Part shown: positions 1-63,877 of the stretch, piece by piece
Numbering within the stretch: the stretch's first letter is position 1
Layout of the letters: every line of letters starts with the position of its first letter
Assembly (NCBI GenBank): GCA_000310025.1
Contig: FN648414.1
Coordinates: 85,358-149,234, forward strand
Source: Ectocarpus siliculosus
Taxonomy: Eukaryota; Sar; Phaeophyceae; Ectocarpales; Ectocarpaceae
Direction: 5' to 3'
Length of the DNA: 63,877 bases
The notes under the pieces: model-generated
What the model saw: the letters and a program-made list of their open reading frames with translations, nothing else
Told to the model about the DNA's origin: nothing
Databases searched by the model: none
Position numbers and translations under genes: made by a program

Positions 1-65
1 GATATAGTGGGGGGGGGGGAGAGAGATAGAAAGAGTGAGAGGAAAGGTGAGAGAGAGAGAGAGAG

Positions 66-158
<93 letters not shown>

Positions 159-175
159 CAGAGAAAGGGGCAGAG
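1..175. repeat. (GA)n microsatellite tract
   Basis: The left edge is an almost uninterrupted GA/AG dinucleotide tract with a G-run at 10-19. The long Arg/Glu reading frame across it is a product of low complexity and is not annotated as coding. Confidence 0.9.
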
Positions 176-202
176 ACAGCCAGCAACAGGGACACAGGCA
201 GG

Positions 203-857
203 CAAGAGGGCACGTGGATTCAAATACGTGTTGCACACCCCAAAACTGGATTAAGCACTAAGTCAGGGGGGGCTGTTATATACCGCATATGCCGTATTGT
301 ATAGGATTTAGTGCGGTATAGTATAACCTATACATTTTCTATTGTATATCATTTAGTATGCATGTGGCTATTCGAAACCTTACACCTCTCTCACCTATAC
401 TTACTTCTGGAAGTAAGGTTTAGACCACTGTGTGTTGTGGGTACATTGCAGGTAGATTTAGTGTGGTGTAGAGTATAAAGCCTATATATATATATGATGC
501 TGCTGCTGCTGTGAACACTGTCTTCTCTATAGGGAACAACAGCAGACAGAGTGCTTGCTTGCTGTCACCCTTCCTTGCTGTTGCAGGACGACCACATTGA
601 TTGATTGATTGATTGCTGCTGCTAAAAGGGGCTACTAGGATTTGGTGTGGTCATACTATACATGTATGTATTCACCTCTCAATTACATGGGTTTTATAAT
701 GTCTCGCTAAAGCCTATACATTATGGAATATATAGGCTTTATTATAACCATTCTAAGTCCTATACAATAAACGCCTTGACCAAACTGGATTAAGCGCCTG
801 GAAACTGGGGGGGGGGGGAGTGTGCTTCACGTATTTGAATCCACGTGCCCTCTTGAG
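203..857. mobile_element. Short element bounded by inverted repeats (MITE-like)
   Basis: The sequence at about 203-240 (CAAGAGGGCACGTGGATTCA, then AATACGTG and GCACAC) recurs in reverse complement at about 820-857. A related CAAAACTGGATTAAGC segment lies just inside both ends. The interior (240-790) is AT-rich, with several short inverted motifs around CCTATACA and TATAGG and no coding frame. Size, terminal inverted repeats and lack of coding suggest a non-autonomous DNA element. I could not define a target-site duplication. Confidence 0.45.
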
Positions 858-1035
858 ACAGGGGCAGAGACACACCGTGAGTTGGAGAGGAAAATACGTA
901 GGAAAGCAACCGAAAGCTTACCATTTTGTTCATTGCATCGGTGTTACGGTACGCATATGTGTGCTGCCATTGCTGTGCCGTGGTTCTTAACTGTGAAAGG
1001 GGCGTGGACAAAACAAGCCGGAATCAAACCAGTAG

Positions 1036-1212
1036 ACTGGCTAGTCTAATGGTTTGATTTCGGCTTCTATAAAATTTATCGTGAGGGTCGTTAGCCCCGA
1101 CACTTTCACTTCCGAGGAGGGTGACTCCCCTTGCCAGCGCTACTATCCGTCCAATCTTTTCTTCGCTACAGCGCTGACTAGTCTAATGGTTCTGATTTCG
1201 GCTTCTATAGGA
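1036..1212 (+). repeat. Pair of 35-bp direct repeats
   Basis: The segment CTAGTCTAATGGTTTGATTT followed by CGGCTTCTATA at about 1040-1070 is repeated with one extra base at about 1177-1209. Spacing is about 136 bp. No gene is seen in 1-2014 other than repeats, and I found no further exon of the monooxygenase there. Confidence 0.5.
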
Positions 1213-2014
1213 CTATCAGTATGTGGTTTGGTGGCCTTCGCCATGGTTGGTTAGAAGTGGCCAACGAGGAGGTGTCGGGTTGTCCTGGCCCTCGCTTCGC
1301 CATGACGTCGAGCGTCCGCAAGGCATGCTTTCAGTACAACCAAGCACAAGGCGCTACGTCATGGTACCGCCGTCACGAGTCACTTTGCCCGGAAGTAGAA
1401 AGGGAAGTTGGGATCCTGGACAAGTCAGTGATGGCTACAACACCCGTTTACCTGCATGAATGCACATGATTCGTATGGATACCGAAGGTTGGACGAACTT
1501 TGAGCAGTTTTGTCCTAGAAGTAAATCAGAGGATAAAAACCCCGTTCACCCGGCCGTGGGCCAGTAGGTAAACCAAAGCCAAGGGCCGACAAGGCAAAGA
1601 AAAGCCAATGTATTTTCCCATGGCATGCAGATTGGCGCGAAAGATCAGCAGACGTGCCGATGAGGCAGGATATTAATCTAGCCCAAGACACGCATGAATA
1701 TGTACAACCGTGGGGCAAAAGTCTATCCTTCTGCCATGGTCGTGTCCACGGCGCCAAACCGTTGCAAGTAGTATCCTGGTATTACGTAGGTAGCACAAAC
1801 CAATGACACGCTGTGCACCCAAAGCTACCCCGCTCCACCCCGCGTATGCTGTCAACATCGAGAAGCCGACATCGGTAGCAGTGCAAAGAGCAATTTCAAA
1901 ATCTCTCCAACAGAAAGGGCACGGAGATACAAGAACCGCCTACCAAGGTATTAGTAAGTCGCCATGATGACGGAAGCAAAGCGAAGACACGGACAACAGC
2001 AAATAGGGACTCAC

Positions 2015-2225
2015 ACATTGGAGCCCGAGCTTCCGGCTCCGGCTTGTACCTCCACACCCCTCCGACATCGTGTGACTTTTCGAGAACCGTCACTCGACAC
2101 CCCTCGTCCCGGAGACACCGACTAGCTGCCAAACCAGCTGCACCTGCACCGATGACACAGACTGATGGTGGTGGTGCAGACCTCCGCAAAGCAGTATCAT
2201 CGCCATCGCCATGCACAGCGGTCAT
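2015..2225 (-). CDS. Flavin-containing monooxygenase-like protein, N-terminal exon (partial)
   Basis: Flavoprotein monooxygenases of this family use FAD and NADPH to oxygenate N- or S-containing or carbonyl substrates. The exon encodes about 70 residues: a short polar leader, then the FAD-binding Rossmann motif GAGAAGLAAS after VCVI, the acidic beta-strand end VTVLEK, and the family signature GGVWRYKPEPEARAPM. It ends at a good donor (GT|GTGAGT, 2014-2009) in phase 1, so the split codon could complete the Tyr usual after APM. I chose the ATG at 2225 (MTAVHGDGDD). The frame stays open further upstream to about 2660, so a targeting leader or an upstream acceptor is possible. I could not find the next exon between 1 and 2014, so the rest probably lies beyond the left edge. 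Confidence 0.72.
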
Positions 2226-3048
2226 AGCATCACGCCGGGTGCGCCTGCTGCCGTAGTTCCTGCTCCACGTCGATCGCGCCTGAGGTCTGGCAGATGATGT
2301 TGGCGCTGCTGTTGTTGTCGTTCGCAGCAGACCTTTCGTACGGAGCGGAAGGAGCAAAAGGCACGCCAAGGTGTTACCTACCGAACGGGTTCGTGATGAT
2401 GGAGGGTGCAATGACCAGCCACAACGCGTGGGACGAACCATGACAGCAGACGGGAAGAAGTGGATCGGTGCAATTGTAGTGTTCAATGTTTTATCCCCCC
2501 GCGTGCGCTCTTCCAAACTTCGGCTGCGCGAGACTGTCATTTTCCACCCCGTATGATTTTGCACGCAATCGGCGGTTCCGTGTGAGATCCGCCGCGTAAA
2601 CATGATGTAAACAACATGGCATGCATTGAGAGCCCGTGGGCGGCGGGGACCGAATCGCAAGGCAAGGGAGTGTAGGAGTGCAATATACAGAGAGGTAAGG
2701 GAGGAGGGGCGGGGCGAGACGAAGAGTGGTACGTGCGATGAACAGGAGAGACTTGAAAATAGTAGAGCAGTCTATCTATGGTGAACCTGCGTAGTGCTGC
2801 TGTACGTAACACCCTATGGTACGGTACAGTGATGTTGTCGCACATATGTACAGTGATGTTGTCGCATGTACATATGTGACATGGATGTAAGGTTTGGCGT
2901 TGACCCCGTCAATTGACGAAAACATAGTTGCACGAAAAAGAGGATAGGTATATCCGTATTGGATCGCTGTTGAGCAACAGATATTTGCATGCGGCAAATG
3001 ATGACGGAGCAACTCGTCGTGGGATAATGAATTGGTGCGGGTGGAAAA
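2226..3048. other. Intergenic, no gene seen
   Basis: This is upstream sequence of the monooxygenase exon. A short direct repeat (ACAGTGATGTTGTCGCA) occurs twice at about 2826 and 2850. Nothing else is supported. Confidence 0.4.
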
Positions 3049-4255
3049 GCAGGGGAGATGTCCCTATATGCTGTCTGGGAAATCGTAGACATACAGGTAC
3101 TTTCTGACGCTATGAATTCATTGGTAATCTGTCTCAGACTCTTTTCTATGATAGAGATGGATTCGTTGTGTCATATTAAGAAAAAAAAAAAAAAGTACAA
3201 AGGTTGGCTGTTGTAGTGTCCTCCGTGCACCGTGCACAAAGCGCGGCACAACACAACGCGGCACAACAGCAGTGGTACACGTGTACACACCGTGGTGTGA
3301 TGGAGACTCCACAATAAAGCCACGTGCGTACAGTAGGCTATACATATGTATGGGTGTTAGACTCTGACAGCAGTTCAGCAGTTGTCTGGGCTGCCGTGTG
3401 CTGCTGTGTAGTTGGTAGTAGTGGCGCAGTTTGGGTAGATAAACACAGAGTGATTCATTAACATACAAAGCGACCAAGCCTGCCTTCACCTGACGGTTAC
3501 AGACTTGAAGTCATGCCTTCACAATACTGCACAAAACCCATGCAGTAGAATAGAGTCAGTTCTTGCACTACAATATTCCTGACAGGCTCCATGGTGCAAG
3601 TAGTGCTGCTGCGACTGCTGTCAATCAATCCTCTCCATTTGTTTTATTTTTATTTTTGGCGCCGCTTGTTTCTCGAAAGACGGCGTCACGAAGGGATAGA
3701 CAGGAATGAATACGTTCAACTGTCCGCTTTACCGTTCACTGCGATCCGCTGTGACCGTTCTGCCTTCTTTGGCCTCTGCCACGTGCTCCCGTTGCTTTCG
3801 CATTCGCAATCACATTTATCTGTTTGCACGCATCGATCCAGCCACACAGTACAGCAGTGAGTCATCATCCATGTGCAACGAAATCAGGTTGTCCGCTGAG
3901 TGCTCGGCAATCAAACTTGCTGCAGTCATCCATGCGTTTCCGCATGAAGATATCCATCATCCTTGCTTTCGACCACCCCACCCACCCGTTCCGGGTAGTC
4001 CAATGGCAGTGGAGTCGCTCCGCGATATCCTTCGTCATCAACCATTTTCATCCGCGCCCGACGGATACAGGCTCCATCGAGTTCATGTGTATACACACAC
4101 ACATGCCTCTTTTTTTTTTTTTTCTTAATATGACACAACGAATCCATCTCTATCATAGAAAAGAGTCTGAGACAGATTAGCAATGAGTTCATAGCGTCAG
4201 AAAGTACCTGTATGTCTACGGTTTCCCAGACAGCATACAGGGACATCTCCCCTGC
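3049..4255. mobile_element. Pair of inverted 147-bp units with inner poly(A) tracts
   Basis: The unit at 3049-3195 starts GCAGGGGAGATGTCCCT, runs through TTTTCTATGATAGAGATGG and ends TCATATTAAG plus about 14 A. Its near-perfect reverse complement (a handful of mismatches) is at 4109-4255. The poly(A) ends face inward across a 913-bp spacer with no recognisable coding. It may be a long-TIR DNA element or two SINE- or retrocopy-like insertions in opposite orientation. The terminal A-tracts at the inner ends favour the latter. Confidence 0.65.
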
Positions 4256-6157
4256 GGGTAACGGGCTCAACAAGACAGTTTGGTAGCTGTCTTGTGTGTC
4301 TCATATATGTTATGGTGGGAACGTGCAGAAGAAATAAATGTGTTAGGTACTTTCTTTCTTGCAGATTGAAGTCCGCAGTCATCCGGGTGCTCCAGATAAA
4401 ATATAGGCTCCATGGAATCGATGTGTGCGCACACGCAGCATTCGGCTACACATGTATCCTCGCTGTCTCCCTCACTTCCTCTCTGTCCCTCTCTTTCTGC
4501 CGTAGATATCCACCGACCGGCAGACTTCTGTGGTTCGAACTCAACGTGTCGTTTGTTTGTGTGTTTCTGCGTCGTCTTCGTTCACGCATTGGTGAAACAG
4601 CCATAGCCAGCCACAGCAGCGCTGCCTTCGTCAATCAGACATCACAACATAATACGTGTCGTTGTCATGTTGTGATGGAGTGTCCGCAGCTTCCGCAGCG
4701 AGTGGATCTGCAGGTGGCGGCAGTCTCGCGCCGAACCGGCCACCACCTGTTCTTGTTTGGAAGTGCCGCGCTTCTTTTGTTTGCCGGGAGGACACCAAGC
4801 CATGTGTGGGCTTGTGTGGGCCCTTGTGGGAGCGTGTGGTACTGCTGTATGATGTGGATGGTGGTGTGTCGTGTGGTCATGCGTGGTACCAAACTTTGAA
4901 GGGCCATATCTCGCCAAAATAAAAAATGTGTGTCGTGGGTGCAGGTCCAATTCGTCCGAATCCGTTGAGTTTTTCAAATTCCATCGGTGCATTTCCCCCC
5001 GAAAACCGGTTTTCTAAGATCGCCTGGAAATGCGCCTTTTTGCCCATTTCTCCGTAGCTTGTCAGCGAAAAAAACACTGAGTTGGGTCGGCCTGACCTCC
5101 TCGACGTGATACGCTCAAAAACCGGTCTAAAAAAAAAATCAGACCTCACATTCGACCAAATAAAACCTTTCATAATCTTGAAAAATCTCGACTACATTAC
5201 GATATTCTCGCTATCAAAAAAAAAAAAATCTGCCCCAATCAAACGATCCGCCTCAAACAGAGCTTCCTTACGATATAAAGTATGTCACTGGGGGGTACGT
5301 CAGCCACTCGGAATCAATTCCGGAGTGATCCTGGGAGGTCGTGGCAAGATGTAACCGGATGGACTTTACGTGTGCCAGATTTCGTCGTGTTGAATATTTC
5401 TTTGGAGCGGAACATTATTGCAGTAACTGGTGTGTCAGGTTTGTATGGTTAACGGTTGCTGGGCATCGGCCTCGCGAATGGGCCCTCGACCCCGCGACAC
5501 GTGGGTCGGGCTGGAAAGACCTTTGTCGTTGACCTCGCGGAGAAGAGGAGTGAGGGGGGTTTCCTGGTGCGCGCGGTGAAGGGTCAACGTGAACATCTTG
5601 GTCTACCCCCGAGTTCCCTCGCTTGCACGTAGTAAGCGCTCCGTGAAAATCACCCGTTATTTTAGTTACCTGTACAAGGGTCTCTGGACGCCGGGGCCTA
5701 TCGCCCCCCCCGTCTTCATTTGACGAGTGTGATGATAGGAGGGGATTCTCCGTTTGTGAAGGCGTGAGGCAACATCTGCAATTCTCAACTTTCGCTCTTG
5801 TGCCTAACTGCAAGCTTATAACACATGGGTGAACGATCCACCCGGCGGTGCACTTTAAGTATTGTTATGCCAACTTGAGTCCCTTTGCACATATATACGT
5901 GCATGCATGTTCAGCTGTCGGTGCATATACCATGGCTTGAAAAGTCGCTGCGAGGTGACCCCTTCGCCAATTCAGCGAGCTGTGCACACTAAATCACAAT
6001 CGCTGAAAAAACATTAACCGAGACCTGGTGATGCGAAATAATGTTTTGCTCCGAACATCATGTTCGTAGTTTTCTTACGCCAGAACACTCCACACAATTG
6101 ACACGTCGACTGGGGTCGTCATGGTCTTGAACAGCATACAAGGCAAGCGGATACACG
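4256..6157. other. Intergenic, repeat-rich, no convincing gene
   Basis: A short open frame at 4656-4922 (plus; Ser/Gly/Ala-rich start, then a cysteine-containing stretch ending KGHISPK) is the only segment with any protein-like look. I do not recognise it and cannot define splice sites for it. 4880-5280 contains A/T homopolymers and short motifs typical of old dispersed repeats. Confidence 0.3.
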
Positions 6158-7247
6158 GGGGAATTCCCGACACGGGGGCGTAGCATCCCTGCAGAATGCT
6201 ACCCGCTAAGGCAACTCACGCCCGGCAGCCAACGGTAGTCGACCCTCACTCGCCCTCTTCAAACGTACCTCTCCTGAGACATCGATGGAAATACAGCACA
6301 ACTTTCACTCCGGCCGACTTGCTCTTCTGGAACGCCGGCACTGCTGAACGGCACAATTCGCTGGTACACACAAACACGAGGATCTACCGGCCGCGCAAGT
6401 TCCGATTCTTCGTCTTTTCAACGAGACCTGGTAAAGTCAAAGGACATCACTCTCCGAAGGTATAATGTTTCTCCTTGGCTCACACCAAAAAACATTCCAT
6501 ACAAATAAATACATACGCTGATACACACCGGGAGTTCCCAACACGGGGGGGGGGCATACTCATTTTTTACTTGCCTTCGTGGTTAGACCAGTGACCGCGC
6601 GTCTTCGAGAGGACTGAGCATTCTTCTCACAGGACCAACCACCGATGGCCAATTGTTCCTTCCTAATTTGCCAAAGGTGGCTCAAAATTGTGTTCCCGTC
6701 CCTATCTATCCTGCATCACTTCCCGCCTTTTTCATCCCACGTCCTTTGTCCCAGTATAGCTACGTCTTCTCCTGGCTATCCCATGCCCCAAGCATCTGTA
6801 ACTCCCTTTTTATATTTCCCAGCTCAGTCATGTGCATTTCTCTCTCCTTTCACAGAAAGGACATTCTGCAACTACATGAACCCGGTCTTCGCACTCGGAA
6901 CTACATTCACACTTCAACTTGTTGCCATCCTAAATCTTCGTCTGCGTTCTCGAAGGCCTCTGTCCTCAGTACCAAATTTGACTTTCAGCTTTGCCCCTGC
7001 ATCCACTGGTCCATGTAGGAATTCCTGACACGGGGGCATGGCATATCCCTACGGCATGCCACCCCTCGAAAGCAACACGTGCCTGGCTGCCAACGGTAGT
7101 CGAATCTCACCCGCGTTCCTCAAAACAAACTTCGCCCGAGACATCAATGAAGATATAGCATGACTGTCACTCCCGGCCGACGGGCTCCCCTGGAAAAGCC
7201 GGCAATGCCAAACGGCACAGTCATTGGTGGCACACACACGCACAATG
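6158..7247. repeat. Diverged 230-bp direct repeats flanking 0.63 kb
   Basis: Copy 1 (about 6158-6385) and copy 2 (about 7018-7247) share the order GAATTCC(C/T)GACACGGGGGC, GCCAACGGTAGTCGA, GAGACATC(G/A)ATG, CCGGCCGAC, AACGGCACA and a CACACACA tail. Identity looks like 70-75 percent. A fragment of the start also sits at about 6530 (GGGAGTTCCCAACACGGGGG). Direct repeats around a short interior could be old LTR-like termini or a simple duplication. No retroelement domain is visible between them. Confidence 0.55.
6581..6654 (+). repeat. Dispersed repeat fragment, shared with 53.86 kb
   Basis: Segments GAGAGGAC, CACAGGACC and ACCGATGGCCAAT occur in the same order and spacing at about 53861-53934 inside a villin intron, with about 75 percent identity by eye. 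This is a piece of a dispersed repeat family. Confidence 0.45.
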
Positions 7248-7630
7248 ATCAACCCTCACAAGAGAGGGTTTTTTAAAAATAATGTCGTGTTACTACCGCA
7301 ATCAACGTCCATAAAAACCAGCACGATTTGGTGTCAAACTCAATAACACACTACAGATGGGTCTCTCCATCCGATCTTGAGGTATTGCCGCACGGTCCCT
7401 AAGAAACATTATACAAAGTTTATGAACCAAACAAGCGAGTGGTATGGTGAGGAAACTTCCCACACCGTCCCCTTGAGGGCACAGCGCAAATACAAGAGCG
7501 ACCACTCAGTCTCACTTCCACAATACAAACCCGCGAGCCAAGAAACAAACTCGTCCTCGTTTGTCCTGTTCCCCTACCCTCTTACGGGTCTTGCGCCGAC
7601 ACATTTTTCCGGCGCAATTTTCTCGGTGTC

Positions 7631-10600
7631 CTACTGCGGCTGCGTGCCTTCCCCCCCCCCGCCCTCCCGCTCCTGCCCCACCTCTTCCTGCTGATGCTGC
7701 GGCGAAACCCGTGGGCTGCCACCACCGTCCGCGGCGGAACGGCAGCATACTCGCGCCGCGTACGCAATGATGCGCGCCAGGTGAACGAAGTCCTCGTCCT
7801 CGAAGTACGGCGGGAGCTTCAGGTCGTACGCCATCGCCAGCGCGCTGTCCGTTACCGGCAAGTCTTGCGCGGGGCTGCCGAATCCTCGCCAGTTGACGTG
7901 CCATCGCGCGTTTCCACTCGAGCGTAGCCAGTTCACAGGCACCCCGAGCTCCTTGCACTTGGCCTACAAGGAGACAATTTGATGGGGAGGTGATGGGGGA
8001 ACAAGTCGGTTCCGAGAAAACCCGAGCTCTGCATTTCCACCGATAAGAAACAGTCGGGCTTGTAGAACGGCTGGTGCCTCAAACGGAACGGGCTGTTCAG
8101 CCACCTTAATGGTAGTAGGGCGGGGGTGGTGTAGCATAGCTTTAAGGAATCAGCTCACAGGCACCCGAACCTCGTGGCAGAAGGCCCAACGAAGGGTGGA
8201 TGGGGGGCAGGTGGAGGGTGCGTTGAACAGATCAGGGGTGGGTATGGACGACGTGTCGCATGTAAGTCAATCTTCATTGCAGCCTGCTGCCCTTGAGCCC
8301 TTCTAAAACGTCTTTTGGACTCCCTTGAGCGAACCGAAAACATCACACCCGGCCGCCTTGGGCCCCGGCAGTTATTCAACTCTGTTATTTAGCGCGACAT
8401 TTGTTTCTCTAGCTGATGGTGCCAATAGGTACATACCTGGAAAGAGAGATTGCCCTCGTCGGAAGCTTTCTTCAATCGGAAGTTGAGGTGATCCCCGACC
8501 GCACCTACCAGTTCGTGCTGTTCCGGCACATCGATCAACCCTGGAGCCTCTGCCTCCATTGTCTTGACCACCTGACAAAAAAACGTTGTGTATAGTGTTG
8601 GGCCCGGAGTTGGTATTCCCATCGAACATTCTCTCTGCTCTCACGTCATGTATGTGTAACATGCGCTATTCCTTGGGCCATGATTGATGGAACATTAACA
8701 TACAACGAGCTCGTGACACCCGTGTGATCCACATCAACTCGGGGGGAGTAGACAGCCAGTCCCATTGGGAAAAAGAAAGGCACTATTTCGCCCGCATAGC
8801 ATGCCTACACAAGCATCTTCGCACCATGAATAGACAGGCGTCCACACACGCTCAAGAAGGGTGGCCCGCACGGTAACAAGAAAAAACCGCTCACACGGCA
8901 GCAGGATGACCACCGTGAGCACTATACTCACTAAAGCAATTCCCCTACGCATGGTATGCGAACGAAATTGTTGTCGGCATTAAGAATTGCGGATCGGGTA
9001 CCTCTAGCTCGCACTAACGAAAGAATAATGGGACATTTTCCGAGACTGCCAATTCACGTAGCCACACGCGTACATCCCATGGGTATAGAAGCAAGGGTTT
9101 CGACTTCCGATGCGGCCGTGTTCGCACCGAAGGTTCAGACTTCCTCGCGAAGCGAATCGTGGAGAGGCTCATACAAGTCACGCGGGTGTGAAATTCGTTC
9201 TGGCTCCGTGCCTCTGCACGCATCTGTTACTACTCACGATATTGTATATGCGGTTGTACTCCAGCACCCTCGAGGGTAAACTCTTGAGGAGCGGCCTCAG
9301 CACCGCGGCGGTGGTCTCGCTCATCCTGACCGACAGGTTTGGCTCAGAAAATCTGGCCGCCTCGCACAGGGCATCGGACGGGCGCACCAGGTGCTTGGCT
9401 GCGATGGCGGGTGCATGGATAGGGGCAAGTTAACGGCACGCGAGGCGGGTGGGTACATAGACAACCACCAAGACACCACCAGCGCTTGCACCAGAAACAA
9501 GCCAGGGCAGCACGTGGTGTGGCATGGCGACATAGCCAACGTATCGCCAAGCAGCATTGAGGCGGATATCGCTTCACACTTCTTTCAGGTTTTCGTAAGA
9601 CCTACTTTGCTGCTGTAACTAGGAACAAGTTGCCGGTGTTTCGTTAGAAAATCGGGGCTTGGCAGCAAGTTGGAGGAGGGTCATCGCAGCTTGATTCGCC
9701 CGACGGGGGCGATACAAATGTTCCATCAGCGGCTACGTCTACCACGCCATGAATTCATTATTGTGGCTACCCCAACGAAGGTCCTGCTAATCTTAGTCGT
9801 TGCTGGATGAAAATACCTACACACCACGCAAACAAAACAGCGAATCAGACGTTGGGTTGCCGTCATGGAAAACACTGACGCTTGGTGAATCTGCTCTATT
9901 TACAAGGGCGCTTCGCGGTGTACCGCTTCGCGGTCGCCGCTACGTGTAGGCTGTATGGCAATGTCAAGTGTGTGCGGGTCGAGTTTCAAGATGAAAGGAA
10001 AGAAACAGAAGTGTATATGAGAGGAAAGAAACAGAAGTGGATGTATATGTGAAGTTGTTTTCCAAAAACAATCGAAGAGCGGAGAAGCACAGCGAATTAA
10101 CATGCAGATGTGGAAAGAAACAACACCTCAGCAAGACAACGTTTAGTTTGTTGTACAGAGAAATGCACGTGTATGTGCCCCAACACCACCCGAAAAGGAA
10201 TGAAAGTCTACGTGTGAGGAGAACAAACAAGGGAAAACGACACAACAGTCGGCAAAACCACCTCGTGTGCAAGAGATGCACAAGTTGGTCCATAACGGGC
10301 TGCCTACAGAGCAACGGCGACTTCAAAGATCACCAAGGTAGAGGGCCCCATGGTCAACTGTGCTCGGGGCCGGCGTACCAGCTCCGCAGTTGTGCAACCC
10401 CTCGTAGACCAGCTTGTACGGGCCAACCCCAAGATCGCCGGTCGCGCCCTCAAGCGAACCTCAAGACCGTGGGCTTCATTCGCCATCTCCGATCGTACGT
10501 CCCAGAGAGCGAAGAAGCGCATCGCCACGGCTACCAGAGAGGATGAAGCGGCTGCTATTGCGCGTCTTCCAACTCTTTTCAAAAGGATCGAGCACGATTG

Positions 10601-13600
10601 CCCAGGATCTATCGCCACCATCGAGATAAGAGTTGGATCGAGGCCCTCGATCAATGTGCGCGTGATAACAGTAGTGCAAGGTTGGTCAGACGCGCAATAG
10701 CAGCCGCTTCATCCTCTCTGGTAGCCGTGGCGATGCACTTCTTCGCTCTCTGGGACGTACGATCGGAGATGGCGAATGAAGCCCACGGTCTTGAGGTTCG
10801 CTTGAGGGCGCGACCGGCGATCTTGGGGTTGGCCCGTACAAGCTGGTCTACGAGGGGTTGCACAACTGCGGAGCTGGTACGCCCGCCCCCAGCACAGTTG
10901 ACGTGGGGGCCCCCTACCTTGGTGATCTTTGAAGTCGCTGTTGCTCTGAAGGCAGCCCGTTATGGACCAACTTGTGCAACTCTTGCACACGAGGCGATTT
11001 TGCCGACTGCCGGCACCACTTTCATTGTTCATGAAACGGTCTGCGGCGGCAAGCTCAGCTGCTACCGCGACCCTCGCGGCCTGGCGGCTAGGGAATGTTT
11101 GCCCAGCCGTAACGGGCACTACCGTGGTGGACAAGCCTGCCGCCGAAGCTCCTGCGCCGCCACTCGCTCCTTCCATGATTGCTTCAACGGCGTGTATGTG
11201 TGTGTGTGTGTTCCTTGCTCCTCTCGGGCACGAGGTCGCCGCCGCCGCCACACATCATTGCTGCGTCATCGGCGTCTCAACCATGCTAGATCGGTCTGGT
11301 GTTCTAAGCGTGCCCCATATATCTCGCATGCATGATGCTGCTGTACCTCACATCCTACATGGTAGTCTACACACATGCAGACGGGACTGCTGTGAGGGCT
11401 TTGCAACCCATTTGTTTGGTCAGAGCGGGAGGATTTGATGGCTGGTGTTGTTTGGCAGGGGCGGAAAATCCGTTCTGATTGATTGCTGCGCAGTTGCCAT
11501 GGTTGTTTTTGGTCGGGAAGATTCGTTGTTGAGCATGCCATGGTGAGAGGTGAACAGGATGCCTGCGGAGGAAATGGTTGATGAGAGGGTCTCATTTCCC
11601 GTCAGGTCAGGGCACATTTCCGAAATCAGGGCACAGTTATTGACAAAAGTAGTATACCCCGCGCGTTTTAGGACGCGGCAGGGTGAAAGCGGGCTTTGTC
11701 CAATCAGTTGGGCTCATTCCACGCTGTTGAATACCATGTACCCAGCTGAGTCCCTTTTCGACCAGGGTATGCCGTTTTGGGTCGTTTTCCCAAAAAACAA
11801 TCCTGTGTACCATCTGCTACTGTACATAATGTCTTTCTTGCATCATGCAGCATGATGTCTACTTCGAATTAGTAACTTACGTGCCGTATCAGGACGGCAG
11901 AAACCCACAGTAGTACTTGCCCCACAGCAGCTGCAAATATTTCTGCCAGAGCGTTGTGGGGTTCATATGACTCCATCCAGCACTTCTTGTGCTACGTTAG
12001 TGGAATGTGCGGAGAGCCTGTCCCTCTAGGCGCTCTGGCCAAAAGATTTTTGTTCCAAAAAAAAAAAAAGGAATAGAAAAGGACCGCGCCGGGGGATTCG
12101 ACTTCCGCAGTTGATCCGACAAACGGAAGTTGCCATACCACTGACCTAGAATACATAATAGCCCGGGGGTAGCCCCGGCCTCATCTGAAGCCCCCTTCCC
12201 TTTTTCTTCAGGGAGAGTGCGTATGAGTGTGCGTATGAGTGGGGTCGAGGATGATGTAGTTGGAGGCGGTGATGAAGATTATTGTTCAAGTCTGGATGGA
12301 AAAGAGAGTCCATCCATCGATGTGAAATGAAAGAAGGGAAGAAGCAAGAAGGAAAGAAACATCATTTATCTCTGTTCTTGACATAAAAACCCACTCGACG
12401 TTTCGCATGAGTACGAATAGAGCGGGCAAAAAGACAGGGGACCGTCGGCCGTGACCATGGTGTTGGTACAGCGTGTCCGCAGTCCACCGGCATGATGGCG
12501 GCCATTCATACGTGAAAAAAACAGCTGGTGCGGTGCAACAGAGGGCTGCATTGTGTGCCGTAAAGAAGCGAGCCGCCATGCTGTGGTGAATGAAATAGTG
12601 ATACGCGGTCGCATTGGACTGAAAAATCGTCGTGGTGTGCCGCAACGAGCATGCAAGTGTGGGGAAGGTTCGTGTGGCAGTTCGGTATGGCACCGAGGAG
12701 ATCTACGAATAAGTCATAGCAGAGAGAAGCACGTTTCTCAAAAACTGTTCCGTACGGACAGGGGGCATACTGCTGGCGGTGACGTCATGAGGAACGCAAC
12801 GGACCGGGTTGATTATTGCAGGGCGGGAGAAGAGCTGTGGGGGGTAAAAAGAGCGAGGTGCATGTGTGCCGTAAAGAAGCGTGCTGGCATGCATGTGCGC
12901 CGTGTCTTGAGGGAGACTACAGATTTCACCATTCATCCCTGACGACATAAATGCATGCCGGCCCTTCCTTGTGAAAATCGTGATACGCGGATGCATTGGA
13001 CTGAAAAACCGTCGTGGTGTGCGGCAACGAGCATGCAAAGTGTGGGGAAGGTTCGTGTGTCAGTTCGGTGTGGCACCGAGGAGATCTACGAATAAGTCAT
13101 AGCAAAGAGAGGCGCGTTCCTCAAAAACTGACAGAAGGTTTTCTGTAACTTGCGGGAGGGCTGGGCGGGGCAGGAGGAACACGTCTTCGAACTCACTCGA
13201 AAATCTGTCGTTTTAATCTCGAGAACATCGACGGGAATAAATCAAGTTGCTTTTGGAGAAGAAACCGGAGATCGCCAAATCTAAACCCAAGTGAAAAAAC
13301 CAGGATGCGGCGCGACTTGGGCCAAAAACCTGGGGCACAGAACCTGGGGGCAAAATCGAATATAGGTCTGAAAATTTCGGCAACACAGAAACTGAACCCC
13401 TGAAGGGGCTTCAGAACTATGAAGTAGGCTTGAAAAACACGAATACCCATGAACAACAACCTATGTATATTCAGGGCCTTTTTTTTTTCCGGCGTGTGTA
13501 GTTGGCAGTCTGCTGTGCTGGCCGCACGACACCGACCGCAACCCCCTCCGCTTTTTGTCGGGATCGAAAGGGAGACGCCCTACAGCAGTAGGGCACTTTG

Positions 13601-16600
13601 CCTCGTGGCATGATGATACTTTGTTGCTTGTTTGTCGCGCGTGGCGAGGGTGCGCACGAAAGGACACGTTAGCCTCTTAGTTGACTGCATGCATGACATC
13701 AATAGCCTGCACGGTCAACAAACCGAGCTGTGATGGGTCGAGTCATCGTAGATGCATCGTAGATGTCGGAGACGCTACTTTCTGCCTTTGCTATGTAGCG
13801 CTGCGCGATGTCCGCCGCGAGAGCGCGCGGCACTGCGCGAGGGCGGTCGCAACTCAGGGCTATCGGTAGATGCAGGTCTCGCCGCGAGGCGAGGTCTGTG
13901 GGCGGAGAACCCGATCTAGGGTCGCACAGATAGAAGCAATATGGAATACCCCTTCTCCCCCCATCCGCACATTGGGATACTTCTCACAATAGCGCCCTTC
14001 GTAGGCCCCCGACAGATAGATGGCCTTGGCCGCCATCTCGTCGTCCGAGGTGGTTACAAAACCTCCCTCCCCTGAGTTGATCACCTTGTCCGATTGAGTC
14101 GAAAACGCGGAAACCTGAGGAGGCGAGAGAAACATGCGGGGAGGGGGGGGGCAGATGGAAATTCCAATCCGACTAGGATTGGTTTCAGATACAGCGAAAA
14201 AAAACAAATTAAATGATTTCGCGGCACCGGTTTGTTGACCGCGATTTATTGACCACGGCCGATTTCTCTCGCGAAAGCTACGACCACGAAATCGCGGCGG
14301 TACCTTCGCGCGACATTACGCCTCGAGGGTCCTGTTGAAGGAATTTCAATCGAAGGTGCCAAACGCGAGCATTTTGCTTCCACCAGCATCCCTTTAACGT
14401 CTTCTTATATAGGGATGCCCCGCGAACCTCGGCAACACTGGTGTCGAGCATAGCGAGCACGCTAACAAAAGGTGGTTGGGCCAAGTCCGGACGCTATTCC
14501 GCCGCCCGGGGCTGACGAAACCATTTTTTTTCCGCGTGAAGCATTCTCTAGCCTGCTCACCGACGTCCACCAAACTCTTTAGAGTTAACGATGACCCAGT
14601 TGACATATATGTGCCAAGTTTCAAAGCCACCCGATCTACACGCCGCGTGTGACAGCATAATTCGCCTCCCAGCGGTCAGCCTCAGTGCCAGCAACAGCCA
14701 GACCTGATCAGACCGCAATTTCTCAACTCGTACTCAGTCCCTCGACACAGCTCTTACACATCGATGTGGAGCTAGAACTACAGTACACTGTGTTCGACGT
14801 CTTTGGTGCATCCCCCTGGTCGGATCACGACGTGCAAGCAACGGTTGTGCTACATAGGGGTGACGCAAAATGCAAGTCAGGACCATGTGGGTCCAACTAT
14901 CCCGTCACACGCCCCCTGCAGCCGCTGCCCAGCTCCGTGGTTCTCGCCCTTCTGCACAGCTCTTTCGCGAAACGCTCTAACTGGCCTTTCGGCATCATTT
15001 GGCTGTTGATTGGCAAAGTATGCAGCTCCCGAACACGAGTCGAAAGGGCTACGTGCGCACCCCGTTCACATTGGGGTCTTCACCCCTGTTGGCGACCAAA
15101 CAAATATGTTCCAATATCCATCATGAAAACACACAACATCGCTTTTCGTTGGTTTTGCACCTGCATACTGTAGCTCTTTCGCGAAACGCTGCAACTACCC
15201 TTGCCCCTGCACCCCCATTTCGCTGCCAGCTGGGAAAGTAAGCAGCTCCGGAAAACGAGCATCGAAAGGCCGACCTGTGCATGCCCGCATCTTTGGCTAT
15301 CGACGACTGTGGCGGTCAAAACCTGTGTATCAAATGTGCGTGCCAGCAGCCCTCTATTCACCTCTTCTTTTTTGCAATTTGTTTGGCTTCAACCCCTTCG
15401 GAGAGGCATTGGCATGCCATGCCCATCGCGTCACCCTCCCACAAGCAATCATCTTGTGATACACCAGTGATCCCTGCACCTAATTCGTACGAAGAGTGTC
15501 GGCCGTGCTTTATACAGCTCTAGCGTACCTGTGTGTGTCACACTCCTCTCTTTTGTTGAGTGTCGGGGGTCTCCAACTGACTGTACTCTGTTCTCAAGTA
15601 ATTGTATTCATAGCACACCGAAGCTTTTTTTTGTTGTCTCTCTCTCCGTCGATGAACCCTTCAATCATTTAAAATTTAAATCCATGGCACATGGCACATG
15701 GCACATGGCACATGGCACATGGCACAAAGCCCCCCTGTTCTCCACGTGACCGCAGTGGTTGGTGCTGATGCATGCACTGGACTGCCGGTGGTCTTCCTTT
15801 GTATTTTGCGATATCCAACAGGACGGCCAGGACGACCCGGGCGCACAGCAGCAGAGTCGTAACTTTAGATAATGTTGTAGTCCTTCTGCTCCATCGACTG
15901 GAATAAATAGATCGCTTGGCTCTATCTACTTGTTTTTATCGATAGACTACTGCTGCTGTATACGATGCACGTCTTTGCACAGCACACATTTTGTGTCAAA
16001 GGAACATATTGTGCGTCTCTAGCCAGCCTCCATAGAATGGGCAGGGAAACGAGACGCTCACTAGATCGACTACAGCAGCAGCAGCAGTGTGTACAGTGTC
16101 GTGCTACACTAAAGACTAGTACTACATACACTGTAAAGCGAAAAGGGTCGACGCTCCAAACAACAAGCCAAGTGGGTGCAAATGGGTGTGTGTGTGTGCA
16201 AAGGGTTGGTTGAGAAGCACGACGATGACAATGACCACTTTCTAGAAGTCTCGGCAATTCCGCAAGCACGTCGGCAAAAGCCTCGGCAAGAAAGCCGCAT
16301 GCACGCAAGCTCAAAGGAAAGCGGACCTCGGATTGGAGGCAGCCCTGCATGAGCAGGGCAATTAATGAGTGTACAGTGTACAGCAAGAGGGATATACGTA
16401 CGAGGCTTCTTGGCGCCTTACGCCGCCACGCTGAGAGAAGCGTTCCGCAAGACGCTTGTATCGGCGTTAGTTTTCGCATGGTCTGCTTGTGATTAGCGCT
16501 TACTACGTCGTCTGTTGCGGCACCGAAGGGGTGCGTCCACATGGGGTCCACGAACTGGACACGCGCACACTTCTTGGTGTGTAAGGGGTTGTGGTGGGCA

Positions 16601-18127
16601 GGTGAGCGTTGATGCAAAAAAGCCTGGAGAACTAAACGGTCGGATGGGCTCACCGAAATGAAAAGGGGCCTCAAGCCGGAAAACACCCATTTCGTGCCAC
16701 ATGAAAGACCACATGCAATTCAGGTACACAACAGCCAGTATGATTCCTACTTAATGCATGATGCCCTGCTACCTGACGATGGATTGGTGAAAAAGCAACC
16801 ACTTTTTTTACTACTCCTCACGGCGGTGATTAAAACAGAATAACGCTTCAGGAAGAGTAAAAATCACAGCCGCCAGTCAGTCCGAAAGTTTTGTGATCAC
16901 TGAAAAGCGAGCATGGAGTCTACCAACTTGCCCTCTTGTGCGCTTCACGCCGTGGAGGCTTGTTTGCTATGGGTGGTTGTTGGTGGGCACGCGAGCGTTG
17001 GCGTTAGGCAAGTAGGTCGGGGATCGGGTGTAGTTTGCTCTCCATGGTTCCGTGTGTGTGATACAAAGGTGGAAAGCAATGAAGTGAATAAATACACTCC
17101 ACACACTGAATTGCATGGCACGGAGTATTGTACCGCTGCACTGCTAGGTTCATGACCGCCTGGCACAAGGATGAAGAGGAGGATAGCCGACGACGGGCAT
17201 TACAACGAGACAAGAAGACCAGCAACAGTACAGACATGGCAACAACAAAGAAGGCGAGACGCGGGCAGCAAACGGACAAGACGGCGAGGGAGAAAGCGAG
17301 CGAGAAGAGGCAGACCAAGTGAAGCGATATAGGCCGAACGCCTTCGCCGAACACCTTCGTTTATCCCCCCGCCCCCCCCATGATTGCACCACTACCATCG
17401 CAACAACACCCCACGAGCGATGACATGCCTTTGCTGTTGCTGGTTGCACTGATTGTGCTTGTTCGCTAGTGTTTGTGTGTGTGTCTTTTTATTTTGGTGT
17501 GTCTTTCTATTTTCTATTTTTCTTCCTCCTTTTCTCTTTTTTTTTTTTGTCATTTTCTTTCTTTCCCGGATGGCTTTCTCTCTTCTCTCTTCTCTTTCTC
17601 TGTGGTGTACCAAGATTGAACCAGGGGATGTACCCCTCTCTCTCTCTGGCCCGTGATGTTGACTTTCTGCTTCATTTCTACCCCACATTGCATGTAGAGG
17701 AGGGGAGCGGAGGGCTCCAGACTATCTGTCGTCGATTTCAATTGGCTTGCGGACCCTTCGGGTCCCATATAGTTGAATATATGTACACCTTTTCTAGGGT
17801 AAGTTATCCTGTGACCACGGAAGTCGACGTCAAGTGCTCGATCAGTACGGATAGGTGAAGGTACTGGGTAGAGAGACCGGAAGCCTTTTTAATGTGAAGA
17901 CAACAACAACCGCTCTAGTCCAATGTGAATAGCACGACGCACCAGCTCTGTTGGTAGGCAGGCGAGCGTTGTCGGCCTTGATATCATTTCATCTCATCAG
18001 GAAGGATTCTCACGACTTATCTTGCAAAGAGCACCCACTGCGTGTTGCTGGAAAGACCACATGTGCATCAAGGCTACACACCACGCCATTTGTCGAGTAT
18101 CGACGCAGTGCGCGAGAGAGTGAGAGT

Positions 18128-18168
<41 letters not shown>

Positions 18169-21100
18169 GAGAGGAGATAGCGACATCGCCAGACCTTCGC
18201 AAACAACAAGATAGGAGAAGATGTATCGACGCAGTACGTGCTTGTTGCTGGAAAGGCCACAGAGAGATCGACTCGTGTGTGTGCGCGCGGGGCACGAGAG
18301 GGGAAGAGCATAGAAAGCTGCGACAATGAGAGAGTCGCTCGGAGAAGCAAATGCCCTCTAAATCCAAGTGAAGTGGATGGGAAAAATGCCGGCCTGTGAG
18401 AGCCCGAAAAATGGGAATGCCGGCCTGTGACCCGTCCACGCGGAAATTCAATGGCACGTTCTTGGATGAAACGTAATTGACAAGAGTTACGATGGCGCTT
18501 AGATCGATCTATGACGGGCACACCTTGGCGTGGTACCCCAGCTGCCGGCCGCGCCACGTCACCCCGGCCGCGTGAGCGCAGTCCTCGACCAACATCAGGC
18601 GGTGTCTCTCGCAGATCTCCGACACCCGGTCCATGTCACACACCTGGGATTGGGTCAGATGTAAAGCGGCCAGCGAGTGCAAACCGAACACCACGGCGGT
18701 ACAAGAGATGCGGTCGGGAGTTCTGCAAGGGGTGCGGTCGGGGGGTCAGAGGTGGACGAGAAGGTTTCCGCCAATCGCGCCGACGGTAAGTCTCAGCGAG
18801 CGTTTCCGCGAACGCGAAAAAAAAGGATCGCAACAAATTTCGTGTTTGTGCACGGCAGTGGATGCGCACAGAACTATGGCCGAAAGAGCCCCCAACATCA
18901 CGCACCTTCCCGCGCATGTGCGAAAGGAGGAGAACTTTGGCGTGCCCCCCACTGGCCTTCTTTTCCAGATCATCAAGGTCCATCGTCCAGCTGGGAGATC
19001 AGAGAGGACACGAAACAAATGTGAGAATCTGTCCCTGTTTTTGATATTTTCCAAGTCTTCATTTTTATTTGGTGGTGGTGTTGGTGGCGCTGCAGGTGTC
19101 TACATGTCGGGCACACTTCCCGAGCCTCTTTTCGTCAGCCGCCGATCGCGCGGAGGATACTTAATAAAACTTGCACCGCTTTTGAGAGTAAGCAGTCAGG
19201 CACCCCTCCGCCAGCGCTATGGCTGTGAGAATGCCTCATTCGGCGAGCGGCAGGGGTGAACGAATTTCGTGCTTAGGCCATACAATCAAACACGCCACTT
19301 TGGGGATTCAAGAGCTGGAGCCTCTCGGAAAAGTAGAGGCCCGCAATAGTTGATGGCTCGGGTTTCGCGAGAAACAGACGCTTATTTTTTTTCAGAAACG
19401 CACCTCGGCGGTGGAACCTACACGCGTAATGTATAGCCCGTTCTCGACGGTGGCGAGCGAATAAGAATTTGAGCCCCGACCTAAGCTTGACGTTACTTGC
19501 TTGACCACAAAAATATGACACCCTAGCGGAGAGCGCCACAACTGAAAGGTACGGATTGGCGGGTCATTCGCTGCAATGGGAGTAAGGCGCATGCCCGGTA
19601 AGGTAGAAGGTCTTCAGTGATGGTTTCTTTGCCGCTGCTGGGCTGCAGCATGGTAGACACGTGGAGGACGGCGATATACCAGAAGGCCCCCAACAATCAA
19701 GCCACCCAGCAATTCTCCTGCACAGCATATCAATACGCACTTGTCACCGCACTCCACCAGACAGGGCTTCGCTCCTAGTCTCAAAATAGTGGAGGGGACA
19801 GCGGTGAACGTGAAGGCGTTCGTCAGCACCTGAATCGTGTCACGAGAAATACGGGGGCGTAGGGTTTCGGGACGGGTAAGACCTCCTCGCCGGTATATGC
19901 GGGTCTACAATGCCTTGACACAGCCAGGCGGTGACTGCGTCTGCTATTGCATTCATGTGTGTGTTTTCGACTACGTTGTCGAGTAAGATAGGAAAACTCG
20001 GTTCGTCATGCGTCCACTGTGGTCTTGTTTGCATGCCATTGGCCCCCCAGATTGTATGCCCGTACCTCGTCGCCGGCCTTGACTCCAACGCACATGAGAC
20101 CGATGAGTATCGCTGACGAACAAGAGTTGACCCCCACGGCATATCGCGCTCCCATTGCCTGCGCGAAGTCGGCCTCAGCTAGCGCTACCTGGGGATCAAG
20201 TATGCAAACACCCCGGCGGGAAAGGAATTGGAACTAACTGCTGTACAATGCCCTCACGTATATGTTTTTGTCAAACTTGCCGAAGAGCTCCAATCCGGGG
20301 TCACGCTTGCGGAAGAAAAAGACGGTTGGCATGCACGATGCCCTTTGCATGACATAGTACTGTAGGAGTTCAGCCACCGGACCACTCAGTTGACCAAGAC
20401 ACAACATCGCCACCCCATTGCCGAACGAGATCGCAACGGAACTCGAAAACAACAAACACCCATGGTACGGACTTCCGTAGGTGACATGAGAGATTGCATC
20501 CCCTGGTGCCGATTTGCAAAAGCTCGAATATACTCCACCACGAAGAGGATTGATTCTGAAGCCCTCAAAGGGCGTTAAGTGTGTTTGCGTAAATTCTCAA
20601 ATCTATATTCGATTTTGACCCCAGATTCTCGGCCCCAGGGTTTTGACCCCAGTCGTGCCGCGTCCGGACTTTTCATTTCGTTTTACATTTGGCGATCTCC
20701 GGTCAGGTTCTCGGCCCCACGTTTTGACATTTTGGACCCAAGTCGCGCATCCGGCTTTTTTCGTTTGGTCTTAGAGTTGGCGATCTCCGGTTTCTTGTCT
20801 GAAAGCAAGTTATTTTTCATCCGTCGTTGATCTCGAGGTGGAGTAGGTATCTGAGTCGGATGAGTAATATTAGGGTTGCAGTCTCCTGCTTTTGCATCAG
20901 AAATGGGTTCTGGACTGGTGATAACGGCGCGGAAATAACATACGCCCGCAGTCTTGTTAGACTTCTTCATCTGACCATCGCAAGAAGCACCTATCGGCAC
21001 TCTGCGTTTTATCCACGTTTGATTGCTGCGGTTCTAGTACAGTATCTGTCGGATACATAGCCATGTTCACATGGCGGGGGAAGAACGACGCCAAGACGCT

Positions 21101-22712
21101 TGACGCACGCGACATCCATGGCTTGTGCGCAAACACCGCAAAACATTACGTACATACACATCCAGTAGGACAGAATTCGCAGGGCTGCAATATCTACGAA
21201 TGACCGAACGAACTCAGAGTTTTTTTTTTTGTTCATCTTAATGTCAGCGCTCACAGCTCACAGTATTTCTGCCGGGTAGGAGCTCCAATCCGTGGTCACA
21301 CAGAAAGGTTCCAAGGGTGTGTTTACTAAAGCATACTCATACTCACGTGTACTCAACAGTTTGAAAAGGTATTTCAAAAATGTATGAGGTTTGCTACGTC
21401 CTCAATGCGTGACCCACGTAAACCCATACTTAACCCAGCCCAAGACATCCATGGATATGATGCCTCGGCTGCACTGCTGCACAACAACGTCAGAAACACA
21501 GTGGGAGTAAAAAATGTTCTCACGTGCCCCCCTACCCACCAAAACAACGGTATTTTGTTACACACACATGAGGACACAGGGTATTTCCTTTCGTGAGATG
21601 TAACGAGGAGAGAGGTAGAAAGAGTGGCCAGCAGAGGGTAGAGGAAGGAGAGTCGAAGACTCTCCGCCTCCACTCTCGGCTGGTGGTCAAGGACGATGGA
21701 AATGTTTCTCTGTAAATAGAAATCTATGGCGATGTAGACTTGAAGTAGGAAATAATAGTGCTTCTTCCGCAGGGCATGACCGCCACCACCATCGTGCATC
21801 TTGGGACTCCCTTCAATACGCGCGTCGCGGCAGCCACCGAAACCTATGTACTGCTCTGCGGATAAGAGTGATTCACGAGCCATGGACACCCTTCCGACCC
21901 GTAGAATATTACAGAAAAATTCTTGAGCCGATTTGGAGAACTACTGCAAGTAGCCTATTGTATCGAGAGCAAGGGGCAGACTCAGCAGACAGATTATTGG
22001 TCATGAAAGGGTGGTAGTTACTTGGGACGGGATCCAGGTGTCTAGTTCTAATCCTCAGCTTCAGCTTGTCTTTCTGCCTCCGCACGCTTGTCGCGTATAG
22101 TCCATATGGTGACTGCGCATGAGGCGGGCAAGCGTGATCCGCGTGATGCCATGTCGTCAAATAATTCTCATACAAAAAATCTGGCTCCGGGGCGGGTGCT
22201 ACAAGTAAGTACCGACGGTGACATAAGATGCAAACCGTCTTGACCGAAGTTCAAAGCTCGACAACTCCGAAGCACAAAGAGTGGCGGTGCCGAAAATGGC
22301 GGCATTGCAACCGTTTCGTCGAGATCTCTCGTTGTCATGGAGGTGGAACAATCGATATGTTCCGTGACCTGCACAACAAAGTGTAGTCTTCTGAGCAACA
22401 CCCAATTTTCCGTACCTGTGAGAGCTCCGCGGCCTCAGTGCTATACCGAAAAAGTCTTCCGCTGCGAAGCACCTCCATGGCAGTCTGAAGACCCTCCTCC
22501 GGAATATCCAAGGGTCTGGTGAAGTCCTTCTTAAAAGCGGTGGGCATGGGAAAGTCATCATGATCCGAAAATCGATCCACGCCGCGATCTATTCCGACAG
22601 GCCTGTTGTGGTTGCTTGTTGAAAGCTCAAATGCGCCGCCAAACCCGAAGCCGAGCAACAGCGCAAAGCTAGTGGCGGACAGGAAATGCCGTGGCCACCA
22701 TGAGGGGGCCAT
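7631..22712 (-). CDS. DegT/DnrJ/EryC1/StrS-family PLP aminotransferase, complete, nine exons
   Basis: The family transfers an amino group to keto- or dehydro-sugars and related cyclitols using pyridoxal phosphate. Exons on the minus strand: 22712-22416, 20188-20066, 19829-19741, 18990-18906, 18643-18524, 14114-13988, 9398-9238, 8571-8437 and 7963-7631. They join in frame to 489 aa (1470 nt with stop). Landmarks: NSCSSA in the substrate and cofactor loop, NAFTFTAVPS, VEDCAHAAG (aspartate facing the PLP ring nitrogen), and the Schiff-base site STQSDKVINSGEGGF with its lysine. The C-terminal part has NARWHVNWRGFG and AYDLKLPPYF, as in aminosugar or scyllo-inosose transaminases. The first about 50 residues form an extra N-terminal segment with a hydrophobic stretch (SATSFALLLGFGFGGAF), suggesting a signal or membrane anchor. 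GGAF loosely resembles the ASAF-type plastid cleavage motif of stramenopiles, a weak inference. The substrate cannot be told from sequence. Start is the ATG at 22712. Introns 5 and 6 are 4.4 and 4.6 kb. Confidence 0.93.
10246..11251 (-). mobile_element. Mutator-like transposase N-terminal fragment, duplicated as an inverted repeat (dead)
   Basis: Arms 10246-10567 and 11009-10688 are each 322 bp, inverted, and differ at about 12 positions, with no length change, around a 120-bp loop. Read in coding sense, the arms give a Cys-containing region (LVCK(R/S)CTSWSITGCLQS), then after a one-base frame break KITKV, then LVRANPKIAGRALKR, ISDRTSQRAKKRI and EDEAAAIARLPTLFKRIEHD. That order resembles the N-terminal DNA-binding and pre-catalytic region of MuDR/MULE transposases, though I could not search it. 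The minus copy extends upstream to 11251 with an in-frame leader (VPVTAGQTFPSRQAARVAVA). No catalytic DDE region is present. Both arms carry the same extra A in TTCAAAGATCACC, so the copy was already broken when duplicated, or the arms were homogenised. Confidence 0.65.
12095..12160 (-). other. tRNA-like segment, probably a pseudogene or SINE head
   Basis: On the minus strand a box-A-like TAGGTCAGTGG is followed about 40 nt later by a box-B-like AAGTCGAATCC, then a T-run. The anticodon arm pairs poorly and I cannot fold a proper acceptor stem, so this is not called as a functional tRNA. Confidence 0.25.
12598..13133 (+). repeat. Two direct copies of a 155-bp segment
   Basis: 12598-12752 and 12980-13133 share GTGATACGCGG, GCATTGGACTGAAAAA, CGTCGTGGTGTG, GTGTGGGGAAGGTTCGTGTG and CACCGAGGAGATCTACGAAT in the same order with about 90 percent identity. 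The second copy runs into the R1-type repeat at 13047-13380. Confidence 0.7.
13047..13380 (-). repeat. R1 dispersed repeat, copy 1
   Basis: This is the reverse complement of the 23596-23880 copy. Shared blocks are TCGGTGTGGCACCGAGGAGA at one end, TTCTCAAAAAC, GGAGATCGCCAA, CAAAATCGA and ATTTTCGG-like ends. It is non-coding and intronic. Confidence 0.55.
14115..18523 (-). other. Aminotransferase intron 5
   Basis: This 4.4-kb intron has no supported coding. It holds a diverged direct repeat (AGCTCTTTCGCGAAACGCT at about 14959 and 15172, about 140 bp each), a heptamer array at 15684 and AG and G runs near 18130-18170. Exon phases on both sides are compatible (phase 0 at GCCAAG|GTGTGC, acceptor CCTCAG|GTTTCC). 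Confidence 0.6.
15684..15725 (+). repeat. (ATGGCAC)6 minisatellite
   Basis: Six perfect consecutive copies of the heptamer ATGGCAC. Confidence 0.95.
20582..20830 (+). repeat. R1 dispersed repeat, copy 2
   Basis: Shares AAATTCTCAAA, TCGATTTTGACCCCAG, TTGGCGATCTCCGGT and CTCGGCCCCA blocks with the copies at 13.2 kb (inverted) and 23.6 kb. Within this copy a roughly 110-bp segment is itself repeated (GGCGATCTCCGGT at about 20690 and 20779). It lies in aminotransferase intron 1. Confidence 0.6.
21218..21306 (-). repeat. 5'-truncated SINE copy
   Basis: On the minus strand the order is TTCTGTGTGACCACGG, CTGTGAGCGCTGA, GAAC and an A-run. The same body and tail occur in the tRNA-headed element at 41739-42054. 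No box B is visible upstream, so the copy is truncated at its 5' end. Confidence 0.55.
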
Positions 22713-22923
22713 CTGAGCTTATGTGTCAGCCTGGCAGACCGCACAGCACAAGCAGCGCACGTCGAATGTGCGGATGTGCGGTGGCTCTGGTGCTGTGAGA
22801 CAGATCCCCGCGGATAGCATACAGACCGCGCGGAGGGCGGGGGCTATATAGTGCTGATACTCGTCGTCGGCCCCCCCCAAAAAACCGAGTTCAGCGCCGC
22901 AGTGCGAGATACCATACCGAAGC
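22713..22923. promoter_or_regulatory. Shared bidirectional promoter between aminotransferase and NDUFAF6-like gene
   Basis: The two start codons are 211 bp apart and diverge. The spacer contains the palindromic TATA-like CTATATAG at 22844-22851, 73 bp from the plus-strand ATG and 132 bp from the minus-strand ATG, next to a GC-rich stretch (GCGCGGAGGGCGGGGG). Which gene the box serves cannot be decided from sequence. Confidence 0.5.
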
Positions 22924-25900
22924 ATGCGTGGGACACTGGTTGCGCGAGTTCTGTCGCGTAGAATGAGTGCCCAAGGGGGCGCGAGTCCTGCCCCGACAGA
23001 CCCCTTTGGTCATTGCAGCGATGTAGTAAAACGAGGGGACTACGACGGTTATCTCTACAGCCTTCTGCAGGGCGCTCAGTTGAGGTCGGTACCAGACGGA
23101 AGCTCAAATGTCGGTACTTCTTCGTGTAAACACAGCTGGCGCTGCGCTGTCGTCGGAGCATCTTTGTCAGATTTTCACGAGAGTTTTTGTGAGCGTTCGG
23201 CATCTGATATCAGGACATTGGATGTGTTACGTTGCAGCTTTTTTGCATGTGTACATGTGCCAGCCGTGCGAATTTCTAAATGCGGCGTAATTTCGATCAT
23301 GATCGATGATCGATCCGACGCGCGGTGCGAGCGCCGTCCTGCCTCATTGTGACCAACGCATCCACGTTTGCCCACCCAATGCCGACTGTTACAACACGCA
23401 ACCTCGGCCAATCGGCTGCACGTGAAACGATCAGACCAGCATCACTAGCCATTAGAGCGTTCAACGTGGAGACTGCCGCCATCAAGGACTCAGTCCGAGG
23501 GAACGTCATGCCGGGGAAGATGCGGATGCAGTGGTGGAAGGACACGATGGCAGGTACAGCAGTACGTTCGGAAGCCCTCTTGTAGTTCTCTGTAGCGCGA
23601 ATTCTCAAAACCTGCACTCGATTTTGACCCAGTTTACCCCAGTTTTGTGCCCCGGTCACGCCACACTTCTGTTATTTCACTTGGTTTTAGAGTTGGTGAT
23701 CTCCGCTGTTCTCGAGATTGCGGCGACAGATTTTGGAGTGAGGTGGAACAGGTGTCTCGTCCGCCCCTTCCTACACGTTTCGGACAAAAGCTTGTTCCCG
23801 TTTTTGAGAAGCGCGCGTCTCTCTTCATGACCTAGTCGTAGATCTCCTCGGTGCCACACCGAACCGGACGACACCGGATATTACCCCCACGGGTCATCAA
23901 CATGTTCAGTTGCCGCAAAACACCCCAGTCCCGCCCGCTGCAGTCTGAGCCGCGGGGCTTTCAGCAGGGTTGCTAACTGCACCCCCCCTCCACCGCGTTG
24001 TCGGCCTCCATGGCTTTTGCGAGCAGGTTGTGCTTGTGATCTCGTGTTCTCACGTTGTCACACCGTGTGATAAGCGGGGGCTCCGTCGAAAAATGAGGCT
24101 CAACTTTAGGGGATGTGGTGTCTTATATATATATGTGACCGTTTGATAAAATGACACTTCTTTCGGGGTAAAAAAAAATAGCACACGGGTGTAGTACTGT
24201 GTTGTGTAGGGTCGTACCGTGTGGAACCTACGGTTGTGCCCCAGACCATCCCTGACCAGATGCACTGCCGGCCCTTGTCACACTGGTTCTCGGGAGCTGG
24301 ATAGTTTCTCCTTTGACATATTGGACGAACAAGCCCTCCACGGGGGAACGTAGGGCCCCTGCTGAGACGACTCCCTCAGCAGCCGCGTGCATGACACCGT
24401 ACGTACTGCTGGGGCCCGCCCAACATAATCTACTGCTGCTGAGACTCCACAGCACCGGCTGCGCCTGCCACCGCGGGTGCCGCTGAAACCTGCGGAGCAG
24501 ATCTACCGACTCCCGCAGCACCCACACCTGCCACCGAAAAGGCTCTCCCGCGAACCACTATCACCCTGACCGCGGCTACTGCTGAGAACCCTGCAGCAGC
24601 CCCGCGCTGCGGAGAACCATCGTGCACCAACAAGCCCCGTGGGCAGCGCCTCTTTGGTTGTTGTTTCTAGCTTTGGTGATATGTTGCTGATGCTTGCTTG
24701 CAGTAGTGTTTACACATTGATAGTAGATCTTTAGGACTAACGCGTTCTAATGTGTTCTGATTGTTCGGGCGTTGTTCGGCGTTGGTTCTGGCGGCCGATT
24801 CCTCTCCAGCGCCCTCTCCCCGTTCCGCATTCCGAGCACGCGGCGCAGCCGCGTGCTCGCCCAGTTCGCGGCCGCCAGGCCGCCGTGCTTTGGCCGTGGG
24901 TGAGGGTTAGGGTTGGGGTTAGGGTACATGTGGGGTGAGCAACCTAGCCTTGCTCGCGTGAAGAACCTAGCCTTGCTTCGGTCAACATCGGTTAGTCCTA
25001 AAGAGTTACTAACAAAGTGTAACCAAGGCTCCTTGCTTGCGTCCTACATAGTTCCAGCTTGAGCGATGAACGCATGTCTTGTAAGTCGTTGCGTCGTTCA
25101 GGTACTGGTGTGCTGTCGTTTTGCCGCACACAGCACCGCCAAAACCACTCTGAGGTACCGGTAATACACGTTCGTTCGTTGTTTACGCGAAGCATTCAAA
25201 AGGATAATGCGAGAATGCACGTGAGAGAGCACGCGATGAAGTGGGATTTGCCACCCTAGCTATACAGCTCTACCTTTTTTACACCCCTTCTGCTTGAGCA
25301 CACTGCATCACTCGGGCGACAATTATATCACACCCCGGTAAGTAGGGTACTGTGAGCGCACTGCAGCTCACGGGCGATATTATCACACCCCGTGTAGGCC
25401 GGATCCTGTGAACGCGCTTCATCACACGGGCACACGGGCGATGTCATCACAACCCCTTGTAATCTCACCCCCTGTAGGCGGAGTTCTGGGAACGCACTTT
25501 ATCACACGGGTGACATAAGATATCACACCCCCTACAGAATACCACACCCGTGTGATAACTTTGTTGCCCCCAAAAAAGTCATCACATTTTGTGGTATCTC
25601 ATGCAACCTATGGTACGTGGGACGACCAGTGTGAAAAGGGCCGGCAGCGCACCTGCTGAGAGATGGGCTGGCATCAATGCCCATGCTTCTAGATGCCTCG
25701 TTTGGGAGATGATGTGCATAGAAAAGGACCGCATGCCATGACGTCATGCAGGCTCGATCTATCATCAACCATGGTACTGCCGACATCGTTTTGTTCCCGT
25801 TCTTGTCCCCACCCTATTTTCAACAGAGACTATGTAAACTACGAACCTATGTCTATGGGTGTACCGGCCGGCGCGATGTCGGGGGACTGCCGAGCGCGAG

Positions 25901-28900
25901 GTGACAACCATTGATCGAGGGTCGACGCGCCAGGCCGACGCGCAGCAACCACGCAATCCTGTCACATCTGGTGTTCCTGCTACAATATGTATACTGCTAT
26001 CGGCAACATTTTTTCTTGCGTCTGCAAATTTGCGCAGTCCGCAGTATTCCGCGTGTGCACACGCATGGATATGGTAATATCCACCCAGACTTCATTGCAC
26101 GCATGGTTGACTGCAAACAATACCGGGGACCCTTTGTGTGTTTGCTGTTGTCGTGTGTATTCATGAGAAAATCAAAGTAGATGAAAAACTTGCGCGTGCG
26201 AGCGATCGTACACCACACACACCTGACGGGTGATCATGGCGCGTAGTCATGGATTGGGTCAACTACGAGGATTGAATGTATGGCCCGTCCGGGGCTTCCG
26301 ATCCACTTCGCCGCCCTGCACTTCGGTGCACTTTTCTCGGGGTAGGGGTGGTTGTTCCGAATTTCAAAAACACCGTAAGAAGCCCTGTCTCCAGGTGCAG
26401 AAATCAAAAGTTCGTTTTTTTTTTTGTTCGTTGACTTTTTATTTCAAAATATCCAGTTTGTTCGCAATCTGCTGGAGGGTCTACTTTTCAGGGAACAAAT
26501 CTAAGACCGGATTTCAACAGCTCGTGGAATTTGCCAGGTGTCGCCTCTTTCCAGAAAAAAAGATATCAAGAAACGACGAAGTTATGGCCCATAAACCGAT
26601 TCTGGAATGGCATTTTGTTCGCAATCTCCTGCGAGAAACAACTTCACGATTTTAAAATAGAGTGCGGCAAACGATTGCCCTCGAAAATCCGCAGGTGTCG
26701 CCTTTTCCTGGTTTTTCCTAAAAACGAAATTTTATCAGATATTCGGTGACGTGCGTGCCGCTGTGAGAGACGAACAGGTCTCGCACGCACACACACACCA
26801 GACATTCACCACTCAACAAAGCAGCGCACAAGTGGCCACACGGTCACACACAAGCCCCACATATGCCGCGACGCAAGAAACGAAGAACAAAGATGGCGCA
26901 GAACGCGGATGGAACCATCGCGCCACGTGCTCAGGCAACAGCACCACCAGCACAACTCGTCGGTTCTGGCCATGAATCCGATGTTTCTCCCATGGATGTT
27001 GTCGAGGATGACAATGCCCTTGACGAATGCAATAGGATATGTGGTGTTTGATATGCATATCATACGCATACGAGTATACACAAAGCGGTTACAATTGGTG
27101 CAGAGCTTGAAAGCTCTGGGAGTTTCCGTGATATGATTAGGAGGGTTCCGTGGTATGTTTAGGGGGTTCCATGGATCATTTTGGCCCAAATGTTGCATTT
27201 TCTCAAAATTAAAAAAACTCTGCAGCTATCGACGTAGCTCGACGAGGCGATCACGAATATCGTTGTTTCATGTTCCAACTCTTATTTTACAAAAGTTATC
27301 GCACAAAACAAGAATGGACAAATTGTCCCGGACGGACCATACGTGCCTTAGTTTTTTGCGCGTGGCAATTACGGGACACATTATATGGCGCGCGGGGTTG
27401 CATGCAGACTTTGTTGCACTCATGGTTGGTGCTCAAGTGCACTATTCACTACCGGTATTCACTAGGTGACTGCCGTAAACGAGCGTGTCATGACACCGGG
27501 GTGTGATCGTTTTTTCTATCATTCCTGCCTTGTCCTTTTATCGCACCCCGCTGCCTTAACACCGATAGGTGCCATGTCACCGATACCGGTGCGGAAATGC
27601 AATTCAATAATTTCGTTCTAGATTCCAACGCACCCCCAGTACGATGGCACCGATTGGTGCGATACGGACGAAATCACAGAGTCCCTTTTACGGTGTTGAA
27701 TAAATCACTGCTTCGCGCACGCCTCGACGGTACGATATACATACCTGAAAAGAATGTCGCCCCAATTGTTACCTACCGGCACCCACAAACTTTCGCTACA
27801 TTTAATTCCAATCGTGGCCCGGAGAGTACCGGAACATTGCGGAAGTACGCAAATGTACGTCTTAACACCGCTTTTTATTGGAGCACAAAGTTGCGAAAAT
27901 GTCAAAGTTTCCAAACTTTTCTCGCAACTTTCCTCTTGTACGCTCTTTGTCGGAGTAAAAAGTTGCGAAAATTTGCTTTGTAAAAAATTCGCGCGATCGG
28001 GAGCAAATGGTTTGCAGCTTTCCTCGCGACGAAAGTGTCGAACAAAAGTTGCGCGGCGCAACTTCCGCAAATCCACGTCAAGCACCTACCCCTTGACCAT
28101 TGCTCGAGCTTGTTGACCATTTTCCGCCGATTACTGGCGAATGGAATGACTGATTACTTCCGCCCCAACGGTTGGCGGTCTCTTGGACCTCCGTATTCCA
28201 CATTGACACCCCCAGGACAGATACCACCACCCTCACACACAATGCCACACCGGGTGATAACATTTTCAACTTGAGTCCAACACGTAAAAATATTCTCAGA
28301 TCTCCCCATAAGATGTATAGCTGTCGAACTGAACTTCAAGATGCAAATCTACTTTTTCCGCATCCTTGCCTGAGCCGCCCGCGTGTTGTCGTGTCGAACA
28401 GATGTATTCGTGGGGGAGCCGCCGCCCCTCCCGGTCGCCCTTGCGTTAGCTGAGGTGGTCGCCAATCAAAAAGGCGGACTTACGCGAAGATGGTTCGACC
28501 GTGTGCTAGACGCAAGGATGGCTGACTTGGATAGGACGCAACCAGAAACTTTGGAGGAGATGGAAACGTAAGTGGAGGCCTTGTGGAAGGGTTGCGCTTG
28601 AGCTATGTACTTGCATGTATCGTTAAGTGTCACACAAGGTTCAGCTGCACGTAACCCACGACACTTGGAGGAGATCCTAATGAATCTTCAGCGTATCCTT
28701 GTGTATGACTTGCAGTCGTGGGACGAATGGGAAATCTTCTAGGCATTCCAAGCCAGCCGCATCTGTATGTGGCGTTTTAGTTGCCTGTACCTTCTAAGAA
28801 CGTCGCTTTGTCCGCGCGGAACAAGAAACATTTTTTCTACATAAGCAATAGCCCGGCGACGACGGCGTTCAAGTTTTTGTCCCGGCCGACTACCTGTTTC

Positions 28901-29678
28901 AACATCTCCCATTCGCCCGGCTTCGCGAGACCCACTCAACATAATGGTCATTGATTTGTCAACAAGAATACAGTGAAGTATGAAAACGGTTCTGGAACCG
29001 GACTCGGAACCTCAGGCAAACCCCTTGGACCATGGAACGCAACACCAGCGAACATTATTGCTTTCCTCATTCCAGTTGGCGGGACTCCCGTGTACACCCT
29101 CCACCGACGGCAGGTACGCCGAGAACACGGCCTCATCCCTCTTGTACCTGTCCCTAGAGCTTGCCGGGGTACGCGCAGGGGCGGGGCCGGGCGCGGCAGC
29201 CTTGGGACACGCTGCTGGACATGTGGGGAAAGCCGCGGGCATCTGCACCCTCCTCCGGTCGCTCGCCCTCCCGCCCCCGCCGGCCGCGCTGAGCAGCGGA
29301 AGCATCGGCTTCGCGGAGTCGTGCGTGCTACCCTCCGACGTGATGCGGAGGTTCTTGCTCCGACACGCCGTGCTGGAGAGGGGGCCGCAGGACGACAAGG
29401 AGGCCCATGCGCTTGCCGAGTGCGTGTTCGCCGTGGCCTCTGTCGCGAAGGGGCACATCGAAGCCGCGGAGGAAGGTCTGGCAGCGGCACGGGAAGAGAC
29501 GGGGGGCAAGCTTCCCGCCGGAGCGTTTGCGGCTCTGCTGCCGGGAGTTCGGGTGGCGTGGTACCTGGAAACGCTCCAGGCCTGCGGGTTCAACGCGTTC
29601 GACGAGAGTTTGAGACCTCAGAGCCCGTTCAAGTTCCAGCTGCGCTTGGGTAGGGCTGTGATCACGGAGAAATTTTGA
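22924..29678 (+). CDS. NDUFAF6: NDUFAF6-like mitochondrial complex I assembly factor, complete, four exons
   Basis: NDUFAF6 proteins have a squalene/phytoene-synthase-like fold without synthase activity and are needed to assemble respiratory complex I in mitochondria. Exons 22924-23084, 23435-23553, 28402-28567 and 29114-29678 join to 336 aa, the usual family length. Landmarks: a basic N-terminus (MRGTLVARVLSRRMSAQ) compatible with a mitochondrial presequence; CSDVVKRGDYDGYLYSLL; RAFNVETAAIKDSV and KMRMQWWKDTM; YAENTASSLLYLSLE; GHVGKAAGICTLLRSL; and the C-terminal SLRPQSPFKFQLRL. Splice phases (2, 1, 2) reproduce family spacing exactly. The exon 1 donor is AG|GTCGGT, a weak form. The aspartate-rich motifs of true phytoene synthases are absent. 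Intron 2 is 4.85 kb. The gene is divergent from the aminotransferase; no functional link is implied. Confidence 0.94.
23596..23880 (+). repeat. R1 dispersed repeat, copy 3
   Basis: Starts ATTCTCAAAACCTGCACTCG (ATTTTGACC follows) and ends TAGATCTCCTCGGTGCCACA. It matches copy 2 at its start and copy 1 (inverted) over most of its length. Confidence 0.6.
24728..25004. mobile_element. 277-bp element with 14-bp terminal inverted repeats
   Basis: TCTTTAGGACTAAC at 24728-24741 is exactly complementary to GTTAGTCCTAAAGA at 24991-25004. The interior holds a perfect 11-bp-arm hairpin (GAGCACGCGGC..GCCGCGTGCTC, about 24833-24857), a telomere-like run (GGGTTAGGGTTGGGGTTAGG, about 24905) and a duplicated AACCTAGCCTTGCT. 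It is non-coding and looks like a MITE. I saw no clear target-site duplication. Confidence 0.5.
25305..25560 (+). repeat. Degenerate minisatellite, about 60-bp unit
   Basis: The order ATCACACCCC, GTAGG(C/G), CTG(T/G)GAACGC and ATCACACGGG(C/T) recurs about four times with decay. Confidence 0.6.
26456..26710 (+). repeat. Diverged duplicated block
   Basis: TTTGTTCGCAATCT(G/C)CTG and CAGGTGTCGCCT with flanking A/T-rich text occur twice about 153 bp apart. Confidence 0.4.
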
Positions 29679-31158
29679 AGGGTTAGTTTCGTGGCAACCT
29701 TTGAAATAGCCCGTGTGGGTCCTCTTTTACGGAGTACCATCCACGGTTCGAGCTCAAACAAATATGAACGGTTGACATGTGATGTGGGTTGGTAGCATTT
29801 TGTCGAGATTCTTCCCCGATCGGCAGGACTGGCGGGCATCAAATTCTTCAGTTTGTTTGCGCTAGTGGCGTGCTCCATGGCACGTGGCGATGGAGGGGTC
29901 CGTACCAACCGGCTGCGACTATCACAATAACTGCCTCTCGGTTTATTTCGTTCGTTTCTCACCACCTGAACCTGAACTATCGCCTCCCGACGTTGTGGGT
30001 CATCAAACCATCGGAAAGCCCATGTTTCGCACCCTTTTCGTACGTACACGCCAGTTATTTTCTAGCGGGCGGTGTTTCGGTGCACCGTGCCCGAATGCAC
30101 GCGACATTCCAGGCGAAAAATTGTTGCTCCTAAGAACGTACAGCAGAAACAGTTTGATCACCCGAATGGAAAACATGTCCTCGAGAAGACCCCCGGTCTA
30201 CTTGGTGTCCCGACAAAATTCCCCAAGTGCGCCCAACTATTTCGACCGAAAAACACATTCTTTATGGGGTACGGTTTGGCGGCTCCCGTGTGACTTTTGT
30301 TACACCACCTTGCAAAACAAGCTTCGAGAATACGGAACAGCTGGTGACCCTGAAACAAACCATACATACACGTGGCTCGTTTGTTGGTGAAGCCCATGCA
30401 GACATCCACTGTAGAACTGGGTACTTAAAAAGAACGAGTGAAAATCCGCACATTTTTTGCTGCCGGCTCAGGCCTTCATCTTGCTCAGCAGTTGCCTTTT
30501 TCGGTCAGAGCGTATCATTCTACGCAAGCCATAATCGAAACAATATGCACCGGATAAAAACTCGCCCACGCGAATCCCCGTGGGGTACTCCTTCCTCTCC
30601 CTCCTCCCGGACTCTACGTAAACTTCTAGAATAAACTGTCAGAAAAATACAGGGGAGCGGGAAAACATTCATATGCCGCCGTACAACATCGGCTCCTTCG
30701 CGAGTTGAAGAGAAAATTCTTCGAGAAATATCACAACTATCTTGAAATGTTCGTAGACTGGTCGCAGGTGGCGCATTGCAAGAAAGCTGTCGTCTAACGC
30801 TCGCAAAGCGAGGTAGGGTTCAAAGCCTTACAGCACGAGAGGGCATTCTGTCAAGAAACACTTGCTTTGATGGTGACTGGCGTCGACGCTACATCTCTGT
30901 GGCTTGCTCCGTGGATCGTAGACAAAGCAAGGCGTTTCATTGTGTGCCGCGTGTGTACGGATACAAGGCACCCACAGCGAGCCAGTCCAAAGCCACTAGA
31001 CAACCCGCACTAAAAGGAAACAAAAAAAAATACCGCTAGCATATCTTGTACCAAACCAGTCCCACACGCAACAGCCCTACCTGCTGCACAGGTACATATA
31101 CACGCTACACGAAAGTCCCATCTACACACCATACTCAGTCGGATTTCGTCAGGTGTTT
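29679..31158. other. Intergenic, no gene seen
   Basis: This lies between the 3' end of the NDUFAF6-like gene and the 3' end of the converging minus-strand gene. Open frames are short, overlap in all phases and show no family motif. Confidence 0.4.
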
Positions 31159-33633
31159 TCAGGATCTGTGTTCCTCCTCTCCCGGTGTTGTATCTTTCGC
31201 CCCGATTCGCGTTACCCGCCCCCTCACCCTCTTTCCCACGTTCGATACGCTCGACGCTACGCGCCCAATCCATCGGAACCGCTTCCGACCCTTCCCCTCC
31301 TCTACCTCCAGCGGCTCCGTTGGAAGCAGTGCCTCCCCGTCGGCCACCACAGCAGCAGCGGTCGAGCTGTGCTCTTCCGCCCGGAGCTGCTTCTCGACCG
31401 TGCCTTGTTGCTCAGTGCCCAAAGCGGGAGCCGAGATAGCAGCAGCGACGTCACCAGTGGAAGCACTAGCAGGAGCGGTCGATGGCGGGGTCGGGGGTGT
31501 AGAGCCGTTTGGTCGGCCGATGGCATTCCCGTTGTTCGTTTTAAACGCTTCCCGCATTTCGCGTGCTTTCGGGCTCTGTGCACAGCAGACATTGGCAACA
31601 GCACGAGCGCACAGTTCGGATTCTGAAAACGAAAGTTGCATATGTGCGTCGGATCATTCCGAAGACGTCATTGTACTGCACATGTGGTGGAGAGTTGTTT
31701 CCTTGCTCAACTACAGTAGTGCCGTAAACATCTGTACCTTGAGCGACGTCAGAGGGAATTTTCTTCTATCTCAACAGAGGGTTCAATATGCCGGCATATG
31801 CTGAAGGCACGTGGAGGGCAATATCTCCTGTGGGGTCTTCTTATTTTGAGAAAAACATACATGTCAAAGAGAGCGGCAGAGACAAGTAGCAGCGGGTGGA
31901 AACAGGACGGTGTCCCATGTCTCGGTCTGCTTGTCCAGCAGGCAGCGATTGGCGAAAGCGACTACTCTTGTCTCCAAGCACATAGTTTCTAACGGGCGTG
32001 CCCACGGTTGTGTTGGTGCACACACAAAAAATAAAAAAGGTGGTTGAGGCACAAACCGGAGGCACACAAGGACAAACACCACGTGTTTGATTTTACAGTG
32101 ATTTTCATTTTCCTTTTGCAGAGCCGATATCGTTGGTGGTGTTGGTTCATTGTTGTGTTGTTTTGCACACGAATTTACTAGCACTATAACTGATGAAATC
32201 ATCATCTGCATGGTATAATCATCTGTCCAGTAAAGGCGGTGTCATTTGTAAGCGTGCTTCGCTGTGCTTGACACTTCCCCCAGCCAGAACGACGAGCTGG
32301 GTCTTCTGGACGAAGACGACAGCATGGACGCGGACGACGAGATACAGGGCATGGAAATACCCGGCAGCTTTCGCATTCAGGCGTCAATGCCCGCTGCTTT
32401 TGATTTATGTTGACACATAGCTCGTGGGGTAAGTTTGAGTCGAACACGACAGAGCAGGGTGGATGGTGCGACTGTGGAGCTGTAGCTGTGTACAAACGGG
32501 CGTCCACAATCTGCTTGTAGTGCAACGCCCACGGTCACCTTGCGGATCAACAAGTTTGAGAGTTGCTCCACTATGCCGTACGTTTCACTGCCTTTGGAAT
32601 GCCTTCATGTAGAGGCTGATCGCGGAAGCTAAGGTTTGTGTTTGATACAGGGAAGTCCTGACATATCCTAAGATCTCAGCTGCAAGTATTTTGTGATTTT
32701 GTGCCACTGCTGTTGCCAACGCATGCGGCGAAACAAACCAAATGAACGCGTTTTTCTCTGGTGAGAATATCTTTTGCACTACTGCTGCTGTACTCCGTAC
32801 TTCATAGTTGTACAGAAGCCGCGTGTACGTGCCCGGTGAAATCGCGCGAAACAGAACAAGAACATTGTCTCCCATTCTGAACTCTGTGTCTAATAACGTT
32901 TGCCCGTTACATGTATAAGGCCGGTCAAATCCCTCCGCACGGTGCGGCCTTGTACAGGGACCGCTACTTTTGTACCTGCAAGATAGATCGCGCTCCCAGG
33001 CAAGGTATCTACGTATCTACCGTTGTTGTTGGGTGGGCGAGTCGTTTGGTACACGTATGTTGAATACCGGTAGACTTGAGAAGAAGTAGATCGCCAGCGG
33101 TTGCACCGCTGCCGTCCTGCAGAAAAAACGCTCGGGAAAATCACCCACAGCTCTAGTTCTGTTGTAAACACTAAACGGAACGCGCGGAACACACAGGTAC
33201 ACACCGGGTTTGCTACCTCGAGTACAGCCGTCCTCAAACCGGCGAGCTTCTCCGAGTTCCTCTTCCGCGCGTGGTTCGCCTGCTTCGCGTGATCGTTGCT
33301 GCCTCCTCCGTGTTCAGCAGCATCCTTTCGATCTGGCGCCGCCGTAAACGCGTGCTGCTCGTGCCAAGTATCGACAGGGGTGGATGTTGCCGTGGCACCA
33401 GCCTCTTGGCGTGATCTATCTTCAAGCCTCTCAACCAGGTCCTTGAAAGCTTCGCTGGTGATGAGAGCCTCTCTCACTTCATCCGCGCTTGCACCAGCGA
33501 TAGCGCGGCGTGGGGTTCGCGCCTGTCTGCTTCCTTGCTGAAGTCTATGAGCACCACCACCAGCAGAATTTGATATCAACCCCCGCACAGGCAGGCAGGC
33601 TGCAAGCACAGCGGCCAATCGTAAGAAGCTCAT
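31159..33633 (-). CDS. Unidentified secreted or organelle-targeted protein (first and last exons)
   Basis: I do not recognise this protein. Exon 1 (33633-33217, 139 codons, donor GAG|GTAGCA, phase 0) starts with a hydrophobic signal-like segment (FLRLAAVLAACLPVRG), then an Arg/Ser/Ala/Gly-rich stretch resembling a transit peptide, then a charged helix (ADEVREALITSEAFKDLVER). The last exon (31622-31159; acceptor TTTTCAG, phase 1; 154 codons) has REMREAFKTNN, a Pro/Ala/Ser-rich linker, and a basic segment KGRKRFRWIGRVASSVSNVG with a further VGKRVRGRV before an acidic tail and stop. The phases do not match directly, so at least one exon between 31623 and 33216 is missing from this model. A candidate at 32585-32875 is not supported well enough. 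The start is 290 bp from the divergent ankyrin gene. That the two ends belong to one gene is an inference. Confidence 0.45.
32284..32413 (+). CDS. Orphan acidic terminal exon
   Basis: After a good acceptor (TTGACACTTCCCCCAG) the plus strand encodes QNDELGLLDEDDSMDADDE, then IQGMEIPGSF and RIQASMPAAFDLC before TGA, in phase 2. Acid-rich composition with GAC/GAG codons looks coding, while the antisense frames do not. No upstream plus-strand exon was found, and it overlaps the span of the minus-strand gene. It could be the end of a nested gene or a captured exon. Confidence 0.35.
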
Positions 33634-33932
33634 GAAGCTTCCTGTGGTCTGAGGTGTGTCTGTTCTCTTTTATCACCACATCATCACGTATGCACGACAT
33701 GAGATAGCGGCGAAATAGGGCGGGGGCGCGCACACCGGAAAGGAAGGGGGGGGGTCCGTGAACATCACCTTTGCAGCTCCCTCTGGCCGCCGGCATACCA
33801 GATACCAGATACACCACAGGCATTCACACAGGGTACACGGTGGGCGTGATCAGAATCTAGCGCCTGAACTCTCCGAGCCGCTACTGCAATCTCTTGCTTC
33901 ACTCCCGTTTATTGGCCTCTGTGATGAACGGC

Positions 33933-35305
33933 ATGTGCACCTTTGACCCGGCATCTCTGCACGCATTGGCCGCCGAGATCTTCAAACTTGTCTCATCATC
34001 ATGTGGCACATCTTCAGAGGAATGGGTCGAGTGGCTGCGGGTGCCGCTGAACTGTGCCGTAACCAGTGGCAACGAAGACCTTGTGACGAGGCTCCTCGAC
34101 ACCGGTGGTGATGTCAACCGGCTGGACCACTTAGGGAGATCGACGCTGTACACTTCCATCGTTCACGGCAGCATCAGCACTGCTGTTACAAAAGGACGCT
34201 TATCTCGGCCGGAGCTGACGTGAACGATCGAGATCCGGCGGAAGGATGTTATCCCCTCCATGCCGCTGTGCGTCGGGGGTGCGACCGTGTCGTAGCTGAC
34301 TTACTCGCAGCGGGAGCCGCTCCAAACAACACAGACGGTGAAGGTATTTCGCCGCTCTTCCTGGCGTGTCATCAAGGCGACGAATCCTCCGTCAAGAACC
34401 TCCTGGCTGCCGGTGCGGAGTTTACTTTTGAGAGTTGTGCTGGTTATGTGGTTATCGCGTCAGAGGTCTTCCCTAATGCAGAGATAAATGTGGCCACACA
34501 GCTAGGGCATGTCGGTGTTATCAAAGCCTTCTTAGAGCATGGGGTTGACGCCAGTAGTCAAGCTTGCCCTGCAAGTGGCTGGACCGCTTTGCATCAGGCG
34601 GCCCTTGACAACCAAGCAGAGGCAGTGGAGGTGCTTCTTGAAGCCGGGGCCGATGCTGACGTGGAATCGCTCCCTGGTTCGCCCTGCTACGACACCCCTC
34701 TTCTCGCCGCCGCTGAAAGCATGTCCAACGAGGCCCTGCGCGTACTGTTGCGAAACGGAGCCGATCCGAATAAACCAGACGACAATGGGTCCATGCCATT
34801 GCATCTCGCAGCCCATGAGCAAACACCAGGCGTAATGGAAGTAGTGGATCTTTTGCTGAGATGGGGGGCGTCAGAGACGGCTGTCAATAAGCACGGCAAC
34901 ACACCTGCTGAAGTATTCCAAAGGCTGGCAATCCACCGCCCTGACGCCACAGAGGAGAGGGCGGGCGCGCTCGTGCTACTGGCGCGTGCTCCAGCGGACA
35001 GAGCATGGCGCCGCCGCGGCTGGGTCGTCATGCTTCGTGCGCGGTCCGAGACGGAGAGGATAGCGGCCCAACGACGAGGTGCTACAAGCAGCAGCGAAAT
35101 GAGAGTCAGCGGCCGAAGGGCCCGCTTGGATGAAGAGGGTGACCACAGCAAAAAAATGGGCCGGGCGGGCGATAGGGCGCAGGATGTAGCCGCCGCGACC
35201 GGAGGACAGAGCACGGGCAGCGGAATCTGGAGCGAGTGGGTGACTAAGCTGGTGGGACTGGAGTCTTGCGGAGTCTTTCGAACGGTTGTCGAAACCTGTG
35301 AATGA
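33933..35305 (+). CDS. Ankyrin-repeat protein of the brown-algal type, one frame break
   Basis: Ankyrin repeats bind protein partners; no enzymatic role is implied. The frame begins MCTFDPASLHALAAEIFKL (ATG 33933; an in-frame ATG at 33924 is also possible), continues with EWVEWLRVPLNCAVTSGN, then about seven ankyrin units (such as GWTALHQAALDNQAEAVEVL and MPLHLAAHEQTPGVMEVV), and ends with LLARAPADRAWRRRGWVVML plus a charged tail. The reading frame shifts near 34190, between ISTAVTK and TLISAGADVN: the sequence ACAAAAGGACGC needs a net two-base removal or one-base gain to stay in frame. The remainder is intact to the stop at 35305. The gene is intronless as drawn, unlike its neighbours. It is either a recent pseudogene or carries a base-call error. 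Confidence 0.8.
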
Positions 35306-36921
35306 AATGGCGTGGGACAAGCAGGTGCGTTTTCGTCGGCCGACACCTACCGACCAACGATCGATTTCTGCCTCGTACGGTTCACATACGCTCCAAAAGT
35401 GTCGTTCACGCCCTTGATCATATCCAGCTGCCGAGATAGATGTCGGTGCGACAGTTATATCGGCTTGCCGTTGGCTTGGCATGCCCAAGCAGAACCCGAA
35501 AGCGCACGGCGTGGGTTCTTTTAGCTCAAACCCCAACCGAACGAGGCCACAAGCTAGTGTTGTCTGTTTCTACCTTCGTCAGGAAAGGTATCATTTTTTA
35601 TTTACCTTGCCGCTTGGAATTGAGGGTCCAGTTACCGTCCCGAAACAGGATGTGGTCGTGCTTTTCAACCCCTAAGAAACGGAAAGCTCCTCTCTTTGTT
35701 GTTGGTATTTAGGGCTCTTCAAGTTCAGAAGGCGCTCCAAGCACCGACGAGCCCGTGTGTCTCAAACGGGCTCATGACGTGCTGGTTCCAGCTGCAGCTT
35801 GTCGTAGCTCTGACAAACTGTGTACGGCGAATTGTCTGCGACAAGCGAACTGCTGTTTCCACGCTCCGCGCTATGTGGCCCCTACGCCGCTTTTTTCAAT
35901 AACACAACACCCTGGTATCGAATGTGTGGCATGCTGAGCACGACGCGAAGCAATCTTGATGTTGTTCAAAACCAGGTCCTGTTGAAAGCAGGACGTCTGT
36001 TTCGTAGAGCTTTTCGAACAGGATCGGATTCCAGCACCAGCATCCCTTCTTCACTCCCGTTTCATCACTCGGCGTGTGTTGCTTGCGCGTCCGCTCTTGC
36101 TGGTACAGCTCAAGGCGGAATCACTGGTTCTGACGGAACGCGGTGAACCCTGTTCGTCGGGACAACAGTACGTGTGCTCGACCCCCCTGATATCTATATT
36201 TACCGGCGAGCACCCCGAATGATACGGATATGAAAGAGATAGGATAACTCCCTGGTTGTTGGTTCGAGGAGGGGCCAGGTGCCTTGATTGCTTCCAACCG
36301 TCGGTGTGGTTGTTTCGTGCGTAGACTGAGTTGCCTCCTGTTGTGCGCCGGCGGCGTCATCCAGACGCCACTCCAAGCTTTTCTGAGTTGTTTTGTTAAT
36401 CTTCCAGAGGTGGACCGGGGCTTCTATGAGAGCTGCAATAGCAATGTAGGCTATCGCGCGACAGCACTTGCCTTTTTTGTTCACACCTGGAGCCCCTAAT
36501 TCTTGGTTTAGTTCGACGCTTTCCCGAAGCCGTTTGAGGCGGTGTGCCACGAAGGACAGAAATTGGATAGGCCGACGCGCTGGCGAAGAGAGTACTGCAT
36601 ACTCGGGATACGTGAACTCATGAAGGATGGAGGATCAATCATACCCGAACTGTGTAGAAAGAGCGATGCCATTGAGGTGTGTGTCGATGATGCATGGTGA
36701 AGTAGCGGTTGCAAGAACAAAGACTACGGGGCAGGCAGAAAAGGCCGCCTGCGTTGATGCGCGGCCCGCAGGGCGGGTTGTTGGATGCCGTCGAATGAAC
36801 TCCCCTTTGCTCTTGCGCATTTCGCATGGCCGAAAAGAGAGCGGTCATCCTTCCACTTGCACTTTTCAACAACTACACGGAGGTTGCACGCATGCTGTTG
36901 TGATGCGGTGGTCGTAGCATT
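35306..36921. other. Intergenic between converging genes, no gene seen
   Basis: No frame in this stretch shows a family motif or credible splice structure. Confidence 0.4.
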
Positions 36922-37400
36922 TGCGTAATGACATGTTCGTTTCTGCAAGACACGTAAACGAACTCACATATATCTATTTTTTTCCTGGTTTGCCAAGTGC
37001 TCAAGAACTCAGGAGACACCCGTATGGGTACAAGCAAACATGGCCACATTTACTTGACATTTACCGACAAAAGCAGCAATAACCCAGGGGACACGTTGAC
37101 TAGTATATGTAGGTGCCTTCGAGTACATGCACGTCGGCTCCTCCTGGCCTCTGGGCATCATTTGCGTAATGGCGTGTTCGTTTCTGCAAGACACGTAAAC
37201 GAACTCACATACGTCTATTTTTTTTTCCTGGTTTGCCAGGTGCTCAAGAACTCGAGAGACACCCGTATGGGTACAAGCAAACATGGCCACATTTCTTGAC
37301 ACTTACCGACAAAAGCAGCAATAACCCAGGGGACACGTTGACTAGTATATGTAGGTGCCTTCGAGTACATGCACGTCGGCTCCTCCTGGCCTCTGGGCAT
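36922..37400 (+). repeat. Tandem duplication, two copies of about 238 bp
   Basis: Copies 36922-37159 and 37160-37400 begin TTGCGTAATG(A/G)C(A/G)TGTTCG and end CCTCCTGGCCTCTGGGCAT, with only a few differences, so the duplication is recent. It lies just past the 3' end of the myosin-Tubby gene. Confidence 0.9.
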
Positions 37401-37482
37401 GTTGATTATTCCACCGTACGTACACGCAGCACATGCCACGGCACGCCATGTGTGCATGTAGCACATCGCATCCAAGTTTGCA

Positions 37483-40476
37483 TCACACGCTCGTGTCCAG
37501 TGCAGCCAAGGCCATGCCAAACGCCTGCATGGGGGACAGGGGATACCTAAAGTCCAGGGCAAACTCGTCCACGCCAGACTTTCCGAAAGACAGTAACATG
37601 GAATCTTGTGCCCACCACTCGCCCCGTTGTTCGCGTCCATCTACGTCCCACCCTCTACGTCGCTGGGATATGTTCCCGGGGCGACGATCCTCCCAAACAA
37701 CGTTTCTTTGATTGTTGTCCCCACCGATATATCCTCGAGCGTGGTCGTCGGCTACCACCAGTTGGACGTTTTTGATGGAAAGCTTCGACGTGGAGTTGGG
37801 GAAGTCGAGGACGTACGCACCCACCTACGGCAATACGAATAATTTTCACGATAGTTAACACGCCGTCGGTTCGGTAAGTTCGTACAAGCTTGTTATTTGC
37901 ATCATTTAATGCACGGAGTCTGTGCTTCGTAAAGGTAAGAAAGTGTCAAAGTTGTCACGTACGCTTGGTTCCAATATGAATCAACCCATTGCGCCGCAAT
38001 GAGGATGTCACCCGTTCCTTGACGTGTGCGTACATCGGGAATGCCACAGGGCACAACAAGTCACAAGGCCGCACCACATCGTGATCGCTCTGTGATAAAT
38101 CTGGAACTGGTGATTCAAGCAGCCGTTAGTCTTTTGTTATCCAACCGAAATGCGAGGACCGTACGTTTTCAAACCCGAAAGGTTGTGGGTTACACTGCTG
38201 GTGCATGTATGTGACGGATGTTTCGTATCGGCCTCACACTGCGTGTGGACACGTTTCTCCATTTCTTGGTAACATCCTGAATCCTTGACTCACAGTTCGG
38301 TCGTAGCGCGGCTTACGATCGCGAAGATGCATGACGTCGTCCCAAGGGTGGTTGTATGTTTCAACGTCGCCCGCTTGGTACTGTTCCGCGGGACCAGGAA
38401 CAAAAGCCTTCGGAAGAAACGGGCAAGAGCATTTACGGGCTTTCGGTTGGAAACGAAACGATAAAATCTTAGTGGCAAGTAGCAGGAGGATTGAAAATCA
38501 TCGATGGGGTAGGGAAAAGAGAGGGGACGTGTTCTCCGCGGGGTACTTGGCGATCACGCCATGCCTCCAAGTCAGAAGCATCCGGTGGGAATTTGTTGCG
38601 TCGGAGAGGTGGACTTCAGTGCTGGAATCACGCGTGCCCGTGATGATGTTGTAGACTAAAGCCTCAACACGACAAGGTGTTGTGCCAGGACACCCGTACA
38701 GAGGTTGGTGCGTACGACAGATATCGTACATGACGCCAGTGCCACCGGACAGATATACTGGCGTAGAATTGAAGTACGACCAGTGCGGAAGGTCTTGCGT
38801 GGCCATTGGCAAGCGAACCAAACGACAAAGCACTCGAGCGGCAGATGGAATTTCAACATTGTGTTCCATTTATCATACCTCCATCGAACGCGGGCCATCC
38901 GCCACGTTTTGTGTAGCGGAGAAGACCACCCTTGCCAGTTCCTTTCTTGAGAATATTCCCCGCCGACGATCTTTCGATGACCTCCTGAAAAACACCAGAT
39001 GGAATCGGCGTTTTGCAACATACCGTCAGTCGAACCCGTTGCGCCCAAAACCTTCAACCTATAGCGCTCCGTTCGTACGTTCGTACAAATTCTTCGTCAC
39101 GTTCCGCTACTAGAAAAGTTAATGCGCAGCGCAGCTTGCCGAACATATGGGTGGCGACACTTCGTTTCGAATTCTAACAAACAACAATCGAATCAGTGCC
39201 ATGTCAAGCTCTCTACTGTGCTGAACGGGATGCCGTAGTGACGTATGCCGTGCGTAACATACGTGCGTGAGGATTGGTTGTCGACGACGAGGACGCGGTC
39301 AATTTGAGAGTCTCCAGGCTGGTTGACAACAACTACTTTCTTCATAGATACCCAAATCGATATCAGGGCTGAAATCAGACCATCGCTTGATGCGACAGAT
39401 TGTAGGTGTCTTGCCACAAATTGAAAACAAGGATTTTTCTTACACGAAGCACACCCACACGTCAATTTCATTTGACGGGTGACCTGTGCAAGCAAGCGCT
39501 GTTTTCGCGTGTTTACGCGCGTCGCAGTTCATACAGGAAGTTCACATACTAGTTAATGTTAAATGTTTTCACTCACTCACCTGGGCGAAACTCCGTCATC
39601 ATACAGAACGTAGGCGCGGCCGCTGCCATCGCGTGCACGCAATTTCCCCATGTACTCTCTCTGAGATGAGGGACAAGCCACCGGATGAGTAGCCGGATTT
39701 GAACACATCCGCGACAAGTCATGAAAACCCAAGGTTTTTAGAGTAAGAATGCTACAGTACCTCGAAAGGGTGGTTCAGAGCGTGGCAACCATCGGCAGAC
39801 ATACTTGTTTCGCCGTGTCTTGGCGAACATCGACATTTCATGAGAGTACATGCATGTTTTTGCGTCTCCCCCGCTGCTCTGCTCTCAACACGGCGTCACC
39901 GCGTGCGTGACGTAGAGACACTCTGAAACCACTCCCTAATAACTTTCCCCACACAGAACATATTCATATTACGCCATCACCCCTTGAGGGCCACAATCCG
40001 AACTTACTTGACTCATTCTCTTACCGTGTCTTTGGTCGTTTCCAAGTAGGGACTCGCGCTGATGTAGTAATTTGCTGTGCGGCTCAAAGGTTGTCGTGTC
40101 GCCGACATCATGAACACCATGCCACCCTGCGGACATCGGGGGGTTCGCATGGAGCAATACTGTGACCGACTTGATGATTTGGTTGGAATCCAGCGAACAA
40201 GAGGGCTGTCAAGGCCGTCACATCAACATCCTTCTGATTGGGGCTGGATTAAGTGCACCAACGATTGACGTCAAGGCGAAAGCTGGCGGTGGGCCTCAAT
40301 TTCTGAACACCTGAGTCAAAACGTTGTTCTTTGGTTGTTCATCTCGGGCACTGCTAACAACAATGTTCACCTGTATGTGATGCATGCCGTAGACCGATGA
40401 CGCCATGGGGTTCCACCCGCCACCTTCTTTCCGCGCGACGCGACACCGTATCGCCCCGTACTTCTTGGGCACCGGT
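37483..40476 (-). other. Tubby-domain module of the myosin gene
   Basis: Residues from six exons follow the Tubby order: PKKYGAIRCRVARKE; MVFMMSATRQPLSRTANYYI (then SASPYLE); SSAGNILKKGTGKGGLLRYT; EALVYNIITGTRDSSTEVHL; DDVMHLRDRKPRYDRT; VGAYVLDFPNSTSKLSIKNV (then QLV); and SFGKSGVDEFALDFRYPLSP (then MQAFGMALAAL) with stop at 37483. An extra Arg/Trp-rich insert (around WEDRRPGNISQRRRGW) separates the last two strands. No ATG precedes the module in its open frame. It could instead be a separate gene with an undetected 5' exon, but the upstream phase match argues for fusion. Confidence 0.82.
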
Positions 40477-43400
40477 CTGCAAGTCCACCGACGTCGGTAG
40501 CAGTCGCGGGGCAGCAAATCACCGTTTGAGAATCAAAATTTGAAAGGTATCGACGGCTGTACTGAAAAGCAGTGACGGACGGCAGGGCTCGGTCTCAAAA
40601 CTCTGGTCCGCGGTAGTTTTCCCGATGCGCAAACAGCCTGTGTTGTGTCTCGTCACCACAATCGTCAAATCCCTATCCCGAAGAACAGTGTCTCTCAAGC
40701 CTCGACATTCGGCTAGCGTTTTTATTTTCAGCCTAGATCTCGTAGTTACCGTATCACGAGCCGTCACTCACTCGGTGAGAAACGCCCGCATAGCGTAGTC
40801 CGCGAGACCGGCGAGTCGCGGGACAACCCTTTTGGCTTCGTGGGCACTAGCACTACCGCTGGAGGCCTCTGCCCCAGCCCGCTCAACCTCCGATCGATCC
40901 GGTATCGGCGAGCACATGGGGAAGGCACCTCGATGGCGGTGCGCGGTTCCCGCTGCGGTCGTCTCTTCAAGCCGTTCTTCGCTGATATCGTCATCTACTG
41001 GCCAGGCTTGAACTACTGGCGGCGGTGTGCAGCTCATCCTGATGAAGGTTGAAAACGTCATGGTTTGTGTTGAGGTCGACTTTTGGACTTTTGCACCTCA
41101 GACGGCCCGGGCGTGCAGTCGTTTTCCTGGTCTAGCCTCAACGTCTTTCAACGGTATGCGCTTGGCGGCTCGCACGAGCTTTTCGCCGTTTTAGTGCATG
41201 CTGCTAGCATGAATCACATGGTCGTGTAGTGCGTAGTAAGGCCTGAGTCTGTTCTTGTGGTTGAACTGTCGTTTCCCTCTGTCTGCGGCAAGCCACACAC
41301 ACTGAAGGCTACGAATAGCGACAGCTTCTTGCTGTTTATTTTTCAATTCTTGGAACTATTCGGTATGAAGCAATTTTTCGGGGTGCATCAAGGGTTAGAG
41401 CCGATCCCTAACCCGAGCTAACAGAGAAGTAAACATTGAAAAAGTCTTGCAAATATCGCCTTCGCAAGCGCTCTCCGTACCTGTTGGCATCATCCAGCAT
41501 ATTTCTCTCCGCCGCAGCTGTCCCTGCCTCTAGCCTGGCTTCCTTCTCCAGCGCTTTGCAATGCAATCGCCACGCTCTGTCGTGTCCCGCGGTGGCGGCC
41601 TGTGCTGCCTCTTGCGCCCTCTTTGCCTCTCGAACGACGTTCGCATGTGAGGACTCGAAGACCGCCGGCCTGCCAGACGGAACCCCGTATGTGGCAAAAT
41701 GTCTCCTTGTTGGGTGCTTGTATACTCAAACGACGCTTTTTTTTTTTTTTTTTTTTTGTTCTTCACTTTAAATCAGCGCTCACAGCACTAGTGCCGTTTA
41801 TTCTAACCCGTGGTCACACAGAAGAGCCTATCTCTACCCTCCCCTCCTGCGGTACTTCGCCTTCAATTTTTAATGCGAGAAGAGTTCAGCACTCTCTTCC
41901 CTCTGTGTACACACGAACTAGCGCTATCCACTTGGCCAGGAGCGGAGGCGAGAGAAAAACTCACTTTGCAAGAAAAGCTCGCCTACGCCGGGATTCGAAC
42001 CCCTGACCTGACCTCTAGAAGGTTACGAGGCTACCAACTAGACCACCGGGGCGACCGGCTTGCTTAGATGATACCGATACGAGCTTGAGGCCAAAGGCGC
42101 GCCTACGTCCGTTCGGGACGTGTTTGTAGTTGTGACATTTTTTCCCATGAATCGAAGAAGATATGCAAGGCCGCGTTGATACCGAGACACACTCGTGTAC
42201 TTCATCGCCTCATCATCACGGTAAAAATTGTGCCAAAAGGCAAAGCACATTGCCAGACTTGTTAGGTTTCTGTTGCATTCGTGTTGTCTACGATTGACAC
42301 CAACTGCTGCTACGGTGCAAAAGCTTTAAGTCTGTGATCAATACCTGCACGGGGTCTCTTGCAACACGGTGACGGATTGCAAGCGGTGTTCCTGCCACTG
42401 TTGTTGCTGTTCCCTCTCCTGGAGTGCCTGCTGTTCCACCTGGCTCGCTTTCTTGCCCGCTTCGTTCTCCCACACCTGCTTCTTCTCCTCCTCGAGTTGC
42501 TGTTGTCGTCGGTCCGCCACAGCTCTCTTCTCCGCTTCGACTGCAAGGTGCGCTTGCCATTCCTTTGTTAGCAAACGTGACACCAGACCATAAAACACTG
42601 AGAAACGATTATCCCGCTCTGATCACCGAGTGAGACCGCAGGATCGCGCACATGCCATTGTAACTCCGCTCCTATGATGTGTGGAACATCGGTGAACTCG
42701 GGCGTTCCCCGGGGTTGTCTCGCATCGTGCACAGCGTCACAGCACAGCCCCGTTCGCAACCACTCTGCTTGTCACTTGGCGGTTTGTTCGAACACAACGC
42801 CGTTGGTCTCTATCTATCTTCATGCCCCCGCCCGGCTGAAATCCGACATGGAAACCTCTAATGCGCGTGTTTCTCTTCCAATCACACTTGACGCCAACCG
42901 GTGGGAACGACGTGGGAACGTCGGAGGATTATGTACCACTCACGGCATTGGCGCGGACGCGACGGACGTGTTGTCGCCAGATCCGTTGTATCGCCTCGCA
43001 CCCCCGCCGTTCGACTGCTTCCCTTCGTCGCTCAAGGGATTCCCAGACACCTTTCCTGTTGGAGGCAATCCGCAAGCACTGCTGTTAACCTCATCACACG
43101 CATGTAACGACAAGATAAAGCTTTCGTCGTACATATGGAGTTAGAGAAAAGCACCGCACGCTAACACCGCACTTTTTCAGTTTGGGAACGCGCGCAAACA
43201 CACCTGAAGAATATGGTGCCGTGACCCAGCTTGCAGCAATTACCCTCGTTGTTTAAGACCCTGCGTTGAGCGTTGAGGGCGTGGCAAGAACATGGGGCGA
43301 AACAAGAAAGCATACTTCAAGGGGAGTATAACTCGACGAAGGTGCAGTTAAGTGCTTCACGTTCAAGAAAGCCGAAACTAGTCAGGAATAACGTACTTCA

Positions 43401-46400
43401 AACGTCAACCAACGAGGCATGCCATCGGCTCTCAGAGGTGGAGAATAGGTTTGTTGCGGTTGTGAGAAGCGTACACGGTACCTCTGTATCGCCCCCGGGA
43501 CGACCCTGAAGTCGTTGAAGAACGCTTCTTTGTCCACCCTTCGGCCGGATGGCAACGAGAGGATACCTCTTTCTGCTGCTGCCGCTACTCCCGCCGAGGA
43601 CAGCTGTCGAAGGAGGTTTCGGCCGTCGAGGAAGCTCGGAGAAAGCTGATCGTTTGGCTTGATGCAGACAATATGACGAACCTGTCGAAGCACCGGGAAA
43701 AGAAGTGATTCCTCTACAAATGTTTCCTAACAAAATACGGCTAAGAAGTGCAGAAAGAAGAAACACAGTGGAGAGCGCAGAGAAAAAGAAAACTCACACA
43801 AAATCATGGTCTATCTCGAGGAAACCACTGTAGACAGCTGGTTCGTTCTCGTTTGACGTTTGCCGTTGACTTGATGCTGAAGAACTCACGGGACTTTAGA
43901 ACAGTTGGCGGTGCAACTTTGACACACGCACCACGGTGGTGATTCCGTCTACCTCTCGCCTCACTCCAAAGGGAGCAGGTGAGACGCACTGCCGCGCTGA
44001 AACAACCGTCTATGGACTCGTCGAGAAAAACCTAGCCCCTAATTCCCATACGGGCGACGGTGGGGACCCGAGCATACCTTGGTGTCCTCGATTTCGCGCA
44101 ATAATTCCGTGAGCTGGCGTCGGTGCTGCGACAGGACGGACTCGTTGAGCCTACGCTGGTGCAAGTTTTGCCTCCGGTGGTCGGCGGCGCCGTCCACTGT
44201 GCTGGCCCGGCGCCCGTCCCTGTACATGAGGTGTGTACCATACGTGGCGGTGAGGGTAGGGGACGTAACATGTGCTGTATCTTGTTCGTGTGTTTATTAT
44301 CTCTCTCCCGTGTTGTGTTCAGAGTTGGTTTCCCGCTGGGACGGTGAAGCCAGTCAAGGTGTTCAGAATAACTGGTTCTTTCTCACTGGCCTGGTGGTAT
44401 CGGCACACAGCCCATTGCTCTATACCGCAGAAATTCAACGAGACACGGTTGCCCGGGACATGCCATACGTTACATCTTCTTGCACTCAAAAGGTGGGATG
44501 GCGTTGAACAATCCATAGCAGTATTGAAACACCAAACCTTCACTATTTCTACCGACCTGTAGCGGCTACTCCTCGACCCCTTGCCAACCAAGTCGTTGGT
44601 GCACACATCGTCAAGAAGATCAAGCAAACCCTGCCCAACCCCGCCCTTGTTTTTCTCCAAGAGGTCGGCCGCGGTGTATCGCACCGGTCCTGCAATCACG
44701 TGCGGAGAAAAGCGACACCACGACGTAATCGTTTGCTGAGGAACGTTAGGGATGAAGAAGAAACTCTCGCAGCAGAAACAGGCGGATGAGTTGGGTACGT
44801 TTGTAATTTGCATTACGTCAACACCAGGAGCGTCTTGGGACGCTGGTGGGCTGGAGTAGAGAGCTATACTGGTTGTTGATGTTGGGGAGGCTGAAAGTGA
44901 TTTTGTTCCGAGAACAGAGCTAGGAGAACGAGGCAACTTCGATTCACCAATATCTTGGAGAGGTCAGTCCGCGTCAATTTGTCAATGATCTGAAAGCTAT
45001 GGCCATCAATGGCTTTTCTTTGGAAGCATCACAGACAACAGCTTGCGTGTTCGTTGTTGCGGAACATGAACACACCTGGCGCCGCTCTCATGCTCAAATT
45101 CAGGGCGTTTGACGCAATTACCTACAGGGCTTTCCATGTGACAGCACGTCGCGCACATCCACTCAGCCCAACCGCAAAATATCTGAACATGAATGGGATA
45201 GCAATTGCTACAGTCACGTGAACATCTGTCATTACCAATGGAAGTCAAAGTGAGACACCCACTCTTTCACTTACTCCCCTACGCGGTAATAAACAGACCG
45301 CACCGAAGGCAGCGTCACTTAGTCACTTACGGGAGCTCGATGTGCACACATTAATACGCACCCTAGTCATTAGTCTTCCTCGGCCGTTTACGAAATACTC
45401 AGCTGCGAAACGACCGTGGATGAACAATAAACAAGAAGTCCTACGTACCATACACGAACGAGGACTTGAATAAAGAAAAACCGCAATCCAGCCTTTGGTT
45501 TCTTTACCTCCAAAGTGCTTGATGTGAAAACAGGAGTTTGCTAGCCTGTTCCCAGACTTGTTCGGGTCGATGCACGCCGGCCACGCGCTGTTTCTGCCCC
45601 CGGTGACCGCACCACCACGACAGCGGCAGTCTTCGTCTCCGTCTCCCACGTAGACCAAGCGAGAGCAACCCCAACAGGCGCCACCATCGCCCCGTGAATC
45701 TTGCCTTGTCTCTTCTTCCGTAGCTGCGAGAAGAAGGAGCTTGTTCACGAAAGACTGGCCGTTTCCTTCCGGGCAGAGGCACTCGTCGTCGGCGAGACGA
45801 ATCAAGCCCAGTGGACCTGTCCAAAGGAGTGCCCAGGGAAACTAACTTGGGGTCAGTAGCATAGGCAGGCTGTAGGCCACGCAAAGTCGCGCGGGATGGA
45901 CTGAAACAATCAGTAGAACTCAAAAAAGTACGTGATGTGAGTTGCGCACAAGAACGTTCCACCACGCAAGCACATATCGAACCGCATCGTGAGTTTCAGT
46001 GCAAGATCACACAGCACAGTCGGGAAGGGGTGAGGGCAATCCCGTCCGGTTGGTCGTAGGTGCAGTTTACCAGGATTTCCTTTCGATTCGGTAGCGTTAG
46101 CGTTACGGGATTTGTCCGAAAGTGGTCGCCTGTGGCTGTTGAAACTAAGGCTGCCTTCTCTGTCCGTTCTCGCCGAGACTGCACCTTTCCTGAAAGTCCT
46201 TTATATGTAAACCCCTCGCAAAAAATCTGCACATTTGGTCATTGGGCATTAGTTTTGTGTACAACAAAAGAAGTTCAATATTTCTCATCACAGCCCATGC
46301 TACACCTCTCCCTCTCTCGCTCACCCTCAAACATAGCCAACAGCCGTCGATTGCTCTCCACCTCAGCTACCGCCGACGCTTGGGCCGTTCTCCCGGTGGC

Positions 46401-49400
46401 ACCGCCCTTGGCGTTCCCGTAGCACACCTCGTCCTGAAGGAACCTTCCGTGAATTTTCTCGACAGCATAGTTCTTGCAGAGTTGCTCGAATCCGCTGGGG
46501 TCGAGGTTTTCCAACCTAAACATGTGCACGCCAAGTGAAGCGGGCGGGCGCACCGAAGGGGTGTCAGAGTTTGCCAATTACTTCTTTGACCGACCTAAAC
46601 GGGAGCGGCTGGAGTATGGTCTGGTCCACCCCTGTGTACCATGCGGCAGCGCAACGATGAGAGTTGTAGACGCCCCCCTCCCACGCCACCGTACTATGTT
46701 GCACCGACTCAGGGGTGGAGGGGAAACAACAGCAGCATCTTGCTGCCTTGTTGCCGTTCCATGCGATTTGGAATAAAGTAGACGTGTTCCTGTGCCGTGA
46801 GAATCGATTTTGCAGTCACACAGCACGAAGCGAAAGTGAGCCTCGTAATCCTGGCATCCCCGCCCACCCTCACCCTCCCTCTCTCTCACGAACGTACCCG
46901 AACATGTCCAAGAGCCCTATGGAGCTGACGCCTGCCTGTTTTTCATCGGATGGGAGGCCCGTGCAAGCGTTCATTGTTTTTACCAGCCATTTGAACAGCC
47001 TCAAGTATACCTGGGCATAGAACGCGAAAGCAGGCGGCAACGAAGCCGAGCAGTTTCAAGACGCGCTTGCCGAGCAGTAGTGACGATGTCGGCGCCAGCG
47101 CCGCCACACCAAGGGGAAAAAATGCATCCCGTGCACATGTCCATTTGACACTGTCCCTCGCTGCCGTGGGATACGACCTCGCCGCAAGACCTCAGCGCAG
47201 CGCCTCTTCTAGGCGAAGGTTTTATCTCTGCTCTAAATATGTCAACGGCACCTGGTTTTTCTTCCTGACTGAGTGCACGCGCACATGGACATACCTCTTG
47301 GACAAGGTTGTCCCTCGCCCTCAAGGCCTGGGCTTTGTCCAATGGCACGGTCAGCGTGTCCACGACCCCCCTCGTCCTCCTCGACCCTCCCCTCGACACA
47401 AACGCTGCGCCTCCCTCCCCCCCGGCGGCGAGACTCCGCGTGAGCAGTGCATTGCGCAGATGGTGCTTTTTGCAGCCAAGCATGTCGCTCGCTGCCTCCA
47501 GAGGCGCCTCATCACGTATCTAAACATATCGCAAGAAACCCCACGACAACAACACCGTGGAAAGATATTATATGGTCTTCCCCATCATGGTTTCTCTTTG
47601 AAAGTATGTGCTCTATTGTTTTGGCCAATTACACTGGAAAATGTGCCCGAAACTGTCATTTGTGCTCAATTTTTGGACAATAATGCTCAATTCGGTTCAA
47701 GCATGCTCGAAGCATGCCTTAGGTTTTAGTACTTTTATGCTTTGTGGCGCCCGAGTATAGTGGGGAAGGCCTTAAAATGGCCGTGACCAATGTCAATCCT
47801 TATCGCGGAACCTGATTTGTCAACCGGAAGACATTTGGTGTCGATGAGCCCGCCACCCTAATCATTTTTACCCCACCCCGGCCACTATAAACCGTCTGCT
47901 CAAGAGGGCGCGCTTCAACAGCAGCAACTAAAATGAGGAGTAGTCATCCACCTACAAAAAAAACGTGTAGGGAAGCCGCAACTTCCAGCAGACCGGGGGC
48001 TACTGAAAGTAAGTATGAGACAAAACGGCTCTCTCTTTTTTACCCCTTATGGGCTCACCTCTATCACTCCGAAGTCGCGATCAATTAATTCTTTAACGTC
48101 CGCAAACTCGATCTCCAAGATGCGCGCGGTGTATTGTAGAGGAACAATAATGAACAGCAACGTACGAGGAGGAACGGGATAGCGCTTTGGCGTCAGATGC
48201 CGCGGCATGAGAAGCTGCCCGGTGCGGAATACTCTTGGCACAAAGACAAGGGCAACAGAGAGATCTGCGCCCCCAAAATGGTTGACGCGACTCTCGAAGT
48301 GCTGTATATTCACAAGAGCACTGCCGTGCTTCTGAAGGTGCGCACAAGCGCTGGAAGACAAGACAAATTGTATGCGAACTGGAGTATTTGCCGCGTCGGG
48401 TCACTACACCCTTGGACTGAACGTAGTTGGTCTGTCCTGCCAAAAACATATTCCACAACGCATACAAGTACCCTTTTAAAACCCGCCCGTCTTCAAGTCT
48501 ACCTTTAGCGCCACCAACCTACCTGGCCAAGGTGTAGCACGGCCGATAGGACCCGCATTGTGCTTTCCCGATCTTTTGCTGATACCCCAATTGTTGCCAT
48601 CGAATCCAGAGTCTTGTGCAGCCCCCCGGCCCCGCTTGGGCCGCTGGACCCGCATGTTGGCACAGAAACGCTTGGGGCCCCTGCGCACCCCTCTGTGTTG
48701 CGAATACTTCGAATTGACCCGCTCGACCATGCCGAACCGGCACCAGCAGCATCGTTAGCGTTTTTTTCTCCACCTTGACTTGACGAGGGCTCGAAGGCGG
48801 TTACAGCGAAGTCTGCCGCTGTTTTGTCACCAAGACGGAGGCGCATTTTGACGGTTTCGTCTGCACCTAGCATCTGTGGATGAACGCAACATAGCATGGA
48901 GTTCGGACAAGCATGAGGAGTAAACTGCTTCGCTTGGGTGTATGTGGGTGAGTGCCGGAATATTGTCGATTCAAACGTACCCTTGGCATTTGTCATTGCG
49001 CTTATCACGTGGTTTACAATATGTCAACACGTACTGCACAGCTCTGCGCCTCCAGCGGACACAAAAGACAATACACCACGAGATAGAGGTACAACAACAC
49101 AACAAGGAGGGCTATTCGCACTTCGGGCCTCGTTCAGGCGATGCGACTTCAGCGTAAGGCCCTGTGCTAGACGAGGTAAGGATGTTACACCGTCAAACCT
49201 GGTAGAAGGCGTTGAAAGTCCTTTCTCCGCGGCCCCGGCGGGTGTTGCAAAGCCTTGGCGTCTCCAGAAGGAGTGTGCTATCCTGTATTCCGGCCGCTTG
49301 AAACGCATGCTTGGAGTAGAAGACTTTCGTGTGCGCCATGAAGCGACTGCTGCTCTCGTTCAAAGGCTGCGAACGAGACAGGTTGCCGAGCAGACCAAAC

Positions 49401-50336
49401 ATATGATGGATCACCGTATCGCAAGCACAGCAACCACAACAGGTCGTGTACTCTACCGAAAGAACGCGGGATGTGCGTCACGAGGGGGCAATACATGCCT
49501 GTCAAATCCCACCGTATCTGCAACGCCGCCACCAGCTACGATTCCGTTTCTCCACAGGGCAATCAGAAAGACTCTTTCAAGAGGAAACGCAGACAAAAAC
49601 CATGCTCCTTCGTCCCCACTCACCGTTCCAGCATTGCCGAATGTCTCTAAAATGACCCTTCGACTTGCCACCAGCTTTCTCAAACGCCCCGTCTTGTTTC
49701 CACCGTCATCCTCGACGGTAGTCATACCGCCAGAAACCCCCCCCCGCTCATTCTGAGCCGTCGTCCCGTAGACTCGTCTCGACATTTCTGCGGCTTCCAC
49801 CAGGTGCTCCAAGAGAACGGAGGTAGTGAAAGATTTTCCAGAGCCGGATTCCCCGGCCAATAGGATGGTCTGGCGGCCAAGGCCCTCGGATAGCCGCCAA
49901 TACGCGGAGGCACTCGTCGCGTACACGTGCACCGGTAGGTCGGTTCTGTTGTACTTCATGTACCTGAACTGTAAGTGTATGCCATATTGAACGCGTGAAA
50001 CCACAGAAAACAGTCCCATGCACGGACTAAGTGGTACGGGATGAACGAGGACGAAAAGATTAACACAGCAGTCAGCATTGTAGTCTACGGCAAGTGTAGT
50101 CTATATACACGTACAACCAGTACCTGCATGTCCCTGTCGTAAAGTTCGTCGAGATTCCTGCAGGGATTGACCGCAATCGTCACGTTCCCAGCCCCAATGT
50201 ACGGCTTGCCGGCTAGAAACCGCGCGCGGCAATTCTGGAGAACCAGTTCTTCGTCCCAGACTCCACTCTGTAGCTCGATGAGGTCCTCTACCTCCTCTGG
50301 ACATTGCGAGTAGTGAGGCTCCCGACATGGCACCAT
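37483..50336 (-). CDS. Divergent myosin heavy chain with IQ/coiled-coil neck and C-terminal Tubby domain
   Basis: Myosins are ATP-driven actin motors; Tubby domains bind phosphoinositides and membrane cargo. Exons: 50336-50124, 49968-49624, 49366-49199, 48873-48523, 48112-48059, 47507-47295, 47010-46898, 46515-46325, 46135-46071, 45841-45508, 44689-44557, 44219-44078, 43681-43482, 43055-42944, 42562-42345, 41705-41481, 41038-40772, 40476-40371, 40126-40025, 38984-38879, 38757-38558, 38467-38294 and 37824-37483. All phases agree and join to about 1,457 aa. Motor landmarks: RARFLAGKPYIGAGNVTIAV, P-loop GESGSGKS, LETFGNAGT, switch I NESSSRF, LHLGQIEFADV, switch II LLDMFGLE, FEQLCKNYAVEKIHGRF, FHIKHFGGPVRYTAADLLEK and HIVCIKPND. 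The neck has one IQ (AIQRIWRQHVRRVRA) and a Gln/Glu coiled coil. The tail is Tubby-like from IRCRVARKE to DEFALDFRYPLSPMQAF. The ATG at 50336 follows an in-frame stop. Least certain are exons 9, 10 (5' end) and 21; exon 21 may start at 38793. Confidence 0.85.
41739..42054 (-). mobile_element. tRNA-derived SINE in a myosin intron
   Basis: On the minus strand: a tRNA-like head GCCCCGGTGGTCTAGTTGGT with box A (TGGTCTAGTTGG), a perfect box B (GGTTCGAATCC) about 40 nt on, then an unrelated body and a 19-nt poly(A) tail. Acceptor and D stems are only partly paired, so this is not a working tRNA. The body and tail recur at 21218-21306. It lies within the intron 41706-42344 and does not disturb splicing signals. 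Confidence 0.7.
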
Positions 50337-52409
50337 GTCGATCTAAATCTCTTCCGCTGTTCGGGACTGCTGTTGTGAAAGAAAAAGTCTGACCAAGCCC
50401 TTTGCTGTCGTCGTACATAGGCCAGGCACAGTTCTTGAGTCCTCTCTGCCCAGCACCGGCTTCCACCCCGAGCTACTTTACATGGCGCCTGTAGGCAGCG
50501 CGACAACACCACCTTGACATTGAACATGAACAATTGAACCTCTTAACCTCTTTCGCGAAAATGCGGCGGAATCGAAAACGCGGAGGGATAGCGAAGCGAC
50601 GAGGCGGCACGCACGCGGAGTCACGGGTCACGCAGTGCGGGCTTGCGGGCTTGCGGAGGTATTTTGGCCAATTTTCTTTGTAATCTTTCTCTAGAGCGCA
50701 ACACGTACGTACACAAGCATCGATGTATGGCTCAGCGGGGTTGCTGTCGAGGGCAAAGGTGTTCGGTGGTTCGGTGGAACTCCGGTGGCAGGTTCCGCGC
50801 GAAACGGCTCTCAGTTTGGAACCGTTTGAAAATGACATCGGCGATACGTATAGATAGCTCCTCTATAGATATGCATAGCAGTGAGAGCCATGCGTCTAGT
50901 AGGAAGCAACAGCATAATACTGTAACTCATGTTTACAAGCAGATTCCACTCTGCTTTGTGTCGCCCATCGTATTGTACAATAGCCCAGCCTTGCAGCGCC
51001 TCTGCTACCCTTAGGACCACGGGGCATCCTCAGCAACGCACTAAAAACCAGAGGCAACCACGACTCGTCCGTCATTGCCAACATGGAACGTGATCGTCCC
51101 ACCCCCACACAGAATCGTGGGTGTACTACTGCTGTACCCACTGACCTACACCTGAGCATCCTGCCGAGCACAGCCTACAGCCTGCCTTCTGTTGAAGCTC
51201 TAGCGTGCACTTCAAGTACACGTATCGCCTACTTGTACAGCAGCAGACGCGCCCCTTCAACACCTCATGGCATCACAAGCCCGTGGTTTGAAAGCTACGA
51301 TATCGGCTCTTCTTCCTTTCTTTCTGGTCAATCAGGAAAATGGTTTTTAAGGCTGTTGTTCAAAAACCAAGTCATCACCCCAGCATCGACCATTGGCCCG
51401 GATTCCCATCCTTCCCCCTCTCCCCCTTAACTCTAGTAGCATAGTTTCAAGGCACACACCCCGGCTGATGGCCCGAATATCTTGGCACCAAGAACAAAAC
51501 TACACGCGGCCTCTTCATCGCCCTACACTCTTCGTCCCCCCCCCCCCTCCCCCGGTAGCACTCCCCCGGACACAAGAAATTGTGCGCCGCAAAGAGTACA
51601 GCAGTCAACCTCGACCCAAAACAGGCAAAACCACCGGCAAAAAAGTGGTTTTCCATGGAAAGCATTCCAATTTCAACGGAGAAATCCATCCCATCCTGCC
51701 CATGTCTCAAACCGTCTCCGACCTCTTGCCTTTCCCTGTCTTCCGCTCAATTCTTCAGCCACGTATGGATGCAGCAGAATAGGACCCATAGGACAACTCG
51801 GGGCGTAATCACTATCTACTACCCGCTTTACCCGCAAAACGGCTCGACATCGACACTACAAAGATGTCGAATGGAAACCTGCACTACAACCAGGGAACAG
51901 ATTGCCCTTCGAGTTGATATACGAAGGTGGGGTTTGCACTTAACGCGGTTATCTCGTTGGTTGGTTGGTTGCTTGCGCTAGTCAACAAGGAAACCATGCT
52001 CGTCAATACACAGAATTATACGCATTGGAGAGCATGTAGTGTCTTCTACACAGGTTCGCCCCCTATCCCCCCCGCCACCCCTTTCCCAATACCCTCCGCA
52101 AGCCTCAATGATATATGTCTAAGCAGGAGAGGCACTGACTTTGACTTCTTTCGCACAGTGGAAGCATCTTGCACCACCTGATGTTCACTGGTATTCCCAT
52201 TGAGAGTCACCCCGTCTAGTGTTTCCTTCCAGAACACCTCTACAGTTATAAATCCCCTGACGACCCTCGCCTCTTCTCTCGAAGGTCAAGCCCAGGCAAC
52301 CCCGTATTCGCACGTCTACGACAAGAGCCGTATGGGTTCTCTTATAGAACCTATCACGTGTTGGCCCTACAACAGTCAAAGAATCTTTGGTTCGAATCAG
52401 AGAACGTCC
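50337..52409. other. Spacer between the villin 3' end and the myosin start
   Basis: No exon recognised. It should contain the myosin promoter. A pyrimidine-rich stretch with AG at about 50385 could be an acceptor for an untranslated leader exon. 51380-51780 is C-rich with many short frames and looks like old repeat material. Confidence 0.4.
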
Positions 52410-55400
52410 TCAGAAGAGCTCCTTTGCCTTCTTGGCCGACACCTGCTTCCACTTGGGCTGCTTCGCGAAATCAGCCTTGGACATGCCGAATACCTCCACG
52501 AATTCCTTGTCGTCAAGGTACTGCTCTCTACATGACGGGTCCACCCCGTCCACCTCCGTGCCGTATCTGTGTGTCAATTCGGCCGGGAAGGGGAAGGGGA
52601 CACACAGAAAAATGAACATGTTAGCTGTGGACTAGTACCACGCGCAGGTAGTAGGCTTCACGAGACACCAACAGCTGGCAGCGTCCACTTCCGTTGCACA
52701 GCAGTTGTGGGTCAGCCAGACATGGAATCGTGCTTGCCGGGAGAGGGGGGGGACTCAACAATAACATTTCAAGGCCATGAACGTGTAATAGTGCAAAACT
52801 ATACTATACCAACAACGAACGGTTGGGGCCAGAAGAGTTCAGGGGACATAATGCACATGAACAGACCACCTGCGAGATTCTATCGTTCCCACGCACGGCA
52901 ACACCGGGACACGAATTCGAGCCCGCCACCCTACGCCCCTACAGTACACAACCCCTTTCTTTGTGGTCCGCCTCATTCTCTCCCAACACTAGCAGCGTCG
53001 TGCACCATCCCGCCCCATTCATTCCTCACCCCTTGCGTAGGGACGCGCCATTCTCTAACGCTACAATCAACGCGCGTCATACTGACAGCATGCCGCCCCT
53101 TTCTCTTCTCCTCACCCCTTGAGTTCAGCGTAGGGGACAGTCATGTTCGCGGAGGGCGGGGTGATATCCCGGGACGCGGTGCCGCCGCCGCCGCCGCCGC
53201 TTGCCGCCGCCCCGTTGGCGGGTGGTGCCGGCAGGTCGTCCATGGTGATCGTGCCGGGAGCCTCGGCATACTTGGCCTCCATCTGCGCCTGCACAAGAAG
53301 AGGAAAAAATGAAGCACAAGAACGCGAAGTAAACAAGAAGAGAGTGACAGAGACCGACCGACAGGCACAGACAGGCAGACAGACACAGAGAGAGAAAAAA
53401 CGGCCAAATAGATAGTTCGCACGAATAAGTTGATAGGGCTTGCTATTTAGCGCTCGCACATGCGTGCGCACACAAGACGCGACACACGAGAGGGCTGTCT
53501 GCGCACAAGAAAAGATGAGCATTCAGGACAGACGGCACACAATACAAAAGGACTGTGAGCGGGGCAGGACACGGGGAAGGGCTAGGGCGACGCTTTTTGG
53601 AAGGACGGCGATCAATCTGCGAAAAATACCACAAACACCTCAAACGCCAAAACCAACGACTTCGCCTAAGAAGACGAGGAGGTTACCCCGACGGCATCCA
53701 GAGCGCATTATTCCCCCTGGGTCACAAGCAGACGGCCTAATATACACACACAAGATACACAGGAACGATCCCCTAAACGCCTACCCGCACAACAAAAAGA
53801 ATCACACAGTGCACGAAGGAGGAGGGGGGGCTTAAAGCATCTTTGCCATGCCTTAGCGGATGGATCATTGACCACGCGTCCTCTGGAGAGGACGGAGGAT
53901 TGTTCCCACAGGACCGATCACCGATGGCCAATCCCACCGGGGCGGGGGGGTGCGACAACACAGGAGCAAGCCCCTACCACTCTACAAGGCACACACACCA
54001 CCCCGCGGAGGGGCCATCATCTCGTGCTCCTTGTCTTGACATTGAAAACCGTTCCGACCTCTACCCAGCACCTCCAGGCATCCGCACTGGCCCAACCGAC
54101 GCAGACGACTTCGGTGGTCACAACAAGCCAACTACCCAAAGAGGGGTACACCTTTTCAAGAACGAAAAAAATCCATTGAACCAGAAAAAAACTTCCAAAT
54201 TAATTTACGTAAATACTAGAAAAAAAAACGCACCTCCTCCTCCTTGGCAGCCGCCAGCTTGGCCTGGTAAGGGTCCACGAAGGTGTTCTTATCCGTGAGT
54301 AGCGGGTCCCACCCGCGGAAGTGCTGCGTGAAGAGCGGGGGCTCGTTGCCTGCGGCCACCTGGAGCACGGGCGTGTCCGGGCTACGGCCGTCCGATGCGG
54401 TGTTGATGTACTGCTGGGCTACGTTCATGGACTGCTCGGCCGGAAACGGGGGGGTGGGGGTGTTGGAGGGAGCGGGGGGGTCACGAAATAAGTCGTGGGC
54501 GGGGGAGGCGCCGGTGTGCCCGGCTACGGCCGTGTTGATGTACTGCTGGGCTACGCTCATGGACTGGGACTCGTCGTCATGTATTACGCCGGACACGGGG
54601 GTAGGACGCGGGGGGTTCGCGAAATGAGCGGCGAGGGGGGTTAAAGTACGCAACGCGGCGGAGTGCTCGTCGGATGAAGGGCTCATGCAAATCATGCCAA
54701 TCCTGGCTATTTATTCGCCAATGCGGACAGGGACTGATACCAGTTTGTGGGGAACTGGCGAAGTGCCGTGTTGCTGGAATACCGCTGTTCTAGCATTTTG
54801 CACTAGGCAAAGGACGAGCACACCTGAGACCACGGGGACGTAGGAGGGGGCGCAAGCCCAGTTCATCACAACATCTCCGACAACGGACGAGCGCCTTCTT
54901 TGCGCCAGAAAACTAGCCTTGGCGACCGAGTGGATTTAAACAAAATGCCACATACCGCAGATGCCAAGCAACAATCATAAAACACCATTCCAAACCGTGA
55001 CGTAGGATACGGTGGACACCACATCTCTGATCGCTCTGTTTCATTGGTCTGCGGCCCGACCCACACGAACACAGATCATATCGTACCGTACCGTAAAACA
55101 CATTTCTACACCGCAACGTAAGGACACGGACACGGTAGGTACCACACCTCTGATCGCTCTGTCTCGTTGGCCTGTGGCCCGACCCACACGAACACGGAGG
55201 ACACGGTGTCGAGGAGCATGACGTCATCGACGCACAGGTCGCTCTGGTCGAAGTTGCACACGGGCGTTACCGCCAGCTTGCCGGTGGCGTTCGAGACCTG
55301 TTGAAAAGCCGTGGTGACGAGATGAAACGGCACGAATCACAGCATGAAACGGCACGTGTCATAGCATGAAACGGTATTAAAACCGTAACCGTACCATAGC

Positions 55401-58400
55401 ATGAACCGGCACGTTTGATAGCATGATAGCGGTACACGTATCATAGCCACCGCGACGAACGCGTCCGAACCGTTTATCACAGCCGGGAAGGAAATTGATG
55501 ACAAAAGACGTGTACTTCGAGTGGTTCCAGGACGGTCGTTCGTTTGTTGCAACAACGGAGGTAGGCAGGGACAAGAAGAGGGGAAATACCTAAAAACGGA
55601 TACGGTCTTCCCCGAAAGAGACCAACGGCCTATCCTATCGGAACAGGGTTGGGCATTGTACGTGGGGTCCATCGCAATGGCAACGGCCGTGCGAGTAGAC
55701 AGCGGGTGAGGGGGGGGGGGGGGGGGGGTAGGCTAGCATAATGAAAACATTCGCTGCCCGAGTCAATGATCAAGGCCAGGCCATCTTACGACCACTAACG
55801 TCTTTTCATTGGTCAGCCGGTTAGCGGGGTCGATGCTAATAATCCAAAAAGACACGTAACACACCTGGAACAGACGGGGTTCCTGCGAGACCTCCTCAGC
55901 CTCTGACAATTTGGGGTACTCGCCCATGCCTCCAAGGGCGTCCCAGAACGCTTCGGGCTCCGATCCCTCTTCCACGGTAGACACCGTCCGGCCAGAGACA
56001 TCCCCGTGGTCGAGCACCATCTACAAGCAGTAGTTTGGCATCGAACGAACGTTCGGCCACGAACCAAGGATACGGTGGTAGATGTTAGAAGTTATATCAA
56101 CGGCAGCATCCATCACCGGCGATTGTACCACCGTCCATGTGTCCCGGTTTAGCATCCGGTGGTGTTTATTTCTCCACGTGGAACCGTCTCCCTCCCGCAC
56201 AATTCGCAACATTTCCGCATCTATTTATTGGTCTACCACGTTTGTTGTCAACTTTCCTCCGCTAGAATTCCCTAGTCGTTGCCCCCCCCCCAAGCGCAAG
56301 CTGTTGTTGTCTACCACACATTTGAATCGTTCCGGTCTCTACTCAAAAATACCTGTACTGGTCCAACTGAACTCGGGCGCCTAAAACCACTTGCTAAATG
56401 ACGAATCCGCTCTTGTTGCGGAACTTCTTTAAAACAAAACTACCTTCGAGATTTCTTCCGCGGCGTGTGATTCCTCGGCGGAGCACCCGTTGCCCACCCA
56501 AAGGTAGACGTCCGTGGGTGTGAGGAGGACGAAGGTGTCCCCGGAGTTAAGGCTGCTCGCCGTCTCGGGCACCTGCATGCGCCGATGTCGGTTGTGGCAG
56601 GTTTCGATAGCATCAAGTGCTTGACGTCACTATTATAGAACGAGTGGCACCGAAAAGGGACGTTACGTTTTGCTTGTTTGGGTCATTGGTCAAACACATG
56701 ACGTCACTAAAACATGTAGCCGTACTAACGACCGACTTTTGTTTGTTAGGTTGCTGTTAAAAAAGCCATCGTCAAAACTCAGAAACTGCACGACGTCAAC
56801 CTTGCACCTCCATCAGTAGGTCAGCACGCCACTCTGACAGTTGACAACACACAACGCACACACGCAAAAAGGTCCCTCTGTAGCTGTATACGTTCCGTTT
56901 CCGTTTAATCCGGAGAATAGTTCGCCCTTCCCCCCTCACGGGGTCCCCCACATCACAACCTTTCTGCTTTCTAATACCGACTCAATTCAAGATATTGGTC
57001 AGCCGGTTAACGCGGTCGGCGCTAACAATAAAAAAAAAAAAAACACACACACACCACACAAGACGCGCGCGCCAACACCCACACCCACCTGTACACCGTA
57101 GGTGTTGTCCGGCTGCGTACCCTTGACGTGGAAGAGACAGACGCCGTCCTCGTCGTACGAGTCTTCCGCGCTCTGGTTCTTGAACCCCGACGCCTTCCCG
57201 CCCGAGTGGATGACGAGGTGACCCTTGAACAAGTTCCGCCTGAGTAGTAGGGACGGAAGGCGGGAATGGAACGTGGGAGGGGGGTCAGGTTGGTGAATAC
57301 TGGTGGATACCTGGACGCGACGAACTCACCAGCCCACAATAGGAGGCGTCATAATGAAGTTTTATGTACGGTAGTCTAGACACGCAGCTCAGATCTCAGC
57401 TCGGAAGGAGGAGAATCTCGTTGCAATGATAAAACAAACGGTCACGATCTTCATTGAGGCACCATTTCAGGCGACACCACACCGCCAAAACGATGACACA
57501 CATCTTCCATGAGAATGCGCCCAGAGACTCACATGTGCTTGGGTTCCTTGCCCATCACGACCCGGACCTAACCAAGCACAGACGGCGACGGCGACGGCGA
57601 CGGCGACAACGAGCGTGGTGAGGACTTCGAGATGAGGGGACAGCCAGACAGCCAGCCTTCTCACTCACGGCGGTAGGAACAGCAGTCGACACTCCCAAAA
57701 TCACATCCAGCAAACAATGTGACGCAAAAGACCTTTTGACCGTACGAGATAAAAAAATACTTCCAACAAACAGCAGACACGACAAAACCGCCTAGCAGCT
57801 CTCGCAAGCAGGGTTTTTCCTTTAAGTAAACATGTTGGATAAAGCATGTAATCGGGTAGGGTTAGGGAAAAGGTTGGGGTAGGGTTGGGGTTGGGGGTAC
57901 GGTCTGCGTACTCCCACTCTGTTACATTTCCTCATGCACTTCATTTCTTGCAAAGGCGGTCCGAACCGTCGTCCCGTCCCGTCCCGTCCCGTCCCGTACC
58001 ATATAGCAAACAAAACAATATTCTTCCACGCCATACCTGGACAGCGGCGTCGTTAAGCTTGTCGTCCATATCCTTTGCGAGGAGAGCGCTCGCGCCGATC
58101 TCGTCCTGGGTGGACTCCCGGCCCTGAAAACACCGAAAGACGAACCAACAAGACGTAAAACTTAGCATTCGGGCGGGTCGCTAGCGTGTGACCAGGGAAG
58201 GCGCCCGCGTTACATGGACCGGGACACAAGCATGTTTGAAGGTACTGAGCAGGGATCAGCACGTGAACTAAGGTGAGCATAACCACATGGCCACCGCCAC
58301 CGCCACCAACAACCAAGAAAATCGGCAAGCACCCAACAGCGGTGGCACACAGCAGCTAGTTGCAGCGGTCGCGTCGCACACGGTGGCGACCACAGAGGGG

Positions 58401-60063
58401 GGACTCGACACATCCCCCCGCTACACAGCAACCTCCACATCCGACACGACACGACGACCATCTGCCAGCCCCAGGTCATTCCGCATGTACACCAAAACCT
58501 TGATGGCCAAAAAATAACATCGCCAGGGGTTTTTAGGCTGCTCGGTAGCGGTAGCGGCCAACAAGCAACCATCGGTATTACAACGGCACTCGACGGTACT
58601 CCAACAGTACTCCAACGAACCTGCCAGAAGTAGATGAGGTAGCTTTCCTTGCCCCCCACGAGGTACGTGTAGAGCATCACGTAGCAGTCGCCTCCGTAGA
58701 ACTGCCCGTACTTCTCCTGACAAGCCGAGAAATCAAATAATTAATTCCGTGCGGACGGGTGTCGGAAGTTAACGCGGGATGGGAAGGGGGGGGGGGGTAT
58801 GCTGCTGTTCCTGCCGCCATAACGGTCAGACCATTGGACGTGGGGGGTATACTAAAAAACGGTACAGCGAGTCGGTATGCGTAGCCGTTCGCACGGGTGG
58901 CGGATACTTCCGTGGGGTGGGGGCTAGGGGGACATAGTACTGTAGCGCACAGCACCACACCACGGAACCAAGGGACAACAAAACACAGGGGGGACTTGGT
59001 TAAAAAGGCCATCCTCCACTGCTGATACCGGCATGACACCATCCACAAATACATACCTTGGGCCAAGGTACCAGCTTGAAGTCCTCCACCCTCCACACCT
59101 CCAGCTTACCGCTGCCGTCGTCCACGGGCTTCTCGTCCATTGCCTTTTGTTTTTCGTCAGGGGGGGGGGTCAAGTCAAGTCAATCCAAACGGTAAGAAGA
59201 ATAACAGGTCGGGGGGTGTACTCATAGTCGTGAATGCCGAAGTCGTTTGACCATTGACCTCGCATAAGAACATAAACAGGTCGGGGGCAGACCGAAATGT
59301 AGCGGGGTGTGGGATGTCGCAACTCTCAGGGATTTGCGTATTACGAGAAAATAGTGGGCGGCGGTATGAAGCGATCAAATGTCGCTCGTCAAAACATCCG
59401 AGACAAGACGACAACACCGAGCAACGATCCCTTAAAACCGCATCCATCAGCACACGATTGCTGCCGCACCACATGCGCACCAAACACCTGCTTCTTCTAA
59501 CAAACAAAAAACGCTCCTCCTCCTCCTCCTCCTCCTCCTCCTCCTCCCAAAACACCTCTGGTGAAAAACATGAACAAATCAACGAGCAACATTTTTCGAG
59601 TGTTGATAGCGTTCATGTACAAAGGTACCTTTGTTGAAAAACATGCAACGAATCAACGAGCAACACCTTTCGAAGTGCTGATAAGCGTCTACCGAGGTAG
59701 AGTCATCCTTTTCTCTTCTGACCACGATGTGTAAAAACCAACGACCAAGGGGTCCACGACTAACGAGCGACCCATCCGCTCAAAACGACGGTCAAACGCA
59801 AAAGCAACGGCATGCATACGTCCGCCATCGTGGGGGCGGTCTAGGTCTTACCGAAGACGAGTCCAGCATTCCCTTTGCGATCGCGGCGGAGTCGGCCTCC
59901 GACATCGCCGCCGCTGGAGTTGACAGTCCCGGGCTCTTAGACGACGTGGGGGTGTCTTCCCACGACGGGACCGGCTGAGGGTTCCACTTTTGGAAGTACC
60001 TTTCGAGAGAGAGGGAGAGAAAGAGAGAGGGGGGGGAGAGAGAGACAGAGGGAAAGTTGGGGA

Positions 60064-60098
<35 letters not shown>

Positions 60099-63000
60099 TG
60101 ACAAGCCGAACAGAAGCTTGTGAGTAGTTAGGGCCATAGGGTTGGTGAAGCGACACGGACGAGCGTGATGGCATATTCACTGCAACCCATCGATACAAAT
60201 CATCGTGTTGGTTGAAACAGACGTAACCCGGCCTCCTCGCCCCCGCCGTCCGCGCAGAGCAAAACCGCCCGAACCGGAACAAGGCCGCGAAAGCCACCGC
60301 TCGGTGCGGTCGCGTCGCGTCGGACGTAGTCGTGGTCGAGCGCGTAACGCTTTCGCCGGGTAACGAATTAAGGCAAGTAGGCGTTTGCTCGCACTTTGGT
60401 CCATCGCCGGGCGGATTGGTCACGCCGGCCGCGTCGGCGGCATCGGCGGCATCGCTGCTGCTGGCGTTGACCGCCATGTTCTAGAACGTTCTTCAACGGG
60501 GTCGAGGCCGTCGTTTTTTTCGCGCGACCGTGACGAAAAAAAAACGAAAAAAAATACGCAACCGAGTCGTCGTGCGTCCGTCCCCGGGTTTGTTAACCGC
60601 TAACCGCGCTCGATGTTCGTCTGACCCCCCGTCCGTCCGTCCGTCCGTCCGTTTCCGCAAAAGCCACGAGAACCTTTCGCCGGCATGTATGCATACCGCA
60701 TCCTATGCATACATATGACGATGAGGTCCGCAGCAGCAGCGCACGAAATCAACCCCTCCTTCCCGGCGGCGGGTCTCAACGAAGAAGACTTTCCGAAAAC
60801 CACGCTCCGAACACACACACACACACACGGGCCGGACCGAACCGGGGCACGGAACCCCTTACGCACGCTAAATAGTGAATTGGGCGCACCACCGCGGGAA
60901 CACGAAAAGGTCGCAAAAAAAAAAATCGGCACAAGCAGCTCCCCCACTGCCGACACCTCGGAGTTGTACGTTCAACAACAAGACGCGACGCACGAAATAG
61001 ACACACACACCTGTGTCGACGGTTTTAAAAACCCACAGGTGATAGACAGACGCAACCAGCGCGTCCTCACTATAGCAAACTAGCTCCGAGCCGTGCCCGC
61101 CCTCCCCGACCCACCCAACCTCTAGGACCCCCCCCCCACCGGTGATGTGGGTAGAAGCAACAAGCCTCTACGGCAGCCCTTACCGCTTGAAAGCGGAGGT
61201 TTCGTATCCCTGCGCCAGGCGAGTGATCGGGGTTGATCTTCTTGGCGGAGCACCACCACCGTTTCTTCGGGTTTGGGGATTGTCGGTCGTTCATGATGGA
61301 CATGGTGCATACCGTCGATACCGTAGACATCGAAGATACCGTCGATAAACATAGAAACCGTGGGTATCGACCGAGATGGCGGGACGGTGGTACGCGTAAA
61401 ACAGGAACAGTAGTAGCGTGAGTCAGCAGAAACCACAGGCCAAAAACAAAAAAAAGGATCAACATCAAATCCTATTCTACCAACTGCTGCCGCTGCCACG
61501 CGGACGTCCGAGCCGTGAATATTCTCAGCCGTCTGGGGGCACCGCCGCCGTACGGTATCTAACAATAAACGAACGGCCAAGCCAACACGGTAAGGGTCAG
61601 GTTCAAGGAGTATACACACCACGCCTCCTGTGGAAATTCCTTCCGTGTATGTATGCGGACCGTGTATGGGGACAAAGCCCCGGGGGGGCCTCTGGAGTAC
61701 CCCCCCCCCCCCCCCTTCCTTCCTCTGGTGCGGAAGTGGAAGTACAGGACCGGACTGATGTTTCCCAGAACCCGAGAGACGACTGAAAACCCATCTACCA
61801 CGAGCAGACGGACCTTAACCGCCACTGCGTCCGTGTAGAGAACGCTTTCAGCATCGCCGGGTTGACCACACCAGAGCTTGTAGGGGGCGAACTACATGTG
61901 AGAGAAGATGTATAAAAATCTCCGTGCCGTGTTTCTGAATGTTTCGGTGGGTATTTCCTCCCTCTCCCATTCGTGCAGAGAGCCGCCTCACGGAAAGAGC
62001 GGGTAGGTACATGGGCGCCCAAACGTGACCTTAACAACAATCGAGCTTACATTATTCCTCCGTGCTTCGAAGCGCTGACACCCCCGAGGCGAAGCTGAAA
62101 ACAACGAGTTCTTCCGACAGGCGGCACTATTAATGTGCGCTATTCCTGCTCGGGTGGAACCCTCTCATTCCTCATGCGGCACGTTCGATGACTTTTGGCT
62201 TCTCTCTGTGTCGCAGGAGGGTGCCATGAAAGAAGTCAGAACAAACCCGCCTCTTTTTTATCCGTGAACGAGTCGTATAGCCTAGCCGAGAAATCGCTCA
62301 CGTGGGCACACGAGCGCCTTTGGCTATCCTAGAAAAACCGTACCAGCGATAGCTTTTTGCGCCGGGGGAAACAGTGTCGATAAGATAGTCCCATGGTCGT
62401 AAGTATCGGGCTGCTGTGTACCGCACGGCTGGCAGGAACTAACGCTGCCGGTGACTGGATTTTTTCTTGGGCATGGTTGTAGCGCGCTACATGTTCTTAA
62501 CGTTTGGAGTCGTGCGGTGATTGAAAACAGACATGGCCACAAGTGACGAAAACTACGGCGAGGCTTGGTTTGGTACCCAGACCTAGACAAAAGGCAAAGC
62601 TGCCGGTAAATTAACAGACCAAAGAGAGGTAAGAGAGGGTGATGCACGTTCATAAATTGCCTGGTTCTCAGAGACACACCCAAACACCCAACCAAGTACG
62701 GCCGACGATCAATACATCAACAACAAACAACATGAACAAAGCATCACATGCGTTCTTACAAAGCTCTCGACGAGACGGTTCCAACGCCGTCATTTTTTCG
62801 GCACCGCCACCACATTCTTGGAGAAAAATTTTAGCTCGGTCCCAGGGGGTGTGATATCATACATCATGTCACCAACGGTAGGTAACGCCACGAGGAGCAA
62901 TCATCTCATCTCATCTCACCCCTTGAACGTAGTCGTCTCGTAGCCCTGCGCCAGGCGGGACACCGGCATCGCAACGTCCCGGCCGTTCTATTCGATAAAC

Positions 63001-63104
63001 TTAGCCGCGTAGGGCATGCCGCTCTTCTTCTCCTCCACCGAGGAGCCCCTGCCCACCCACACGAACACCTCGGCCATGACGTCCAGGATGTACACGTCGC
63101 CCGA
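52410..63104 (-). CDS. Villin-like actin-binding protein, gelsolin repeats 3-6 plus headpiece (5' part outside window)
   Basis: Villins cap, sever and bundle actin filaments; the headpiece gives the second F-actin site. Exons: 63104-62920, 59999-59852, 59143-59057, 58716-58621, 58123-58037, 57567-57533, 57239-57089, 56572-56444, 56020-55865, 55297-55148, 54431-54234, 53288-53116 and 52566-52410. They join in frame to 583 codons. Landmarks: repeat 3 [18 protein letters not shown]; inter-repeat [14 protein letters not shown] or its GYFQKWN form; repeat 4 [20 protein letters not shown] and [20 protein letters not shown]; repeat 5 [16 protein letters not shown]; repeat 6 [18 protein letters not shown] and [29 protein letters not shown]; a Gly/Ala/Pro linker; and headpiece [20 protein letters not shown] to [15 protein letters not shown]. 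The repeat-3 exon has an in-frame TAG at 62990-62988 where a Lys is usual. Repeats 1-2 must lie beyond 63877. Confidence 0.93.
54432..54563 (-). other. Duplicated acceptor-side exon edge, possible 44-codon alternative exon extension
   Basis: Upstream of the 54431 exon, the first coding bases and its acceptor are repeated 132 bp away: [12 protein letters not shown] here versus [12 protein letters not shown] in the exon. The copy also follows an AG (CCCAG|TCCATG), and the 132 nt between the two acceptors is open in the same frame. Using the upstream acceptor adds 44 residues, mostly Pro/Ala-rich, before gelsolin repeat 6 ends. Confidence 0.6.
55025..55147 (-). repeat. Tandem copy of a villin exon end with a destroyed donor
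   Basis: The last codons of exon 55297-55148 ([16 protein letters not shown]) and adjoining intron are repeated 123 bp downstream as [16 protein letters not shown]. The real donor GAG|GTGTGG is GAG|ATGTGG in the copy, so it can no longer act as a 5' splice site. Confidence 0.75.
55708..55729 (+). repeat. Poly(G) run
   Basis: About 20 consecutive G in a villin intron. Length in assemblies is unreliable here. Confidence 0.9.
57533..57567 (-). CDS. 35-nt microexon of villin
   Basis: Between TTGGTTAG and GTGAGTC the minus strand encodes [11 protein letters not shown] plus two bases (AT). Joining these to the G of the next exon completes Met, followed by [14 protein letters not shown]. It restores the conserved villin segment ahead of repeat 5, so it is needed for the protein to be in frame. 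Confidence 0.88.
57855..57998 (+). repeat. Telomere-like G-rich run and (GTCCC)n
   Basis: GGGTAGGGTTAGGG and GGGGTAGGGTTGGGGTTGGG at about 57858-57897 resemble interstitial telomeric repeats. Five GTCCC units follow at 57972-57996. Both are in a villin intron. Confidence 0.6.
59515..59548 (+). repeat. (TCC)n microsatellite
   Basis: About eleven TCC units in a villin intron. Confidence 0.95.
60005..60096 (+). repeat. (GA)n microsatellite cluster
   Basis: GA-rich tracts with a G-run lie immediately 5' (minus-strand sense) of the acceptor at 59999. On the coding strand they form the CT-rich polypyrimidine tract. Confidence 0.9.
61184..61240 (-). CDS. Second copy of the gelsolin-repeat-3 exon end, possible alternative exon
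   Basis: The 57 nt encode [17 protein letters not shown] and end CG|GTAAGG in phase 2, so it can splice to the exon at 59999 to give [16 protein letters not shown]. The same motif ([14 protein letters not shown]) ends the exon at 62920. Upstream of 61240 the homology to that exon decays without a usable frame. The copy has AG at its start (CCAAG|A, phase 2). It is either a functional cassette that restores a tail missing from the stop-bearing exon, or another exon-edge duplication. Confidence 0.45.
62920..63104 (-). CDS. Gelsolin-repeat-3 exon with in-frame stop
   Basis: Acceptor CTCGCAG|TCGGGC and donor GG|GTGAGA bound 185 nt encoding [38 protein letters not shown], a TAG (62990-62988), then [20 protein letters not shown] and FK. 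Sequence on both sides of the TAG is normal for the family, so a single A-to-T change of a Lys codon or a read error is the simplest reading. Confidence 0.8.
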
Positions 63105-63114
63105 CTGCGAGACC

Positions 63115-63117
63115 ACG

Positions 63118-63157
<40 letters not shown>

Positions 63158-63158
63158 C
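63115..63158 (+). repeat. (ACA)n microsatellite
   Basis: Trinucleotide tract directly upstream of the repeat-3 exon acceptor. On the coding strand it reads (TGT)n. Confidence 0.95.
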
Positions 63159-63877
63159 CAGCACGCCTTGTTATTTTATCAGTCGCGGGATGGAACGGGG
63201 CAGTACATGGGAACAACAGCGACTGCAACGACAGCAACAACCAGCGCGGTTATTTCTTACTACTCGATGAATGGAATGGGGGCAGTGCGGGAATAACACC
63301 GTCCTGGAGAGGGCGTGGGAATATACGGATGGCGCAGTACAACCAGCGCGTATTCTCATCAGTCGCGGAATGGAACATGGCAACATATGGGAATGACACC
63401 ACCGTGGAGAGGGAGCTTAACCATGAAATTCTCTACGGATGGGGCAGTACCGTGAATAATACCGCGTGGCAGGAGTCTTAACGTGGAACTCTTACGGATG
63501 GGGCAGGTATCGTGTTTAACACCGTGTGGAGGGAGTTTTACGGTGGAAACCCAGGTAAGGATGTTGAGTCGGGCCGTGGGAAGGGGCGCGATTCGGACTG
63601 CCGGTGTATAGGTGAAAGATGAGCGGATGAACGACTGGAAGCGGTGTTGACCACCAAGACCACAAAATGCAAATATAACAACACTAAGGCTTGGATAAAG
63701 AGCGGCCGAGTCTTTGGCTCGTACAAACACAATACACCCTCTCTCTCTCTCTCTCTGTCTCTTGCCTTTTTCCGTTTCTCCCTTCCTCGCTCTGTCTCTC
63801 CCCCTGTCTCTCTCTGTTTGTCTCTCCCCCTGTCTCTTTCTGTTTGTCCCCCCCCCTGTCTCTCAATGTCTCTCCCA
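63159..63877. other. Villin intron, repeat-rich right edge
   Basis: Imperfect repeats of TCAGTCGCGG(G/A)ATGGAAC and ACACC(G/A)(C/T)GTGGAGGGAG occur at 63178-63535. CT-rich microsatellite (63740-63877) fills the edge. No exon of repeats 1-2 is seen. Confidence 0.6.

Follow-up and report, generated by a model that had tools for sequence, protein, structure and literature searches.

Analysis of the window, the whole 63,877-nucleotide stretch of Ectocarpus siliculosus DNA examined here (C62:85358-149234 of the 189 Mb assembly G000), revealed a minus-strand gene that very probably (about 90%) encodes one unconventional myosin, in which an actin motor is joined to a C-terminal Tubby (Tub) tail. The strongest support for this fusion was the presence of three loci in the same genome at which a myosin motor and a Tub domain occur together. 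The predicted protein would consist, in order, of the motor, a short IQ-like neck, a short charged stretch that is probably a coiled coil, a low-complexity linker and the Tub domain. In such a protein, the Tub domain would dock on PI(4,5)P2-bearing membrane via a basic pocket formed by the equivalents of tubby K330 and R332 while the motor engages actin, and the plasma membrane or a membrane cargo could be moved or held along actin. The genomic sequence supports an architecture in which an actin motor is directly and covalently joined to a Tubby domain of the phosphoinositide-binding type. This arrangement is kept at three diverged loci and suggests a concrete route by which PI(4,5)P2 could direct actin-based transport or anchoring in this non-model eukaryote.

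Gene model and domain content

The gene extends from position 50336 to position 37483 and comprises 23 exons that encode 1,378 amino acids (4,137 nt including the stop codon). The model was assembled manually on the basis of open frames and of splice sites selected with the reading frame in view, and was checked by script. The exons are listed below in window coordinates.

Exon 1, 50124..50336 (-), ATG start and N-terminal part of the motor
Exon 2, 49624..49968 (-), P-loop GESGSGKS, from the alignment
Exon 3, 49199..49366 (-), switch I region NESSSRFMA, altered
Exon 4, 48523..48873 (-), motor
Exon 5, 48059..48112 (-), motor, 54 nt; LHLGQ runs on into IEFAD in the alignment
Exon 6, 47295..47519 (-), motor
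Exon 7, 46898..47010 (-), motor; start of switch II (LLDMFG)
Exon 8, 46325..46515 (-), motor (LENLDPSGFEQLCKNYAVEK)
Exon 9, 45508..45816 (-), motor
Exon 10, 44557..44689 (-), motor (PVRYTAADLLEKNK)
Exon 11, 44078..44219 (-), motor
Exon 12, 43482..43681 (-), motor (VRHIVCIKPN)
Exon 13, 43204..43260 (-), end of the motor (CKLGHGTIFFR)
Exon 14, 42944..43055 (-), neck, IQ-like motif by eye
Exon 15, 42345..42562 (-), charged, coiled-coil-like by eye; the acceptor AACAAAG is a weak choice
Exon 16, 41481..41669 (-), charged, coiled-coil-like by eye
Exon 17, 40772..41038 (-), 267-nt linker; its end, MRAFLTE, is the onset of Tub homology
Exon 18, 40371..40476 (-), Tub, PVPKKYGAIRCRV
Exon 19, 40025..40126 (-), Tub
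Exon 20, 39581..39660 (-), Tub; GKLR at the position of tubby K330/R332
Exon 21, 38879..38984 (-), Tub
Exon 22, 38294..38407 (-), Tub
Exon 23, 37483..37824 (-), Tub C-terminus and stop codon

All 22 introns were of the GT-AG type, and the joined frame was free of stop codons until its end. An earlier note on this DNA had described every junction downstream of the Tub start as phase-compatible; the junctions are indeed compatible, but the agreement was partly built in, because the reading frame guided the manual choice of splice sites. Codon usage favored the model frame in seven of the eight exons tried, exon 14 being the failure; since only eight of the 23 exons were tried and one failed, this test is a weak one.

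The same note had proposed looking for Pfam Myosin_head and Tub in the joined protein, and both were found. Myosin_head matched with an E-value of 6.5e-88 (296.1 bits against a cut-off of 33.3) in two stretches, the best of which covered residues 16-581, and Tub matched residues 1094-1376 with an E-value of 5.9e-45 (154.4 bits against a cut-off of 27). The Tub domain was complete, with positions 1-256 of the 256-position profile covered. Among sequences of solved structures, 150 distinct ones matched the motor part at E ≤0.001, of which the 60 listed were all named myosins, and six tubby/TULP sequences matched the tail part. Pfam IQ was not found in the window protein, in the tail of the related locus on C14 or in one neck piece from the related locus on C15 (both loci are described below).

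Upon alignment of the spliced motor with solved myosins, we found that conserved blocks ran across introns: LHLGQIEFAD spanned exons 4-5, LLDMFGLENLDPSGFEQLC exons 7-8, MFEGPLGLIRLADDEC exons 8-9, FHIKHFGGPVRY exons 9-10 and EDTKVRHIVCIKPN exons 11-12. Chance joins are therefore unlikely, and the motor and Tub blocks that run over the joins, together with the Pfam scores, support the model independently of the hand-picked sites. An origin of the model from chance open frames was likewise rejected as unlikely in view of two strong domain matches over 23 joined exons.

Other Tub and myosin loci in the genome

Twelve Tub matches in the genome fell into seven loci, and at least 96 myosin matches fell into at least 24 loci by our own grouping (65 of 144 candidates scored). 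At three of the seven Tub loci, namely the window, C14 at ~1651 kb and C15 at ~4769 kb, a myosin motor was present upstream on the same strand. Upstream of the remaining loci (one each on C8 and C21 and two on C33), no motor was detected at E ≤0.01 in the 14-18 kb that were read; the myosin loci listed included none on C21 or C33, and any on C8 lay more than 500 kb away from its Tub locus. If 24 myosin loci and a reach of 10 kb are assumed, random placement would put a motor at three or more of the seven Tub loci with a probability of 8.9e-9, a value that by itself does not separate a fusion from a gene pair copied together.

The model of the C14 locus contained a motor-end exon, an IQ-like/acidic exon and five Tub exons, with six stop-free junctions (the last exon lies outside the model), and its joined tail matched Tub with an E-value of 4.5e-34. 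One C14 exon crossed the boundary between the two regions and reads ...TKATMRAFLNQPVEPQTG, with the MRAFL..PV sequence in common with the window. In particular, the C14 Tub-start exon SAPRTEPFTKATMRAFLNQPVEPQTGV matched window LAGLADYAMRAFLTE, followed across the join by PVPKKYGA, with 31.7% identity and an E-value of 6.8e-4.

Motor trees were built from tblastn fragments aligned on the solved myosin 7kch and the spliced motor of the window, and included 19 of the 24 loci and the PDB sequence; C7 at ~1,844 kb (95 columns, too short), C3 at ~650 kb, C8 at ~3,834 kb, C191 and C70 lay outside the tree. In this rough in-genome tree, the Tub-associated motors of the window, C14 and C15, together with a fourth motor, C27a, were split from all others (UFBoot 99, FastTree 0.995). 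In each of the two trees, no branch was longer than that of the window (1.32 and 1.38). Within the group C27a paired with C15 (89; FastTree 0.867), but the branching there is not firm, given the fragmentary alignment and the great length of the window branch. No Tub domain was detected in the readable letters of 20 kb at C27a (L059; C27, 2481000-2490999), where a large share of the tail side is withheld; its tail has either been lost, is different, or includes a Tub domain hidden in unread letters.

The boundary between the motor and Tub regions

The coordinates and the 295-nt intron that the earlier note had given for the boundary proved exact: exon 17 (41038-40772) ends at the donor GTGAGTGA, and exon 18 (40476-40371) follows the acceptor ...GGACTTGCAG in phase 2. 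Its remark that the Tub frame lacks an ATG before the conserved start was also correct for exon 18, whose frame contains no Met ahead of PVPKKYG. The note's description of exon 17 as a coiled-coil exon was not confirmed, as this exon encodes a Pro/Ser/Ala-rich linker ending in ADYAMRAFLTE, and the coiled-coil-like sequence lies in exons 15 and 16. Homology to TULP1 started at MRAFLTE in exon 17 and ran on through exon 18, which supports the joining of these two exons. Additionally, exon 17 ends within codon 1096, and the Pfam Tub match starts at residue 1094, two residues before this end. In-frame ATGs are also present in exon 17, from 41037 onward, and intron 16 contains a further one upstream at 41061. 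A Tub-only transcript starting in the linker is therefore possible, and the join of exons 16 and 17 decides the question of fusion more than that of exons 17 and 18.

Owing to these ATGs, a Tub gene starting in this region is a real rival to the fusion. According to this alternative, the window contains two adjacent genes on the same strand. The first, a myosin, would end near exon 16 or 17, the second, encoding Tub, would start at 41061, at 41037 or at the Met of MRAFL, and the C14 and C15 loci would have arisen when both genes were copied together as a pair. We consider this alternative very unlikely. Apart from the in-frame ATGs, it is favored by the Met ahead of RAFL, which is also found in C14, and by the donors of exon 17 and of the C14 exon preceding Tub, which run into an immediate TGA if left unspliced, as any phase-2 GTGA donor does. 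The polyadenylation-type hexamer AATAAA occurs in introns 16 and 17, as it does once each in introns 10 and 15 (four of the 22 introns in total, counts that are uninformative), and is absent from the 1 kb after the stop codon. The codon usage of exon 17 gave its top score in the predicted frame, the sole stop-free frame of the three, but fits two genes equally well; it cannot distinguish between the fusion and a separate Tub gene with its start codon at 41061 or 41037, because the frame is identical.

Several observations argue against two genes. The neck/linker exon and the Tub-start exon of C14 are separated by an intron of only 150 nt, and order and strand are conserved at all three loci although the matching pieces are merely 25-45% identical. 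The similarity of C14 to the window begins at query residue 1076, 14 residues ahead of the Met at 1090; this part is weak, the E-value of 6.8e-4 belonging to the whole piece when 20 loci were searched. Tub tails have moreover been reported on class XXI myosins, as discussed below. A Tub gene starting within intron 17 was also considered and is unlikely, since the only ATG there (40708) opens a frame of 11 codons and Tub homology has already begun in exon 17. The fused architecture put forward in the earlier note is thus upheld by the two Pfam domains, by two further loci at which a motor and Tub are arranged in the same order on one strand, and by the boundary-crossing exon of C14.

Nucleotide-binding motifs of the motor

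We compared the nucleotide-binding motifs of the window motor with those of its homologs. The P-loop (GESGSGKS, compared with GESGAGKT) and switch II (DMFGLE) were near canonical. Switch I was altered, reading NESSSRFMA in the window against NNNSSRFGK in 7kch, NDNSSRFGK in C15 and NNNSSRYGV in C14. Given this alteration, the window motor may have a weak ATPase with altered ATP turnover. A more extreme reading, which is compatible with the fused architecture, is that the gene is fused and the window copy is a non-motile or pseudogene-like remnant. The switch I and P-loop substitutions and the longest branch in both trees point in this direction. We nevertheless regard such degradation as unlikely, as the 23 joined exons are free of stop codons before their end, the P-loop frame, the SSRF of switch I and the D..G.E of switch II are retained, and the Tub domain is full-length. 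A separate substitution was observed in the Tub myosin of C14 (L016), the P-loop of which reads GVSGAGKT, with V in place of the usual E.

Predicted phosphoinositide-binding residues of the Tub domain

Two papers report that Tubby domains bind PI(4,5)P2 and that changes at K330 and R332 lower membrane binding (PMC10445746; PMC6366083). We mapped the tubby residue numbers onto the alignment letters by our own count. The K330/R332 pair was kept in the window protein, in which GKLR aligned with GKLR of 1s31 and 2fim, and by the same count a tyrosine was retained at the position of tubby Y343. The corresponding sequence is GKVK in C14 and apparently GRLK in C15 (read by eye from an open frame), so the basic pair is kept at all three loci. 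In tubby, residues 301-305 form a second PI(4,5)P2 site, as described in one of these papers (PMC10445746); this site is not defining for the fold. Its basic cluster was largely lost in the window protein, where TRQPL aligned with tubby RKRKK by our count. The conserved K330/R332 positions are compatible with a tether to PI(4,5)P2 membrane. Because switch I is altered while the lipid pocket is retained, the window copy could conceivably have changed from a transporter into a slow or static PI(4,5)P2-to-actin tether that pins membrane domains to actin, a conversion that we regard as unlikely.

Comparison with known myosins and Tubby proteins

The window protein shares a full-length Tub domain and the conserved GKLR with Tubby/TULP proteins of known structure (PDB 1i7e, 1c8z, 2fim, 1s31, 3c5n and 8fh3). 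In contrast to these, its N-terminal partner is a myosin motor, it is without most of the basic 301-305 cluster, and it has an insert of ~45 residues ahead of the last strands. Myosin I also combines a motor with a tail of the phosphoinositide-binding kind, although the fold of that tail differs from that of the window protein.

The earlier note had left open whether a motor-Tub architecture had been reported before. This question is answered by Sebe-Pedros et al. 2014 (PMC3942036), who list IQ, WW, PX and Tub (PF01167) tails for myosin XXI homologs of heterokonts and haptophytes. The architecture is therefore not new, and the window gene is a new example of it. The window protein, with its predicted combination of Myosin_head and Tub (PF01167), belongs by its architecture with these Tub-tailed class XXI myosins, and differs from the class as described there in its altered switch I. 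The class number alone is ambiguous, since XXI denotes an arthropod class in Odronitz and Kollmar 2007, the main text of which contains neither 'tub domain' nor 'tubby'; the word 'tubby' is also absent from Kollmar and Muhlhausen 2017. A literature search for myosin with Tubby in stramenopiles or algae returned no paper. Class XXX, as described in PMC3942036, consists of stramenopile myosins with PH or PX tails, which resemble the window protein in joining a motor to a phosphoinositide-binding kind of tail but differ from it in the tail fold.

Repeats within and next to the gene

Intron 15 contains a SINE-like insertion (window 41735-42070, minus strand), in which letters of tRNA-type A and B boxes, recognized by eye, are followed by a run of A; ARAGORN called no tRNA in the window. 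The element had at least 41 matches in the genome, the window copy among them (40 of 1685 first-look candidates scored). Among the matches listed, 39 others shared 97-99% identity with it across 310 or more of the 336 bases, which suggests a recent spread, and one was 68% identical. Additionally, a unit of ~242 bases occurred twice in direct order just downstream of the stop codon (window 36918-37400), and the two copies aligned in three pieces with 94-98% identity.
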